This document shows positions 1 through 64,000 of a stretch of 64,000 nucleotides of DNA, piece after piece. A model generated the notes under the pieces. The model was not told the DNA's origin. It saw only the letters and a program-made list of their open reading frames with translations, and did no database searches. Within the stretch, counting starts at the first letter, position 1. Each line of letters starts with the position of its first letter. The stretch comes from Prorocentrum cordatum (lineage: Eukaryota > Sar > Dinophyceae > Prorocentrales > Prorocentraceae). The stretch spans positions 196,501-260,500 of the forward strand of contig CAUYUJ010004592.1 of assembly GCA_963575745.1 (NCBI GenBank). Reading direction: 5' to 3'. The position numbers and the translations under genes were made by a program.

Positions 1-71
1 CGTCCCAGCACTCCCACAAGCCTGCTACGAGATGTTTTCAGAACCCAGCAGTGTTCGAAGAACAACAGCAA

Positions 72-228
72 GTCAGAGGAGGAAAAGGCACCCATACCTC
101 TACCCTTCGCCCAATTTCCCCTATTCGGCCCTCGCCGCCACCGCTAGATTCGCCTCGAAATCCTGGTCACAACGCACCCCCAAAGGGGTCCGGGGAGTAG
201 CGGTATCGGTGCCTCATGGTTTCCCCAG
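72..228 (+). mobile_element. Introner-like TIR element, family 2, copy 1
   Basis: About 155 bp, matching (in reverse orientation) copies at 33634-33808 and 42234-42412. It starts GTCAGAGGAGG and ends TTTCCCCAG, so it carries GT...AG intron borders on the plus strand. The direct repeat CAGCAA flanks it (66-71 and 226-231), a likely 6-bp target-site duplication. The core contains ATTCGCCTCGAAATCCTGGT, shared almost unchanged by all three copies. Imperfect terminal inverted repeats are built on AGGTACC/GGCACC. Whether this copy is spliced cannot be seen, since no recognisable exon flanks it. Confidence 0.7.
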
Positions 229-1811
229 CAATGCTCCTAGAACGTAGAGCCGCCGATGTGTCTACACAAGGCAACCCCAGCCGGGACTGTTCTGACAGCA
301 TCTTTGGTGCAAGCCACAAAAAAAACTCAGAGCATTCTCTGGTGGGCCCACAGGTAAGCCAGGACGCCTCGCCACTGCTTGTGTCCCCCCTGCCGCGCTC
401 GTCCGCGCAGGCAGGCCAGCCTGCACGCCGCCCCGCGCCCACGGCTTGGGCGCAGGCGCGCGTCGCACCAGCGCCGCTGCGCAAAGCGAGGCGGCCGCCC
501 CCCTCTGCCCACGCCTCGGGGGGCTGGGGAACGGGCGCCCGCCCCGCGCGGCTTCGTGCCAGCGCTCGCAGATCGCCGCCGACGCGCCGACGTCCAGACC
601 GCGGAGCACCCTCGTCCCGCTGCCAGGGGGCGCCGCTGGCCCCGCTGCCGCAGCTGGCCCAGGTGCACCACCAGACGCGCCAGAAGGTGGCGGGTCGCTC
701 TCACGCTCGTGGATCCAGCCATGGCCCTTGAAACCATCGAGCCATGCTTCGGCACGCTCTAAACAGTCTTGACGGGTCGTTCCATGTCTCGTCTTTTCGA
801 GGGTGGAGCAGGGATGGGTTTCCCAGTAGTCTGTCTGGTCCAGAGCGCACTCAGCAGCATCGGACACGCCGCCCGTATGCGTGGAAACCTCTGAAGGCTA
901 GGCGAATCGAATTTCTACCGTCGTGTCCTTCATCGCCACCAGCCATTGACTGGGCTACGCCGCTTGGAGCACAGAAGAGATCGTAATCATCGGCGGTGGT
1001 GACTCGGGCCTATGTACAATAACGACGCTTGGCTTCATATCATTGCAGGCGTCGTCTGGGTTCCCCTTGGCACCAATAGCACTGAACCCTTCCCAATTGA
1101 GCCGTCCGTGTCGGATAATGCATCTGGTGTATCATTCGTGGCGTCGTAGGCAGTGCGTACGCAAAGGGCTATCGCGATTCAGGACTTCGTTGCAGCACGT
1201 GTTGTGCTGTGACAACTTCGACTCAGCAAAATCATGCATGGCCTGGTCACTCGCAATGTCGGCATCTTAGGCCGAGCTGGCCATATGCCGTACTGACATA
1301 CATGTTGAGGTCGCAGTGGCTGGCGTGTCGGTGAGGCCACACACCAGACCCAGGCCCTCGGAGTCACTATTCTTGGAGTCCTCTCCTTCGCCTCATCGAT
1401 GAAGAGTGTCTGCACGTCTCGCTCCCTGGAACCACAACATTCCAACACCTTCTGCCCTTGCGTCGACGTCATCGGCTGATGACCCGCCTACTCGTTGGTC
1501 GCTGTAGGTTTGAGCTGGTTTGCTTAACTGGCATACAATTGGAATGACGTAGGCAATGATCATCTTGATTGCTTTTCCGCTTAGCTGGGAGCCCTGCATG
1601 CGCCGAAGCGCGATCACAGTCTGAACTGAAGCGGCGGCACGGACACACGAGAGGGCCGTGGATAATCATGGCAGTAGGTGGCAGGAGGCAGTCGGGGCGG
1701 TATCGTAACGACAAGAAGGGTGAGGTAGGATGGATGCGGAGGGATGAGGAGGGAGGGAATGGAGGATTAAGTATGCGAGACCTGTTGGTGCTCTCAACCG
1801 CCGTCGCTGAC
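229..1811. other. No recognised gene; possible exon at about 700-867 (-)
   Basis: GC-rich sequence with overlapping open frames on both strands around 260-870. The minus-strand reading at 867 to about 700 has a natural amino-acid mix (W, Y, H, C) before it becomes Ala/Pro/Arg low-complexity, so an exon may lie there, but nothing identifies it. From 1000 to 1700 the sequence is less GC-rich and lacks any domain I recognise. The exon that should finish the third PDZ-like domain of the neighbouring gene must lie here or beyond the window edge; I could not find it. Confidence 0.3.
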
Positions 1812-1921
1812 CTGTAGTGCTTGGCGAGAACTTTCATCCATTGAGTGGAGTTGTGGTGGAAGCGAACATTGTCGAGCTGCATGATCTCGTCCCCTTCCAA
1901 GATCAACTTGTCTGGGTTCTC
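1812..1921 (-). CDS. PDZ-repeat gene, domain 3 core exon
   Basis: 110 nt. Encodes ENPDKLILEGDEIMQLDNVR then FHHNSTQWMKVLAKHYR, the core and following helix. Acceptor ctccgag|GAG; donor TACAG|GTCAGC. The closing strand of this domain lies further 3' and was not found. Confidence 0.7.
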
Positions 1922-4900
1922 CTCGGAGGCGGTTGTTGAAGAGGAGGAGCAGGGCAAGAAAACTGGGAAACGCGTCTCTGCTTTCTACCCTGTCATTCTT
2001 CATCATCTACTCACCACTCTCTACTATCTGTTCTGCCTGTGCTCGCAAAAAAAACGGCACTCTGCCACGACCGCGAGCCCAAAGACTCTGGCCTGGCACA
2101 TCCTCTAACCCACCCGCCCGCCCGACGAAGTCGGCCCGAAACTTCCGCCTACGCTTTCAACATCCGCTCGGACCCATCCAGTGCAAGCACCGATCTAGGG
2201 AAATCAAAACGTCAGGGGTATGGGGTCTGTCGTGCGAGCACACGGCGACCTTTCGCGGAATCTTGCGCTGGCCGGTGAAAATGAACACCGCACCAGAAAA
2301 ATTGCGCCTGAGCCCACCCCACCGCGCGACCTCACGCGGGCAGCTCTTGCGCGAATGTCCGCGCAATCGACTTCATTTCCGACGTCACGTGATACTCCGG
2401 AGGCCCGTCCTTGTTCCATCTCTCCACTGGGCCCAACCTGTCGATCGTCTTGATGATGACCGGCTTCCAGTCCTCCAGCCCGGTGGGACCATGCTGACGG
2501 CTCAGCTGCCAGCCCATGATCTTGTCCATCTTGTCGTCAAGCTGGAGAAGGAGGACGAGGAGGACACAGGAAAAGGAGACCCCAACCATCCGATGTGACT
2601 TTTTCACAACGTCGCCTTCGGGACATCTCGAAGTTGCGCGCCAGGGGCCCAGCGCGGATCCAAGAGATCCCCGCAGAGCTTAGATATTTAGTGCACATGT
2701 GAACGTTTGCTGAAGTGGCGTTTCGACATGGCGCTGAAGCAGGGGGAGGGGAAAAGGTCTCGCTCTGGACCTCTGCTGAATGCGACTGTTTGCAACAATG
2801 CGTCCCACGGGGGGAGACTCCACCTGCTTCAAACGGGCGCCCAAAAGCAGCGAAGATCTACTCCATAGGGGGGGGGAAAGGGGTGCGAGGGCCCACGCCG
2901 ATCGGCAAAACAATGATAAGAGAACGATCACAATGCATGCTTGTCTGATTCGATTCCCAAGGGGCCACTTTATTGCGTTCCGGCTCGCTGTCTTGGGACG
3001 GGCCCGACCTCGGCCCGCAGAAGCCGGAGGCCGTTCCGGAGACCAGCCCAGAGGACAGAAGTCTGGGAGGGAGGGGGGAGAAGGGAAGGAGGGAGGTCTG
3101 GGAGAAAGGGAGGGAGGGAGCGAGGTCTGGGAGGAAGGACGACGACCTTGTCGGGCAAGTTGATGTTGGCGACGAACTCCGCCGCGTAGTCCTTGTTGTG
3201 GGCGTCTTCCCGCTGCCCGGCGAAGCGGGCGTGCTCCCAGACCCTCGGGGACCCGGGGGCTGCAGGCAGGACTGCTACCCCTAATCCACCACGTCTTGGA
3301 CTTTCTGGGAAGCGGCGCCAAAAGGCTGAGGCGCAGTGCATCTGCCTAAAAATCGAGCCGCTAGAGGCCAGGTCTTTACTCCTATCCCCTGCGCCTCGGG
3401 CTTCTGGGAAAGGGAACCAAAAAACTCCACGACGCTGGGGGGTATGGGTACAAATCTTGCCAGCCCGGGCGGCAAACGGGCAGGAGGCGGAGGCAGAGGC
3501 CCCGGAGGAGGCCCCCCGAGCGTGGAGGTGGTGCCTGGAAGCAGGAGGGCCCCGGGTTCCCGTTCGCCGTGTCTCGGGGACGTCCACGGCGGGGGCGCCC
3601 AGTCGCGGGGGTCGCAACCCATGGCTCAAAGCACGTCCGCAGACGTGCGGGGGGACCAGGGGACGCACTGTGTTACGAGAGGCCTCCCAGGTGGGGTCCG
3701 AGCAGATGGGGTCGGAGGATCTCGCCGCATCGGCGATACGTCGGCGATGCATCGACGAGGCATCGGCGCTGCATCGGCGACGCACTGGTGCCTACCCCCC
3801 TCGTCCACCTCTCGTCTGCACCCGAGTGTTCGGGCTGGTGGGGCCGTCGTCGTCGCCTTCGTCGTCGCCATCCTCGTCCTCGTCGCCCTCGTCGTCGTCG
3901 CCGCCACCGTCGCACTCGTCGTCGTCGTCCTCGCCACTGCCGCCGATGCTGGTGCCGGCGCGCCGGCCGCCGGCGCCGTCGCCCAGCCAGGCGGGGCCGC
4001 ACGGCAGGTGACGGGCCTGGGCTCCGCGCCTACCCCCCCTCGCTTGTCCACCTCCTTGCCCTCACCCACCTCTTAGAGGAAAGAGAACTATGCACATACA
4101 CCGATTCTGGCCAGGCCCATCCTGAGCCCAGGATCAGTGCATACGCCCTCCTACGGTGGCCAGGAAGGCATATGCACCGATCCTGGGTCAAGGATGGGCC
4201 TTACCAGGATCGGTGCATGTGCACAGTTCTCTTCGCCCTACCTCTTGCCCGCCCCCCGAGTTTTCGGGCTGGTGGGGCCCATCCACGGGCCCCGGCCCCA
4301 GGAATCTCCCGGCGCAGCGCCGCGCAAAGACTGCGGCCTCGAATTTCTTTCGACGCCATGTGGGCGGCGCAAGACCAAAGGGATACTGCGGCATCGAGGG
4401 GACACGTGGCTCCGAGGGCACCTCCGAATTGATGCGCGCACTGGCTCGTATTGATAGGTGTGGGCCCATTTCCCGCAGGGCCCCGCTCCTTCTGGACGTT
4501 CGAAGCGGCTACGGACATGACGGGCACGACGCCCTACGACATGTGTTGTCCGAAACCGACAACGGCCGCTGTCGGGCAGCCGGCCTCTGTCTCGACTGAG
4601 CAACATCAGTGGGAGCGCCGACAGCGAACCCGGGTCTAAACGGACAAGAACTGCTGTCGCTTGTCGTGTCCAGTCTTTCCGTACTCGGGGAGACGCAAGA
4701 CTCGGGTTCGGAAGCCTCGTGTGGGCCTAACGGGGCCATCATAAAAATGACGAGACACAACCTGAAATTTGACACGAGCTCCCGCTGCAAACACCCCACG
4801 GAAATTTGACCGTCAACATCCAGGACGCGCTGGTCAAAAAGCGCCAGCAGAGCCGAGTCCCGGCGTAAGAAGAAGAGTACGAATAATAATAATAGTACTA

Positions 4901-5454
4901 ATAATACGAATAATAAGAATAACAATGCTAATAAACATTCTAATAGGAAGAAGAAGAAGAAGAACACGAGGACGAAGACGAAAACTAACAAGAAGAAACA
5001 AAACAAAAATGTATTCACATAAACTTTCGACGGTACGTGCGGATTTCTTGGGTCTGCCCTGGGCCCCCCTCCCTGGCGCGCGGAGCGCGCCACGGGCGGC
5101 GCCAGAGGCGCCGCCAGGGGCTTCCAGCGCAGATCCAGGAACTCCGCGCGGAGCGCCGAAAGTTTCTGTGTATGATGGTTTTCTTCTTCGATGTTTTCCA
5201 TTTGGCGGCGCGCAGAGGGGGGGTAGAGGGGAGCGCGGAAGGCTTTCTACAAGGAGGCTGCTTCTTGAAGGCCCCAGCCTTACATCTGTAGGCAAGGCCC
5301 GCGCCTTCTAAGAAGCAGGGGGGCCTCCAAGAAGCCTTCCCCCCTCCCCCTACGGTCGCGTGCGTGTTCCGCTAGGGAAACCGCCCGTGCCCTTCGGAGG
5401 AGGAGGACAGGGATAAGGAGGAGGAGGATTAGGAGGGGGACGAGGAGGAGGAGG

Positions 5455-5547
<93 letters not shown>

Positions 5548-5565
5548 GTGATGGTGATGTGATGG

Positions 5566-5598
<33 letters not shown>

Positions 5599-8500
5599 GG
5601 ATGATGAGGATGAGGAGGAGGAGGAGGAGGAGGAGGAGGAGGAGGAGGAACTCCGTCAGGGCATGGCGTGCAACGAACCCCCTCTGCGCGTGGCCGATCC
5701 ATGGCGGTCTCCAGGGGGTCTCGGGCGCCCCTGGGGAGGCCACGCCGAGGGGCGGCCACATGGGGCGGTCGGGAGCCCATCGGAGGGGTCCGCCTCGGCG
5801 CCGCGCGTGATGCGCCCGCGGATTAGGCAGGGGCGCAGGGCGTGCTCCATCCTCCTCCTCGCTCCCGCCTCCGCCTCCTCCTCCTCCTCCTTCTCCTTCT
5901 CCTTGAGGATGAGGAGGAGGAAGAGGAGGACGAGCGAGCCTCGGCCTCTGGACGTAGAGCCTCAACATGTCGCTCGCCCCCTCCTTCAGCTTGCGCCCAG
6001 CCTGGAACTGGCCGACGATGCGGCTGATGAACCTGAAAGTAAAATCGCGCGTCTTGTGATTTTCAGCTCGTGTGGCACCCGGGGGCCCCGAGGCTGTCAA
6101 AAACAGTCTGAGATGAGAATCCGGCCTCGGGGGTCGTGATCCCCTCGCCGCCCCTGCCAAAAATCCGAATGCGACGCCGGAAAGGGGAGGGAACGTCTCT
6201 GTGTTCGCGTGCCACTGGATGTCGTTGACGCGAACGATCTCGTCGCCCACGTGCACGGCCATGTCGGGGTGGGCCCTGTTCCAAGATTCGATGAGGCCCA
6301 CCTGGCAGGCCCGAGCTGGATCGAATCTCGAACTCGGATTAGATCGGAAAAGAATCGGATAATCTGGGAACCGTCCCGAATCGAATCGAGATCGGATCGC
6401 CGTGACCGGGTCTGGCCGGCTCCCAGTCGATGCCGGCGCATCGGACCGAACCGAATAGGATCGCAAGCGCAGCCACGGCCAGCGAATCGAATCGCAGCGA
6501 GTCAGATTGTAAGCGGCCCTGCCTTCTGTGGCTGCTCACGGGGGCCTCTCGTGTCTTCTTGCTTACTCTTGCGAATTGACGCTAATCGACGCTGATCGAC
6601 TCTAAGTCGACGCCTATGGACGCCACATCGACGCTGCCTCATCGACTACCAAACGCTAGCACACGCAAATGCCCTCTAAAGACGGAGTGCCGCGGACGCA
6701 ACAGGCTCACACAAGTTGCTAACGAGCCTGCCTTGTGGATCCTCCAGATCGTGGCAGGCTGGAAGTCGGCGTCCCGGTTGAGGATGATGCCCATCCTTGT
6801 CCCGGTCTCGTGCGCCTGCCGCTGGCTGTTTGTCGCGCGGGAGGGCACGACCTCGCCCACCCTCCCAGAAGTCGAGGGCGTCCAGGAGTGGGGCGTCCAC
6901 GAGGGGGGTCCGCAAATCATGGCCCGAGGCATGTGCGCGGACGAGATGGCGGGGGGGGGGGAACAGGGGACATCTCGGCAGAAGCAGAGGGGGCCATGAT
7001 GTCTGAGGTATCACGGCCCTGGCCATGACCCCCCGCCCCTAGTCATCAACCCTCTCTTGGTCGCCGCCCCGAAAACGAGGCTAAGACGAGGACAACATCG
7101 GACCGGTAGAAATCGGGAATCTCTGAGATTCGGTGGCTCTGAAGGATGTGTCGGGCGCCGCGGCCTTTCCAGAGCACTCCAGAACGCTCTGAGGGTGTTC
7201 TGGGACGCTCTGGGGCGGTTGATCCTGTCCGCTCCTCCTCGTCGTCCGTAAGCAACATCAACCTCAAACCCCACACGACCTTTTGCAAACCCCCAACGCG
7301 CTGCAATCAACCCTCCTCCTGCCTCCCTCCCTTCCGGAAGGCTTCCTGAACCCCCCGAGTCCCTTCGAACGCCATCGAATGCATCCGAAAACTGCCTAAC
7401 AAAGAGACATACACCACGTCCGAAACCGCAGACACTCCACGCCGTGATACCCTCACCACCGAAACTCCTCGGCCCGTCTCCCCCACCCCCTCCCCACGCG
7501 CGCCCCTTCGCGTGCGGGAGCGCGATCGCGCAGGGGGGTACACGGAGGGAGGGGCTGGTAGAAGGAGGAAGGGGGGGAGGAGGGGGAGACGGGAGGGGAG
7601 ACGGAGGGACGGGAGACGGATGGAGGGGCGGACCAGCACGAGGGAACACGGAGGGCGGGGGGGGGAGACAGAGGGAGGGGCGGACCAGCAGGAGGAGATG
7701 CGGAGGAAGAGAAAAGAAGAAGCGAGGAGAGAGGAAAGAGGGCCCAGAGGTCCCCAAGACGGCCCCAGCGGCCCCCAAAAGAGGGCCCTCAGGAGAGATC
7801 TGGCTGGCCTTGCCCCTCCTCCTCCAAGGCGCCCACGATGCCTCCAAGAAGCCCCAAAAGGCGCCCGAGAGTGACGTCATGATGGCACGGCAGGCCAGGA
7901 CGGCAGGCTGGCGAGGCAGCCCAGCCAACGCCCAGAGTCCCACCAGCCCTTGTAGGACGTGAGCGGTTTAGGAAAAGTCCTCTTCAATCGTTCGGGGATC
8001 TACTGACCTGGACCATATCCAGACCCGGGTCAGTCGGGCTTTGCAGAATCCTGTAAGCTTCGTGACGCAGGCCTGGGTCAATGCAGCCCTGGCCCTGCAG
8101 GATCCTGCAAGATCCGGCTCTCCGACTGACCTCCGTTTGCATTTTGACCCCCGTCTCTGGAGCCTCGAATCGCCCCCCTCTTCCCCTTCTGGGAGGGGCC
8201 TACAACTGAGGCCAGTCCACAAAAACCTTCTACAAGAAACCCAACTCTGAGACCCCAGGACGTCCACGGGTTTGGTTTTTGGCGTGGGAGACGTCGTGGC
8301 TTCCGTCGCAAGACCATCCATACGCAAGAAACCCAGGGTACCCTGGAGACAAGCAGGGTGTTTCTTGGCATGGACCCCCACCGTTAGGGAACGCAAGAAG
8401 GACGTACGCGCCCAACCACGTGCATGAACACTGTCCCCTAATCCGCGAGGTCGGCCGCGTGAGACGAACGTTCGCGCAATACGTACTCTCGAAACCAATG

Positions 8501-11500
8501 TGGATTCATGTACGTGTACGTCATGTTTCGCTGGTGAACTGCATCACTGCTTCGGGGATGGACAAACCCCCCTTTAGTAAAACGTGGTTTAGTGAAAACG
8601 ACCTGAGGCCCAAACCTGGCGGGCGCAAGCCTGGAAAATAACGGCCACGGCGCCCTCTCGAGAACCGAAAACGGACAATTCACTAATCGACGTGTCACTG
8701 TTGGGGGTTCTGTCCACTCCCGACTGCTCCGCAACAGTGTACGGCCCCCGTCCCCCACCCGACCGGGGGGGGGGGGGGCGAGCCCAGTGTCCCACGACGG
8801 CGCCGCCCCCACGATCTCCGCCAAGAGTCAACAAACAACTACATCTGGCATCGCCTAGCCGACCCCTGTCCCCATGAGCGTGGCCCGGGCCCCGATGGCC
8901 GCTTGACCCCCCAGATGGGGATATGTGGGCCGCTCCCGTCGGGTTCTGAGGGGTATCTCCCCAGCCGATGCGCTGAGACGGTGGGGGTCTGGAGGGAGAC
9001 GGGGACGGGGATGGGGGATCGGCTGAACGATGCCGACAAGTGCACGCGGAGGCAACCTCTGGACCGTGTGCTGGCACATCGGCGATCACTCTGCGCCGCC
9101 TTCTGGCGGGGGCGAGGGGGGGAAGGGCAACACGTTGCCTGCCGTGCGCAGGCCCGCCACCCCTATCAAGAGGCCATGCAACCAGCCAGTGTCACAAGGA
9201 TCCGCGATACGGAGGCAGGGGTCTTGGACGGCCAGCCCGAAGCTTTCCGAGCGGGGCGCGGCCAACGAAGGTGGCCAACGATGGGCCGAGGAGGAAGGGA
9301 TGCAAGGGTCCCCTTGGGAAGGTTGCACATCCTTGCTATGCGGGTTGACAGTACCACAAACGGGTTGCGGCACCATCCTGACATTGCGCGGGCGCCCCGC
9401 GATCACTTTGCACCGTGATCTGGCACGATGATGGAAAAGTGGCCCTGGCCCGCGGCGCACCTCGCGGGCGAGGCGCACCTGGGGCTGGCGTCTGCATGGG
9501 CTCCCGACGACTGTCTCGATGACGATCCCTGCCCATGCGGAGACTCGAGTGCTACTCAAATGAACGGAGTGCGGGTGGAAGAGAGCGCGACGGCCGTGCT
9601 TCGGTAGGCGGCAAGCGAGGGGGGAAAATGAAAAAGAAAAGGCCATCTCAGAAGGCGGCGGGACTTATCAGAAACCCACGCGCCTTCTGAAGTTTTCTGC
9701 ATCTTGGGGGAAGGCTTAGAATATTGCTCAGGAAGCCAAGGGACTTCCGAGCCTTCTGAGAAGGCCCGCCTATTCTCACTTCCCCCCCTCGCTCGCCGCC
9801 GATTCGCGGCGGGGTAGCGTGATCACTGTCCCCCATTCATGAACACCCCCGCTACCGCACGACTGGCAGCCGACCCTGACCCATGCGACCCCCCCTAAAA
9901 TCCCAGTCAAGAAAAGAACAATACAACAACACTTTGCCTCCGAATCCCGAGCATGCGCGGGCGCCACGCGACCACATCGCAATGGTTTTTCAAAGGGACG
10001 GCGGGGGTGCCGGCATACTGTTTGCTGCGCGCAAGCAAGCCATCCGCGTCAAAAAACAATACAAAATGCACGTTGCATCCGAACCCCGCGCATGCACGGG
10101 CGCCCCACGACCACTTTGTATTTGTTTGTTCGCAGGGACGGCGGGGGTGCTGGCATTTTACATGCTGCGCGCAGGCCGACCATCCCTGTGAAAAATAATA
10201 CTTTAATGCACTTTGCCTCCACATCTGGAGCATTCGCGGGTGCCCCGCTGCCACGTTGCATCGGTTTTGACAGGGGCGGCGGGGGTGCCAACATATTGCT
10301 AGCCGCGCGCAAGATAACAAGCCCCGTCACAAACAACGTAGCATCGGTTCTTGATGAGGCGGCGGGGGTACCGATATATTGCTTGCCGCGCGCAGGTAAC
10401 AATTTCCGTCACAAACAACACAATAGAGCTTTGCATTGGTTTATGGACGAACCACTGGCGAGCGCTCCTAGGCATAATATGCTGAGACTCGGGTGTTACT
10501 AATGTGTTGGGAGGGCGGGTTGGAGTGAGCGAGACAGCTTGCGGGAGAGGAAGAAAGCTTGATCCCTCCCCCTACTCCTTCCCATTGGGTCTGGCAGGGG
10601 TGGGTCGCCGGTCGTTAACACGTCCAAGAATACCTAAGCGAGAAGACAACCAATGTTTATGAGGCTTTGGGCCAATGTTGGTCTCCTGGGGGGGCGACCA
10701 TAATTGAGGACATCCTCTGCTTTGACCGATGGCCGCCACAATCGCCCCAAGACGGCCCGAGAAGCTCCAAGAGACCCCCAAGACGGCCCCACGCGGGGGC
10801 ACCTGGAGGCCCCAAGAGGCCTCCGAGAGACAACCAAGACGCCCCCAGGACGCCCCGACGTGCTGTGGAGACCGCGAAGAGGCTCCACGACATCCAAAAG
10901 GAAGGGTCCAGGAGGCCCCCGAGGCGAGAAGCCCCCAGGAGAGACCCCGAGAGGCAGCCCGAGAGACATCCCGAGAGGGCCCTCCGAAAAGCCTCTGGCC
11001 CGCAGAGGCTCCCCGAGCTTCCCCCCGGCATCGCGTGCACTTCCAACAAGCAATGCCTGCGCCGAGGTGCTCGCGCCTCTTCTCTCAGGAACTCGGTCTG
11101 CGGACCGCTCTGCCCGCCATGTGGCCGCCGTCGCCGCCTCGTCGCCGCCCGTCGCGGCCCGTCGCCTGTGGCAGATCCCCCATCCCCCCAGCGGCGTGGC
11201 CTGGGCCCCACTGACTGGTTTGCCCCCTGGATAGGGATATAGGATATAGGTCGTTCTCTTCGGGTTCCGAGGGATCGGTCGGAAGAAGTAGGTAGAAACA
11301 TGACGTAGGAAGGCGTTGAAAATAGAGTGGGTGTCCGCCCGCCCCCTAAAGAGGACGGAAAAGATGAAGCCAACCGATAATTGAAGTAGGACAGCGCTTA
11401 TAAAGTAGATTGTCATCTGGGCATCCGAAAACACCTACTTTCAACGACCGATGGGTACCCTCGGGAAGGTTGCTCATCTTTACTGTGCGGGGTGACTGTC

Positions 11501-14500
11501 TGGGTCTCCGCTGGTGGAGCCGGATGTTCCTGGGCAGGATGGGGCACCCGAGCCCCGCTCGGAGATGGATGGGCGGTTCGGGGCCGCTGTCCCCCGATAT
11601 AGAGAAAACAACATCCCCCCCCCGTAACAATCCCCCCGACACGCGAAGCCGTTTAGTGAACGCACCCAAAGCAGGAATCGAACAGGGCAGGGCTGTTCAG
11701 TACACGCCCAGAGCCGTCCAGTAAACGCCAATTATCGGGTCCATGTGGTTTTTCCTTCCCTGACCCGAGGTCCTGGCGCTGCATTTTTTTCACAACGGGC
11801 GTTTTGGCCCCGTGTCGGACCCCAGGACCCTCACAGATCGATCGGGTTCGAACAGATGGCGCGCAAAAATGGTGTGCGGGGCTCCGGGCGTATTTTTTTG
11901 TTTTACGATATTGATGTTTTTCCCAACCATCCTATGGTGTCGGGTCCTCGTTTTGAAGAGACAGGGCCCCGCGGCTCACTCATCCTCCTCTCCTCCCTCC
12001 TCCTCCTCTCCTTCCTCCTTCCCCCTCCTCTCTCCTCTCGTCACCCTCAATTTGGCGCACCCCTCACACGGTTCGTGGCCCCATAGGGAGCTCCACCTCA
12101 GGTCCCAGTGGCGCAGTTCGCATGGGGGCGCCGCCCCATTTTGGCACACCCCTCACACGTTTCGTGGCCCCATACGGAGCTCCACTTAAGGTCCCAGTGG
12201 TGCAGTTCGCATGGCGGCGCCGCCCCATTTTGGCACACCCCTCACACGTTTCGTGGCCCCATACGGAGCTCCACTTAAGGTCCCAGAGGTGCAGTTCGCA
12301 TGGCGGCGCCGCCCCATTTTGGCGCACCCCTCACACGTTTCGTGGCTCCATAGGGAGCTCCATTTAAGGTCCCAGTGGTGCAGTTCGCATGGCGGCGCCG
12401 CCCCATTTTGGCGCACCCCTCACACGTTTCGTGGCCCCATAGGGAGCTACATCTAAGGTCCCAGTGGTGCAGTTCGCATGGAAGGCCAGACCATTCTGGC
12501 ACTCCTCTCACACGGTCCGTGGCCCCATAGGGAGCTCCACCTAAGGGCCCCATGGCGCAGTTTGCATGGCGGCGCCGCCCCCTTTCGTCACACCCCTCGC
12601 ATGTTTCGTGGGCACAGATAGGGAGCTCCACCTAAGGTCCCAGTGGCAAGCTGCGCATGGCTGCGCCGCCTCAGTTTGGCACTCCTCTCACACGCTTCGT
12701 GGCCCCATACGGAGCTCCACCTAAGGTCCCAGTGGCGCAGTTCGCATGGCGGCGCCGCCCCATTTCGGAACCCCCCTCACACGTTTTGTGGCCCCATAGG
12801 GAGCTCCACCGAAGGCGCCAGTACCACCGCCCGCATGCGTCACCCACACCCATGTCGTCACACCCTTCCCACGTTTCGTGGCCCTAGAAAGAGCTCCAAC
12901 GAAGGCCCCGGTGCCACCGCCCGAATGCGTCACCCATGCACATTCCAGCACACCCCTCACGTGTTTCGTGGCCCCATAGGGAGCTCCACCGACGGCGCCA
13001 GTGGCTGCGTTCACATGCGCCCATCGCACCCATTTCGGCACACCCATCACCTTTCGCTGCCCCATAGGGAGCTCCACCGACGGCCCCAGTGGCTGCATTC
13101 GCATGCGCCCACCGCACCTATTTCGGCACACCTCTCACGCGTTTCGTGGCCCCATAAGGAACTCTACCGACGGCCCCAATGGCTGCTTTCGTATGCTCCC
13201 ACCGGACAACTTTTGGCACACCCCTCACACATTTCGTGGCCCTAAAAGGGAGCTCCTCCGAATGCGGAGCACACAACGACAGTACTCACAACTGCATATG
13301 GTTGGGTCCTTCGCCAGGCTAATTTTGCAACGTCGGGTCTCAGGGTCCTTCCCGAACTAATACTTCCCTTTCGTCGCCCCCGCTGGTTGCCTCGGTCATG
13401 TTCAGCTCCACGACGAATTCCGCCGCGAACTTCGAAAAGTGGGCCTGCTGACGCTGCTCTGGAGACAGGGTGGTCCCAACCTTCGGGCAGAGAAAGCCTT
13501 GTGCATGAACGTCTCCCCTGCGCATGTCATCCTCCCCTCTTCATGCTCCTGCTCTTCCTCCCGCCCGCCCTTCCCCCTCCTTGAACCTACTCTCTTTCTT
13601 GAGCCGTCATATATAATGTCATCACATTACTTCTATTGAATTCGTGAGACCCCTTCGCTTCACTCCTCCAACGTCATCCCTTCCATCCCAAGACTTACTC
13701 GGATTTAGACTCTCACGTAATCAGACTAACCCATACTCAAACTAAATCATGTTCCTACTTAGACATTATCAGATTCACTCATACTCCGACCCAGTCATAA
13801 GCTGATCAACGCTCAAACTAACTCAAGTTCAGACTCACCCAAACTCAGACTCGCTTATGCCCAGACCTTTTCAGACGCAGTCACACTCATATCCACTCAA
13901 CCTCATACACGCCCACCCATGCTCAAGTCTACTCATCGGATGTTGGTGGGTGCGATCGACATGCAACGAAGGCCCCACTGAGAAATCGGTTTCGGTTTCG
14001 TGTTCGTGCCGCGCGCGCGGGCGAAGCGAAGCTGCGTGAACGGGCGAGAGGAGTGCTCCCGCCGCTGCTACGGCGAAAAACTCTCCTCCCGTCCAGTTGG
14101 CGCATCAAGCCCGTGGTTGTCCCACGAACATCTCGTGGCTGGTTGTCTCGTGGTTGCCCCGCGGTTGTGCTGCGGTTGTCCAACGGTGGTCCTGCGGTTG
14201 TCCCGATGGGCGTCCCGACGGGCGTCCCGACGGTTGCTCCGATGGTTGTCCCGAAAACTGCCCCGATGGATTTCGGCGAAAATGCTGCGCTCGGCACAGG
14301 CTCACGAATCAACGGCCGACAACAACATATAATCAGATGTTCCGCGATTGGGGGCACTTCCCTCGGGTCTTGGCGCTGCAGCTGTCTGACGCCGGGCGTC
14401 TTCGCCCGGCGTCGGGCCTCCGAACAGTCATAGGTCGATCCCGCTCGAAAGCTGCAGCAGAAGAACTTAGGGGGAAAACAAACCTCCCTCGCTTTTGACC

Positions 14501-14628
14501 ACCCTCGCTTCCAAGAGATACCAAACGATGCCAAATTGCAGCCTGTACTGATCAGGCCGCTTGACGAGGAGGCGCGTGGTATGGCTTGGTTTTGCCTGGA
14601 AGCGAAAGCGGGGTAGGTAATTCATGCT
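1812..14628 (-). CDS. Tandem PDZ-like repeat protein gene (8 exons seen, both ends missing)
   Basis: Exons in transcript order: 14628-14558, 13517-13391, 6815-6732, 6301-6195, 6032-5946, 3243-3147, 2541-2389, 1921-1812. Joined, they read about 278 residues without a stop, and phases agree at all seven junctions. The product holds the end of one PDZ-like domain, one complete domain and most of a third. Each repeat begins with a linker (Q-R-x-x-A-H then AAEFV), followed by MGIIL or MGWQL, an I-x-x-I-(4)-(V/I)-E-x-W-N segment, a GDEI-x-x-(V/L)-(N/D) core and a final L-x-L-x-V-(Q/K)-R strand. GD-x-I-x-x-VN is the classic PDZ core; PDZ domains bind protein C-termini and scaffold complexes. Donors are GT (four) or GC (four), acceptors mostly AG|G, as known for dinoflagellates. 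The largest intron (13390-6816) holds satellite and transposon-like repeats. Gene identity, ligand and start are unknown. Exon edges are inferred. Confidence 0.75.
2389..2541 (-). CDS. PDZ-repeat gene, domain 3 first half
   Basis: 153 nt, 51 codons, phase 0/0. A clean pyrimidine tract (cctccttctccag|CTT) marks the acceptor. The exon encodes KIMGWQLSRQHG, VIIKTIDRLGPVERWN and ends at EYH|GTGACG. It contains both halves that in domain 2 are split by the 6731-6302 intron, so one intron position differs between repeats. Confidence 0.75.
3147..3243 (-). CDS. PDZ-repeat gene, linker exon before domain 3
   Basis: 97 nt. Encodes AGQREDAHNKDYAAEFVANI then NLPDK, homologous to the linker exon at 13517-13391. 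Donor GACAAG|GTCGTC. The acceptor CCGAG|G was chosen because it keeps phase with the previous exon; an upstream AG would break it. The left edge is the least certain of the eight. Confidence 0.65.
3283..3443. repeat. Foldback element C (arms about 70 bp)
   Basis: The left arm (TCTGGGAAGC...GAGGCGCAG...GCC) is an imperfect inverse of the right arm (TGCGCCTCGGGCTTCTGGG...), centred near 3358 on GAGCCGCTAGAGGCC. Only one copy was seen in the window. It lies just upstream of the 3243-3147 exon. Confidence 0.5.
3715..3845. repeat. CGGCGATGCAT-type short tandem repeat
   Basis: Four to five degenerate 12-bp units (GCATCGGCGATG variants) at 3723-3790, followed by a 45-bp stretch containing TTCGGGCTGGTGGGGCC that recurs at 4258-4282 beside the next foldback element. 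Confidence 0.55.
3846..4080. repeat. CGTCGT trinucleotide-rich tract
   Basis: GTC/GTCGTC-rich low-complexity sequence to about 3950, then GC-rich filler. The open frames it creates are Arg-, Thr- or Val-runs and are not genes. Confidence 0.6.
4081..4233. mobile_element. Foldback element B (153 bp, 66-bp inverted arms)
   Basis: AAGAGAACT...GCACAT...CACCGAT at the left is mirrored by ATCGGTGCATGTGCACAGTTCTCTT at the right. Arms 4081-4146 and 4167-4233 agree at about 85 percent by eye, with a loop near 20 bp. Similar flanks (cacctctt and tacctctt) may be a target duplication. It has no coding capacity, so it would be non-autonomous. One copy seen. Confidence 0.7.
4490..4720 (+). repeat. Dispersed repeat D1, copy 1
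   Basis: Shares with 52560-52780 and 54470-54640 a block containing CGCTGTCGGGCAG, AACATC/AACGTCCGCGGCGACGCCGAC and CAAGAACTGCTG...TCTTTCCGTA. This copy is the most diverged. No coding signal. Confidence 0.6.
4858..4989. repeat. AAT/AAG-rich simple repeat
   Basis: Degenerate AATAAT and AAGAAG runs directly abutting foldback element A. Confidence 0.7.
4990..5193. mobile_element. Foldback element A, copy 1
   Basis: A palindromic element of about 200 bp. From each end inward: AAGAAGAAA, A/T-rich spacer, CATAAACTTTC, then CGCGGATTTCTTGG and GGCGGCGCC, reversed on the other side (CCAGGAACTCCGCGCGGAGCGCC, GAAAGTTTCTGTGTATG, TTCTTCTTCGAT). Further copies lie at 34355-34537, 43449-43650, 48984-49148 and 51567-51731. 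No ORF; presumably mobilised in trans. Confidence 0.75.
5395..5655. repeat. GAT/GAG trinucleotide microsatellite
   Basis: GGA/GAG repeats, then about 45 uninterrupted GAT units (5456-5600), then GAG again. Intronic if the PDZ-repeat gene model is right. The poly-Ile, poly-Ser and poly-Met frames across it are artefacts. Confidence 0.9.
5946..6032 (-). CDS. PDZ-repeat gene, domain 2 last exon
   Basis: 87 nt. A strong acceptor (gattttactttcag|GTTC) precedes FISRIVGQFQAGRKL and the closing strand DMLRLYVQR. Donor CAGAG|GCCGAG is a GC type in phase 2, and the next exon (3243-3147) starts with the single base needed. Confidence 0.7.
6195..6301 (-). CDS. PDZ-repeat gene, domain 2 core exon
   Basis: 107 nt. 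Encodes VGLIESWNRAHPDMAVHV then GDEIVRVNDIQW, the diagnostic PDZ-like core. Acceptor cctgccag|GTGGGC; donor GAGAC|GTTCCC leaves phase 2, which the next exon completes to Thr-Phe. Compare GPVERWN and GDEIMQLDNVRF in the third domain. Confidence 0.75.
6320..6660. repeat. GAATCG/GATCG degenerate repeat
   Basis: Dozens of GAATCG, GATCGG and ATCGAC words with no fixed period, in the intron between exons 6815-6732 and 6301-6195. A similar tract lies at 34670-34890. Confidence 0.6.
6732..6815 (-). CDS. PDZ-repeat gene, domain 2 first exon
   Basis: 84 nt, exactly 28 codons, phase 0 at both ends. Contains TRMGIILNRDADF and ends TIWRIHK, which lines up residue for residue with IIKTIDR in the exon at 2541-2389. 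That alignment only works if the donor is AAG|GCAGGC, so a GC donor is indicated here. Confidence 0.7.
6816..8000. other. Long intron sequence, purine tract at 7545-7740
   Basis: Part of the 6.6-kb intron. Contains a G/A-rich strand-asymmetric tract at 7545-7740 and a short CCAAGAGGCCC-type block near 7740-7870. No domain recognised. Confidence 0.5.
8010..8185 (+). repeat. Dispersed repeat D2 (GCAGGATCCTGCA), copy 1
   Basis: Contains CCGGGTCAGTC, TGGGTCAATGC, CCTGGCCCTGCAGGATCCTG and TTGCATTTTGACCCCCGTCT. The same series of words in the same order recurs at 54665-54910 and, shortened, at 43800-43925. The palindrome GCAGGATCCTGC is repeated within copies. Confidence 0.7.
8186..9290. other. 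Intron sequence without recognised features
   Basis: GC-rich, with a G run at 8764-8779. No domain or clear repeat recognised. Confidence 0.4.
9300..10610 (+). mobile_element. Composite dispersed repeat D3, copy 1
   Basis: Four to five tandem units of about 110-145 bp (9930-10430), each with GACGGCGGGGGTGCC then a TGC(T)TGCTGCGCGCA block and an ATACAA-type A-rich stretch. A conserved tail follows (10490-10610: GTGTTGGGAGGGCGGGT...GTGAGCGAGAC...GCTTGCGGG). The same units and tail recur at 31375-32110, and a decayed tail lies at 9540-9620. In both main copies a CCAAGAGGCCC block follows, which suggests a composite non-autonomous element. No ORF. Confidence 0.65.
9638..9785. repeat. Possible foldback element D
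   Basis: TCTCAGAAGGCGGCGGGACTT near the left is imperfectly inverted as GGGACTTCCGAGCCTTCTGAGA near the right. Arms are only moderately similar and one copy was seen. Confidence 0.35.
10720..11035. repeat. CCAAGAGGCCC-family repeat block
   Basis: Degenerate 11-12 bp units (CCCCAAGAGGCC, CAAGACGGCCC). The same family occurs at 30590-30700, 31020-31150, 32118-32760, 39170-39335, 41335-41715, 46230-47520, 49780-50230, 58120-58640 (reverse), 58900-59600 and 62735-63010. It is the most abundant repeat in the window and makes long Pro/Arg/Gly frames that are not genes. Confidence 0.8.
11346..11669 (-). pseudogene. Possible LINE 3' fragment (zinc-knuckle-like)
   Basis: The minus frame contains VFGCPDDNLLYKRCP, which resembles the C-terminal zinc knuckle of element A (CLFGAPDGRDDILHYQRCP at about 24405-24350). 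Spacing of the Cys pair and the HY/LY-x-x-CP end agree, but the fragment stands alone. Part of the flank (ctcgggaaggttgctcatc) also recurs near 9315. Confidence 0.35.
12045..13262 (+). repeat. 89-bp satellite, array 1 (about 13 units)
   Basis: Units such as TTTGGCACACCCCTCACACG, TTTCGTGGCCCCATAGGGAG, CTCCACCTAAGGTCCCAGTG, GCAGTTCGCATGGCGGCGCC repeat at exactly 89 bp (starts 12122, 12211, 12300, 12389). Later units diverge. The reverse complement forms arrays 2 and 3 at 15440-16959 and 23211-23516. All three minus-strand frames are open because 89 is not a multiple of three and the unit lacks stops. Confidence 0.9.
13391..13517 (-). CDS. PDZ-repeat gene, linker exon before domain 2
   Basis: 127 nt, entering in phase 2 and leaving in phase 0. 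It encodes SPEQRQQAHFSKFAAEFVVE followed by LNMTE. This matches the exon at 3243-3147 (QREDAH, then AAEFV), so the linker plus first strand is a repeated module. Acceptor is catgcgcag|G; donor is GAG|GCAACC. Confidence 0.65.
13690..13940 (+). repeat. ACTCA/CAGACT degenerate minisatellite
   Basis: About 40 words of the type CTCAnACT, CAGACTCA and CTCATACT in an AT-richer stretch between exons 14558 and 13517. Single location. Confidence 0.6.
13960..14290 (+). repeat. Dispersed repeat D4, copy 1 (GGTTGTCCCG 12-mer)
   Basis: A lead of TCGGTTTCGTGTTCGTGCCGCGC is followed by about 12 units of CGGTTGTCCCGA type (14110-14275). The same lead and 12-mer block recur at 63525-63845, so the whole unit of about 320 bp is dispersed. 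Confidence 0.65.
14558..14628 (-). CDS. PDZ-repeat gene, exon 1 of those seen
   Basis: Encodes the C-terminal strand of the first PDZ-like domain, ending TTRLLVKR, equivalent to MLRLYVQR in the exon at 6032-5946. Acceptor is ...cagttctcag|AGC; donor is CG|GCCTGA, a GC type in the same phase (2) as the equivalent exon. Upstream exons carrying the rest of this domain were not found before the LINE insertions. Confidence 0.55.
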
Positions 14629-14639
14629 CTGAGAACTGG

Positions 14640-15430
14640 TCCGGGACTCCAGCTGCGATGTCTTGTGACTTGAACTCCTCTGCTACGTCGGACCTCAAGG
14701 CTGCCCCAGGGCGGCTGCGAAGCCTGCACCGTCGCGGAACAGGTTCTGTGATGCAGCTACCGCCGTCATCCTTAGGTATGGCGTTGTGTCACACCTCCGT
14801 GTTTTTTCGTGTGGCGTTTGCTCACACCTCTGTGCTTCGAGCGTTTCTAATGGCGTTTGTTCACACCTTCCTGCCAACGCGTCCACCTGGACGCAAGGTT
14901 TCTGTCTGTCTGTCCTTCTTCGCCCGCTACACAAGGCTGGGCCTGGAATCCGCCGGCCCTGTCCATCTGAAGCTCTTCCCCCCTGTTCCCTGCGGCCAGC
15001 CTGGACCGTCCTCCTCCCCCCGCGCGCGCAGGCCAAGGGGAGACCGCGACAGGGGTGATCGAGCCGGCGGGAAGCCCACTTCCCTTTGATACCTTCCTCG
15101 ATGGGGCGGGGGGGGGGCCCATTCCCTGACCGCGCCTGCACACCGGCCCTGACCGGTATCTCTCGTGCTATGTCCTGCTGTGGCCACTAGGAGGCCCAAG
15201 AGCAACACAAACAGGGAAGTAGCCTGGCGAAGGACCCAACCATGTGCAGCTGCGAGTACCAAATTACAATGTAGCGCCAGGCATGGACCCTCTTCTCGTG
15301 GGCACCGCGCCTCTGCATGGACGAGGCGCAGGGCAGCGCGGGCAGGGGGTGGCTGGCGGAGGAGGAAGGCTCAGTGGGGCGAGCCACCACATCAGCATCA
15401 GCGCGTTCTTGGGACCTGCTATTGGACACG
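14640..15430. other. No gene recognised
   Basis: Two GTGTTTTTTCG / TTGTTCACACC-like partial duplications near 14790-14870. Otherwise nothing identifiable. Confidence 0.4.
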
Positions 15431-15439
15431 CAGGAAGTG

Positions 15440-16537
15440 CCAAAATGGTCTGGGAGCGGCATGCGGGCGCAGCCAATGAGATCTTCGGTGGAGATCGCTA
15501 TGGGGCCTCAAAGCGTGTGACGGGTGTGCCGAAGTGGGTGGTGGGGACGCATGCGGGCGCAACCACTGGGGCCTTCAGCGGAGCTCCCCATGGGGCCACG
15601 AAGCGTGTGAGGGGTGTGCCGAAATGGGTGGGGGGGAGGCATGCGGGCGCAACCACTGAGGTTTTCAACGGAGCTCCCTATGGGGCCACGAAGCGTATAA
15701 GGGGTGTGCCAAAATGGGTCGTGGGGAAAGAACCGGGAACAGCCACTTGCGCTCTCGGTGGAGCTAGCTCCCAATGAGGCCAAAAAGCGTCTGAGGGGTG
15801 TACCGAAATCAATGGCAGAGGGGGGGGGGCATGCGGGAACAGCCACTGGGACCTTCGGTTGAACTCCCTATGGGGCCACGAAGCGTGTGAGGGGTGTGCC
15901 GAAATGGGTGGCGGGAGGACATGAGGGCGCAACCACTGGGGCCTCCGGTGGAGCTCCCGATGGGGCCATGGAGCGCGTGAGGGGTGTGCCGAAGTGGGTG
16001 GTGGGGGGGACATGCGGGCGCAGCCACTGCGGCCTTCGGTGGAGCCTCCGATTGGGCCACGAAGCGTGTGATGGGTGCGCCGGAATGGCCGGTGGGGAAG
16101 CATGCGGGCGCAGCCACTACGGCCTGCGGTGGAACCCCCTATAAGGCCACGAAGCTTGCGAGGGGTGTGCCGAAATCGATGGTGGCGGGGGCATGCGGGC
16201 GCAACCACTGGGGCCTTCGGTGGAGCTCTTTATGGGGCCACGAAGCGCGTGAGGGGTGCCAAAATCAATCACGGGGGAGGGGAGGCATGCGGGCGCAGCC
16301 ACAGGGCCTCCCTATGGGGCCACGAAACGTGTGAGGGGTGTGCCGAAGTTGGCGTGGGGGAGGCATGCTGGCTCAGCCACTGGGGCCTGTGGTTGGGCTT
16401 TCTATGAGGCCAACCGAGGCCTTCGGTAGAGTTCCCTATGGCCCTATGGGGCCACGACGCGTGTGAGGGGTGAACCGAAGTGGGCGTGTGTGTGTGTGTG
16501 TGTGTCTGTGTGTGTGTGTGTTGTGTGTGTGTGTGCG

Positions 16538-16619
<82 letters not shown>

Positions 16620-16959
16620 GCGTGTGCGTGTGCGTGTGCGTGTGCGTGTGCGTGTGCGCGTGCGCGTGCGTGCGCGCGTGTGCGCGTGTGTGTGTGCGCG
16701 CGTGTGTGCGTGTGCGCGTGTGGGGGGGGGGGGCATGAGGGCGCAGCCGCTGGGGCCTTCGGTGGAGCTCCTAAGGAGCCACGAAACGTGCGAGGGGTGT
16801 GCTGAAATCAATGGTGGGCGAGGCACGCGGGCGCAGCCACTGGGGCCTTCGGCGGAGCCCCCTATGGGGCCACGAAGCGCGCGACGGGTGCGCCGAAATG
16901 GGTGGTGGGGGGGCATGCGGGCGCAGCCGCTGGGGCCTTCGGCAGAGCCCCCTATGGGG
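15440..16959 (-). repeat. 89-bp satellite, array 2
   Basis: The same satellite as 12045-13262, in the opposite orientation (GTGTGAGGGGTGTGCCGAAA, TGGGGCCACGAAGC). About 14 units, interrupted by a TG/CG microsatellite at 16483-16733. The array stops abruptly inside a unit at CTATGGGG (16952-16959), where LINE element B begins, and resumes at 23211. Confidence 0.9.
16483..16733. repeat. TG/CG microsatellite
   Basis: Alternating purine-pyrimidine (TGTGTG, CGTGCGTG, GCGCGT) for about 250 bp within the satellite array. The sequence type favours Z-DNA. Confidence 0.9.
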
Positions 16960-17282
16960 GCACTTTTTCACTCATGGGCAGGAGGTGCGCCGCTCCGGAG
17001 CCGGCGAACACAATGGCATTCAGCCTCTGTTGCTGGAGGCCCTGGCCTTCTGGTGTTTCTGGAATGCCTGAACGAGCTCGATGTCGCGAAACGGCTTCCC
17101 GTCAACGGGATGCAGACCATCGAACAGCCTCTTGCGGGCCATGTAGCTTGCACCACTCTTTGGAGGCCCTTTGCATTCCTCCAGAAGACAAAAAAATGCA
17201 TGATTGCCGCGCCTCGCACAGAAAATCAAAACGCCATCATCACAAGGGCCAACGGAGCGGGCACGCGAGGGGTGCGCCTGTC

Positions 17283-17990
17283 TTAGGCGCTCACGGAACT
17301 CGCCCGAAAAAGGGGCGCACGGCTCAGTGCGTCGCCTCGAGACAGCGTCGTCGGAATGCTAAATGCGAAACACGCTGCGCAGCGCCGCGCAACGTGCTCA
17401 GCTCTCTGCCAGTCGTGCACTAGCTGAAGCTGTATGTTATACTGATCGGACTTACACCATCGTTCAGACCTGGGGTGCCTGGGCCAAGCCCCAAGCGCCC
17501 CCAGGATGAACTTCAGAATGCTAGCGGCGTCCTCTTTCATTTCCACCAACGACGACCGCGACAACGGGTCAAGCGACGGGTGCACATCGAGGGCCGACTT
17601 AGCAAACTGATCACACTTCTCGTTGATATGCTATGGCAACATATCTTCAGGCCGAACTTTGTCTTCGTCCTGATGCGCTTTAACCTTCGCGGCGGCGCTG
17701 AGCAAATGTCTACTATCACTTCCGAGCGCCGTGCGACATGTGCCTGCGTACATGCTCCTATGCGATAGCCTGGCAGATAAAGGCTTGTGATCTCCGTCAA
17801 GCACAGCCTTGCAGTCGACATGGGCGGTGGATTCTTGCGTCAGCATCTGTTGCAAACTTAAGAATCCTAAGCGCTCGGCCGCCTATGGGGTCTGCGACGA
17901 GGGGGAAACAACTGGGCCCAACATTGCAACCTCGAGCTCCTCCTCCTCCGAAAACTCGCAGACCGCCCAAGTAACCCTCTCTAGACATTC
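17283..17990 (-). pseudogene. Element B RNase H domain (broken into frames)
   Basis: Degrades the RNA strand of the RNA-DNA hybrid made by the reverse transcriptase. Visible motifs in order: SDGTCARSG (first catalytic Asp, near 18020), VDCKAVLDG (near 17800), KVKAHQDED (17660) and INEKCDQFAKSALDVHP (17622-17570), corresponding to the usual TDGS, D, VKAH and N-x-x-AD motifs. At least two frame changes and a stop before INEKCD separate them. Confidence 0.7.
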
Positions 17991-18506
17991 AAAGCCAGAC
18001 CTCGCACACGTGCCATCTGAGCCCGCGTGGGACCCTAGTTTACAAGTTTGGCACCCTAAGACACCTGCACCTTCTCCTACCACCCTAACGTCCATCGCGA
18101 ACTCATTAGCAGGGGGAGGGAAAGCATCAGGGCCGGAGGTAAGGTTGGAAATAACTCCTAGCAAGAATGTTAAGCTATGTTCGGCTTGCTCAACGCACTT
18201 CGCTAGTGAGGCATCATCGAGCAAGTCGCTTCTGAGGGTCGCGGCCTCCTCGGACTGGCAGTGGAACAGCCTGTGCACAAGCGCGCCTCCTGCCAATCCA
18301 CGCAATGGGCAGCGGTCCTCAATGGCACAACCTGCTGTAGATGCTCGACTGGTCGTCCAGTGGGCCTGACGCAACCCAGCACTCAGGAGGGCCGCCTGAC
18401 CCGCAGAAAACGATTCCTTCCCAGAAACATTCAACATCCTCCTGGCAACGTCTAAACACATCCTGGGCAGTTGTCTAAGACTTTTAGCTGCTTTGATTTC
18501 CCACAT
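17883..18506 (-). pseudogene. Element B zinc knuckle and RNase H start
   Basis: A continuous frame of 207 codons. CPLRGLAGGALVHRLFHC is the C-x-n-H-x-n-C knuckle typical of dinoflagellate LINE ORF2 proteins (the second Cys of the expected CxxC is Arg here). It is followed by a linker and SDGTCARSG, the start of RNase H. Sequence is similar in codon texture to the frames on either side. Confidence 0.7.
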
Positions 18507-19359
18507 CCTCGCGCACGCGTCTCGAAGCCAGTGTTCCAGCAGCTTCGAGCGAGAACAACTTGCCTTCGTGCGTTTTCAGCACGAATGGCACTCGACAAGT
18601 CAGCGCGGCAGTGGCAGGTCCTCGAACTTGACTATACTTGAAACCAGAGCGTGGCTCCATCTGCTCCCAGAAAGTTTCCAGCCCTCGAATGCCCAAGGTT
18701 CCCATTGGAGCAGCTTTGCCAATCCCAGCAGACCAAACTTCCTGAGCCCAGCGACCTATCGGCACCAGGGCCCACTTCTCAGCTTTGGACTCATTCAACG
18801 CAAAGGTAACCGCTCTGCGTTGTCCTTTACACTTTGGGCCTGTTGCCGACAACTCGATGCCTCTAAATCGTTTTAGATATGCGTTGGAGGCAAGAGCACC
18901 CGCGGGTAAAACCCCGCAGGTGGCAATCTTACGGGCCCCCTGGCCAGCAACGCGAACAAGTTGTTTCAATCGAACAGCTCGTTGTTTCATCTTGTGAATC
19001 CTCTTGGCCCTCTTGGTGTCCCTGGAAACAGCGACCGATTTCCCACTTCTGAAATCTGACCCGAGGTTGGTGGTGATTGGTTGCTGTTTCCCTGCCCAGG
19101 CTCCTAGGGCCTTCGATATGTGCCTGCCGAGCGCCGCCGAGGATGCGACAAGAAAACGCTCGTCGACAGACAAGGCGGCGTCGAGCTCACCCTTGATCAT
19201 GGCTGCCACATGCTCGGCCGCCTGCGCCAGCCACTTAGAAGTATCCTTGCTCGAGCCGAACGCGGTGAGAGAGAAATCATCGAGGTGGGTCGGAACCGGT
19301 GAAGATGGCTGAGTTGAGAGAGGTAATGAGGAATCCTTGGGTGCAGTAGATGATGACAT
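18484..19359 (-). pseudogene. Element B reverse transcriptase, catalytic and thumb region
   Basis: Begins PVPTHLDDFSLTAFGS: HLDD is the position of the catalytic Y-x-DD motif. Then a thumb-type segment rich in Lys/Arg (RDTKRAKRIHKMKQRA, RLKQLVRVAGQGARKI) and GVLPAGALASN. 291 codons without a stop, but it does not join in frame with its neighbours. Confidence 0.7.
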
Positions 19360-20378
19360 ATACTATAGCGAGCGAACAGCCAGCTACAATGCCTCTGAAA
19401 ACACACAATGCCTTGGACACTGCTCGCCGGTGTCCTACACACCTCGCAAAGCCATGCGCGGCAAGATGGAACTGCATAAGAGTAGGACTGAATCCTAGTT
19501 CTCGGCTTCTGGAGAGCAACCTGGCTCGCACAAGCCTTTCGCAAAGCGAAACCAGGTCCCAGAAGAGGCCCGCGGCGGCCCCGCCAGGTCCTTGACGCTT
19601 CTCTACGAACGCTGTCTCCAGACAACATCAATTGGGGACCTGCCAGGTCCGCAGCTGACCCATGGGTGATCGAACTTTTCCATCCAAGCCCTAGCACAAG
19701 GTAACCTGATCTTCCCAGAAACCCGATAAAACATGCTGAAGATCCCAATAGTACGGTACCCTCGGAAGAACGCCATGAGCACGCTCTGAAGCTGAGGAGG
19801 CAGGCCACCCAGACACCCAGAATCCCGAGAAGGTAAATCAACACCTGGACTCCCTGCTCCATCATACAGGAAAGATGCCTGCAGTGAAATCCGTCAAAAC
19901 TGGCTGCAGATCTAGCGGGGCAAGACTCGCCGATGTCCTGCGCAGCTGAAACAGAGGGCAGCGGAAGAGCATGCTGTACAATAGTAATGCGATGGTGAGG
20001 CCCAGGCGTCGCCTCCCAGAGCTCGTCGCATGTGCGATTGTACTCGTCGATCAGAGACCGCGCGCCGTTTGACCTCACACTTTCAAAAACGCAAACCTCT
20101 GGCCCCCACTTAACTTGCCCCGTGCAAAGTCTGCGTGCTGGGCCCGCGCCCTTGTTCAAAGACGTCATGGCCCAATCCTGCTCACTCTCTCGATGCTTTT
20201 TGTGGGAGTCTCCGATCACTGCTTTAGCATAAGCGACCGCCACGCCTAACACTTGCTCAAGTTCGAAAGCGAAATCGTTCCGATGCCCGAGATCAAGCCC
20301 AGACTTGCAGTGCATAAAACGAACGAACTTCTCGGGCCAATTGCTGAACAGTCCGAAATCTCTTGCTCGCGCTTGCAT
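19197..20378 (-). pseudogene. Element B reverse transcriptase, fingers and palm
   Basis: The 393-codon frame has SFDGFHCRHLS, then LIYLLGILGVWVACLLSF, then EASRTWRG, matching the G-x-H/P-RH segment, the LP-K strand and the downstream palm helix of LINE reverse transcriptases. The overlapping frame 19531-19277 carries FRGIVAGCSLAIVYV, the GI-x-AGC motif, so a frameshift lies near 19540. The usual Lys of LPK is not visible. Confidence 0.65.
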
Positions 20379-21591
20379 GAACTAGTACATGGCGGGGCTT
20401 GGCAGATGCAAATCTACTGCAAAGCTGGCCAGCACCACGAGCTTGATCTGCGAATGCTGTCGGCCTGCCAACAAGCCGACCACACCCAACAACTGCAGCA
20501 TCCGCCTGGTGCGAGACACTAGCCAGGCAGGGCCCTGCGCAGCAGCTGCAACACACGTGTATTGGAGTTCTCTGGACGGGAGCTGCGAGATGGGGTTTCG
20601 TCGGGTAAGTTTCGATCCAGTCCCACCCGCCACCTCCCGCTCCGCCCTCTGCACCCAATACCTTTAAAGCATCGACAGAAGTCCCCTCACTCCTGTTGGT
20701 TTTTTCTGTCCCTGGACGTCCTTGAAGCTGAAGAAACAAGTGCTCGCTGCGCTCCGGAAAGTCGAACCAATCAACGTGCGAGACTCCGATCTCGCACCCG
20801 TCTTCCGGCACCTCACACGCCAGTGCGGGCGCCGTATCGAACTGCAAGATACGAACCTGATGCATGCTGGCTGGTAGTCTTATCTGCGCAGGAAAGCGAG
20901 GTCTACCATGCCAACCAAAAGCGGTTAAAACTGAAGTGACCAGCTTAGCCAACTCAGACTATACACTGAAGTAATCTACGACCGTCGACTTGCCCCTATC
21001 AGATAAGGGCGGTTCGGGGGCCAAAACTTGCGCCCTAAGCGCCGCCGAAAACCCAGAAGCCAAGGACTCATGCGGGATGTTGAAGCCCCCCCCCCGATCA
21101 TGCACTGCATGTTTGACGCTGTGCAATGTGTCGCAACGCGCTCCAGAAGCTCCAGGTTAGTGATAGACAAGCCTTCGGAGACTTTCCCATCGACTGAAAC
21201 GCATAATGCACCTTGCCCCCCCCCCCCCCCCGGAAATCCACCGCGCAAGAAAGCGCCCTACCCCGAAAGGGGGCCCCTTCAGGGGGGAAAGGAGGTGGCT
21301 CTAAACTGTAGGCCCCTAGAGTAGCTCTTACAAATATGGCCGCTCCAGACGAAACGCCATCGCCCCTAGGTCACTGCGACTGGGGCCAGACGCACCAGCG
21401 GAGCCAGCGACACTCGGCGCCCAGAACGGCATCCAACCGCGGTTGAGGGCCCAAGCGGATGCAGTTCCCAGGGGCCCTTCCAGAAGCTTGACCTCCCAGG
21501 CAAGCAGAACTGCGACCGTGGAGTTTTGCAATTCCCCCTGTCTCTGTTCAATGGTACCCCAAGAAGAACCATTGAAGGCTTCCACCAGCAT
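20293..21591 (-). pseudogene. Element B AP-type endonuclease
   Basis: Nicks target DNA to prime reverse transcription. The frame 21591-21328 has AVLLAWEVKLLEG (Q-E-T/H-K position; the Glu is kept, the Gln is Trp), GWMPFWAPSVAG and a SRSDLGAMAF segment like the GGxSGGVA strand of related LINEs. The frame 21248-20976 has SEGLSITNLELLERVA and CMIGGGAS, where IGGDWN is expected, so the catalytic Asp-Asn pair is lost. The region to 20293 is diverged. Confidence 0.6.
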
Positions 21592-21624
21592 AGCCTCCCC
21601 ACCATCACCAAATCCCCAATCAAA

Positions 21625-22501
21625 CTAGCCCTGGTCGGAATCAAAATCGCCGTCGGATAACTCAGGCCCAGATCGGTTGTAGTCGCTTAGGTAGGCTGTG
21701 CTGCAAGTGTCACAATCAGCGCTTAGCTCGCACCGACCTACAGGCGCTGCTGAAAAATTGCTACCCTGGCGACCTCCTAGCAGCTGCATCTGCGGCTTCA
21801 GTTGCAGCTGCCTCAGCTGCCCCATCCGCCAGACCCAACTGCTCCTGCTCCGCGTGGGGAACGGGACCCACGCCGATCATCATCTTCTGCATGTGCGGGT
21901 GACTGCCCTTTGCCGCTGCCTGCGCCAGGAGGCCCTCGATGGCCTGTCTGCTAGGGCACAGCAGGCAGCTTGGCAACTGCTGGGCGCGCAGGCGCAGGCG
22001 GTGCAGGTGGCCGCGCAGGCTGGGGCGCCTGCTCAGGCTGTTCTGACTTGCTAAGCTCCTCCTTCCCCCCCCCCCCCCCCCCCCCGGCTGCGCGATGTTC
22101 CTGGGGGAGAGGGGCCCCGAGCGCCTCAAGCTGCTTCTCCTCGACGCTAGGGCAGGGTGGCGATTTCTCATCAGCTTGCATATCCCGTTTAGCCGCCTCC
22201 TCGAACCCCCCTGCCAACTGCTGCGCTGCCTTGACCAGATGCGCAGCCAGAGACTCCGAAGAGACATTGACAGAGCTAAGATCACCAAGGTGGGCCCGCG
22301 CCTTTGTAGCCCATGTCTGAGACTGCTGGTCCTCCTCGAGCTTGAGCTGCTTCTCGGCCTTGCCGAGCCGTTGCTGCAACTGCTTGCCGTCCTCTCGCAT
22401 TGTCTCAAGAAACGTCTCCAGCTGTCCAATGTAGTCGGAGTTATCAGCCATTTGCTCGCGCAACTTCTCGACCTTGTCCATTGCCCGCTTGACGCGGGCA
22501 C
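21625..22501 (-). pseudogene. Element B coiled-coil region
   Basis: Frame 22481-21951 begins DKVEKLREQMADNSDYIGQL and stays in heptads through KAEKQLKLEEDQQSQ, then turns Pro/Ala-rich after a poly-Gly made by a C18 run (22067-22085). Probably the RNA-binding ORF1-like part. The C run is a likely site of slippage or assembly error. Confidence 0.6.
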
Positions 22502-22552
22502 TGGCTCACTGAACTTGATTGCGGTGGGGCAGGTGTACTACGGCCTGCTCCT

Positions 22553-23008
22553 TCAGCTGCGCCGGCTTATACTTGGAGGCTGCAAGTGGCTGCTCGTGTC
22601 CAGGAGCGAGATCTTTGCTGGCTGCGCTGGCTGATGCAATGTACTTATCGAGTGATTCAATCTGGCCTTGAAGCCCGTCGGAAGCAACTGCGGCCGGCAG
22701 CTGCGTGTCATCGTCACAATCATCGCATTGCTGGGTCTTTGGCTTGGCAGCAGCTGTGACACCTCCATACCTATACTGGCGGTACTTGAATAGGTGCGAC
22801 TGTTGAGCTCCAGCTGATGTATGCGACGTGACGATGTGCCTCCAGTTCCCGCGTGGACATTCCCTCTGCCTCGCTTCGGAGGCCATCCATTTGGCGGCTG
22901 AAAGTTGGCTCCGCAATGCTTACACCGACGAATGCCAACATCGAGATATACCCAACTGCGCGGGCAATTGTGACAAGCCGCCCATCGCCTCGGTGCGCCG
23001 CTGACCAT
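22553..23008 (-). pseudogene. Element B N-terminal zinc ribbon
   Basis: WAACHNCPRSWVYLDVGIRR then CKHCGANFQPP: a C-x2-C...C-x2-C ribbon of the kind found at the start of dinoflagellate LINE proteins. The start Met at 23008 lies about 180 nt after the spliced leader. The overlapping frame 22916-22506 continues the protein (QGQIESLDKYIASASAASKD) and implies a frameshift near 22900. Confidence 0.65.
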
Positions 23009-23188
23009 GGCTGAGGGTGGGCAAACGGGAAGTGAACGGTGAGTGATGTGTCCCTACGGCTGCGGGTCGCAGCGCAGGGGAAGGGAAAGACATGCGGCCC
23101 CCTGGCCTCGGCGCGGCCTCCTGCGGGGGCCGTCAAGAAACTGGTCTCTGCACGACCTCGAAGAAATGGTTTACTTGCTCCAGGATGG

Positions 23189-23210
23189 CTTGAGCCATAA
23201 TGGATACGGC
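23189..23210 (-). other. Relict spliced leader at 5' end of element B
   Basis: The minus strand reads G-CCGTATCCATTATGGCTCAA-G. The dinoflagellate SL is known as D-CCGTAGCCATTTTGGCTCAA-G; 19 of the 21 fixed bases match. It is followed by CCATCC, not by the GTA donor of an SL RNA gene, so it is a trans-spliced copy. Its first base is the last base of the retrotransposon before satellite DNA resumes. Confidence 0.85.
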
Positions 23211-23516
23211 CTATGCGGCGGCGAAACGTGTGAGGGGTGTGCCGAAATGGGTGGTGGGGAGGCATGCGGGCGCAGCCACTGGGGCCTTCGGTGGAGCTCC
23301 CTATGGGGCCACGAAACGTGTGAGGGGTGTGCCGAAATCAATGGTGGGGGGGGGCATGCGGGCGCAGCCACTGGGGCCTTCGGTGGAGCTTACTGTGGGG
23401 CCACGGAATATGTGAGTGGTCTGCCGACATGGGTGTGGGGGAGCATGCGGGCGTAGCCACTGGGGCCTTCGGTGGAGCCCCCTGCAAGGCCACGAAACGC
23501 GTGAGTGGCGTGCCGA
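23211..23516 (-). repeat. 89-bp satellite, array 3 (remainder of array 2)
   Basis: About 3.5 units in the orientation of 15440-16959. The first unit starts at CTATGCGG, continuing the unit broken off at 16959, so arrays 2 and 3 were one array before element B inserted. Confidence 0.85.
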
Positions 23517-23630
23517 AGCTGATGACGATGATGGTGATGATGACGCCGAAGATGGTGAATATGATGGTGATGATGACGCCGATGGCCATGATGACGATAA
23601 CGGCGACGGTGTTGACGATGATGCTGCTGG
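23517..23630. repeat. GAT-rich tract left of element A
   Basis: Degenerate GATGATGACG units ending GATGATGCTGCTGG, directly before T6 (23631-23636), the reverse complement of the element A tail. The tract resumes at 28788. Confidence 0.75.
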
Positions 23631-23977
23631 TTTTTTCTTCCAGCACGGGACCGATGGCAATGACACGTTAACAACTGATGAAGTCCAATGTCCCGGGCGC
23701 CCGTGGGAACATCCCCACCGAGACAAGCCCGGCTTCGCGGGGCGCCAAGGAGACGCAGCAAGCAGCAGCAGCGAGGGAGGACGAGGAGGGGGGGACCGAT
23801 CAACCGCTCAAGGCCATTGTCAGGACTAAGCTAGCCACCCGAGCACAAACGGGGCGGCGGTGAGAAAGAACACGCTGCAACCGCGGGGCGCGGCGCCTGG
23901 AAGTTGCCCAGGTCTCGCGCGCGGGCGCGCCGCCAAGGCAGGGGCGAGCCGACAAGGGGTGGCCCAGCCCAGTCGCA

Positions 23978-24466
23978 TCAATTGAGGTGCACTAACGGCT
24001 GGAGGGGCGGCGCGGGGCCGCAGAGAGACTCTCTCAAGCAGAAACGCAAGCAGAGAGAGGCAGGGCGGGCCTCGAAGCCAGCTCGGACGCCACCATGTCG
24101 GCAACAACAGAAGGGGGAGAGGGAGGGGGGGGGGTCCTCGGGCGACACTAAGGCCGAAACTAAACGCAAACGAAATTGGGAATGGGCATGCACAAAGTAT
24201 TCCGCAAGCGAACACAGGGCAACGTCACGCATAGCGTCGGGAGCTCGACCGCCCACGCAGCAAAGCACAGGAAGCGGGGCAGCAAAGTCAAGGGGGAAGA
24301 GAGGGCGAGCCCAGGACACTAGGAAGCCAGCAACTTTAGGGCAGCGCTGGTAGTGCAAGATGTCGTCTCGGCCGTCAGGGGCACCGAAGAGACATCCCTT
24401 GGGGTGAGCGTGAAACCTAGCCGACGTCCGCAACCGCCGACAAAGGATCCCTACAACCGCGACCAC
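23978..24466 (-). pseudogene. Element A C-terminal zinc knuckle
   Basis: CLFGAPDGRDDILHYQRCPK matches the C-x-G(C)-x-n-D-x-HY-x2-CP knuckle closing ORF2 in one group of dinoflagellate LINEs; the second Cys is Ala here. Overlaps the end of the RT frame, so a frameshift lies near 24440. Confidence 0.6.
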
Positions 24467-25487
24467 TTAAAATTATTGAAACCACATTACAAACACGTTT
24501 CATCCGAATTTGGAAGGCAGGAAACCAGACTGCAGGCGGGAGGGGGGGAGGGGGCCACTCCAGAACCCGACGGGGGACTTCGCCAAGGGCAACGCCAGGA
24601 CGCTCATCATCACGAAGGGCCTTGAACATCTGGGCTTGCGTGACTGTCTCGGGGGCTTCAGGGCAGAGCATGCGGGCGCGGGGGGCTGCGCGGACGTACA
24701 CCTCGTTCCTATAACTCAGAAACGAATTGGTAGACCACGCACGAAGAAGCCGATGTGGAATCATATCCCAAGAGACATCATGCGTCTGACGCAATTTATT
24801 CTGGAATTCCGTCCAAGCTGACGAGCTCTGAACAGTTCGATACACCGACGCGACAGCGATATGCCTAATGGAGGCACACTGAGTATTACATCCTGTGTCC
24901 GTCAAGTTAAGCATCATGGGACTGCCGAAGCTATAGCGCGGGCCCGCATGTAGGATTTGAAGGGCACGGTCTTTAGGCATGCATAATCTCGCAGCCGGAC
25001 GATGAAATTGCAAGACGTAACTCAGCACAGTAACAGCACGAGCGCTGTAGGCAACGATCGACTCAGCCAGGCCGGCCCCCATGAGACGAATCTTGCATAC
25101 GCGGAAGAAGTACTTGTCACACTGTGTCGGGAAGGAGTGCAAATGGGCCTCGGGGCCTACCGAAACACCAAGACAGCGACACCATCGAACAACAGAGAAG
25201 AGCTCGCAGCCACCCCCACTAGAGACCAGGAGCGCACGAATACGAGCCTCATCACCATATGCACCCATAAGAAGAATGCGTTTCCCGAAGTGCAGCTCCA
25301 GCCCGATAGCGTCAGCAAGTGAACAGAGCTTACGGACGACTGGGATCAAATCAGAGAAGAGGGTGGTCAACAGGAAGCGGAGGTCGTCGGCGTAGCCTGA
25401 AAGACAGAACCAGGTGGTCCTGTTGCAACAAACCACCGACAGACAGGATCCAGGGCCAGGGCAAGCAGAAGCATGGACGCGGGGCAT
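24417..25487 (-). pseudogene. Element A reverse transcriptase, YADD to thumb
   Basis: A 356-codon frame. SGYADDLRFLLTTLF holds the catalytic YADD. Then GLELHFGKRILLMG (the K-T position after the palm), WCRCLGVSVGPEA (LG-V motif), and a thumb and connection region (AYSARAVTVLSYVLQFH). The frame runs upstream of YADD only briefly; the preceding motifs are in the frame at 26002. Confidence 0.75.
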
Positions 25488-26002
25488 CCTTGACGAACAC
25501 TGCGGCCCACGGGGAAGCTGGCCAGGGAGATTCCACAGAAATGGACCCGAGCGAGGTTGCCCCGATAAAGGTTATCAAAATATTTAACCGCCCAATCAGG
25601 GATACCCATACTCTGCAGAACAAATAGTGCCCAGTCGATGATGAGGCTGGGAAGCGCAGCTTTGAAGTCCGTGAAGAGCTGGGTAGCATCGTCGCGGCCT
25701 TCAATGTGAGCCAGGAGACCATCACCCTCACAGGCAATAGTATTGTCCAGAATCGAACGGCCACGGACCCCGCTAGTGAGAGTGCTGACCTGGGTAAGCG
25801 GACTAGCGATAGCAGCGGTAATCAACTTGCGACCTGTACATCCCATAGACGGCGGACGGGTCGAAGACGGTTTCCGAGCGGGGGCTGCAGTGGCACCCGT
25901 AGGATGACCCCCCTTCGCCAAGAAGACCATCAACATCTCATGAAAGTCACCAGGGAGCGGGTCATGAGGATGGCAAACACAGTTCAGATAGAAATCGCAC
26001 AC
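25367..26002 (-). pseudogene. Element A reverse transcriptase, fingers and palm
   Basis: Shows RPPSM, then TQVSTLTSGVRGRSILDNT, TDFKAALPSL (where F-x-D-x-KAFD is expected), QSMGIPDWAVKYFDNLYRG and SVRQGCPASMLLLALALDPV, the standard order of LINE RT motifs 1 to 5. RPPS replaces the common RPIS/RPIA. A frameshift near 25400 moves the YADD motif to another frame. Confidence 0.75.
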
Positions 26003-26050
26003 AATCGCTTGAGCCCCAGGATGTTTCCAGCAGCCGCACGGTAGGCCGTC

Positions 26051-27073
26051 TCAATCCCAGGCATAAGAAGTCCCCGACTTCTTTACCAGGGACCCGAATG
26101 CACCGGCATCAAGGATCCATTCCTGATTCGGACAGAGGACGCCAGCACGCTGGATGTACTGGGAGAGGGTTGGCCAAAGAGAACGGTTGGGGGACTTGGC
26201 CGCGAAGACAGAACCCCAATGACGAGACAGCTCAGCACCAGCATGCTGCACCGACGTGCAAGGCGCCCCCGTGCTCTCAACCAATATATTGCCGAGGCAG
26301 GTTGACTTGTTCAGACTGCGCCAGCGTTCCCTATTGCGCTGCACGCGTGCGCGACGGCGTGCTACCTCGTGCTGCGGGAGTTCCCTCGCATTTAAGAGGG
26401 CCCCTTCCTCATCATCAAGCAACTGGTCGTTAAGAGATGCAGTGCGCGCATGCAACCTCTGAGGATCAACGAACGTACCAGCGTCAACATCAATGAAGTT
26501 GGAGAGCAATGGATAGGCACGCACTGCGCGCGCAACCAGATAGAAAGAGGAAGCACGAAACCCACGCAGGGCAGAGACACACCAATGCAGATACTCATGG
26601 ACGGTCGTCGCCAGCCGAGCACGAAGGATTTTACGAAACTCAGCATGCGCCTCGTGCATAGCCACCTTGGTGCGAGCGAGCTGCTGCTGAATCGGGAGGC
26701 TCCGATCAATGTTTGCGATCAGCCCATCCAGACACCTCATGTACTCCTCCGTGGTAGGGGCCCAACCAGGAATCGGGGGAGGACCGTCAGCCGCCCGAGG
26801 CTTCGGGGCACTGGCGACCATAACAGGGACGTGGTCGGAAGGGTGCTTGAGGTTAGTGGGCATCCCAATAGCGGCGCCAGTCACGACAAGGTCCACGGGC
26901 ACGGCAAGGGGGAATATCCACATAAACTCGATCCAGACGGGCCGTCGAAACAACCTTGGGACCCAGACAGGCGCGACGCGTATCAAGCGGTTGGTGAAGC
27001 TTCGTCCAGGAACCGAAAGCAACATTCCACTCACGAGTAAAGGCCGTGTCCCCCCGAGAGAAAGCCCCGTCAT
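26051..27073 (-). pseudogene. Element A endonuclease end and ORF2 linker
   Basis: HPSDHVPVMVASAP is the C-terminal SDH motif of AP-type endonucleases (catalytic Asp and His both present). The following 270 codons are the linker between endonuclease and RT, helical and rich in Arg/Leu, with no known domain. One uninterrupted 340-codon frame. Confidence 0.75.
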
Positions 27074-27350
27074 CTATGTTGAACCTCCCTTCACCACTGA
27101 AGACAAAATTGACGCCACCGAGCATGATGTGGGCGGCGGCAGCGGCAGGGGGAAGAGCAGACTGGATGCAAGAGAGACAATGACGATAGTAACCAATCCC
27201 AGCATCAACATTCGGCAGGTGCACAACCACAATCCCCCAGAGACCAGCTTCACCCCATCCGAGAACGTACGACGCCTTACCAGGATAGAGAGTCTGCTTG
27301 GTAGAACCACTGAGCTGAAAAGCTAGCTTATCATGCGCGCAGACGAGCAT
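26853..27350 (-). pseudogene. Element A endonuclease, middle
   Basis: Contains YVLGWGEAGLWGIVVVHLPN, HIMLGGVNFVFSG (GGDFN expected, so the Asp is replaced by Val) and ARLDRVYVDIP (LDR-I/V-Y motif). Overlaps the next frame by about 220 nt, so a frameshift lies between the LDR and SDH motifs. Confidence 0.7.
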
Positions 27351-27407
27351 GCCATGGCCCTGCAGGTTATCTGGGTGAGGGTTGAAGAAAAACCTGTGAG
27401 ACGTGAA

Positions 27408-27707
27408 TTATTCCTTGCGAAGCGAGACCAAGTCACCCTCATGACCATGAGACTCCTGTGTACAGACGACGTGGTTGCGACGTAGGGGGGCAGCGAAAAG
27501 GCGCCAACGCGTACAAGACCTGGCTTTCATACTAGCCACACTTGCGAACAGGCCCCTGGCATTCCACGCGACGATCGATAACGGTTTCTTCGGTGGGAAG
27601 GGAATGTACAATGTCTCCCCACACTCCCTAAGAAAGCTTTTGGCCTCGACGAAACGGCCCTCGCACACGAGAGAAGCAACCTCCTGTGTCAGCCACCCAG
27701 CCTCCAC
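27408..27707 (-). pseudogene. Element A endonuclease, N-terminus
   Basis: KPLSIVAWNARGLF (WN-x-RGL, catalytic Asn) and VVCTQESHGHEGD (QE-x-x, catalytic Glu) open the AP endonuclease. Begins about 30 nt after the ORF1 stop, so ORF1 and ORF2 are almost adjacent. The frame ends near 27408 (LRKE), where a further frame change is needed. Confidence 0.75.
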
Positions 27708-27735
27708 GGAGGCACTAGACTCTGTAGAGACACTG

Positions 27736-28614
27736 CTAAAGACTCAACTGCTGCCGTACCTTTGCTACCATCTCCTCATGCTTACCCGCGAGGCCGATCT
27801 GCTCGACGTGACAAGCGAAGGCGATCACACGAGGCTGCTCAACGACTGTCAAGAGCTTCTGAACGCTGAACAACTTTAGTGCGTCACCTGTCGACCCATT
27901 AGCAATGAAGGCGAAGCCGTTGCCGACCGACGAGTCAACTTTCCACCCTTCGAGTTTCGGTACCGACTTCACTACCGACTCGACTCCCGTACGAATCTTC
28001 CCCATCACCGTAAGCTGCTTGTTCGCCCCCCCCTCCCTGAGAGGCTTGAGGCGCAGAAAGCGAGGGCCCTTGGGGGTGTTGTAGGAGTAGCCGACAGGGT
28101 AATTCTCACGAAAGGTCTCGATTGTCTCAGACGCAGCATCACCCGACGGGAAAGCCAGAATCACTTTCTTGGAGAAGTTCTGGGGGGTGACCTTCATCTG
28201 AGCCAGGACTTCAGCACTAGCACACGACGTGAGAATCTCCTGGCACGACTTCAGGAGGACGGCCCTCGTGAACTCATCAGCATAGCCAACAACAGTCGCT
28301 TTCGAGAGCATGTCCTGGTTACCGCTCCTGGAACGAACATTGAGACGGGCCTTCTTCGCCGAACTCTCTCTGCTGTCGTCGCTGCTGATGTCGAGGCTGC
28401 TGTTGCCGTTGACCGTCGCCGCCGCATGCATCGCTGCTAACGCTGCTTCGGTCTCCTCAACCTTTTGCTTCTGCAACATCAACACATCCGGCAAGCTCTT
28501 CAAAGTGACGGCAAGCTCGGAAACCTGCTGTGCCACCTTCGTGAACGACTCATTCATCAACCCCACTTGAGCAGTCAACTCCCTGATCGCAAGCTCTGTG
28601 GCGTTCGGCGCCAT
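27736..28614 (-). pseudogene. Element A ORF1 (coiled-coil protein, intact frame)
   Basis: 292 codons, ATG to stop, the longest plausible intact protein in the window. Residues 1-70 form heptads (ELAIRELTAQVGLMNESFTK, then VEETEAALAAMHA). An acidic Ser-rich stretch (SLDISSDDSRESS) and a basic KKARLNVRSRSG segment follow. The C-terminal half, with strands such as KKVILAFPSGDAASE and YSYNTPKGPRFLRLKP, resembles the RRM-like part of LINE ORF1 proteins in layout, though the fold is inferred. Likely role: coating element RNA. It starts 152 nt after the spliced leader. Confidence 0.7.
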
Positions 28615-28765
28615 GGCACCGATGATCAGAGCACAGACTGAAAACGAACAAGTGATCCGATCAGGTCGGAGAGAGGGGGAAGCAGAGCAGGGCTGCTATG
28701 CCCAGGATTCGAGCAGTCCCCTCAGCAGCGACCAAGCTCGAAGCGCCAGGGCCGCACGTTTCGAA

Positions 28766-28787
28766 CTTGAGTCAAAATGGCTACGGA
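28766..28787 (-). other. Relict spliced leader at 5' end of element A
   Basis: The minus strand reads T-CCGTAGCCATTTTGACTCAA-G. This matches the dinoflagellate SL at 20 of its 21 fixed bases (GGCTCAAG became GACTCAAG), and T is allowed at the variable first base. TTCGAA follows, not a splice donor, so this is not an SL RNA gene. The GAT microsatellite begins at the very next base outside. Confidence 0.9.
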
Positions 28788-28984
28788 TGATGATGATGCT
28801 GATGGTGATGATGATGATGATGCTGATGGTGATGATGATGGTCGTGACGTCGATGATGGTGTGATGACGACGACGATGAGGATGATGTTGGTGATCAGTC
28901 TGATGATCATGCTGATGGTCATTGCGATGATGATGATGAGGATGATAATGATGATGATGATGATGATGATGATGATGCTGCTGC

Positions 28985-29019
<35 letters not shown>

Positions 29020-29040
29020 CTGATGAGGATGATTATGCTG
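28788..29040. repeat. GAT microsatellite right of element A
   Basis: About 80 GAT/GCT units with interruptions. Together with 23517-23630 it probably formed one tract before element A inserted. Confidence 0.9.
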
Positions 29041-29174
29041 GGAGGAGGGAGGGGGAGGAGGAAGGGAGGAACGCGCGGCGCTGTCTCTTCAAAACGAGGA
29101 ACCAACACCAATGGGTGGGAAAAACACACACGGACAGAGATCCAAAGCGTAAAGCACATTCAGACCCGACTCAC

Positions 29175-29480
29175 CGGCCGAGTCGGGTCCCACTGGTTCA
29201 CCGAGGGCTTGCTCTCGGAGTTGCCCTCGGAGCTGCTCCCAGAGTCGTCCTCGGCCCCGATGACGTCGTCGTCGCCGCTGGAGTCCGCGGAGTCGTCGTC
29301 CGAACCCTCGATGACCGTGCTTCCCTGGGAGGCCTCCAGATCCGCGTCGGACCTGTCCGAGCCCTCGATGACCGTGCTGCCCGCCTGCGCAGCAACACGC
29401 GTCGAAGGACGGGCGACGGCCCGCGGCGAATTAAATTGCTCGCAGGGCAGCTGCTCGCAAGCCGAGCGGACACCCTCCGC
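29175..29480 (-). CDS. Acidic Ser-rich exon, unknown gene
   Basis: A candidate exon of 102 codons between CGAG|GCG and CCG|GTGAGT (an alternative donor at 29202, TCG|GTGAAC, keeps the same phase). It encodes two copies of GSTVIEGSD, 18 residues apart, then a run of Asp/Glu/Ser (DDDSADSSGDDDVIGAEDDS). Such segments are usually disordered. No family recognised. The start is an inferred acceptor. Confidence 0.4.
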
Positions 29481-29769
29481 CTCGAACGGCACGAGGCGGG
29501 CGAGAAGAGGAAGGAAGCACGGCAGAAGAATACACTTTCGGCGGTCCGCGTTCTATTCCTGGCCGGCTCGCTCGGAAGATCTGCACACGTCTGAAAGTCT
29601 GACGCGCCACTCACGCCGATCGCGACGTCACTCTCCAAGCACACAGCCTTACCCAATCATGCTAACACAACGCATTCAAAAACGAAGCACAAATGGATTC
29701 ACTGACGTCGCGCACGATTCTTAGATCAAGGGGGTTCGCCTGAGACATCCTAGCAACATCGAGTCCCGA

Positions 29770-30315
29770 CGTACAGCTCACACACAAAACATACCACATA
29801 ACCATTACACATACACGCACAACCCACACAATACACAAGTGCCATAACACAGAACACAGAAAACACCCACTACACACACAACACACCCCGACAGATACTC
29901 TACAGAACATGTCACAAACTACGCACACGCAATACACACATACATAGTAGCCACACACATACACCACAGCACAGGCAACACACGCACAGACAACACACAA
30001 TCCACACAACGAACATAACACAGCACAGAGGACACATAACTCACAAACATACAGCACACGCAGATACCACACACAAATATTACTGACCCAGGCCACACTC
30101 AAAACACGCACACACAACACGTACAAGACACGACCCTCACAACACCCAGCACACACACACGCACAAACACGCGCACACACATACGCACACACAGGCACAC
30201 ATACACACGTTAGCGCACACACAAATGCATGCAGAAACACACACACACACATGTCACACGCCACACACACACACACACGCACGCATGCACGCACGCGCAC
30301 ACACACAAACCCACA
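29770..30315. repeat. CA-rich degenerate microsatellite
   Basis: ACACAC with frequent single-base changes over about 540 bp. The Cys/Val frame on the minus strand is an artefact. Confidence 0.85.
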
Positions 30316-30319
30316 CATC

Positions 30320-30745
30320 TTGAATTATTTGTTGAACGGGCCTGGGCAAGCGCGTGCCGCTTGTGTATTCTCTCTTCAATATTCTTACAATCTGGGGCGG
30401 TGGGGAAATCGGTCACGAACTCCAAGAGGCCCCAGACACCCACCAGACGCCCGAAGACGACCCAAAGAAAACACCCAAGAGGCCTGTGAGACGGAGGAAA
30501 CATCGACTTCCCATGGGATTTGCCATGGGTTTCCCCGTGGGATTTCCTATGGGCTTACATTGGATTCGGATTTTTGAGCGTCCGAGACCGCCCGGAGGCC
30601 CAAACGTCGCCCCAAAACTGGCCGAAAGGGCATCCAGGCAGTCCAAGGGAGCCCCGAGACGGCCCAGTAGAACAGGGTCCCACGATGGCCCGAAGAGAGC
30701 CCCATGAATAGGGGGGCCACGTGCGAACCCCCTACACCTACCCCA
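30320..30745. repeat. GC-rich repeat with CCAAGAGGCCC units
   Basis: CCAAGAGGCC units at 30420-30490 and 30590-30700, with a CCCATGGGATTTGCCATGGG quasi-palindrome at 30510-30550. No gene seen. Confidence 0.5.
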
Positions 30746-30749
30746 ACGA

Positions 30750-30842
30750 TTTATGAGGGGAGGGGGAGGAGGAGGAGGAGGAGGAGGAGGAGGAGGAGGA
30801 GGAGGAGGAGGAGGAGGAGCAGGAGGAGGAGGAGGAGGATGG
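30750..30842. repeat. GGA microsatellite
   Basis: About 30 GGA/GAG units. Flanking bases TTCACTTCGCTTGGGAGCTC and GAACGAAGTGAACCCC (30844-30885) form an inverted pair immediately to the right. Confidence 0.9.
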
Positions 30843-30959
30843 GGTTCACTTCGCTTGGGAGCTCCCGAACGAAGTGAACCCCACCCTACCCCTCAGAAAT
30901 CGTGGGGGGTACGGGTAGGGGTAGGGTTCGCACGTGGCCCCTTTTTCACGGCCCAAGGT

Positions 30960-31295
30960 GGCCCCAACATGCCCCCAGAAGCATCGTGGTCCGGCCGTTC
31001 AGGGATGCTGCGGTTGGACGTAGGGTGACCTGGGGAAGCCCCTGGAGGCCCCCAGAGGCGCCCAGAAAACCTCCGGCAGGCCCCAAGAAGCTCTTAAAAA
31101 CTTGTGTAAGGCCTCCAAAGGACTCTCCAAGGAGGAGCCTCCGCAAAAAGAGCTGAGAAGGATAAGGATAGTTCGCAGGGTAGGGCGAAAAAGAGGAAGA
31201 GGAAGAGGAAACATGTTGGAATGACACTGAATAGCATGTTCATATCGACGAAGTTGGAAAAAAGGCAACAAAGAATTATCGCTGAACCCTACCAG
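30960..31295 (+). mobile_element. Dispersed repeat D5, copy 1
   Basis: About 325 bp matched in reverse at 57975-58310: AAGCCCCTGGAGGCCCCCAG, then CTCTCCAA, GGAGCCTCCGCAAAAA, AGCTGAG, a purine stretch, and finally AAAAGGCAAC...GAATTATCGCTGAA. Similarity is collinear for the whole length, so this is a transposed unit, not only shared low complexity. Confidence 0.65.
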
Positions 31296-31374
31296 CCCCC
31301 TGAGCGTGAGTGGTTTAGGGCGTGTTGTCGTCTATCTTCCCTTCTTCCAATCGGGGAGCAGTTCATCACTATTC

Positions 31375-32110
31375 CCTGCGAATAAGATAACAGCCCCTCC
31401 CCCATGCGACAAGCAGCCAACCAGGACCCATGAGGGCCCCCCCACCATCCCTTTCAGAAAAAATGTGAAGTCCACCGTGGGGCAAAATCCTGGGTCATGA
31501 TCAGGGGGGCCGGGAACACTTTGTATTGTTTTTGACAGGGACGGCGGGGGTGCCCGCACATCGCCTGCTGCGCGCAAGGCCCGCACCCCTGTCAATCGAC
31601 AATATAACATGCATTTCGAGGCAAAATCTGGATCATGCGCGGGCACCCCTTGATCACTGTGCATATTTTGTTGCCGGGGACGGAGGGGGGGCTGCCATAC
31701 TACCTGCTATACGCATGCCAACCAGGCGCTATGATTGTCACCCCGCCGAAATGCGCACCATTCTTTGACAAGGGTGACGAGGGCCAACACGTTTCCCGAT
31801 GTGTATTGCCACGTGCGCGGGCGCACCTGGCACACTCTGCGCGTGCCCCGAACGTGGCGCATCTGGCGCGGCTGGAGAATGCGGCACACATGGTTACGTT
31901 GCGCACCTGGCGCAACAGGAGTGCCCGGCACGCTTGGGCCACAGAGGTGCCTGGCGCACCTGACGCACCTCGCCCCCTCGCAGCGGCTCGGGTGCTACTC
32001 CTGTGTTGGGAGGGCGGGTGGCAGTGAGCGAGACGGCTTGCGGGCGGGGAGGGCGTCTTGATGCCTCCCCATACCCCCTCCCCCTGGACCTGGACGGGGC
32101 GCCCCGCGAC
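31375..32110 (+). mobile_element. Composite dispersed repeat D3, copy 2
   Basis: Two to three GACGGCGGGGGTGCC units (31540-31720) and the conserved tail GTGTTGGGAGGGCGGGTGGC...GAGACGGCTTGCGGGCGGGG (32010-32055), as at 9300-10610. Between them 31800-31970 is a GCGCACCTGGC-type minisatellite. A CCAAGATGGCC block follows at once, as in copy 1. Confidence 0.65.
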
Positions 32111-32117
32111 CGAGCGG

Positions 32118-32765
32118 AGCGTCCAAGATGGCCCTATGGCTCCAAGAGGGCCTCAGAGAGCCCAAGATGGCCTCCAAGACGGCTCAAGATGGCTCAAGAT
32201 TGCTTAAGATGGCTTCCAAGATGCTCTTAGAGGCTGCAAGACCGCCTCAAGACGGCTCCAAGTGGCCTCTGAACACTCCCAAGAGAGCCCCCCTAGAGGC
32301 CAAAATCCATCCCAAACCGAAGGAACATCAATGTGTTTTACGTTCTCGCCTTTTCGCTCCCGATGACCTTCCAACGACTCAAGATGGCTCCAAGATGGCC
32401 CAAGAGCGCACCAAGAGAGGCCCAAGAGGGCCCCAATGCGGCCCCAAGAGCGCCCAAGAGCGTTCCCAGAGCTTTCCAGGAGGGCCCCAAGAGGCGATTC
32501 GAGAGACTCTGGAGGGGCGCCGCTTAATTAAGGACCCCCCTTCTTTGACCGATGTCCTACAAGATGGCCTCAACAGGGCCTCCATGGCGCCCAAGAGAGC
32601 CCGAAGCGGCCCGCAAGAGACCCCGACGAGTTTCCTAAACGGCTCCAAGGGGCACCCCTCAACGGCACCCAAGACGCCCCAAGGGGCCCCCGAGACCGCC
32701 AGGAGGCATCCAAGAAGGCCTACGAGACCTCCAAGGAAGCCCCCTGGCAGCCAAGAGGCCTCTGG
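32118..32765. repeat. CCAAGAGGCCC-family block
   Basis: CAAGATGGCTCCAAGA and AAGAGGGCC units in two sub-blocks. They are separated at 32300-32370 by an AT-richer spacer (AAAATCCAT...TGTTTTACGTTCTCGCC) that recurs in modified form at 41320, 46440, 46800, 47150 and 58380 (reverse). Confidence 0.7.
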
Positions 32766-32929
32766 CCTTCTGCTCTCCCTCCTCCTCTGCCTCCTGCTTT
32801 TCATCTGCCTATTCCTTCTCCTTTGATCTCCTCCTCCCCCTCCATTTATTCCTCCATCTCCCTCCTCATTCGACAGATAACGGCTGCCCTCTATCTTGCT
32901 CCTTCACTTCCCTGGTCACCCGAACTCTC

Positions 32930-33150
32930 CTTGGCGGCGTTTCTGGATGGGCTGGTGGGGATAGGCGAAGCGGCAACAATTTCGAGCTTATCTTCCTTCC
33001 CTTCCACCTGCATGCAATACGTCAAGGACCAAGTTGAATGGCGCAAAACGCCAATGCGGTTTTGTGATTCTATGTATATATACATATATGTCAATGTGTA
33101 CGTGAACATATGTATATACAATATATATATATATATATGCCGAACCTTCG
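32930..33150 (+). repeat. Dispersed repeat D5 downstream part, copy 1
   Basis: GTCAAGGACCAAGTTGAATG, then the hairpin GGCGCAAAACGCC, then a TA/CATATA microsatellite. The same order in reverse occurs at 57840-57965 (GGCGCGAAGCGCC hairpin, TATATA tract). The hairpin-then-AT-rich end recalls a transposon terminus. Confidence 0.55.
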
Positions 33151-33198
33151 GGCACTGCCAGGGGCATCGACGACTCCCCCGCGGCCCCCCATCGCGCG

Positions 33199-34003
33199 TC
33201 AATGCGCAAGCACCCTCCCCACGCGATCGTCTCCCAAAGTCGCGAGTCTTTCGTATCGTGGCGACCCGAAGCCCTCGGAGCCCGGCCAAGGGCCCTCCGA
33301 AGCAAACCATTGCCCCAAAACTTCCGTCGTGCTTGTCTCACGACGCGAGGGGGCCTGGGGCCCCTCGCGATCGCCCTCCATCCTTCTCTTGCCACCGGTG
33401 GCCTTGCCAAACATGCTGGCGTGGGCGGTCATGCTGGCGTGGCCGTCCTCGGCCAGCATGTCGTCGATGTCGAAGAAGGCGTGACCGTACATGCTGGCGT
33501 GGGCAAGCGCGTTGGCGCGGAACGCGGCCTCGGACGTGTAAGATGCCTCCGCCGCGGCGAGCGCGTTGGCGCGAACCTTGGCCTCGGACGTGTAGGCCAA
33601 GTCCGCCGCGGTCTCCATCGAGGCCTCCATCTCCTAGGGGAGCCCGAAGGTACCGATACCGCTACTCCCGGGACCTCTCCTGGGGTGCGTTCTGACCAAA
33701 ATTTCGAGGCGAATCCAGCGGTGGCGACGAGGGCCTCCCAGGAGGCCGAAAACGGAGGAAAACGGGCGAAGGGTGGCGGTACAGGGCACCTCTTCCTCCC
33801 CGGATCTCCAGCTCCAGCGCCAGGTCCATCTCGGCCCTCGAGGAGCGCTCGGCCCTCGAGGAGCGCTCGGCCCTCGAGGAGCGCTCCGCCCTCGAGGCCC
33901 TCGCGACCTCCGCCCTCGCGCCCTCTGCCCTCGAGACCCTGGAGGCCTCGAGCCTGGCGCTCGAGGCGCCCGCCCTGAAGTTATGGATGGCGCGGGAAGA
34001 TAC
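33199..34003 (-). CDS. Ala-rich helical repeat protein, C-terminal two exons
   Basis: Exons 34003-33809 (65 codons, phase 0/0) and 33633-33199 (144 codons plus stop) are separated by a 175-bp introner-like element. Joined across CTG|GAG they read LALEL then EMEASMETAADLAYTSEA without interruption. The first exon has an 18-bp tandem repeat giving AERSSR three times. The second has YTSEAxxRANALA twice and HASMxxHA motifs, then a Gly/Arg tail ending RVLAH-stop. The upstream exon may end at 34199 (GCTCGACGAAAG|GTAAGG) or 34160; both keep phase 0. Helical, possibly coiled coil. No family recognised; cell location unknown. Confidence 0.5.
33634..33808 (-). mobile_element. Introner-like TIR element, family 2, copy 2 (forms an intron)
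   Basis: Same element as 72-228 and 42234-42412. On the minus strand it begins GAGATCCGGGGAGG and ends GGGCTCCCCTAG, with GAGAT repeated just after it (33633-33629). Removing 33808-33634 joins two open frames in phase, with GA...AG borders. Terminal repeats: AGGTGCCCTGTACC and GGTATCGGTACCT. Confidence 0.7.
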
Positions 34004-34159
34004 CTTTGGATCGGGCATGTCCCCCTACAGGCAGATGTTGGAGGAAACATTGAAATTAGCATTCACAAATGTCCGCAAATAGTCAAACAAATCGTACACA
34101 TCTTATTTCTTGACAATGCTTGAATGTTCCTCCTGTGGAGGAACAGTCCCGACTGAAAC
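34004..34159 (-). mobile_element. Introner-like TIR element, family 1, copy 1
   Basis: 156 bp. The minus strand starts GTTTCAGTCGGGACTGTTCC and ends GACATGCCCGATCCAAAG. The ends are inverted repeats (GTCGGG...TGT-CC-TCCACAGG against CCTGTAGGGGGACATGCCCGAT), as in copies at 55565-55713 and 60938-61084. It lies immediately 5' of the 34003-33809 exon, so it supplies at least the 3' splice site (AAAG|GTA). Confidence 0.7.
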
Positions 34160-34354
34160 ATAGACCTGGAGGACACAACAAAACTGCATCAACCTTACCT
34201 TTCGTCGAGCGATCCCCACCCGAGAACCCGAGGCGGCATGCCCAGGGATGCCTGGCACACGCTGGGCCTGGCGGCCGTGGGTTATGCCAAGCGTGCGAGG
34301 CGGGCCGGGAGCCCTTCTCGGAATGAAGATCCGAGAGCCCCAGCCTGCCGGGGG

Positions 34355-34537
34355 GGGAACAAACTTCCGGAGCTCCGCGAGGGCTTCTTCTTTCATGCAT
34401 CGGCGCTGCCACCCCCGGCGGCTCCTCCACCGCTGGCTCTGGCGCCTTCCGCGCGTCAGGAAGGGGGGTCCAGCACCGATCCAAGACATCCTGGCGAAAC
34501 TCCGAAAATTTGCGCGTATGCGTTTCTTGTTCCTCGG
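34355..34537. mobile_element. Foldback element A, copy 2 (diverged)
   Basis: Outer ends AACAAACTTCCGGAGCTCCG and AACTCCGAAAATTTGCGCGT, with GGCGCTGCC...GGCTCTGGCGCC inside. About 75 percent like the other copies by eye. Confidence 0.55.
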
Positions 34538-34669
34538 ATACCGGAAGATCTCCCAGCAGAGTCGCGGCGAGCACGGCTTTCATCATGGCTGCCAGGATGC
34601 AGGAGTGTGTTAGGGTGGCAGACTCGTGTCTCAACGGCTTCTGCGTTGGTCACTGACACCGCGTGGATT

Positions 34670-34890
34670 GCAGGCGAGCGCAGGATCGAATGGATAAGTC
34701 GTATCGGCGATCGAGATGAATCGGATCGGCGGAAATCGGCAGCCGAGTCGGGAGAAGTCGAATCGGCGGAAATCGGCAGGCTAGTGGGCCTCCACTGAGA
34801 CATCGGAATCCGAATGGGAATCCGAAGTCGAATCGAAACGGCATCCATCGAAATCGAATTAGATCGAATCGAAAGAATCGAAACGAGCCC
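34670..34890. repeat. GAATCG/AATCGG degenerate repeat
   Basis: Resembles 6320-6660. Units GAATCGGCGGAAATCGGCAG occur twice (34725-34775), then GAATCC/GAATCG words. Confidence 0.65.
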
Positions 34891-35439
34891 TGGGATTGTT
34901 CGACCTTGCAGGCTCGGGGCTTTCCGATGGCGCAGACCGTCCCACGCCGGCCGACAGTGGGCCGATGGTGGCGTTCCACCCCGAACGCCCGCGCTGGGGT
35001 CGCCGCCGCGCCAGCAGGACACGGGCCTACCGTCTGTAGTGGCAAGGCAGGGGGGGTGCAAGACTGCGGGACGCGGATCCTGCTAGGAACGCCTGCAGGA
35101 ACAGTCCCCCGACCAGCTAGGACGTCTACATCTGCGTTCCGCCCCCCCCCCCCCCCCACCCCACCCCCCCCAGGCACGAAGGGAGACCGTCTTCGTGCCA
35201 CCGCGCTGCATTCTGGAGAGGGGGCAACCCTCCGGCTCAGACCGCGAAGCCCGCTTGTTTCTGGTCCCTTTCTGGGTGGCCGGCGCGCGGGCAGGGGGAA
35301 TTTTCTTGGAGAAGAGCCCAAGCCAAGCCGTATAGGATTCAGCACGCCAGGCATGCGCAGATACATGCACCAGAAATTGCTGGCTTCCCAGATACATGCA
35401 CCAGAACTGCACGCCAATGCATGCGCATGTGGTCACAAC

Positions 35440-35539
35440 NNNNNNNNNNNNNNNNNNNNNNNNNNNNNNNNNNNNNNNNNNNNNNNNNNNNNNNNNNNNN
35501 NNNNNNNNNNNNNNNNNNNNNNNNNNNNNNNNNNNNNNN
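35440..35539. other. Assembly gap (100 N)
   Basis: Exactly 100 undetermined bases, a conventional gap placeholder. Sequence on the right starts at once with TAG microsatellite, which probably caused the break. Confidence 0.98.
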
Positions 35540-35747
35540 TAGTAGTAGGTCGTATTAGTAGTAGTAGTAGTAGTAGTCGTCGTCGTAGTAGTACAGGTCT
35601 TCGTAGTAGTAGTAATAGTATTCGTAATAGTAAAGCAGCTGTTGTCAAAGTAGTAGTAGTCGTGGTAGTAGTAATAGTATGCGTAATCATAGCAGCAGCC
35701 GTTGTCAAAGTAGTAGTAGTAGTCGTCGTAGTAGTAGTAGTAGTAGC

Positions 35748-35783
<36 letters not shown>

Positions 35784-35940
35784 CGTAGTAGAAGTAGTAG
35801 TAGTAGTAGTAGTAGTGGTAGTAATAGTGGTAGTAGTAGTACTGGTAATAATAGTAGTATTAGTAAAAGTAGTAGTAGTCGTAGTAGTAGTCGTCGTAGT
35901 ATTGTCGTAGGAGTCGTCGTCGTAGTATTAGTATTAGTAT

Positions 35941-36009
<69 letters not shown>

Positions 36010-36196
36010 GTAGTAGTAGGTAGTAGTAGGTAGTAGTAGGTAGGTAGGTAGTATAGTTGTTGAGTAGTAATAGTAGTAGTAAGTGATTGAGCGCAATACT
36101 AAAGTTTAGCATGTTTGGTAGTAAGTAGAGTAGTAGTAGTAGCAGCTAATAGTGGTAGTAGAATTAGAACTCTAGGAGTAGGTAGTAGAAGTAGGT

Positions 36197-36267
<71 letters not shown>

Positions 36268-36300
36268 ATAGTAATAGTAGCAGTAGTAGCAGTAGTAGTC

Positions 36301-36331
<31 letters not shown>

Positions 36332-36403
36332 TAATGCTAGTAGCAGTAGTAGTAGTAGTAGCAGCAGTAGTAGTAGTAGAAGCAGTAGTAGTAGTAGTAG
36401 TAA

Positions 36404-36458
<55 letters not shown>

Positions 36459-36565
36459 CGGAGTAGTGGTCATAGTAGTAATAGTAGTAGTAGTAGCAGC
36501 AACAGTAGTAGTAGCCGTCGTCGTAGTCCTAGTCGTAGTGGTAGTCGTAGCAGTGAAGTAGTACT
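35540..36565. repeat. TAG/GTA microsatellite, about 1 kb
   Basis: Long TAG runs with CGT, CAG and TAA variants, broken once at 36060-36200 by about 130 bp of ordinary sequence. Poly-Leu, poly-Val, poly-Thr and poly-Ser frames here are artefacts. The true length may exceed what is assembled. Confidence 0.9.
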
Positions 36566-36569
36566 GGTA

Positions 36570-37005
36570 GTAGTTTTAGTATCAGTACGTGGAATTACAA
36601 GCGCTGGTATGCTGATCGCTATGAATCTTATGCGTATAATTGTTACTTGTACCGAACCCAGAGTGTGCGCTTTGTTATCCTTCGAACTACGAGCGAAGGG
36701 TTGCTGTGTCCTGCAGCCGAACACCTCGGACGCCGGGCGCTCTGGCGGCCAGGAGTTCGAACGCAACTCACATAAGCGTTTGGTCGTCAACATGACGGCC
36801 GCTAGCCCGTGCAACCGCGCGCAAAACAACACACCGTGTATCCGCCTCGTGTTTCGCCACAGGGCGCTATGGGCCACCATCTGGGAGCCCATGGGCTCTG
36901 TTTGGCGCTGCGGAGCGCTGTTGGGCGCTCTTGGAGGGTATTGAACGTTTTTCGCCGATATACATTTCATGCAAGAGTGGCGGACACTTCCATGATTTTC
37001 TATTA
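36570..37005. other. Ordinary sequence, no gene recognised
   Basis: Normal composition with open frames on both strands (minus 36970-36600, plus 36609-36944). No domain or splice structure could be assigned. Confidence 0.35.
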
Positions 37006-37009
37006 GAGG

Positions 37010-37145
37010 GCATCTACTGGGAGGTCGTCGTCGGAAGGATTAAGAAAGATTAAGCCCCACTGGGGGGCTGATACGCCAGATTCTGCCGCGGATTAAACGG
37101 GATAAAGCAAGATTAAACGGGGCTGAGCCGGATTAAACAGGAATT
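37010..37145 (+). repeat. GATTAAACGGG tandem repeat
   Basis: Five to six units of GGATTAAACGGG or AGATTAAGCCCC at about 20-25 bp spacing. A single related word (GGGATTAAGCGGG) occurs at 41918. Confidence 0.6.
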
Positions 37146-37149
37146 CGGA

Positions 37150-38600
37150 CCAGGGAAAGGCAAGAACTTAACCTCCAAGGAATTGCATCCCAATTGCTAC
37201 CTAGCTGAAGGCCCCGCGTCGGCGCGCGCGCGCGCCGCGCGCAAGCCAAGGCCCGCCTGCGCCACGGAGCCCGCGTGCACGTGCCGGGGCCAATCCCTCA
37301 GCTGCCACCGGCCGTCCTGGCAAAGGGGGGGCTACTTGGATGGCCTGGGCGGCTGCTAAGGTATTTTGCGTGGCTTTCAAGTGGATGTGAGGGTAAGTTG
37401 CATCTGGCCTAACCTAGCGTAATTACGAGTGTGCTGCATGTGCCCTAAGCGGCCTGCGGGGGGCAAGGATCTGGGCTAAGTGGGCAGGGCCCCCTTACCG
37501 GAGTGACCTAACCCTGCTAAGCCACTTAGGGCGGTTGTGACCCACTTAAAAGCTAGGCGCGGCCAGGAAGAATTCACCTTCACATTCATTCTCACCCCCC
37601 TCTTCCCTTAGCGACCATCGCAATCATCCAAGTAAGAAAACAACAAAAAGGCATAGACATGAGCCTGGCCATCTGGGCCCCCTGGAACCTCCGAAGGCCT
37701 CTGAAGCCCCTGGGGATCTCCAGAAGCCTAGGGTTCCCCTCCCCCCGTCCCAAAAGACCCACGAAGGGGGAATGAGAACGTGGAGGAGTCAAAGAAGGCG
37801 GAAGAGGTGGAGGCTCCTCCAGCTCCTCGGAAGCTCCTCCAGCGCTTCGAGGAAGCAATCCTGCCTCTCGTGCGCCGTCGCGCGTCGCGCAGCCTCCCTC
37901 ACCCATCGGTGAACAGGGCCGCCCGACAAACATAGATAGCATGCTCCGACGGTAGGACCCCGCATGAGAATCATCCAAACGAATCTGGAAGTAATCCTCA
38001 TCGTCGTCCTTGTGACTGCGGAGGCTCCCTTCCTGTCTGGCATCTGCTGATCCTTGCCGATGCGTGCAAGCTTGATCGAGGATGTCCGGCAGCCTCGGTT
38101 TACAGAGGCCGCCTCGGATTACCGACACTATATGCAGGCTCCATGGGGAGGGGGGCTCCCGCTGGAGACGTCCTCGCGCGGAGCTCCGAACGTTTTGTGT
38201 GTTGTGCAATTGTTCTTCGAGGGCTAGGTGGGGACTCCCGAGAGGTCTTCGAACAGGGGACTATGTGTTTTCTTTTGCAGCGCGCATGGACCCTGGTCCG
38301 CGCAATATCACGGTTTACAGCTAGGCCTGGCTGAGCAAATCTGGGCCAGCTTCTGATGCCAGCGCCTCGGTTCCGAACGCGGATCTGAGACCACTCAATG
38401 CGACTCTTGCTCGACGTACCGCGTTGTAGCTGTAGCTGCCGTCTGTGTTCCGAACTGCCTCCGTGACTGCGGCACTGGTGGAGCAAACGCCGTATCGATG
38501 GCACTCCGCCCTAGAACAAAAACATCACCGTGGCACTGCCGAAGAAGCCGCCATCGTACAAACATGAGGGAGCATCAACTCCCTGACGGGCTCCCAGCGA
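37150..38600. other. Mixed sequence; weak exon candidate near 37975-38050 (-)
   Basis: The minus frame near 38050-37920 encodes SHKDDDEDYFQIRLDDSHAG, which could be an exon (YFQIRL vaguely resembles the EFVVEL strand that opens each PDZ-like domain). At 37665-37735 a short block (CCCCCTGGAACCTCCGAAG, CTGGGGATCTCCA) recurs at 43365-43425. Nothing else recognised. Confidence 0.25.
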
Positions 38601-38610
38601 AGGCGTGCAA

Positions 38611-39040
38611 TTGACTCTCTCTCTCTCTCTCTCTCCCTTTCTCCCTCCCGAGACACAGGACTAATCCGCCGACCCTGTCAGCGTGTGGAAGACGCTCTTC
38701 CGTTGGTCGCCGTCATCGTCATCAATCAAGTCGTCTCCGTCGTCTCCTCGTCGTCTCCGTTGTCATCTCGGTCTCTCTCGTCTCCTCGCAGTCTCCGTCA
38801 ATCGTCGTCTCCGTCGTCCCCCGTCTCCTTTCCATGTGCCCTCGTCGTCGTGTTGTCTCCGTCGTCTCCTCGTCGTCTCCGTCGTCGTCTCGAACTCCGT
38901 CGCCTCCTCGCCGTTTCCGTCAATAGTCTTCTCCGTCGTCCCCCGTCTCCTTTCCCTGGGCCCTCGTCGTCGTGTCGTCTCCGCCGTCTCCGTCGTCGTC
39001 TCCGTCGTCCCCCGTCTCCTTGCCCTGGACACTCCTCCAT
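38611..39040. repeat. CT repeat and CGTCTCCGT tract
   Basis: A CT microsatellite (38611-38636), then about 330 bp of TCGTCTCCGTCGTC with near-duplicate halves (CCCCGTCTCCTTTCC at 38820, 38942 and 39010). Confidence 0.75.
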
Positions 39041-39169
39041 CAGCGCGCCAGCCAATCCGACATTGAGCAACGTCGTAACTGAGTCGAAGGGAAGCCCCTT
39101 CCCGGGGGTCCCAAGGGGGGGTTCCCGGAAGGGGGGGTGGGCCGCACCCCAAATACGTATTGCCCCCTG

Positions 39170-39335
39170 GTCGGTTCCAGGGCCCAGAAAAGCGCCAAGA
39201 CGCAGTAAGAGTGCCCCCAGAGGCCCCCTGGACGGTCCTTGAGGGCCCCGACAAGACGCCAAAGTAGCCTCCAGACAGCTCAAGAGGTTTTTCCAAGAGG
39301 CCTTCAAGAGCACTCCTAAGAGGGCCCCCAGGAGC
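39170..39335. repeat. CCAAGAGGCCC-family block
   Basis: Short block of AAGAGTGCCCCCAGAGGCC-type units. Confidence 0.6.
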
Positions 39336-39389
39336 AAAAATCACAGATGCTCCTTCAGTGCTGGAAGATTTGAGAGACCGCCGCTTTAC

Positions 39390-39780
39390 TGTGAGAAATT
39401 CCCCCCCCCTCTTCCCCCGGAACCCGGGGGTCCCACCCCTCCCTCCGAAAATCCCCCCCTCCCTGCTGGAACCCCTCCCCCTTCCCCCTGGCAAACCCCC
39501 CCACCCTTCGGAAAACCGGGGGGGGTCACTACCGGTTCGAACCCCTCCCCGCTCCCCCCCCCCTCCGGAAAACCGTGGGGGGTCACTGCAGGTTCGAATC
39601 CCTCCCCACCCCAGAAAACCAAAGAGGGGTCACTACCGGTCCCTGGGGGGGTCACTACCGGTTCGAACCCGCCCCCCCCCTCCCCCCCTCCCTCGAAAAA
39701 CGGGAAGGGTCACTACCGGTTCGAAGCCCCCCCCCCGAAATCAGGGGGGGTCACTACTGGTTGGAACCTCCCCCCCCGCG
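39390..39780 (+). repeat. GGTTCGAACC minisatellite, left array
   Basis: Units of about 45-65 bp: GGGGGTCACTACCGGTTCGA-ACCCCTCCCCC...TCCGGAAAACCG. Five units, each with GGTTCGAA(C/T)CC, which fits the pol III B-box consensus. The right array (41085-41310) is its reverse complement. Confidence 0.75.
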
Positions 39781-39789
39781 CTCACCGCA

Positions 39790-41060
39790 CCGCCAGCAAA
39801 CGACTCCCGGGTCCCAAACACCGTCGGCACCACATCTCCCACTGCTGTCCCCAGCACCACTGTCCTCACCACCACTGCCCCCACTGCTCCCACCACCGTC
39901 CCCACTGTCACCACCGGTGCCCCCACCACTGTCGCACTGTCCCCACTGTCCCCACCACTGTTTCAACAACGGTTCCACTCTCCCCACTTTCTCCACGGCC
40001 CCAACCACTGTCCCACTGTCCTCACTGTCCCACTGTCCCCGCCGCCGTCCCACTGAGCTGTCCCACTGTTCCCACCAGTTTCCCCACTGTCCCCACCACT
40101 GTCCCCACTGTACCTCTGTCCCATTATCCCACCGCCGTCCTCGCCACCGCCCTCACCACTGTCCCCACCACCACTGTACCCTCCACTGTCCCACTGTTTC
40201 CACCACATTCCCACTGTCCCCATACAACTGTCCCCACCACCACCGACCCCACCACTGTTCCACCGTCCCCACTGTACCCACCACTGTCCCCGCTGTCCCC
40301 ACCAGTGCCCCCACCAGTGTCTCACTGTGCCCACTCTCCCCCCAAAATTGTCCCACCACGGTCCCACTCTCCCTACTTTCCCCACGGTCCCGACCACTGT
40401 CCCACTGTCCCCACTGTACCCACCACTGTCCCACTGTCCCCGCCGCTGTCCGACTGTGCTGTCCAACCGTCCCCACTGTACCCTCACTGTCCCACTGTTT
40501 CCACCACATTCCCACTGTCCCCATACAACTGTCCCCACCACCACCGACCCCACCACTGTTCCACCGTCCCCACTGTACCCACCACTGTCCCCGCTGTCCC
40601 CACCAGTGCCCCCACCAGTGTCTCACTGTGCCCACTCTCCCCCCAAAATTGTCCCACCACGGTCCCACTCTCCCTACTTTCCCCACGGTCCCGACCACTG
40701 TCCCACTGTCCCCACTGTACACACCACTGTCCCACTGTCCCCGCCGCTGTCCGACTGTGCTGTCCAACCGTCCCCACTGTCCCCATCACTGTCCCACTGC
40801 CCCCACTGTCCCCACCACTTTCCCCACTGTACTACTGTACCGCCACGGTCGTCACCACCGCCTTCACCACTGCCCCCACCACCACCGTCCCCACCACTGT
40901 CCCACTGTCCCCACCACTGTCCCGCTGTCCCCTCACCACTGTCCCCACCACCACCATCCCCACCACTGTCCGCACCACTGTCCCACTGTCCCCGCACCAC
41001 TGCCCCCACCACCACCGTTCCCACCACTGTCCCAGCATCCACACCAGTGTCCAAATATTA
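39790..41060 (+). repeat. CCCACTGTCCC minisatellite with 301-bp duplication
   Basis: CCCCACTGTCCC(A)CC units throughout. A higher-order repeat of 301 bp (about 40179-40479 and 40480-40780) is almost identical between copies. The frames are Pro/His/Ser/Thr or Trp/Gly/Asp repeats on the two strands and are not credible genes. Confidence 0.9.
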
Positions 41061-41084
41061 TGAAAAGCGGGAATCGTTTACCCG

Positions 41085-41310
41085 CGGCGGGGGGGGGTTC
41101 GAACCGGTAGTGACACCCCCCGGTTTTCGAAAGGGGGGGGTTCGAACCGGTAGTGACCCCCCCCCGGTTTTCGAGGGGGGGGTTCGAACCGGCAGTGACC
41201 CCCCCCTCCTTTTCATGATGGACTGGGGGGGGGAGGTGTTCGAACATGTAGTGACCCATCCCTGGTTTTCGAGGGGGGAGGGGGGACGGGTTGGGAACCC
41301 CCAATGACCC
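41085..41310 (-). repeat. GGTTCGAACC minisatellite, right array (inverted)
   Basis: CGGTTTTCGAGGGGGGGGTTCGAACCGGTAGTGACCCC units, the reverse complement of 39390-39780, about five copies, the last degenerate. Confidence 0.75.
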
Positions 41311-41334
41311 CCCCCCGTTAAAATTTTGGCGTTC

Positions 41335-41713
41335 TCGCCCTGTCGGCTTCCCGACGCTCCAAGACAGCTCAAGAGGCCCCCAAGATCGTTCAAGAGGCCT
41401 CCAAGAGGGCTTCAAAACTACCCCAGCTGCCTCAAGAACGCACAAGAGGCCTCCAAGACAGCCCAAGAGGCCCCCAAAATGGCTCCAATATAGAGAACCC
41501 ACATGGGGGACCCGGACAGACATATCGAGCACTCGGCCTCAAAGGCTCCCAAGAGGCCCCCAGATGTCCCCAAAAAGCCCCCCCAAAGGCCCCAAGAGGC
41601 CCCCAAGAGACCCCCAGGAAGCCCCAACAGGCCCCCACGAGGCCCCCGAGAGGCCCCCAAGAGCCTCCCTGGAGACCACAAAACTACCCCCAAGAGGCCC
41701 CCGAGAGCGCTCG

Positions 41714-41715
<2 letters not shown>
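41335..41715. repeat. CCAAGAGGCCC-family block
   Basis: Preceded by AAAATTTTGGCGTTCTCGCC and CGGCTTCCCGACGCTCC, the same spacer as in the 46.4-47.2 kb units, and followed by a CGTCGT run (41708-41750). Confidence 0.75.
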
Positions 41716-41719
<4 letters not shown>

Positions 41720-41745
<26 letters not shown>

Positions 41746-42227
41746 GTCGTTCAGGGTCGGCGACACTGGCCGTAAGGCCTCTCCAACCAGGAAGACGTCG
41801 ACCGAGTCGCTCCTTTTCCTCCCTCCTCAGGGCCGGAAAGGTGGCTCCATCTTTGTCCTCCTTTTCCCGATCGAGGGGGATCTCGAGCAAGATCAGGCCA
41901 GGCGAGGCCAGGGATTAAGCGGGAAACAGCTGAGTTAGGCGCATGTGGCTGGGCTGCGACTCAAGAGAAGCCAGGGACGATGCTGACACCGACCTCCTAT
42001 GAATTGCTTTATGATACAAGTCCTCGTCGTCGCCCTCCTCCTCACCACCACTAGGCCCAACGATGCCGCGGGCCACTCTGGCATGGCCTCACCGCCCACC
42101 CACCCATGATAACTCGCTAGCGCGCGTGACCTGGTTGGCGTGAGTCGAATTGAGCCCTTGGTTGTTCCATGTGTCCTGCTTCGCGCAGCAGTAGAGATAA
42201 CATTTCGACGCATCGAACTCAACATAC
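41720..42227. other. Spacer, no gene recognised
   Basis: Ordinary sequence with a GGCCAGGCGAGGCCAGGGATTAAGCGGG word. Nothing identified. Confidence 0.35.
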
Positions 42228-42233
42228 GCTCTT

Positions 42234-42412
42234 GTTACCAAAAGGTACCGATACCGCGACTCCCCGGACCTCTCCCCGGGTGCGTTCTGACCAGGATTTC
42301 GAGGCGAATCCAGCGGTGGCGACAAGGGCCTCCCAGGAGGCCCCAGAAGGGGGAAAACGAGAGAAGGGTAGCGGTACATGTATGGGTACCTCTTCCTCCT
42401 CTGAGTCGTGTG
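42234..42412 (-). mobile_element. Introner-like TIR element, family 2, copy 3
   Basis: Flanked by a perfect 6-bp direct repeat (AAGAGC on the minus strand; 42228-42233 and 42413-42418). TIRs AGGTACCCATACATGTACCG and CGGTATCGGTACCT. Closest to copy 2. The end GGTAAC lacks a clear AG splice site inside the duplication, unless AAGAG is used. Confidence 0.7.
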
Positions 42413-42439
42413 GCTCTTCAGGAAAAACTGCCCAACATC

Positions 42440-43448
42440 AAAGCGGGGGCAGGGACGCCCCGTGGCACCTCCCCTTCCCCTGGAGCCCCACCGATCCACC
42501 CCTCGACGGGGCGGCGGCTCCCAGAAGGCCTCCAGGACGGCCGCGATGGCCCAAGACGAGATGACCTCCAAGACGGCCAAGGTGGCCTCCAAGTCGGACG
42601 AGAAGGCCCTGCATGGCCTCCACGACGGTTCAACGTAGCCTCGAAGACAGCCACGACGACCCCAAGATAGCTTAAGATGCCCCCGAGACCTCAGAGGGGC
42701 CACCTAAAACACATCCAACCGAACCACGGATTCCTGGAGTCTCCTGTATTGATTCTAGCATTCCGCCTTGTCAGGCGGAATCGCGCGGCAACGAAACTAT
42801 ATCACATGTTGATTAGGACACGTTCGCATGGCGAGCGCAGACGACAACTGCATGTGCAACCTGGAATCGATCCGCAGAAACGGCACACACCCCACAATCA
42901 AGCAAGTCTGCATGCATGTACGCATGGCGGTACACACCGTCAAATAGGTAAATGGACGGACTGGCATGGCAGAGAATATAATCCTGGAAGGCGGACGACT
43001 CCGAAGCTGCCAAAGCACAGGCCTCTCGCGCGAAACAGAAGGGGGATGATGATGACGAGGCACGTCGACAACGATCGCCGGGATAAAGATGAAATGGAAC
43101 ATGGGATAAGGAGGGAGGACAATCACTCTCTCCTTCGTAGGCCCCTCCGTTCTTCCGCCCCCCTCCGCACCCCCCATCCGCCCCCTCCGCCTTCCACGCC
43201 ATCCTGCCGCATCCATCCCCCCCTCCCCTCCCCGTTCCCTCCCTCTGCTCCATTCTCCCCGATCCCTCCTCCTGCCTGGCTCCTCTTCCCTGTGCCCCGA
43301 TTCCTCAGATTCTCCCTCCCTCCTTACACCAGGTTCGAGAATCGAGCGCTCTTGCCCCTGTTGGCCATGCGGGCCCCCTGAGACCTCCGAAGTCCTCTGG
43401 GGATCTCCAAAGCTCCACCTCCTCCTCCTCCTCCTCCTCCTCTGCCTA
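42440..43448. other. Repeat block, then unassigned sequence
   Basis: CCAAGACGGCC-type units at 42520-42715. At 42755-42790 a hairpin (ATTCCGCCTTGTCAGGCGGAAT). 43130-43340 is C/T-rich on this strand. Long frames on both strands lack recognisable domains. Confidence 0.4.
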
Positions 43449-43650
43449 GAAGAATGCACTAGCATAAGCATAAACTCTCGGTCTCGGAGCTCAAGGCGGA
43501 TTTGTCGGATCGGCGCTGAAGCTGGCCTCCCTGGCGCGCGGAGGGCGAAAGTGGCGGCGCCAGAGGCGCCGCCAGGGGGGCCTAGCGCAGATCCAAGAAA
43601 TCTGCGCGGAGCTGCAATAGTTTATGGTGATGTAATGTGTTTTTCTTCGA
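43449..43650. mobile_element. Foldback element A, copy 3
   Basis: Outer AGAAGAATGC...CATAAACTCTCGG and inverse ATAGTTTATGGTGATG...TTTTTCTTCGA, with GGCGGCGCCAGAGGCGCCGCC inside, itself a perfect palindrome. Confidence 0.75.
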
Positions 43651-43799
43651 CTGTCAGCGGTAGAGACGCATAAGTCCGAAGTCGCATTTCTGGTTTCAAC
43701 GGCGACCCCCAGGGGTGTGAACCCCTTCCCCAGGAACTGGGTTCTCATCCCCGGTCGTTTTATGACAATCCCGAACCCTGGCGTGGGCCGCTGGAGGCC

Positions 43800-43925
43800 G
43801 GGTCAATGCACCCGTGGCGTTGCATGATCCTGCACGCTAACACTGGTCAATGCTCCCCTGGCTTTGCAGGATCCTGCAAAGTCCGGCGCCCTGGCTGGCC
43901 TCAACGAGCCGACCGAGCAGTCCAG
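43800..43925 (+). repeat. Dispersed repeat D2, copy 2 (short)
   Basis: GGTCAATGC, TTGCAGGATCCTGCAAAGTC, CCGGCGCCCTGGCTG, in the order seen at 8010-8185 and 54665-54910. Confidence 0.65.
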
Positions 43926-43929
43926 GGCA

Positions 43930-45300
43930 ATCTCAACACCCGGGCGACGCCTCCGGCGGCGCCCCTGGGGTCTTCTTCTGATTTTGCTCCTTTTGGTTCA
44001 GGACGCCCTCGGGCTAGGCCGCCTGGTCTGTGAGCACGTGCGCGTGCCGTGCGCATCGGGAACCACCGTGGGACCAAGATCGTAGAGCAGATCCGCTACT
44101 CCAAGAGACACCTCGCAACATGTGTCGCGGTCGCTCCAGCTGGCTCAGAGACCCAGACATGTGATGCCCAGAGGCGGCCCAGAGCTACGAGAAGCCCCTC
44201 CCGATGGCGAGGGCGCGGGAAAGGGGGATCTTCTGACGCCTCCACCGTTTGATCACAACGGTTCCAGCCTGGAGGTGCCTTCAAGCAACCGCGCCTCGCC
44301 GAGAACGTTCCAAGCGTGGCCAGACTGTCCCAAACGGCCACAGGGTATCCGAGTCGTGACGCGAAAGCCCGGCGACGAGGATCACTCGGATCGCTCACCC
44401 TCTCCGGAAAGGTCGTATAACCCGTCGTCGCCGTATCCCTCCTCCCCCCACCCAGGTATTGTTTCCTCGTTATTCCCCTTATCGTATACAGGAAGAGGAT
44501 GGAGGACTAAGGGCGGCAGGAGGGAAGAGGAGGGTTAGCGGAGGAGAGGGACGCAAGCGGTTAGAAGAGCAGCCTCGCCGAACGGCATCTGCTTGCAGTC
44601 CTGTGCTCGGGAGCGGCACACACGAGCTGCGAGTGCCAGACGCAGTGGGGCAGGACGGCAGGAGAACCGGATCGATTGTGGGACACACGCCTCCGATGTC
44701 GCGCCTTTCTCAACCCGGGGTACATGGGCATTCCGACACCGTCGCCCTCGGGGATCTATTCGATCGATGCCAAAAGCAGGGATCACGTCAAAACGACGCA
44801 GTGCCGAAGGAGGATGAGGAGAAAGTGAGCTTGGATCCTGCGCTCCCATGCCCTACAGGCTAAACATGTGCGTGCCAACGAGACGGCCCAACCCCTGCCC
44901 TCCTGGACAAACGTGCCTGCGATAGCATTCCGCGATGCCCTTCCACACAACATACCTGGACCTCTGGCGGGCGGATCAGCGCTTCAATTCGCGTACCCAA
45001 GCTATGGACCTCTCCAAGGGGGTCATTGTAATCCCATTTCGTTTTCTCATGGTCCCGAGGTCAGAACCAAAAAAAAACAGGCACCAAAGAGCGAAACGAC
45101 ACTCAAAACCGCAGAACCGAGACACCCAACACACCAGACGTCCAAGGATCGGAAAAACACACAATGAAAGCAAGAAAGCGTCGGAAATAGATTGGGGTTC
45201 CGCCGGCCCCATGAAGAGAAAGGAAGAGGGAAAACCGCTAGACTCTTGAAGTAGGAAGGCGCCTGGAATAGATAAGGACCTGGATATCCCTCAAATACCT
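43930..45300. other. Unassigned sequence, open frames on both strands
   Basis: Plus frames 44122-44538 and 44459-44863 and minus frames 44398-44096 and 44849-44535 are of natural composition but have no domain, and none is favoured. 45000-45180 is A-rich. Confidence 0.3.
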
Positions 45301-45461
45301 AGCGTCAACGACGGGCGTGTGGAAGCAGGCCGTCGGTGCCACAGCCCTCGCGGCCAAGCCCGGCTGGCGACCCGGCCCCCCGACCACGGGCGCAGACCGC
45401 GCCAGGGAACATCGGAGAAGTGGCACCACCCGCTGGGACGCACACGCAGGGCTCTGGCCCT

Positions 45462-45469
<8 letters not shown>

Positions 45470-45492
<23 letters not shown>

Positions 45493-45800
45493 CAGGAGGA
45501 GGATCGGTCGAGCCTGGCGCCTGCACGGCACATTGGTAAATAGAAAGTTAGAAGGTCGTGCAACTGCAAAACCCGCTGGGAAGAGCATCTGGATTCATTG
45601 CGAATCCGAATCCGAGCTGAATCTCCCATTCACGATAGCGCGCGGCGTGCACGAGACGCGCATCACGACTGTGAAGCGCAAAAACGCAGAGCGCATCACG
45701 ATTGTGAAGCACAAGAACGCAGAGCGCATCACAACTGTGACGCAGAAAACAAAGCGCCCGACGACGGTGACCAGGAGGAGGAGGACCAGAGTAAACCTCC
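45470..45800 (+). repeat. 33-bp in-frame minisatellite between direct repeats
   Basis: CGCATCACGACTGTGAAGCG-CAAAAACGCAGAG repeats three times at 33 bp (45660-45745). GACGACGGTGACCAGGAGGA occurs on both sides (about 45481 and 45762). The period is 11 codons, so the plus frame (ITTVKRKNAER repeats) stays open; coding is possible but unproven. Confidence 0.55.
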
Positions 45801-45869
45801 TGCCCCGAGTCTCCTCCCCATACGCCCCTACCAATACTCCCTGTCACCAGAGCCGCCCCTTCTGACATA

Positions 45870-46225
45870 TCAGCTCAATTGGGCCTGCCAGTTTGGCGAG
45901 AGCCCCCCTCTTCAGAAGGGATGGCCTTGCATCTTTCTAGCGCGTAATCAGAGGGGCGAACAATTATCACACCGTTCAACGGGGTGTCCAACGGGAGACC
46001 CGTTCCGAAGACTGGCCGCCCCCCCTTTCTTGAATTTGCTGCGCAAAATTACTTTTGCGGCGGTCAGGACATCTGGAACAAATCAGATGACATTTTCATC
46101 TCGGAAAAGGAACGCAGTGGATCCGTGCGGCCCTGAATGCGATGAAGTTTCGGGTCTGTTACCTTAACGACGTCGCAGGGAAAAACAATAATCCATTCTG
46201 AGGAAGAGCTGTCCTCGATCGAAGC
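45870..46225. other. Unassigned sequence
   Basis: Ordinary composition. No feature recognised. Confidence 0.3.
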
Positions 46226-46229
46226 CCCG

Positions 46230-47196
46230 GCGCTGCGGATCAGAGATGGTTCTCCTCCTGGGCGCCGCCCTCGAGGCCGTCCAGAGAGCGCTAAGAAAGG
46301 CCAAGAGGCCGCCAAGAGCCCCTCAAGCTGATACAATAGAGCTCCGAGATGCCACAATATCGCTCCAAGACACACAAAATGCCTCCCAGACGGCCCAACA
46401 CGCCTCTCAGAGCACTCTCAAGAGGGCCCCAAGAGGCAAAATGTATTGCCTTTTCTCTATGGTTTGGACAGATTGTGGCGTTTCCACCATTTCGGCTTCC
46501 CGACACCCCGAGACGGCCCAAGAGGCCCCCAAGACCGCCCCAAGAGGGCCCAAGAGGCCCCCCAGAGGGCTCCAAGACGGCCCAAGGGGGCTCCGAAACG
46601 GCCCAAGCGGCTTCCAAGACGGCCCCAAGAACGCCCCAAGAGAGGTCCCACGGGGGCAACACGAATCAACATTCCGAGCTCCCGGCCCTAAGGCCCCAGG
46701 AGTCCCCATGAGGCCCATTAGAGACCCCAAGACAGTCCCAACAGGCCCCAAGGAGGCCCCCAAGAGGCCCCCAAGCGGCCCCAGGAGGGCCCCAGGAGGC
46801 AAAATTTATTGTTTTCTCTGACGTGTTGGAAAGATTGTAGCGTTTCCACCATTTCGGCTTCCCGAAACTCCAAGACGGCCCAAGAGGCCCCCAAGACCGT
46901 CCCAAGAGGGTCCAAGAGCCCCCACAGAGGGCTCCAAGACGGCCCAAGAGGGCCTCGAAACGGCCCAAGAGGCCTCCAAGACGGCTCAAGAAGGCCTCAA
47001 GAGAGGTCCCAGGGAGGGAACACGAATCAACATTTTGAGGTCTCATAAGAAGGCCCCAGGAGTCCCCACGAGGCCCCTAAGAGACCCCAAGGCGCCCCCA
47101 ACAGGCCCTCAGGAGGCCCCAAGAGGCCCCCCAACGGCCCCCAAGAGGCAAAATTAATTGCTTCCCCTGATGTTTTGGACATATGCTTGCGTTTCC
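46230..47196 (+). repeat. Higher-order repeat of about 355 bp (CCAAGAGGCCC family)
   Basis: Three successive units, each led by an AT-richer spacer: AAAATGTATTGCC (46438), AAAATTTATTG (46800), AAAATTAATTGC (47150). TTTCCACCATTTCGGCTTCCCGA and a block of CAAGAGGCCC words follow. The third unit runs into the 2.56-kb duplication. Confidence 0.75.
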
Positions 47197-47739
47197 ACCC
47201 CAAGGCGGCCCAAGAGGCCCCTCAGACCGCCACAAGAGGGCCACATAGGCCCCCCAGAGGGCCCCAAGACGGCCCAAGAGGGCTCCAAGACGGCCCAAGA
47301 GGACTCCAAGACGGCCCCAAGAACGCCCCAAGAGAGGTCCGGTCCCAGGGGGGGAACACGAAACAGCAGTTCGAGCCCTCGGCCCTAAGAAGGCCTCAGG
47401 GATCCCCAAGAGGCCCCTAAGAGGCCCCAAGAGGCCCCCAACAGGCCCTCAGGAAGCCTCCAAGAGACCCCAAAGCGGCCCCAGGAGGCCCTCCAAATGA
47501 CCCCCCGAGCACGCAAGCAAGTGCCAACGCCCCGACGCGTTTAAGAGTCCCCACGGGGCCACCAAGAAGCCTTCCGAAAGAGTCCCCTCAAGCAAAACGC
47601 TTCCAGACGGCCCGCGACGTGTTCAAGACTCCCCCAGCGGCCACCAAGAAGCCTCACATGATGCCGAACGCAAATCCTGATAAAAACAGCCGCCGCCCCC
47701 ACAGCTCCGCACCGCGAAAGACCACTCGGTCGATCGACA

Positions 47740-48500
47740 GCGGCACGCAATTATGGGTCGGCGGAATGAGCGAAGATGTTCAATAATCGCAGCGCTGGGG
47801 CAAGAGCCCCAGATATAGAGAAACCGCCCACCATCTGACAAGCGAATGCACACTTTTACAGCGAGTGTTCGCGAGATGCCAAAAAGTTTGAAAGCGTTCC
47901 CCATCCATCCCCCAAACTGTTGCAGATGTTTCCAACGAGTGTTCGCAGCACTCGCGCGAGAACCACAATCTGGCAAGGAACCGCCCTCCATGCGTGAAGC
48001 TGGCGCGGACTTCTAAAACAAAGGTGTGCGGAGCCGAGGCGAAAACCACCTTTTGACAATGATCCAGCTGCCACGCGCGACACTGGTGCAAGTTTGAAGG
48101 GCCCATGCGCGCGGCGCTGGGAACAGGACAGCGATTTGAACAAGGAGCCGCCCTCCACCCGTGAAGCCGTTGTGAACTCGTGAGGCGAATGTGCGCGACA
48201 CTGCAGAGAGAAGAACATGTTGGAAAACAGTCGCCCTCCACCTGCGAAACTGATGCAACGTGTTGAAATACATGCGCGCGGCGCAAACACGATAACCACA
48301 TTTCGAAACAGAGCCGGAGCTGCTCGAAACTTTTGAAAATATCTGTGCGGTGCCAGAACGAGAACCATATGTTGAAAAAGAACCGCCCTCCATCCGTGAA
48401 GCGGTTGCACGCTTTTGACACGAATTTGCGCAGCGTTACAGCGAGAGCTCCATTTTGAGAGCGACTCGTCCTCCATCCAGAAGCTGTTGGAGAATCCTAT
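47740..48500 (-). repeat. 72-84 bp tandem array inside copy 1 (about 9 units)
   Basis: Each unit has CCGCCCTCCA(C/T)CCGTGAAGC, a GTTTGAAA-type run and GCGCGCGGCGC(T/A)... with GAGAACC. Unit lengths are 72, 81, 84, 84, 81 and 84 nt over the best-preserved part, all multiples of three. The minus frame 48533-47856 therefore runs 225 codons as a 24-28 residue repeat (GWRAVLFQ, GGRLFSN, EGGSLFK). The other two minus frames are also largely open, so coding remains uncertain. Confidence 0.7.
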
Positions 48501-48983
48501 TCGGCGAAACGCCCTGCCCGCCCTAATTACCAACGCGTTTGGGGTTCGACAAGGGGGACGTCATTTCCAAAGGAAGCAGGATGGAGAACGAGGATCCAGA
48601 GGACGGCACCCACGAGGAGGACGATGAGGAGGAAGAGGAGGATGAAATCACAGAATGAACCGACCTCGGATGAAGTCGTTTTCTGCGTTCACCGCACTGC
48701 GGAGGGCGAACACGGAACGCGGGAGCAGAGGAGGCAGGAGGCCGAGGGGGAAGCGACGACGACCCAGAGCGCAGACAGGGCGACGCGGAGAGGCCGAGGA
48801 AAGAGGACAGAGGAGGAGGACGAGGGGGAGGAGAGGCAGGATGATGAGGACGAGGAGAAGGACAGGAGCGATGACGTCGAGAGCCCAGTCGGGAGTCACA
48901 CCTCCTTCCCCCTCGACCCGTCCCGTCTGGAGGCGGTTGAGGACGATACGGGCACCCGGGGAGTCTGAGATTGGATAGGCCCA

Positions 48984-49148
48984 GGAGAACAAGAACAAAT
49001 AGCAACAACATAAACTTCTGGCGCTCCGCCAAGTTTCTTGGATGCGCTGGGGCGCCAGAGGCGTCGGCGGGGGGGGGCCCAGCGCGGATCCAAGAAATCC
49101 GCGCGGAGCGCCAAAAAATTATGTCCATGCTGTTTCTTCTTCGATCGT
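48984..49148. mobile_element. Foldback element A, copy 4
   Basis: CATAAACTTCTGGCGCTCCG...GATCCAAGAAATCCGCGCGGAGCGCC...TGTTTCTTCTTCGAT. Its twin at 51567-51731 arose by the tandem duplication and is not an independent insertion. Confidence 0.75.
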
Positions 49149-49778
49149 GAAGAAAGGGGATACAAACAAAACCGCTTAAAATCGGTCCTCAACCCCCTCG
49201 GAGGGTTGCACCCGATCAATTTTTCGAGCCGCGCCCAGCCGTGACGACGAGGAGGCTCCTTTCTTCCCCCCCTGCCTGCTGGCCGTCAACCGGTGACGGG
49301 CAAGCTCAGTCCCCCAGCTGGCTCCAACCTGAATCTATGTTTGCGCTCTCCTTGGCGAGAGAATTTTACAGAAACCCCTTGCGCGGCGCTGTGGGGAGAG
49401 CCCAGTTCAGCCCTCTGTCGAGCGGACCAATTTCCGATGAGCGCGGCGAAAGCGAAGCGCGCGCCGCGTTGAAGCAAAACTGCCACGCTCACCAGAAATC
49501 TGCGCGGCGTATCCTCCACTCTTCCTCCCCGCCCGCCCCGGGCCCCCGGCTGGGTGAGCCCTCCTGGGAGACTCTGTGGACCTCCGCAGCCCGACCAACA
49601 CTGGGACGTCGGCCAGAGTTCTCTCGGCCAGATCTCGCCCAGGCTTCGTCCAGACGTCGACCAAATCCGACGAGATCCAGGCGAACTCCCCCAGGCCGCG
49701 GGGAGCCCTGGGACCCCCCAGGAGCCCCCCCGGGAGGCTCCCGGACCACGCAGAAGCCACCCCTGGAGGCTTCTCGAC

Positions 49779-52337
49779 ACCCCAAGGCGGCCCAAGAGGC
49801 CCCTCAGACCGCCACAAGAGGGCCGCATAGGCCCCCCAGAGGGCCCCAAGACGGCCCAAGAGGGCTCCAAGACGGCCCAAGAGGACTCCAAGACGGCCCC
49901 AAGAACGCCCCAAGAGAGGTCCGGCCCCGGGGGGGGAACACGAAACAACAGTTCGAGCCCTCGGCCCTAAGAAGGCCTCAGGAATCCCCAAGAGGCCCCT
50001 AAGAGGCCCCCAAGAGGCCCCCAACGGGCCCTCAGGAAGCCTCCAAGAGACCCCAAAGCGGCCCCAGGAGGCCCTCCAAATGACCCCCCGAGCACGCAAG
50101 CAAGTGCCAACGCCCCGACGCGTTTAAGAGTCCCCACGGGGCCACCAAGAAGCCTTCCGAAAGAGTCCCCTCGAGCAAAACGCTTCCAGACGGCCCGCGA
50201 CGTGTTCAAGACTCCCCCAGCGGCCACCAAGAAGCCTCACATGATGCCGAACGCAAATCCTGATAAAAACAGCCGCCGCCCCCACAGCTCCGCACCGCGA
50301 AAGACCACTCGGTCGATCGACAGCGGCACGCAATTATGGGTCGGCGGAATGAGCGAAGATGTTCAATAATCGCAGCGCTGGGGCAAGAGCCCCAGATATA
50401 GAGAAACCGCCCACCATCTGACAAGCGAATGCACACTTTTACAGCGAGTGTTCGCGAGATGCCAAAAAGTTTGAAAGCGTTCCCCATCCATCCCCCAAAC
50501 TGTTGCAGATGTTTCCAACGAGTGTTCGCAGCACTCGCGCGAGAACCACAATCTGGCAAGGAACCGCCCTCCATGCGTGAAGCTGGCGCGGACTTCTAAA
50601 ACAAAGGTGTGCGGAGCCGAGGCGAAAACCACCTTTTGACAATGATCCAGCTGCCACGCGTGACACTGGTGCAAGTTTGAAGGGCCCATGCGCGCGGCGC
50701 TGGGAACAGGACAGCGATTTGAACAAGGAGCCGCCCTCCACCCGTGAAGCCGTTGTGAACTCGTGAGGCGAATGTGCGCGACACTGCAGAGAGAAGAACA
50801 TGTTGGAAAACAGTCGCCCTCCACCTGCGAAACTGATGCAACATGTTGAAATACATGCGCGCGGCGCAAACACGATAACCACATTTCGAAACAGAGCCGG
50901 AGCTGCTCGAAACTTTTGAAAATATCTGTGCGGTGCCAGAACGAGAACCATATGTTGAAAAAGAACCGCCCTCCATCCGTGAAGCGGTTGCACGCTTTTG
51001 ACACGAATTTGCGCAGCGTTACAGCGAGAGCTCCATTTTGAGAGCGACTCGTCCTCCATCCAGAAGCTGTTGGAGAATCCTATTCGGCGAAACGCCCTGC
51101 CCGCCCTAATTACCAACGCGTTTGGGGTTCGACAAGGGGGACGTCATTTCCAAAGGAAGCAGGATGGAGAACGAGGATCCAGAGGACGGCACCCACGAGG
51201 AGGACGATGAGGAGGAAGAGGAGGATGAAATCACAGAATGAACCGACCTCGGATGAAGTCGTTTTCTGCGTTCACCGCACTGCGGAGGGCGAACACGGAA
51301 CGCGGGAGCAGAGGAGGCAGGAGGCCGAGGGGGAAGCGACGACGACCCAGAGCGCAGACAGGGCGACGCGGAGAGGCCGAGGAAAGAGGACAGAGGAGGA
51401 GGACGAGGGGGAGGAGAGGCAGGATGATGAGGACGAGGAGAAGGACAGGAGCGATGACGTCGAGAGCCCAGTCGGGAGTCACACCTCCTTCCCCCTCGAC
51501 CCGTCCCGTCTGGAGGCGGTTGAGGACGATACGGGCACCCGGGGAGTCTGAGATTGGATAGGCCCAGGAGAACAAGAACAAATAGCAACAACATAAACTT
51601 CTGGCGCTCCGCCAAGTTTCTTGGATGCGCTGGGGCGCCAGAGGCGTCGGCGAGGGGGGGCCCAGCGCGGATCCAAGAAATCCGCGCGGAGCGCCAAAAA
51701 ATTATGTCCATGCTGTTTCTTCTTCGATCGTGAAGAAAGGGGATACAAACAAAACCGCTTAAAATCGGTCCTCAACCCCCTCGGAGGGTTGCACCCGATC
51801 AATTTTTCGAGCCGCGCCCAGCCGTGACGACGAGGAGGCTCCTTTCTTCCCCCCCTGCCTGCTGGCCGTCAACCGGTGACGGGCAAGCTCAGTCCCTCAG
51901 CTGGCTCCAACCTGAATCTATGTTTGCGCTCTCCTTGGCGAGAGAATTTTACAGAAACCCCTTGCGCGGCGCTGTGGGGAGAGCCCCGTTCAGCCCTCTC
52001 TCGAGCGGACCCATTTCCGATGAGCGCGGCGAAAGCGAAGCGCGCGCCGCGTTGAAGCAAAACTGCCACGTTCACCAGAAATCTGCGCGGCGTATCCGCC
52101 ACTCTTCCTCCCCGCCCGCCCCGGGCCCCCGGCTGGGTGAGCCCTCCTGGGAGACTCTGTGGACCTCCGCAGCCCGACCAACACTGGGACGTCGGCCAGA
52201 GTTCTCTCGGCCAGATCTCGCCCAGGCTTCGTCCAGACGTCGACCAAATCCGACGAGATCCAGGCGAACTCCCCCAGGCCGCGGGGAGCCCTGGGACCCC
52301 CCAGGAGCCCCCCCGGGAGGCTCCCGGACCACGCAGA
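49779..52337 (+). repeat. 2.56-kb tandem duplication, copy 2
   Basis: Same content as 47197-49754. Homology starts at ACCCCAAGGCGG and ends at CTCCCGGACCACGCAGA. Visible differences include CACGCGCG/CACGCGTG (48079 against 50661) and CAACGTGTT/CAACATGTT. Confidence 0.95.
51567..51731. mobile_element. Foldback element A, copy 5 (duplicate of copy 4)
   Basis: Carried by the tandem duplication. One G/A difference in the central G run. Confidence 0.75.
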
Positions 52338-53110
52338 TCCTCCTCCCCCCCGCCCTGGGCTCCCGAGGCTCCTCCTGCACCCTGCGCAGCTCGAGCAGCA
52401 CCTCGAGGGGCGGCGGGGCCGCGAGAGGCCGCCGCGAGCGGTCGAGAGGGGGTGGGGGGGGCAGCCGCCGGCCGCGCAGCACGGGGGTCCACGGCCCCCG
52501 AGATCCTGGCGTCGCAGCCTTCGCGCAACGAGCGCTCTGGCACAGCTCTGGTTCGGAGGCCCGAGGTGGGTGCGGGCAGAGGGGGTGCGGTGCCGAGCAG
52601 CAAGTGCCGCCCCGAACCGACAGCGCCCGCTGTTGGGCAGGCTGTCTTCTGCCTCGAATGGACAACGTCCGCGGCGACGCCGACAACGAATCCTTTCCAG
52701 AATGAGCAAGAACTGCTGCCGGTCTTCGCACCCACCCTTTCCGTAGCTGTGTCGGTCGTGCCGATTCGGGCTCCAGGGCCTTCACAGATCTATCTGGCTC
52801 GACAACTGCCGCAGACCGATGGGGTCTGGCACTCTGGTCGTGATTGTTCACGGTGCTGCAGCCTGTTCGCGTCATCGGATCTCAGAGGGGGGGGTATCCA
52901 AGGATCCTCTTCGTTAAGGGCTTATCGGCTGATGCTGTCATTCGACCCGCGCTGGAGTGTCTACGATTTGCCGATTTGCTTTAGGTTTCCCTGGAGATCT
53001 CTGCATTTGCGTCTGTTTGTCTGGAAGTCTTAGCTTTGCTTGGATTTTGATGCACCTCGAATAAACAGGCATACTCCCCGCAAGTGAATTTGAAACAAAT
53101 CGTCAAGCAA
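52338..53110. repeat. Spacer with dispersed repeat D1, copy 2
   Basis: 52560-52780 carries the D1 words (CGCTGTTGGGCAG, GACAACGTCCGCGGCGACGC, AAGAACTGCTGCCGGTCTTC). The rest, including 52340-52550, is GC-rich with no recognised gene. Confidence 0.55.
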
Positions 53111-53114
53111 TTAG

Positions 53115-53365
53115 GGACATCCCTCCTCCTCCTCCTCCTCCTCCTCCTCCTCCTCCTCCGTCCTCCTTCCTCCCTCAACCCTCCTCCACCCCATCCCCCA
53201 TCCCCCCTTCTCCTTCCTCCCTCTTGCCCCCTCCCTCGTCCCTGCCCCTCTCCCCTGGGCCGTCGCAGAGGAGGAGTAGCAGGACGGAGGAGGGATAGGG
53301 AGGAGGAGAGAGACAGGAGGAGGGAGGAAGGAGGGAGGGAGGGATGACGGGGGGAGGAGGGAACG
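53115..53365. repeat. TCC microsatellite and purine tract, inverted
   Basis: CCTCCTCCTCC at 53122-53165, then C/T-rich to 53250, then GGAGGA/GGGA-rich to 53365: an imperfect inverted pair of simple sequence. Confidence 0.8.
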
Positions 53366-53689
53366 GGAAGGGAAGACGGGGAGGAGGACGAGAGACCAGA
53401 TTGAACCCAAGATGCGCTAACGATGCTGCAATACACCCTCCCGTCCGAAGTCTCCTTCTCATATGTTCATGCAGGTGTTCCTTTCCACTTCGACAAGCGC
53501 CCCCTTGAATGGCGAGCCCCTTGAGGCGCAACGTCACCTTGCCAAGGATCCAACCTCGACCTTCTAGCTGGAGGAAGCGCCACGAGGTCGGATGATAATG
53601 TTCATAGACGTGTTCACCGACAACCCCGTCCTCGGAAGGATATGCCCTTCATACGTGTACGTACTGTACAATGCCATCGCGCGTGTTCT

Positions 53690-54140
53690 GCAATCGGCGA
53701 TTGCTTGAATCAATAAACCTATGTCTTTAAAGGAGCCGCGTTCTATCCGTGCAACTGTTGCACACTTGAGAAGTTCGGGCCGCAAACGCGTGGGAGCTTC
53801 AATCAAGAGCCTAATTTGGGAAAAAGACCCTACAATCCAAACACATTGCGCTCGGCCTCTTTCCGTTCAATTGTGAAACTTATGCAACGAATTTGCGCGG
53901 CGCTACGGCACAGGCCACAGTTCGTAAACCACTGGCCATCCATCGCAATAACTGTTGGACACTGTAAAAATGTATACGGCGCTACGGCGAGAGACGCATT
54001 CGGAAAACCACAGGCTCTGCATGTTGCTTTCGGAAAGGTTTAAAATGAAATTAAGGCGCACTGCGCTAAGGCGAGAGCTGCATTGCGGACACCACCTGCC
54101 TTCCGTCCTTGTCTGCTGCAGCGTAACTTCAGGGGAAGTA
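53690..54140 (-). repeat. Decayed array of the 80-bp repeat family
   Basis: Five to six units recognisable by GCGCGGCGCTACGGC, GTAAACCACTGGCCATCCAT and AACTGTTG words, matching the array at 47740-48500. The minus frame RIERGSFKDIG resembles RVEGGSLFKSL there, so this locus and the duplicated one share ancestry. Confidence 0.6.
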
Positions 54141-54469
54141 TGAGTACGGAGGTCTCAAACGAACAGCCCTGCCTGGTCTTCGGACTCGCCTGGTGGCGCG
54201 GCAGAGGGAGCGAGGGTGTGACATATCAGGGAGGGGGATGGGAGGAGGATAGAGAGATTGGTTTGCTGATATGCTCCCGCTGTCCCGTTGAGCTGGCTTG
54301 AGGAAGCTTCGGACGCAGCTCCCTTTTGAGAAGGAACCACGACCAAGGAGAGCCTGGGACCGAGTCTGCTACGACGGCTATGATGCAAAACCGCCAACGC
54401 TGGACGGACGGTTGGCACGCCCGGATGGGGTCCAGGCAAAATGTGTAGGATGCCTAACAGCAACAATTG

Positions 54470-54640
54470 TTGAAAACCGCCAGGTGCCGCTGTTGAGCTC
54501 GCGAGCTTGTGTCTCAAATGGACAACATCCGCGGCGACGCCGACAGCGAGTCCTGGTCCAAATTCGATAGAACTGTTGCCGGTCCTCGCTTCCAGTCTTC
54601 CCTTATCCATTTCGCTCGTGCCGATTTGCGTCAACACCTA
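54470..54640 (+). repeat. Dispersed repeat D1, copy 3
   Basis: GACAACATCCGCGGCGACGC, AACTGTTGCCGGTCCTCGCT, CTCGTGCCGATTTGCGTC; closest to 52560-52780. Confidence 0.65.
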
Positions 54641-54664
54641 CCCGACCGAAAAGAGGCTCGGAGA

Positions 54665-54910
54665 TCTTCAGACCCGGGTCAATCCAGACCCCGGTCAGTC
54701 AAGCCTTGCAGAATCTTGCAAAATCCTGCAAGATCCTGCGCCCAAACCCGGGTCAATGCGAAGGATCCTGCAAGATCCTGCAGGATCCTGCACCCAAACC
54801 CGGGTCAATGCGACCCTGGCCCTGCAGGGTCCTGCAAGATCGGGCGCTCTGGCTGAACCCCCGTTAGCATTGACACCCGTCTCTTGAGCCCCGAGGGGCC
54901 CCTCCACCCC
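54665..54910 (+). repeat. Dispersed repeat D2, copy 3
   Basis: Three internal ACCCGGGTCAATGCG units with GATCCTGCAAGATCCTGCAG runs between them, then GGCGCTCTGGCTG and GCATTGACACCCGTCTCTTG. The longest D2 copy. Confidence 0.7.
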
Positions 54911-55035
54911 ACGCTCCTGCCAGCGGGGATGGCGGGAGGGATGCGAGGAGGACGGGGACAAGCTGGGCACGCTGGCGCCTTATCTGCCATCCCACCTCTC
55001 TCACGCATCCCTCTCCCATTGCGCTGATGTTACCT

Positions 55036-56060
55036 CTATCCGCCGACGGGTGTCCTGTAGCGGACGTAGAGCCCCAAAACTGATTCCATCGTGCGCAATG
55101 AAAAAATGGGAGGCTGTGCACTTTGGAAGAGGGGGCGGGGGACGAGCCAGACGATGACCAGGAGGAAGAGAATCCAACTGAGGACAGGGATTGACCAAAA
55201 CAGTGCTTTTCGTTTTCGCTGCGCTTTCGTGTTCCCTCGTTTTGTCTTCGATTCGCATCTGCTGCAAAACGCAATCGAAACAAACATGGCCCACGAAATC
55301 GCCAACACACCGTTTAGGTCTACCCCTGATTGAGGAAGGGGGGGAACAGCAGTAGCAGGAGCAGGAATACTAGGAGCGGGAGGGGCAAGGGGACCAGGGA
55401 CAGGCGGGGGGGCGGAACGGAGCGGGGCGGCAAGGACGAGGAAGGACTCGGATCCAGAGCGGTGTCCCGCGCTCTGGCAAGCGGCAGGCGTCGAGGCAAA
55501 CGCTGCAGCAGCAGGGGCCATGTGGTACAAGCTCACGTGGCGAAACCGCGGGAAACCCACCCAACTTGAGGTCGGGTCTGTCCCTCTACAGGCGCATTTT
55601 GGACGAAAGATAACATACCCGAAACACATTCACAGATAGTAAAAAACCGTCCCAAGACCGTTTCTGTGATATGTTTGATTACTCCTCCTGTGGAGGGACA
55701 CGCCCGACCTAACCCCAGCTCGAGGGGCGCCCACGAGCGGGCACACGCGCCACCGTGGCGAAACCTCGGAGAAACCATTCCCCGCGCAGAGGGGGCGCCC
55801 ACGACACGACGCGCCCACGAGGCGACAAAGGGGCGCAACAACTGAAGGGGCCCCAGAACACACAAATGAATAGACACAAATAACCATATTCCCCATATTT
55901 TCCCATATTTTCTAGGTTTTTGTCTTCCTCCCCACTTCCCATATTTTCCCATATTTTCTGGGAAATCGAAGATTAATTGTGTCTGTGTGTTTCTTTCCCT
56001 CCTGAACAACGTGGCGCAAACAGCATCTGGAGACCCACCCAGCGCACCGGGCGCGCCCAC
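55036..56060 (-). CDS. Predicted membrane protein gene, last two exons
   Basis: The last exon (55564-55036) encodes 175 residues to a stop. A Pro/Ala-rich stretch (about 50-75) is followed by two hydrophobic segments, GVLAISWAMFVSIAFC (about 85-100) and SIPVLSWILFLLVIVWLVP (about 124-142), with a basic loop between them (KTKRGNTKAQRKRK). The preceding frame (56060-55714) joins in phase 2 once the introner-like element 55713-55565 is removed (ELG then GWVGFPRFRH). The exact 5' limit is unclear; an acceptor at cccttcag near 55843 is possible. A pyrimidine tract ending in cag near 55335 could mark another intron. No family recognised. Confidence 0.45.
55565..55713 (-). mobile_element. Introner-like TIR element, family 1, copy 2
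   Basis: 149 bp. Minus strand GTTAGGTCGGGCGTGTCCCT...AGGGACAGACCCGACCTCAAG: near-perfect terminal inverted repeats of about 22 bp and GT...AG ends. Removing it joins two open frames in phase. Confidence 0.75.
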
Positions 56061-56139
56061 GAGGCGTCCACTACAGCGGGCACGGGCGCCGACGCGGCGC
56101 CACGGGCAACCAGCTGCTCAGCAAGAGGCGCGAGAAACT

Positions 56140-56940
56140 CTCAGTGCAAATGCTGTTGGTGGATGCACCGAAAGTGCGTGGATCGGAACACACCATGTGG
56201 AACATCACAGTTTTGAAACCCGATGCGTCGACAATGAAGGCATGTGGGGGAAACGCTGCCCCGCTCAGGCTGGACCTGGGAAGAGAGGAGAGTAGTACGT
56301 CGATTGAACACTTGTTGAAGCAGGCGGCAGGGGAAGGGAGAAAGGGCGGGAACGGCCTACTGGTTCCTCCCTCCATGCGTCCCTGATGCTTCATCCTCCC
56401 TCGCCCGGCCTCCCTCCTCCCCGCCTCACTCCCCCCTTCTGCCTTGCCCCTCCCCCTTCCCACCCCCGCCCCTCAGCGATGCGAGCGCCGTCTCGTTCGT
56501 GATCAGGTCGGGCCTCAAGGACAGGACCTGACAAAGGGAGCCGAACGGTGCTCCCATACTCCATCTTCGCGTCCTCCCCCTCCTCCTCCTCCTCCTTCTC
56601 CTCCTTCGTCCTCCTCCTCCTCCTCCTCCTCCTCCTCCTCCTCCTCCTCCTCCCTCCCTCCCTCCCTCCCTCCCTCCCTCCTCCTCCCTCCCCCCCTCCC
56701 TCCCTCTCCTCCTCTCCTCCTCCTCCTCCTCTCTCCTCCTCCTCTCCACCTACTCCTCCTCTACCTCCTCCTCCTCCATCTCCCTCCTCCTCCCTCGCGT
56801 CCTTCTCTCGTCCCCCCTGTCCCCCTCCCGCCTTCCCCCGTCCCTCATCCTGCTCCTCCCCTCGGCTCCACCTCCGTTCGGTGGCAAATCCTACGATTAG
56901 CATTTCAAGGACTCCCAGCCCTTTGGGAGGCGACCTAAGC
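56140..56940. repeat. C/T-rich tract with TCC microsatellite
   Basis: CCTCCT repeats at 56575-56790 within a broader pyrimidine-rich stretch (56385-56880). No gene seen. Confidence 0.75.
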
Positions 56941-57640
56941 TAGGAGGCCAACAACATTAGGGATAAGGGGGGCCGTTCTGCAGATGTCTCGAACCGATCC
57001 GACCACATGCATTATTCCTGATGGCAAAATGGGAACCTCAGCGAGGCTACGTCTTAATTACGGTATTAGGGTTAGGGGTTATGTTATCCTCGATGATCCA
57101 AGGAGGTCTTCATGGGACCTGAGCCAGGGCGAATGACTAACTCACCCCCCGCTGGGGTAGCATACTCATGCCAAGCACCGTCCCCTATCACTTAGCAACC
57201 GTTCCTTAGATGAAATGCATCATAATTTCGCGCTGGGAACCTGTAGTGTAAGGGTGGAACTCGCGTCGATAAGTGGTTCTGGGGATCTGGGTGTTTCAAT
57301 TCAACGGTGGGGCTCATTTGAGCATGTGAGGATGCATTCAAGCAGGGTTTGAGGGGCTCGAGAGGGTCTTAAGGCAAGGGCGAGAGGGAAGGTAAGATGG
57401 GGACGGGAGGGGAGAGGGGAGATTGGAGGCTGAGGAAGCACGGAGAGAACACCAACCAGCCCACCCCGCTGTTCCAGCTCCAACTATGCCCGGCCTCTCT
57501 CTCTTCTCCCGTCCAAGCCGCCCTGATCGACCAGACCGAACCCTGCCTTGCCAACGGTTCGCTCCACCACAGCGACGCAGCAATCGGGCTACAAACGGCC
57601 GACCCTTCTCCCTACAAGAACTGAACGGGTGCCATGTTCA
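56941..57640. other. Lower-GC unassigned sequence
   Basis: 57000-57300 has unusually balanced composition for this window and a short TTAGGGTTAGGGG word (57066), too short to call telomeric. No ORF or RNA gene recognised. Confidence 0.4.
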
Positions 57641-57739
57641 CATCTATACATACTATCAACCGGTGTACAACTGCACGTACCTCTATGTAATGTGTGTTTA
57701 CGTTTGCACATACATGCGTGTACGTGTATGTGTATAGGT

Positions 57740-57831
57740 ACGACTGAACGCACACACACACACACACGCAAGCACACACACATAATCGCATACACACACA
57801 TGTATATGCATGGGTACATCTACATACTCGC

Positions 57832-57878
<47 letters not shown>

Positions 57879-57895
57879 CATGTATATACAAGACT
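57740..57895. repeat. CA and TA microsatellites
   Basis: ACACAC at 57751-57810, then a perfect ATATAT stretch to 57872, ending next to the GGCGCTTCGCGCC hairpin (57900) of repeat D5. Confidence 0.9.
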
Positions 57896-57896
57896 G

Positions 57897-58310
57897 CAGT
57901 GGCGCTTCGCGCCATGCACCTTGGTCCTTGAAGCTTGGTGTGCAGGCGGCATAGGAGGAAGGTCAAGCCGACAATTTAGCGATAACTCCTGGTTGCCTTT
58001 TCTGGCATCGCCGCTATAATAATGTTTTTCGTTATCCTTCCTCCATGCTTCTTTTTCCTTATGTTCGCCATGCCCTGCGCATTCTCCCCATCCTCCTCTG
58101 CTCTTTTTTGCGGAGGTTCCTCTTTGGAGAGCCTCTAGGGGCCTCACAAAAGTTGTTTCAGGCTGCCTTAAGGACTTCTGGAGACCTCCTGGGTGTATTC
58201 TGGGGGCCTCCAGGGGCTTCCTCGGGCCACCCTGCCTCCAACCGCGGTCTCCCTGAACGACCGAATCACGATTTGGAATTCTTCGGAAGGTGTCTTTGGG
58301 CCATCTTGGG
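57897..58310 (-). mobile_element. Dispersed repeat D5, copy 2
   Basis: In reverse it matches 30960-31295 and then 32985-33075, showing that those two segments belong to one longer unit that is split in the other copy. Ends at hairpin plus TA tract. Confidence 0.65.
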
Positions 58311-59620
58311 TCGCCATGGGGCTCTCGGACGCCCAGAAGACCGCCGTCTTGGAGCGTCGGGAAGCCGAAAAGAGGAGAACCCTAAAATTCACCAAAAACC
58401 AACAGACAATCAATGGTTTTTGCCTCGGGGGGCCTTCTTGGCAGTGCTCTTTGGAGTCCTCTTTAAGGCCGTCCTGGAGGCCTCTTGGGCCATCTTGAGG
58501 TCACGTCGGTCACTCTTGGAGCGCTCTTGTGCTGTCTTGGGGGTCTCTGGGACGTCTCCGATGACCCCCCAGATCGCCCTAGGTGTGCTGGGAAGGCTTG
58601 GCAAAACGCGATGTGAGGCCCGGTGGCCGCTTCGAGGCCCGTCTGGAGGGCCCCAAAGCCCCAGATCCCGGGAGTCCGGTTTTCTTTTTGGGGGGGGTCC
58701 CCCCGCCCGGGCTGATAGAAATATAGGAGAGGAATATGTGTGTATCTATATGTACAGAAGTATACCCAAGGTTAGTACAGCTCTGAGAGGCAGGGAGGTT
58801 TTAAAGTCCTTACGGGCCCAGAGCCCCGGTTTCCCAGGCGCTGCTGGGCGCTCGTGGGCGCTCCTGCGCGCTCTTGGGGTGCGTCGCGTGGGCCTCTGGG
58901 ACGGTGACTCCGCCCAACAGGGACCGGCCCCGAGAAGCCCCCAGGAAAATCCAAGAGGCTCCAGGCCGCCCAAGATGGCCTCAAGACGGCCCACGAGGTC
59001 CCGGAAGCGTCACGAAAGAGTTCCAAAAGGAGGCCCAAAGAGCGCCCTAGGAAGCAAGAGTTAGTCCCACGCCCTTCGGAAAGCGTATATTTCTTGCATA
59101 TTCGCCTCTTCTATTTTCATAGAGTCGAAGACGGCCCAAGAAACCCCCGAGATCGCCCGAAGACGGCCCCAGAGGCCCCCAAGAGGGCTCCAAGACAGCT
59201 CAGGAGGTCCCCAAGGCGGCCCGAGAGGCTCCCAGACAGCCCCAAGACGGACCAAGAGGGACCCAAGACGGCCCAAGAGGCCCCAAGACGGCCCAAGAGG
59301 GCCACAAGACGACCCCAAGAGGGGCCCAAGAATGTGAACACGCACCGAAAAATATGGCTTTCCGCCCCAAGAGCCCCCCAGGAGGCCCCAAGAGGCCCCA
59401 GCAGGCCCCAGGAAGCCTCCCAAGAGGCCTCCAAGGGGCCCCAGAAGGCCCCCAAGAGGCGCAAAAGGTGCCCCAAGAGGCTCCCAAGCGGTTTCCCAGA
59501 GTCAACCAAGAGGCCCCCCAGAGGCTCCCATAAGGCCCCGAACTGCTCCCACGAGGCCCCCGAGAGCGCTCCGAAGAGACCCGAAGGAGCAACCCTGAGA
59601 CTCTGACCCACAACACACGC
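58311..59620. repeat. CCAAGAGGCCC-family blocks, both orientations
   Basis: Reverse orientation at 58120-58640 (GGCCTCTTGGGCC), forward at 58900-59060 and 59120-59600. The AT-richer spacer of the family appears reversed at 58340-58420. Confidence 0.75.
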
Positions 59621-59639
59621 ACGGTGGCGGGATGTGCCG

Positions 59640-59642
59640 AAG

Positions 59643-59680
<38 letters not shown>

Positions 59681-59790
59681 CCTCTCTCTATATGTGTGTG
59701 TGCGTGTGTAAATATAACATGATTGTATGTTTGTATGTTTGTATGTATGTATGTATGTATGCATGCATGCATGCATGTATGTTGCACCCC
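59640..59790. repeat. CT and TGTA/TGCA microsatellites
   Basis: CT repeat 59645-59675, then TATGTATG/CATGCATG to 59785. Confidence 0.9.
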
Positions 59791-59929
59791 GCAGATGCGG
59801 ATACGAGTGACGGGGCGGTGGGGACGTCGGCAATTTGAGAGTCTCTGGAGAAGCCCGCCGCAGGCGCCGAACTTTCACAAACTATACAACGAGGCCGCCG
59901 CAGGCGCCGACTTCCTTCGTTAAACCAAT

Positions 59930-60250
59930 GTGGGTAGGTCGCGGGTGGGTCGCTGGTGGGTTGCAGGTGGGTCGCTGTTGGGTCGCGGGTGGGTCGCGAG
60001 TGGGTCGCGGGGGGTGGGTCGCGGGTGGGTCGCAAGTGGGTCGCGGGTGGGTGGCGGGTGGGTCGCGGGGTGGGTCGTAGATGGGTCGCGGGTTGGGTCG
60101 CAGGTGGGTCGCGGGGTGGGTCGCGGGGTGGATCGCGGGTGAGTCGCGGGTAAGACGACGACAACAAGCAACAGCACCACCACTACCACCACCACCAACA
60201 ACAACAATAACAGCAACAACACCACCAACAACAACACCAACAGCGACAAT

Positions 60251-60330
<80 letters not shown>

Positions 60331-60345
60331 CGCAACAAACATAAT
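59930..60345. repeat. GGGTCGCGGGT minisatellite and AAC microsatellite
   Basis: About 18 units of GTGGGTCGCGG (11-12 bp) to 60150, then AAC/ACC repeats with an uninterrupted AAC run at 60250-60331. Confidence 0.9.
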
Positions 60346-60414
60346 CCTCACCATGGATCCCCACTTCAACCACGCACCCAGGGACAACGAATGACCGTTC
60401 GGCCCCTCACTCTG

Positions 60415-60600
60415 ATGTGTATAAATATACATACGTAATCCTGTATGTATGTACGTACGTATGTATATGTGTATGCGTGTGTGTCTGTATATGTGTGTAT
60501 GTGTATATGCAGGGATGTATGTTTGTATGTATGTATGCGTGCATGCGTACAAACATATATACATACATATATTGCTCGCGGCCATTAATACAATTATCTA
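60415..60600. repeat. TGTA/CATA-rich microsatellite
   Basis: Degenerate GTATGTATGT, then ACATATATAC. Confidence 0.85.
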
Positions 60601-60928
60601 GATACATCCGACGCACGTGGAACCCCACTTCAGGCGCAGCGCACAACGCCATGAATGGCAACCTTTTTACCACATGTGCGCACCTATCTCCCGAGCCAGA
60701 TTCCCCCAAGAACGCCCAACGCCCCGAAGCGCGAGGTCCCACGGTCCCGCCTCGTCGGCGCACCGCGCCCGGGGTTCCGAGCCTCCGGCGCGCGGCGCCC
60801 CTCCGCGATGGGTGTCGATCTGCGGCTGTCGGCGGGGGTGGCGCCCACCCGGGGCGCTGATCATCGAACTCTGCGCACAGGAGTACTGTTCTAATGCACG
60901 GGATCTCTGGACAATAGGTTCGCGCAAG

Positions 60929-61480
60929 TCAAAACGTCTGGTTTAGGTCGGGCATGACCTCTTATAAGCGGATTTTTGGACGACAAAAATCCAAAATGGT
61001 CAAACATAGTAAACAACCGTTCCCGAACTATGTCTAAAACTCTGTTTGAACATTCCTCCTGTAGAAAGACGTGCCCGACTTAACGCGAAGTCGTGAACCA
61101 GAAAGACCGGTGCCACGCGCTCGCGCGCCGAAGTCCATGTCCGCGATGGAAAAGGATGGGGACCGCAGCGCGCGGCACGCTGCATCGGAAACGAGGGCGC
61201 CTACGCGCGACCTTCCGCGGTCAATTTGCGCGCCACTGTCGGTGCAGGCGATCCCGTTGTCTTCCGTCGCTCGTTTGAGTTCTAGGTCGCATAGCTCACA
61301 AGGGCAACGCCGCCCGTCGTGTTTTTTTCGTTGCGCCCTGCCGCGAGGGAACCAGGTGGGGTAAGCATGGCGCCTGCGCCAACTTCGGGAAGATGCCGCC
61401 CATGTCCTCGGCGGGCGGCCACGCACGAACGCAGGAGGAAGAGGATGCGGAGGGAGGGAGAAGAGAGGGATGCTCGACAA
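60929..61480 (-). CDS. Candidate terminal exons of an unknown gene
   Basis: The minus frame from about 61350 to 61085 has natural composition (CPCELCDLELKRATEDNG, then GARARGTGLSGSRLR). If the introner-like element 61084-60938 is removed, the frame continues Thr-Phe-stop, giving a plausible C-terminus. The CPC-x-LC pair might bind metal. No family recognised and the 5' limit is unknown. Confidence 0.3.
60938..61084 (-). mobile_element. Introner-like TIR element, family 1, copy 3
   Basis: 147 bp. Minus strand GTTAAGTCGGGCACGTCTTT...GAGGTCATGCCCGACCTAAACCAG. GT...AG ends and TIRs as in the other two copies. The inner CCTGTAG/CTACAGGAGGAA words are also shared. Confidence 0.7.
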
Positions 61481-61489
61481 CAGCCTTTA

Positions 61490-62550
61490 GCACAGAGAAC
61501 AGCCGCATCACTACGGACTCGTGCGCAGGCAGTGCGGGAGACACTCGGTGCAAACGGCCGAGAGTTCAGCAACGTGAGTCATCCACCGACCCCCGCTGCC
61601 CTGGGGAGGACAGTCGCGCGAGACATGCGGCTGTCACCCTCCCCCTCTGCCCCCCCCCGCCCCCGGGGGCCTAACGTCCTGCCTTGGGGGGGGAGGCGGG
61701 GGTCTGCGAACTCCTCTGCGCACGTCGGGAGCCCTCGGAGCCTGCCTTCCACGACGGTGCAAACAGGGCCCCAACACGCCAGACCAGCCTTAGGAACACC
61801 CACGGTGGCCCAAATAGGGCGGAACGGGGCCCCAAAGACGCCCCGCGAGGGCCCCGATTGGCAAAACCAATTGATTCCCCTAGGCCTTCAAGAAGACCTC
61901 CAAAAGGCATGCGCGAGAAATCCAAGGCCAAAGCCGGCCGGCCGCGCGCCTACGACCGCTGTACAACCACATGCGCGAGCCGCGGATGAAAAGTCGGTCC
62001 GCCGTACGACGGCGTTCCTGCCCGTGGAACACCGCGACAAACTGCTCCGACGGGGCGCGTGGGCGGCTCAAGACGCAGTCGGACCCCAAAGGTATGATAC
62101 ATGGGCGACTGGTCTCTTGGATTGTGGCCGCAGGTGCGTGTCGTCACCAACTTTTGCGTCGGCGGCTAGGAAGAGTGACTGCGCTGGCGGATAGGGCAAA
62201 CGTAGGGCATACAATTGCGAATTAAGCCGCGATGCGCGTGAGGAAGAAGAGAAAAGGCCCGGCGCGGGCGGGAGGGAAATGGAAGCCGGGCCCGCTCAGA
62301 GCGGGGCCAGGCCGCGGCAGGGGCAGCGCCGGGGCAGCGGGGCGGCGGCCGCAGGGCAGCCGGGGTGGCGCAGCAGCCAGGAGCGGCAGCGCCTGGCGGG
62401 GGGAAATGCCCAGCCTGTACTGGGGGCGAGCAGCGCAGCGAAGCGGCCGTGCGCCCAAATGGGACCGACCTCCAGGAGGAAGGAGTGCGAGCAGAGGCGC
62501 CGAGATACACGGGACCTGCGAGGCGCCTCTGAGCGACGTCACCAACACAT
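61490..62550. other. Unassigned GC-rich sequence
   Basis: Overlapping frames on both strands with Ala/Arg/Pro bias. A short CCAAGAGG-like stretch near 61830-61900. Nothing identified. Confidence 0.3.
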
Positions 62551-62552
62551 AC

Positions 62553-62651
62553 CAGGTACACCGATGGGCATTCGCCCAGGTCCCACACGGGCCACCGCCG
62601 CAAAACTGCCAAGCGACAGTCAGCTCCCAAATTGACCCTCTCGGTCAGGGC
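62553..62651 (-). CDS. Candidate 33-codon exon, unknown gene
   Basis: 99 nt, phase 0/0, bounded by cgtggag|GCC and CTG|GTATGT (a canonical donor). Encodes ALTERVNLGADCRLAVLRRW then PVWDLGECPSVYL, far less biased than its surroundings. No domain recognised. Confidence 0.35.
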
Positions 62652-62734
62652 CTCCACGAGGCAAAACAAATTGTTACACATTTCGCGGTTTCGGGGTCGT
62701 TGTGTCGGGTGTTGATGCAAGCCCTAGGCGGCCC

Positions 62735-63015
62735 GCGAGCCCCCCCAGATCAGCCCCACGACTGCTAAGAAACCGACAAGAAGGTCGGATACGGCCCCAG
62801 AGGGCCCCGGTCCAAGACGGCCCTACAGGCCTTCACGAGGGCCCCAATAAGGGAAATTCGCAGGGGCCCCAACTGCCCCACCCAATACCATGCCACCCAG
62901 GACGCCAACCATGCCCTCAAGAGGCCCCCAAGAAGCCCCCAGAAGGCCCCCAAAAGCATTGAAAAAGGCTCCCACGAGACCGCCCACAGTGACTCCACGA
63001 GGCCCTGCAACAGAT
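62735..63015. repeat. CCAAGAGGCCC-family block
   Basis: Units such as GAGGCCCCCAAGAAGCCCCC, then an A-rich stretch. Confidence 0.7.
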
Positions 63016-63524
63016 GAGGAGGCAAATAATGACAAACCAGCAACAGCTACACGCAGGCACCAGGGCGGGAAGCAGCAAACAACACACACGACATCGGAGG
63101 CAACACTGTTCCTTTCTGTATGGGGTCGCCAACATAGCGTGAACTTCTTGAGCAACGTTTTATTGAGGAGATCTAAACGCATAGTCCGACTACACCGTTT
63201 CGTGTTTAGGGTGTTTCGCTAGATGCGTCGGATTGTTTCGACAGCTTCGTGTTTGGTGACACTATGGGTCCAGTAGTTTCGGGGGACCTGGGTTGTGCAA
63301 GCCTCGAACCTGGCCGAACCTGGAACAGCGCTTGCACTTAAAAACTGCAACGGCGGAGACATCGGTGCGATCAAAAGCTGCCACCGTGTGCCCTGACCCC
63401 TTGGATGGGTGAACGCTGAAGCCTCCGAACCCGCTTGGGCCCGCAAAAATCCCCACACAAGTCTCCGCGGCAGGTTGGACAGCTCGGAAGCTGGAGGGGG
63501 AGTGCGGCGTGGCCCCAACCAAGG

Positions 63525-63845
63525 AGTCGCTTTCGGTGTCGGTTCGTGTCGCGCGGAGGGGAGAGGCGAAGGTGCGCGGTAGCGGCGATGTGTCTGCCGA
63601 AGATGGGGCCACCTCGGGCAACAAATTTCCTGGTGGGCCTCGCGGTGCAGTCCCATGGTTGTCCCGCTGGTTGTCCCGCGGGTGGCTTGTTTCACGCGCT
63701 GTACAATGATTGTCCAGCCGCTTGTTTCGCGGATTGCGCCGTAACTGACCCGCGTGCTCTCCCGAGTGCTGTCCCGTGGATTACACCGCGGGTGATCATG
63801 CGTGTGGTCCTGCGGGCCGTCGCGAGGTTGTCCCGCGGTTGCGGT
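63525..63845 (+). repeat. Dispersed repeat D4, copy 2
   Basis: GGTGTCGGTTCGTGTCGCGC lead, then GGTTGTCCCGCTGGTTGTCC units to 63843, as at 13960-14290. Confidence 0.65.
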
Positions 63846-63884
63846 TTCCCCCAGATGCCATCCACGCAGACAACACATATACAT

Positions 63885-63975
63885 CTGTGTATAAACACAG
63901 GCGTATAAATATATCACTCATACTCCATAGGTGTATAATGGTACACATATATATATATGTGTATATACTCATATC
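63885..63975. repeat. ATAC/TATA microsatellite
   Basis: ACATATACATC, then CACATATATATATATGTGTA near the window end. Confidence 0.8.
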
Positions 63976-64000
63976 AGCCAGCGTTGACTCCAAATTGATT

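Follow-up and report, generated by a model that had tools for sequence, protein, structure and literature searches.

LINEs must preserve their 5′ end through every copying round. How element A, a LINE that starts with a spliced leader (SL), does so is the question raised by the 64-kb window analysed here (the whole stretch of DNA; GC content 59.2%). LINEs are known to achieve this with an internal promoter or, as L1Tc does, with a ribozyme that trims a co-transcript (PMC8190864; this and all other papers are cited by PMC number and for the parts of their text covered by our search). A leader acquired by trans-splicing would add another way, with an end made by the host and renewed in each cycle.

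Genomic SL relics, derived from reverse-transcribed trans-spliced RNA, have been described on dinoflagellate retrogenes (PMC6050394, PMC12014239, PMC7245778). LTR elements are favoured as their mediator in PMC6050394, and the mediator is left open in PMC12014239; a LINE with an SL bears on which reverse transcriptase makes these SL-tagged retrogenes. SL relics on retrogenes, the abundance of LINEs and trans-spliced TE transcripts (in Hydra) are already in print, and a literature search, with subscription papers mostly outside it, found no statement of LINEs with an SL as their genomic 5′ edge.

We consider it very probable that element A belongs to a set of APE-type LINEs that have the host SL as their genomic 5′ end and to which host trans-splicing resupplies the SL in each cycle. 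The observation itself, that element A starts with an SL, is confirmed and holds for LINEs of several families; it suggests that on copying these parasites take the beginning of their RNA from the host.

The two leaders of the window and the elements behind them

The minus strand from 28787 to 28766 reads TCCGTAGCCATTTTGACTCAAG, which is the DinoSL with a single change (G to A) in its 21 fixed bases, just as the sequence-only reading had claimed. The microsatellite that this reading placed next to the SL is there as well: a (CAT)n tract abuts directly upstream, and the T at 28787 can be assigned either to the tract or to the SL. As the 5′ insertion flank of A, this (CAT/ATC)n tract extends from 28788 to 29040, its outer limit being approximate and drawn by eye, and its clean part is found by a repeat scan. 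Within the window two sites match the SL with at most three mismatches, against none in 100 shuffles, and even with up to five mismatches there are only these two, the heads of element A and of a second element, LINE B.

Downstream of the SL, element A (all features on the minus strand) continues with a conserved 5′UTR module (28700–28765), starting TTCGAAACG, that is common to other LINEs. The ATG of ORF1 (27739–28614) is at 28614, separated from the SL by 151 bases. ORF1 has the homologues P0001–P0003 and is matched in two other copies of the element, L163 and L164. An AP-endonuclease-like region in two open pieces (26856–27743) follows, matched in L163 and L164 and in loci L009 and L014 (see below); the similarity to L009 and L014 is what identifies it, a Pfam search with the region as it stands in the window having given no match. 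In P0001 the AP-endonuclease-like part continues from ORF1 in one frame. The reverse transcriptase with its flanking coding region occupies three overlapping open pieces (24420–27073), again matched in L163 and L164, and the piece 25370–26050 has a Pfam RVT_1 match below the cut-off (E 9.6e-4). By eye, element A ends at approximately 23631–23648 (with GAAGAAAAAA), has a run of six A near this end and then gives way to a CAT/ATC-rich 3′ insertion flank (23500–23630, by eye), which is weaker than the 5′ tract and was missed by the repeat scan.

LINE B starts on the same strand with the second SL (23189–23210; two changes), found by the SL pattern search. Directly after it a possible decayed 15-nt relic SL (CCATCCTGGAGCAAG, four changes; 23174–23188) can be read by eye. 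Its reverse-transcriptase-like region (18607–19910) starts 3.3 kb past the SL and was recognised by tblastn with the LINE of L018 (E 1.2e-27) and by our own reverse transcriptase profile (E 2.2e-6); Pfam gave no match for the piece 18487–19362. The flank of LINE B (18607–23210, minus strand) is a tandem repeat and not a microsatellite.

Spliced leaders across the genome

The genome (4,128,499,153 bases) contains 33,832 SL sites with at most two mismatches, as compared to 9 for the reversed pattern. Together with the shuffles of the window this rules out a chance origin of the SL match, an objection that the sequence-only reading had raised against itself. Since the density amounts to about 0.5 SL per 64 kb, the occurrence of an SL is by itself unremarkable; what is remarkable is its exact placement at the 5′ edge of a LINE. 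In two Symbiodinium genomes 496 and 244 SL sites have been counted (PMC8045281).

One hundred sites listed among the 33,832, all exact and from contigs C1 to C114, were examined without omission. A repeat of period 2 or 3 was present in the 60 bases upstream of 64 of them (67 when the scores were rounded) and in none of the 100 controls taken from bases 61–120 past the SL start, with a background of 3.5% for the window and 6.1% for the loci of 10 kb. Sorted by motif, 45 sites had CTC upstream, 19 had GAG, 8 a repeat of AC/AT type, 2 had CAT and 26 none of these. Three near-identical SL sites (L057, L058 and L059) lie within 8.3 kb on one contig and have the same flanks on both sides, unlike LINE insertions.

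What the leaders head was examined in 20 loci of about 10 kb, namely 19 consecutive listed sites (L009–L027) and a longer cut of the L004 site (L028). A reverse transcriptase was found on the SL strand in 12 of them (L009, L010, L011, L013, L014, L015, L017, L018, L019, L023, L024 and L027), of which seven, together with the window, served to build the profile and match it by construction. The same seven loci have Pfam RVT_1 matches, above the cut-off in L009, L011 and L017 and below it in L010, L018, L019 and L027, and Exo_endo_phos was above its cut-off in L009 and L011. Reverse transcriptase and AP endonuclease domain, by which an APE-type LINE is recognised, were thus both found, and the assignment to this type goes by these domains. 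For the LINE protein of L011 no homologue was obtained at E 1e-3 among 7,986 candidates scored.

In the remaining eight loci (L012, L016, L020, L021, L022, L025, L026 and L028) no reverse transcriptase was found near the SL, a weak match in L025 (E 4.6e-4), 8.3 kb downstream of the SL, apart; this counts against the explanation that we prefer. L028 nevertheless bears the 5′UTR of A type. Pfam searches with the open frames of L021 and of six other such loci gave nothing clear, the six yielding two weak matches below the cut-off, Cwf_Cwc_15 in L026 and DUF4400 in L025.

Copies sampled blind to the leader

Two SL-free queries were used to collect LINE copies irrespective of what precedes them. 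The first, a 34-base core of the 5′UTR of A, occurs at 316 genomic places with at most three mismatches (reversed-pattern control 0). Of the first 42 listed, the window and the L004/L028 locus were set aside, and in the 40 left, which are among the best matches of the 316 (0 or 1 mismatch to the core), 150 bases upstream were examined. At the same junction as in element A the full SL was present in 39 of the 40 (22 perfect, 17 with 1–5 mismatches of 21); the 40th, L110, has only the 3′ 15 bases, with two mismatches.

The second query, a 24-base motif of the L009 type, occurs at 1,153 places (control 0). The first 24 listed, less four that were already in the SL sample, all had the SL (20/20; 12 perfect, 8 with 1–3 mismatches; best-listed of the 1,153), preceded mostly by CTC-rich repeat and once by (CA)n. 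Since in 18 of the 20 the ATG directly follows the SL, the SL may be the entire 5′UTR of those copies. With 316 and 1,153 5′ motifs, the LINEs whose DNA shows the copying of SL-ended RNA number well over a thousand copies, the SL-blind evidence itself coming from two motifs, best-matching copies and one genome.

The flanks beyond 59 full SLs were compared with one another, on the basis of the first 40 among 165 matching rows and of every one of the 21 rows extending to the junction. Among these matches the similarity was of the simple-repeat type only, with one exception: the A-type copies L121 and L123 have a GC-rich repeat in common on this side (82% over 68 bases). The two may go back to a single insertion that was duplicated, or both may lie in one kind of repeat, possibly a second kind of target. 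Full-length copies continuing upstream into common non-SL sequence in place of the SL, the finding that the sequence-only reading had named as fatal to itself, did not turn up among the 40 A-type copies.

LINEs with targets of their own in SL exons go by the names SLACS/CRE and NeSL, and element A could likewise have inserted into an SL RNA gene or an SL exon. LINEs that target spliced leader exons are indeed a known class (PMC4640811). We regard this explanation of the SL at the edge of A as extremely unlikely, since what lies beyond the SL is for the most part simple repeat, unrelated from copy to copy, and since in 8 of 20 loci the upstream repeat is found again on the 3′ side. These flanks led us to reject insertion into an SL gene.

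L163 and L164, the places of L131 and L133 in the SL-blind set, were picked after their SL had been seen. Over about 4.65 kb, spanning the ORF1, endonuclease and reverse transcriptase parts, they match A with 81% identity and, in three pieces with an insertion, with 90–91%, and their SL forms the same junction, with CAT-rich tracts other than that of A. In both, some 70–97 bases of the 5′UTR and ORF1 start of A recur downstream of the coding region (L163:4751–4843; L164:5634–5701). L102, found by its UTR, has the first 88 aligned bases in common with A and then continues as a different LINE. The short 5′UTR module beside the SL (28700–28765 in the window; L102, L028) is common to LINEs with otherwise different bodies.

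The 5′UTR was also inspected for RNA elements. No Rfam family, and hence no 5′ HDV-like ribozyme, reached the gathering score in the 20 loci; for 28300–28900 of the window Rfam gave only 15 snoRNA matches, none of which reached the cut-off and each of which lies in the CAT repeat or extends across it. Eight single-sequence folds (z −2.2 to +1.0) were not convincing as a conserved fold.

Stacked leaders and their renewal

At 15 of the 100 exact sites the SL is followed by a 15-nt relic of another SL, CCATTTTGGCTCAAG (at most three mismatches), and the same arrangement is found in 5 of the 40 SL-blind A-type copies (L103, L115, L123, L138 and L140). The older leader is cut at TCCGTAG|CC. L115 and L140 have in common a changed inner relic beneath differing outer SLs, from which it follows that an SL was added onto an older, already changed one. 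Stacked SLs mean that SL-bearing copies were mobilised again; to judge from these sequences, such copies were evidently re-spliced and re-inserted.

The DNA thus demonstrates that LINE RNAs ending in an SL were copied by reverse transcription all the way to that end and then inserted, and that this happened repeatedly. The sequence-only reading had proposed trans-splicing of the element's RNA and reverse transcription up to the 5′ end, which the SL-blind copies, the unrelated flanks and the stacked SLs support.

Could the SL have been captured once by an ancestor and now be inherited as ordinary LINE sequence, without trans-splicing in each round? The divergence of the SL (29/798 sites) equals that of the first nine UTR bases (12/342), as such inheritance would have it, in copies that were picked for good UTR matches; moreover, one SL change, the G to A of element A, is common to L138 and L129. 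This variant may have been inherited or may come from a variant SL RNA gene. Against a single capture are the SLs that head LINEs with different 5′ sequences, the SLs stacked on older changed ones that are cut exactly at the inner AG, and the mostly private nature of the SL changes. In the 20 L009-type copies all 12 changes are distinct, and in the 39 A-type copies 30 changes are of 18 kinds, none in more than three copies, unlike UTR columns of the A type that split with 4–7 of 40 copies. Selection for an intact SL could be an alternative source of changes that are only private. Taking both sides together, we judge a single capture to be quite improbable.

A different objection is that the work is done by a small number of master LINEs that have an ordinary promoter upstream, the SL-bearing copies being promoterless by-products and dead ends like the SL-tagged retrogenes. 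The SL relics already known from retrogenes (PMC6050394, PMC12014239) are in line with this, and the coding regions of A, L163 and L164 are all broken into several open pieces. Not one of the 60 SL-blind copies was without SL sequence, however, a sample in which rare masters could be missed; the stacked SLs show renewed mobilisation of SL-bearing copies; and very long open frames, stop to stop, exist elsewhere at SL-bearing loci (1,584 codons in L009, 2,786 in L019). Dead-end copying is therefore unlikely in our view, though of the three alternatives it is the one we take most seriously. Renewal of the SL by host trans-splicing remains the explanation that we prefer.

Insertion targets

All 8 sampled copies that bear the A subfamily signature AACGTGCG(A/G)C are located in (CAT)n, versus 1 of 32 for the others (p 1.2e-7). 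Among 139 SL junctions 41 have clean CTC flanks, 34 of which break after CCT (with or without an extra T), and five have clean CAT flanks, all of which break after CAT. The (CAT)n preference and these break positions point to targets that are probably subfamily-specific; microhomology over one base, the initial T of the SL, is a possible contributor to the break positions. Copies are found in the same kind of simple repeat, as with microsatellite-targeting elements, though not strictly, 26 of the 100 SL sites having no such repeat upstream. The insertion site being a microsatellite, a target duplication is indistinguishable from the repeat.

At 8 of the 20 loci (L009, L011, L013, L015, L017, L021, L024 and L027) the repeat seen upstream comes back where the element plausibly ends (ends by eye), and at none of these eight bracketed 3′ junctions was poly(A) read. 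That 3′ ends join the microsatellite without visible poly(A) suggests that priming may occur by pairing with the repeat and not with a tail.

A proposed cycle

In the cycle that we propose, an inserted copy would be transcribed by read-through, and its transcript would receive an SL from the host by trans-splicing, with an AG at the element start as acceptor. If the resident SL provided this acceptor with its terminal AG (CTCAAG|), as presumably in single-SL copies, a single SL would be regenerated; if it did so with its inner AG (TCCGTAG|), the product would be SL plus 15-nt relic. Reverse transcription would then run to the extreme 5′ end of the RNA, and the product would be inserted into the microsatellite favoured by the family, probably by target-primed reverse transcription, whereby the SL would become the new 5′ edge, carrying the acceptors for the next round. 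The cap may also have a role in the LINE cycle.

In CTC targets the microsatellite could act as polypyrimidine tract. The 40 bases upstream are at least 80% pyrimidine at 43 of the 100 exact SL sites and at 11 of the 15 stacked ones; the 19 sites after (GAG)n have no pyrimidine tract there for an acceptor, which counts against the proposed cycle, as do the 26 sites that lack any of these repeats.

We lean slightly towards a more general proposal, according to which several LINE families gave up their own 5′ promoter and most of their 5′UTR and rely on host trans-splicing for each copy, the resident SL supplying the acceptors and the CTC repeat maybe the polypyrimidine tract. It could explain most of the 33,832 SLs and also the SL-tagged retrogenes.

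Relation to known systems

With the DinoSL-tagged retrogenes the LINEs described here share a 5′ end formed in the genome by a DinoSL or its relic, which results from reverse-transcribed trans-spliced RNA, and the 15-nt relic after the SL corresponds to the DinoRL form of PMC12014239. They differ in that the tagged RNA is that of a LINE: the body of element A does not come from the mRNA of a host gene but is LINE coding sequence common to L163 and L164, the SL or part of it is kept in 60 of 60 SL-blind copies, no poly(A) was read at the eight bracketed 3′ junctions, and the usual flank is a microsatellite. SLs near viral insertions have also been reported, with LINE involvement suggested (PMC10235124).

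Like HERO and Togen, which are microsatellite-targeting LINEs (PMC4640811), the elements insert into simple repeats with family-specific targets. The HERO and Togen groups have a restriction-like endonuclease (PMC4640811), whereas L009 and L011 match an AP-type endonuclease and have a 5′ SL.

The genomes that harbour the trypanosomatid L1Tc/ingi LINEs likewise use SL trans-splicing (PMC8190864). A 5′ promoter and an HDV-like ribozyme (Pr77) are present in L1Tc, and its RNAs are unspliced (PMC8190864), whereas the elements here start with the SL. In Hydra about 30% of the TE Iso-Seq reads carry an SL (PMC12220107); the SL is reported there on transcripts, and in the text covered it is not described as a genomic 5′ edge.

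Further observations in the window

Close homologues of ORF1 (P0001–P0003; the best with 72% identity over 95%) are listed under the green alga Pyramimonas sp., which may reflect dinoflagellate contamination of that data set. Elsewhere in the window, an ORF block at 47780–52705 recurs at an offset of 2,583 bases in the ORF list and is a tandem duplication.
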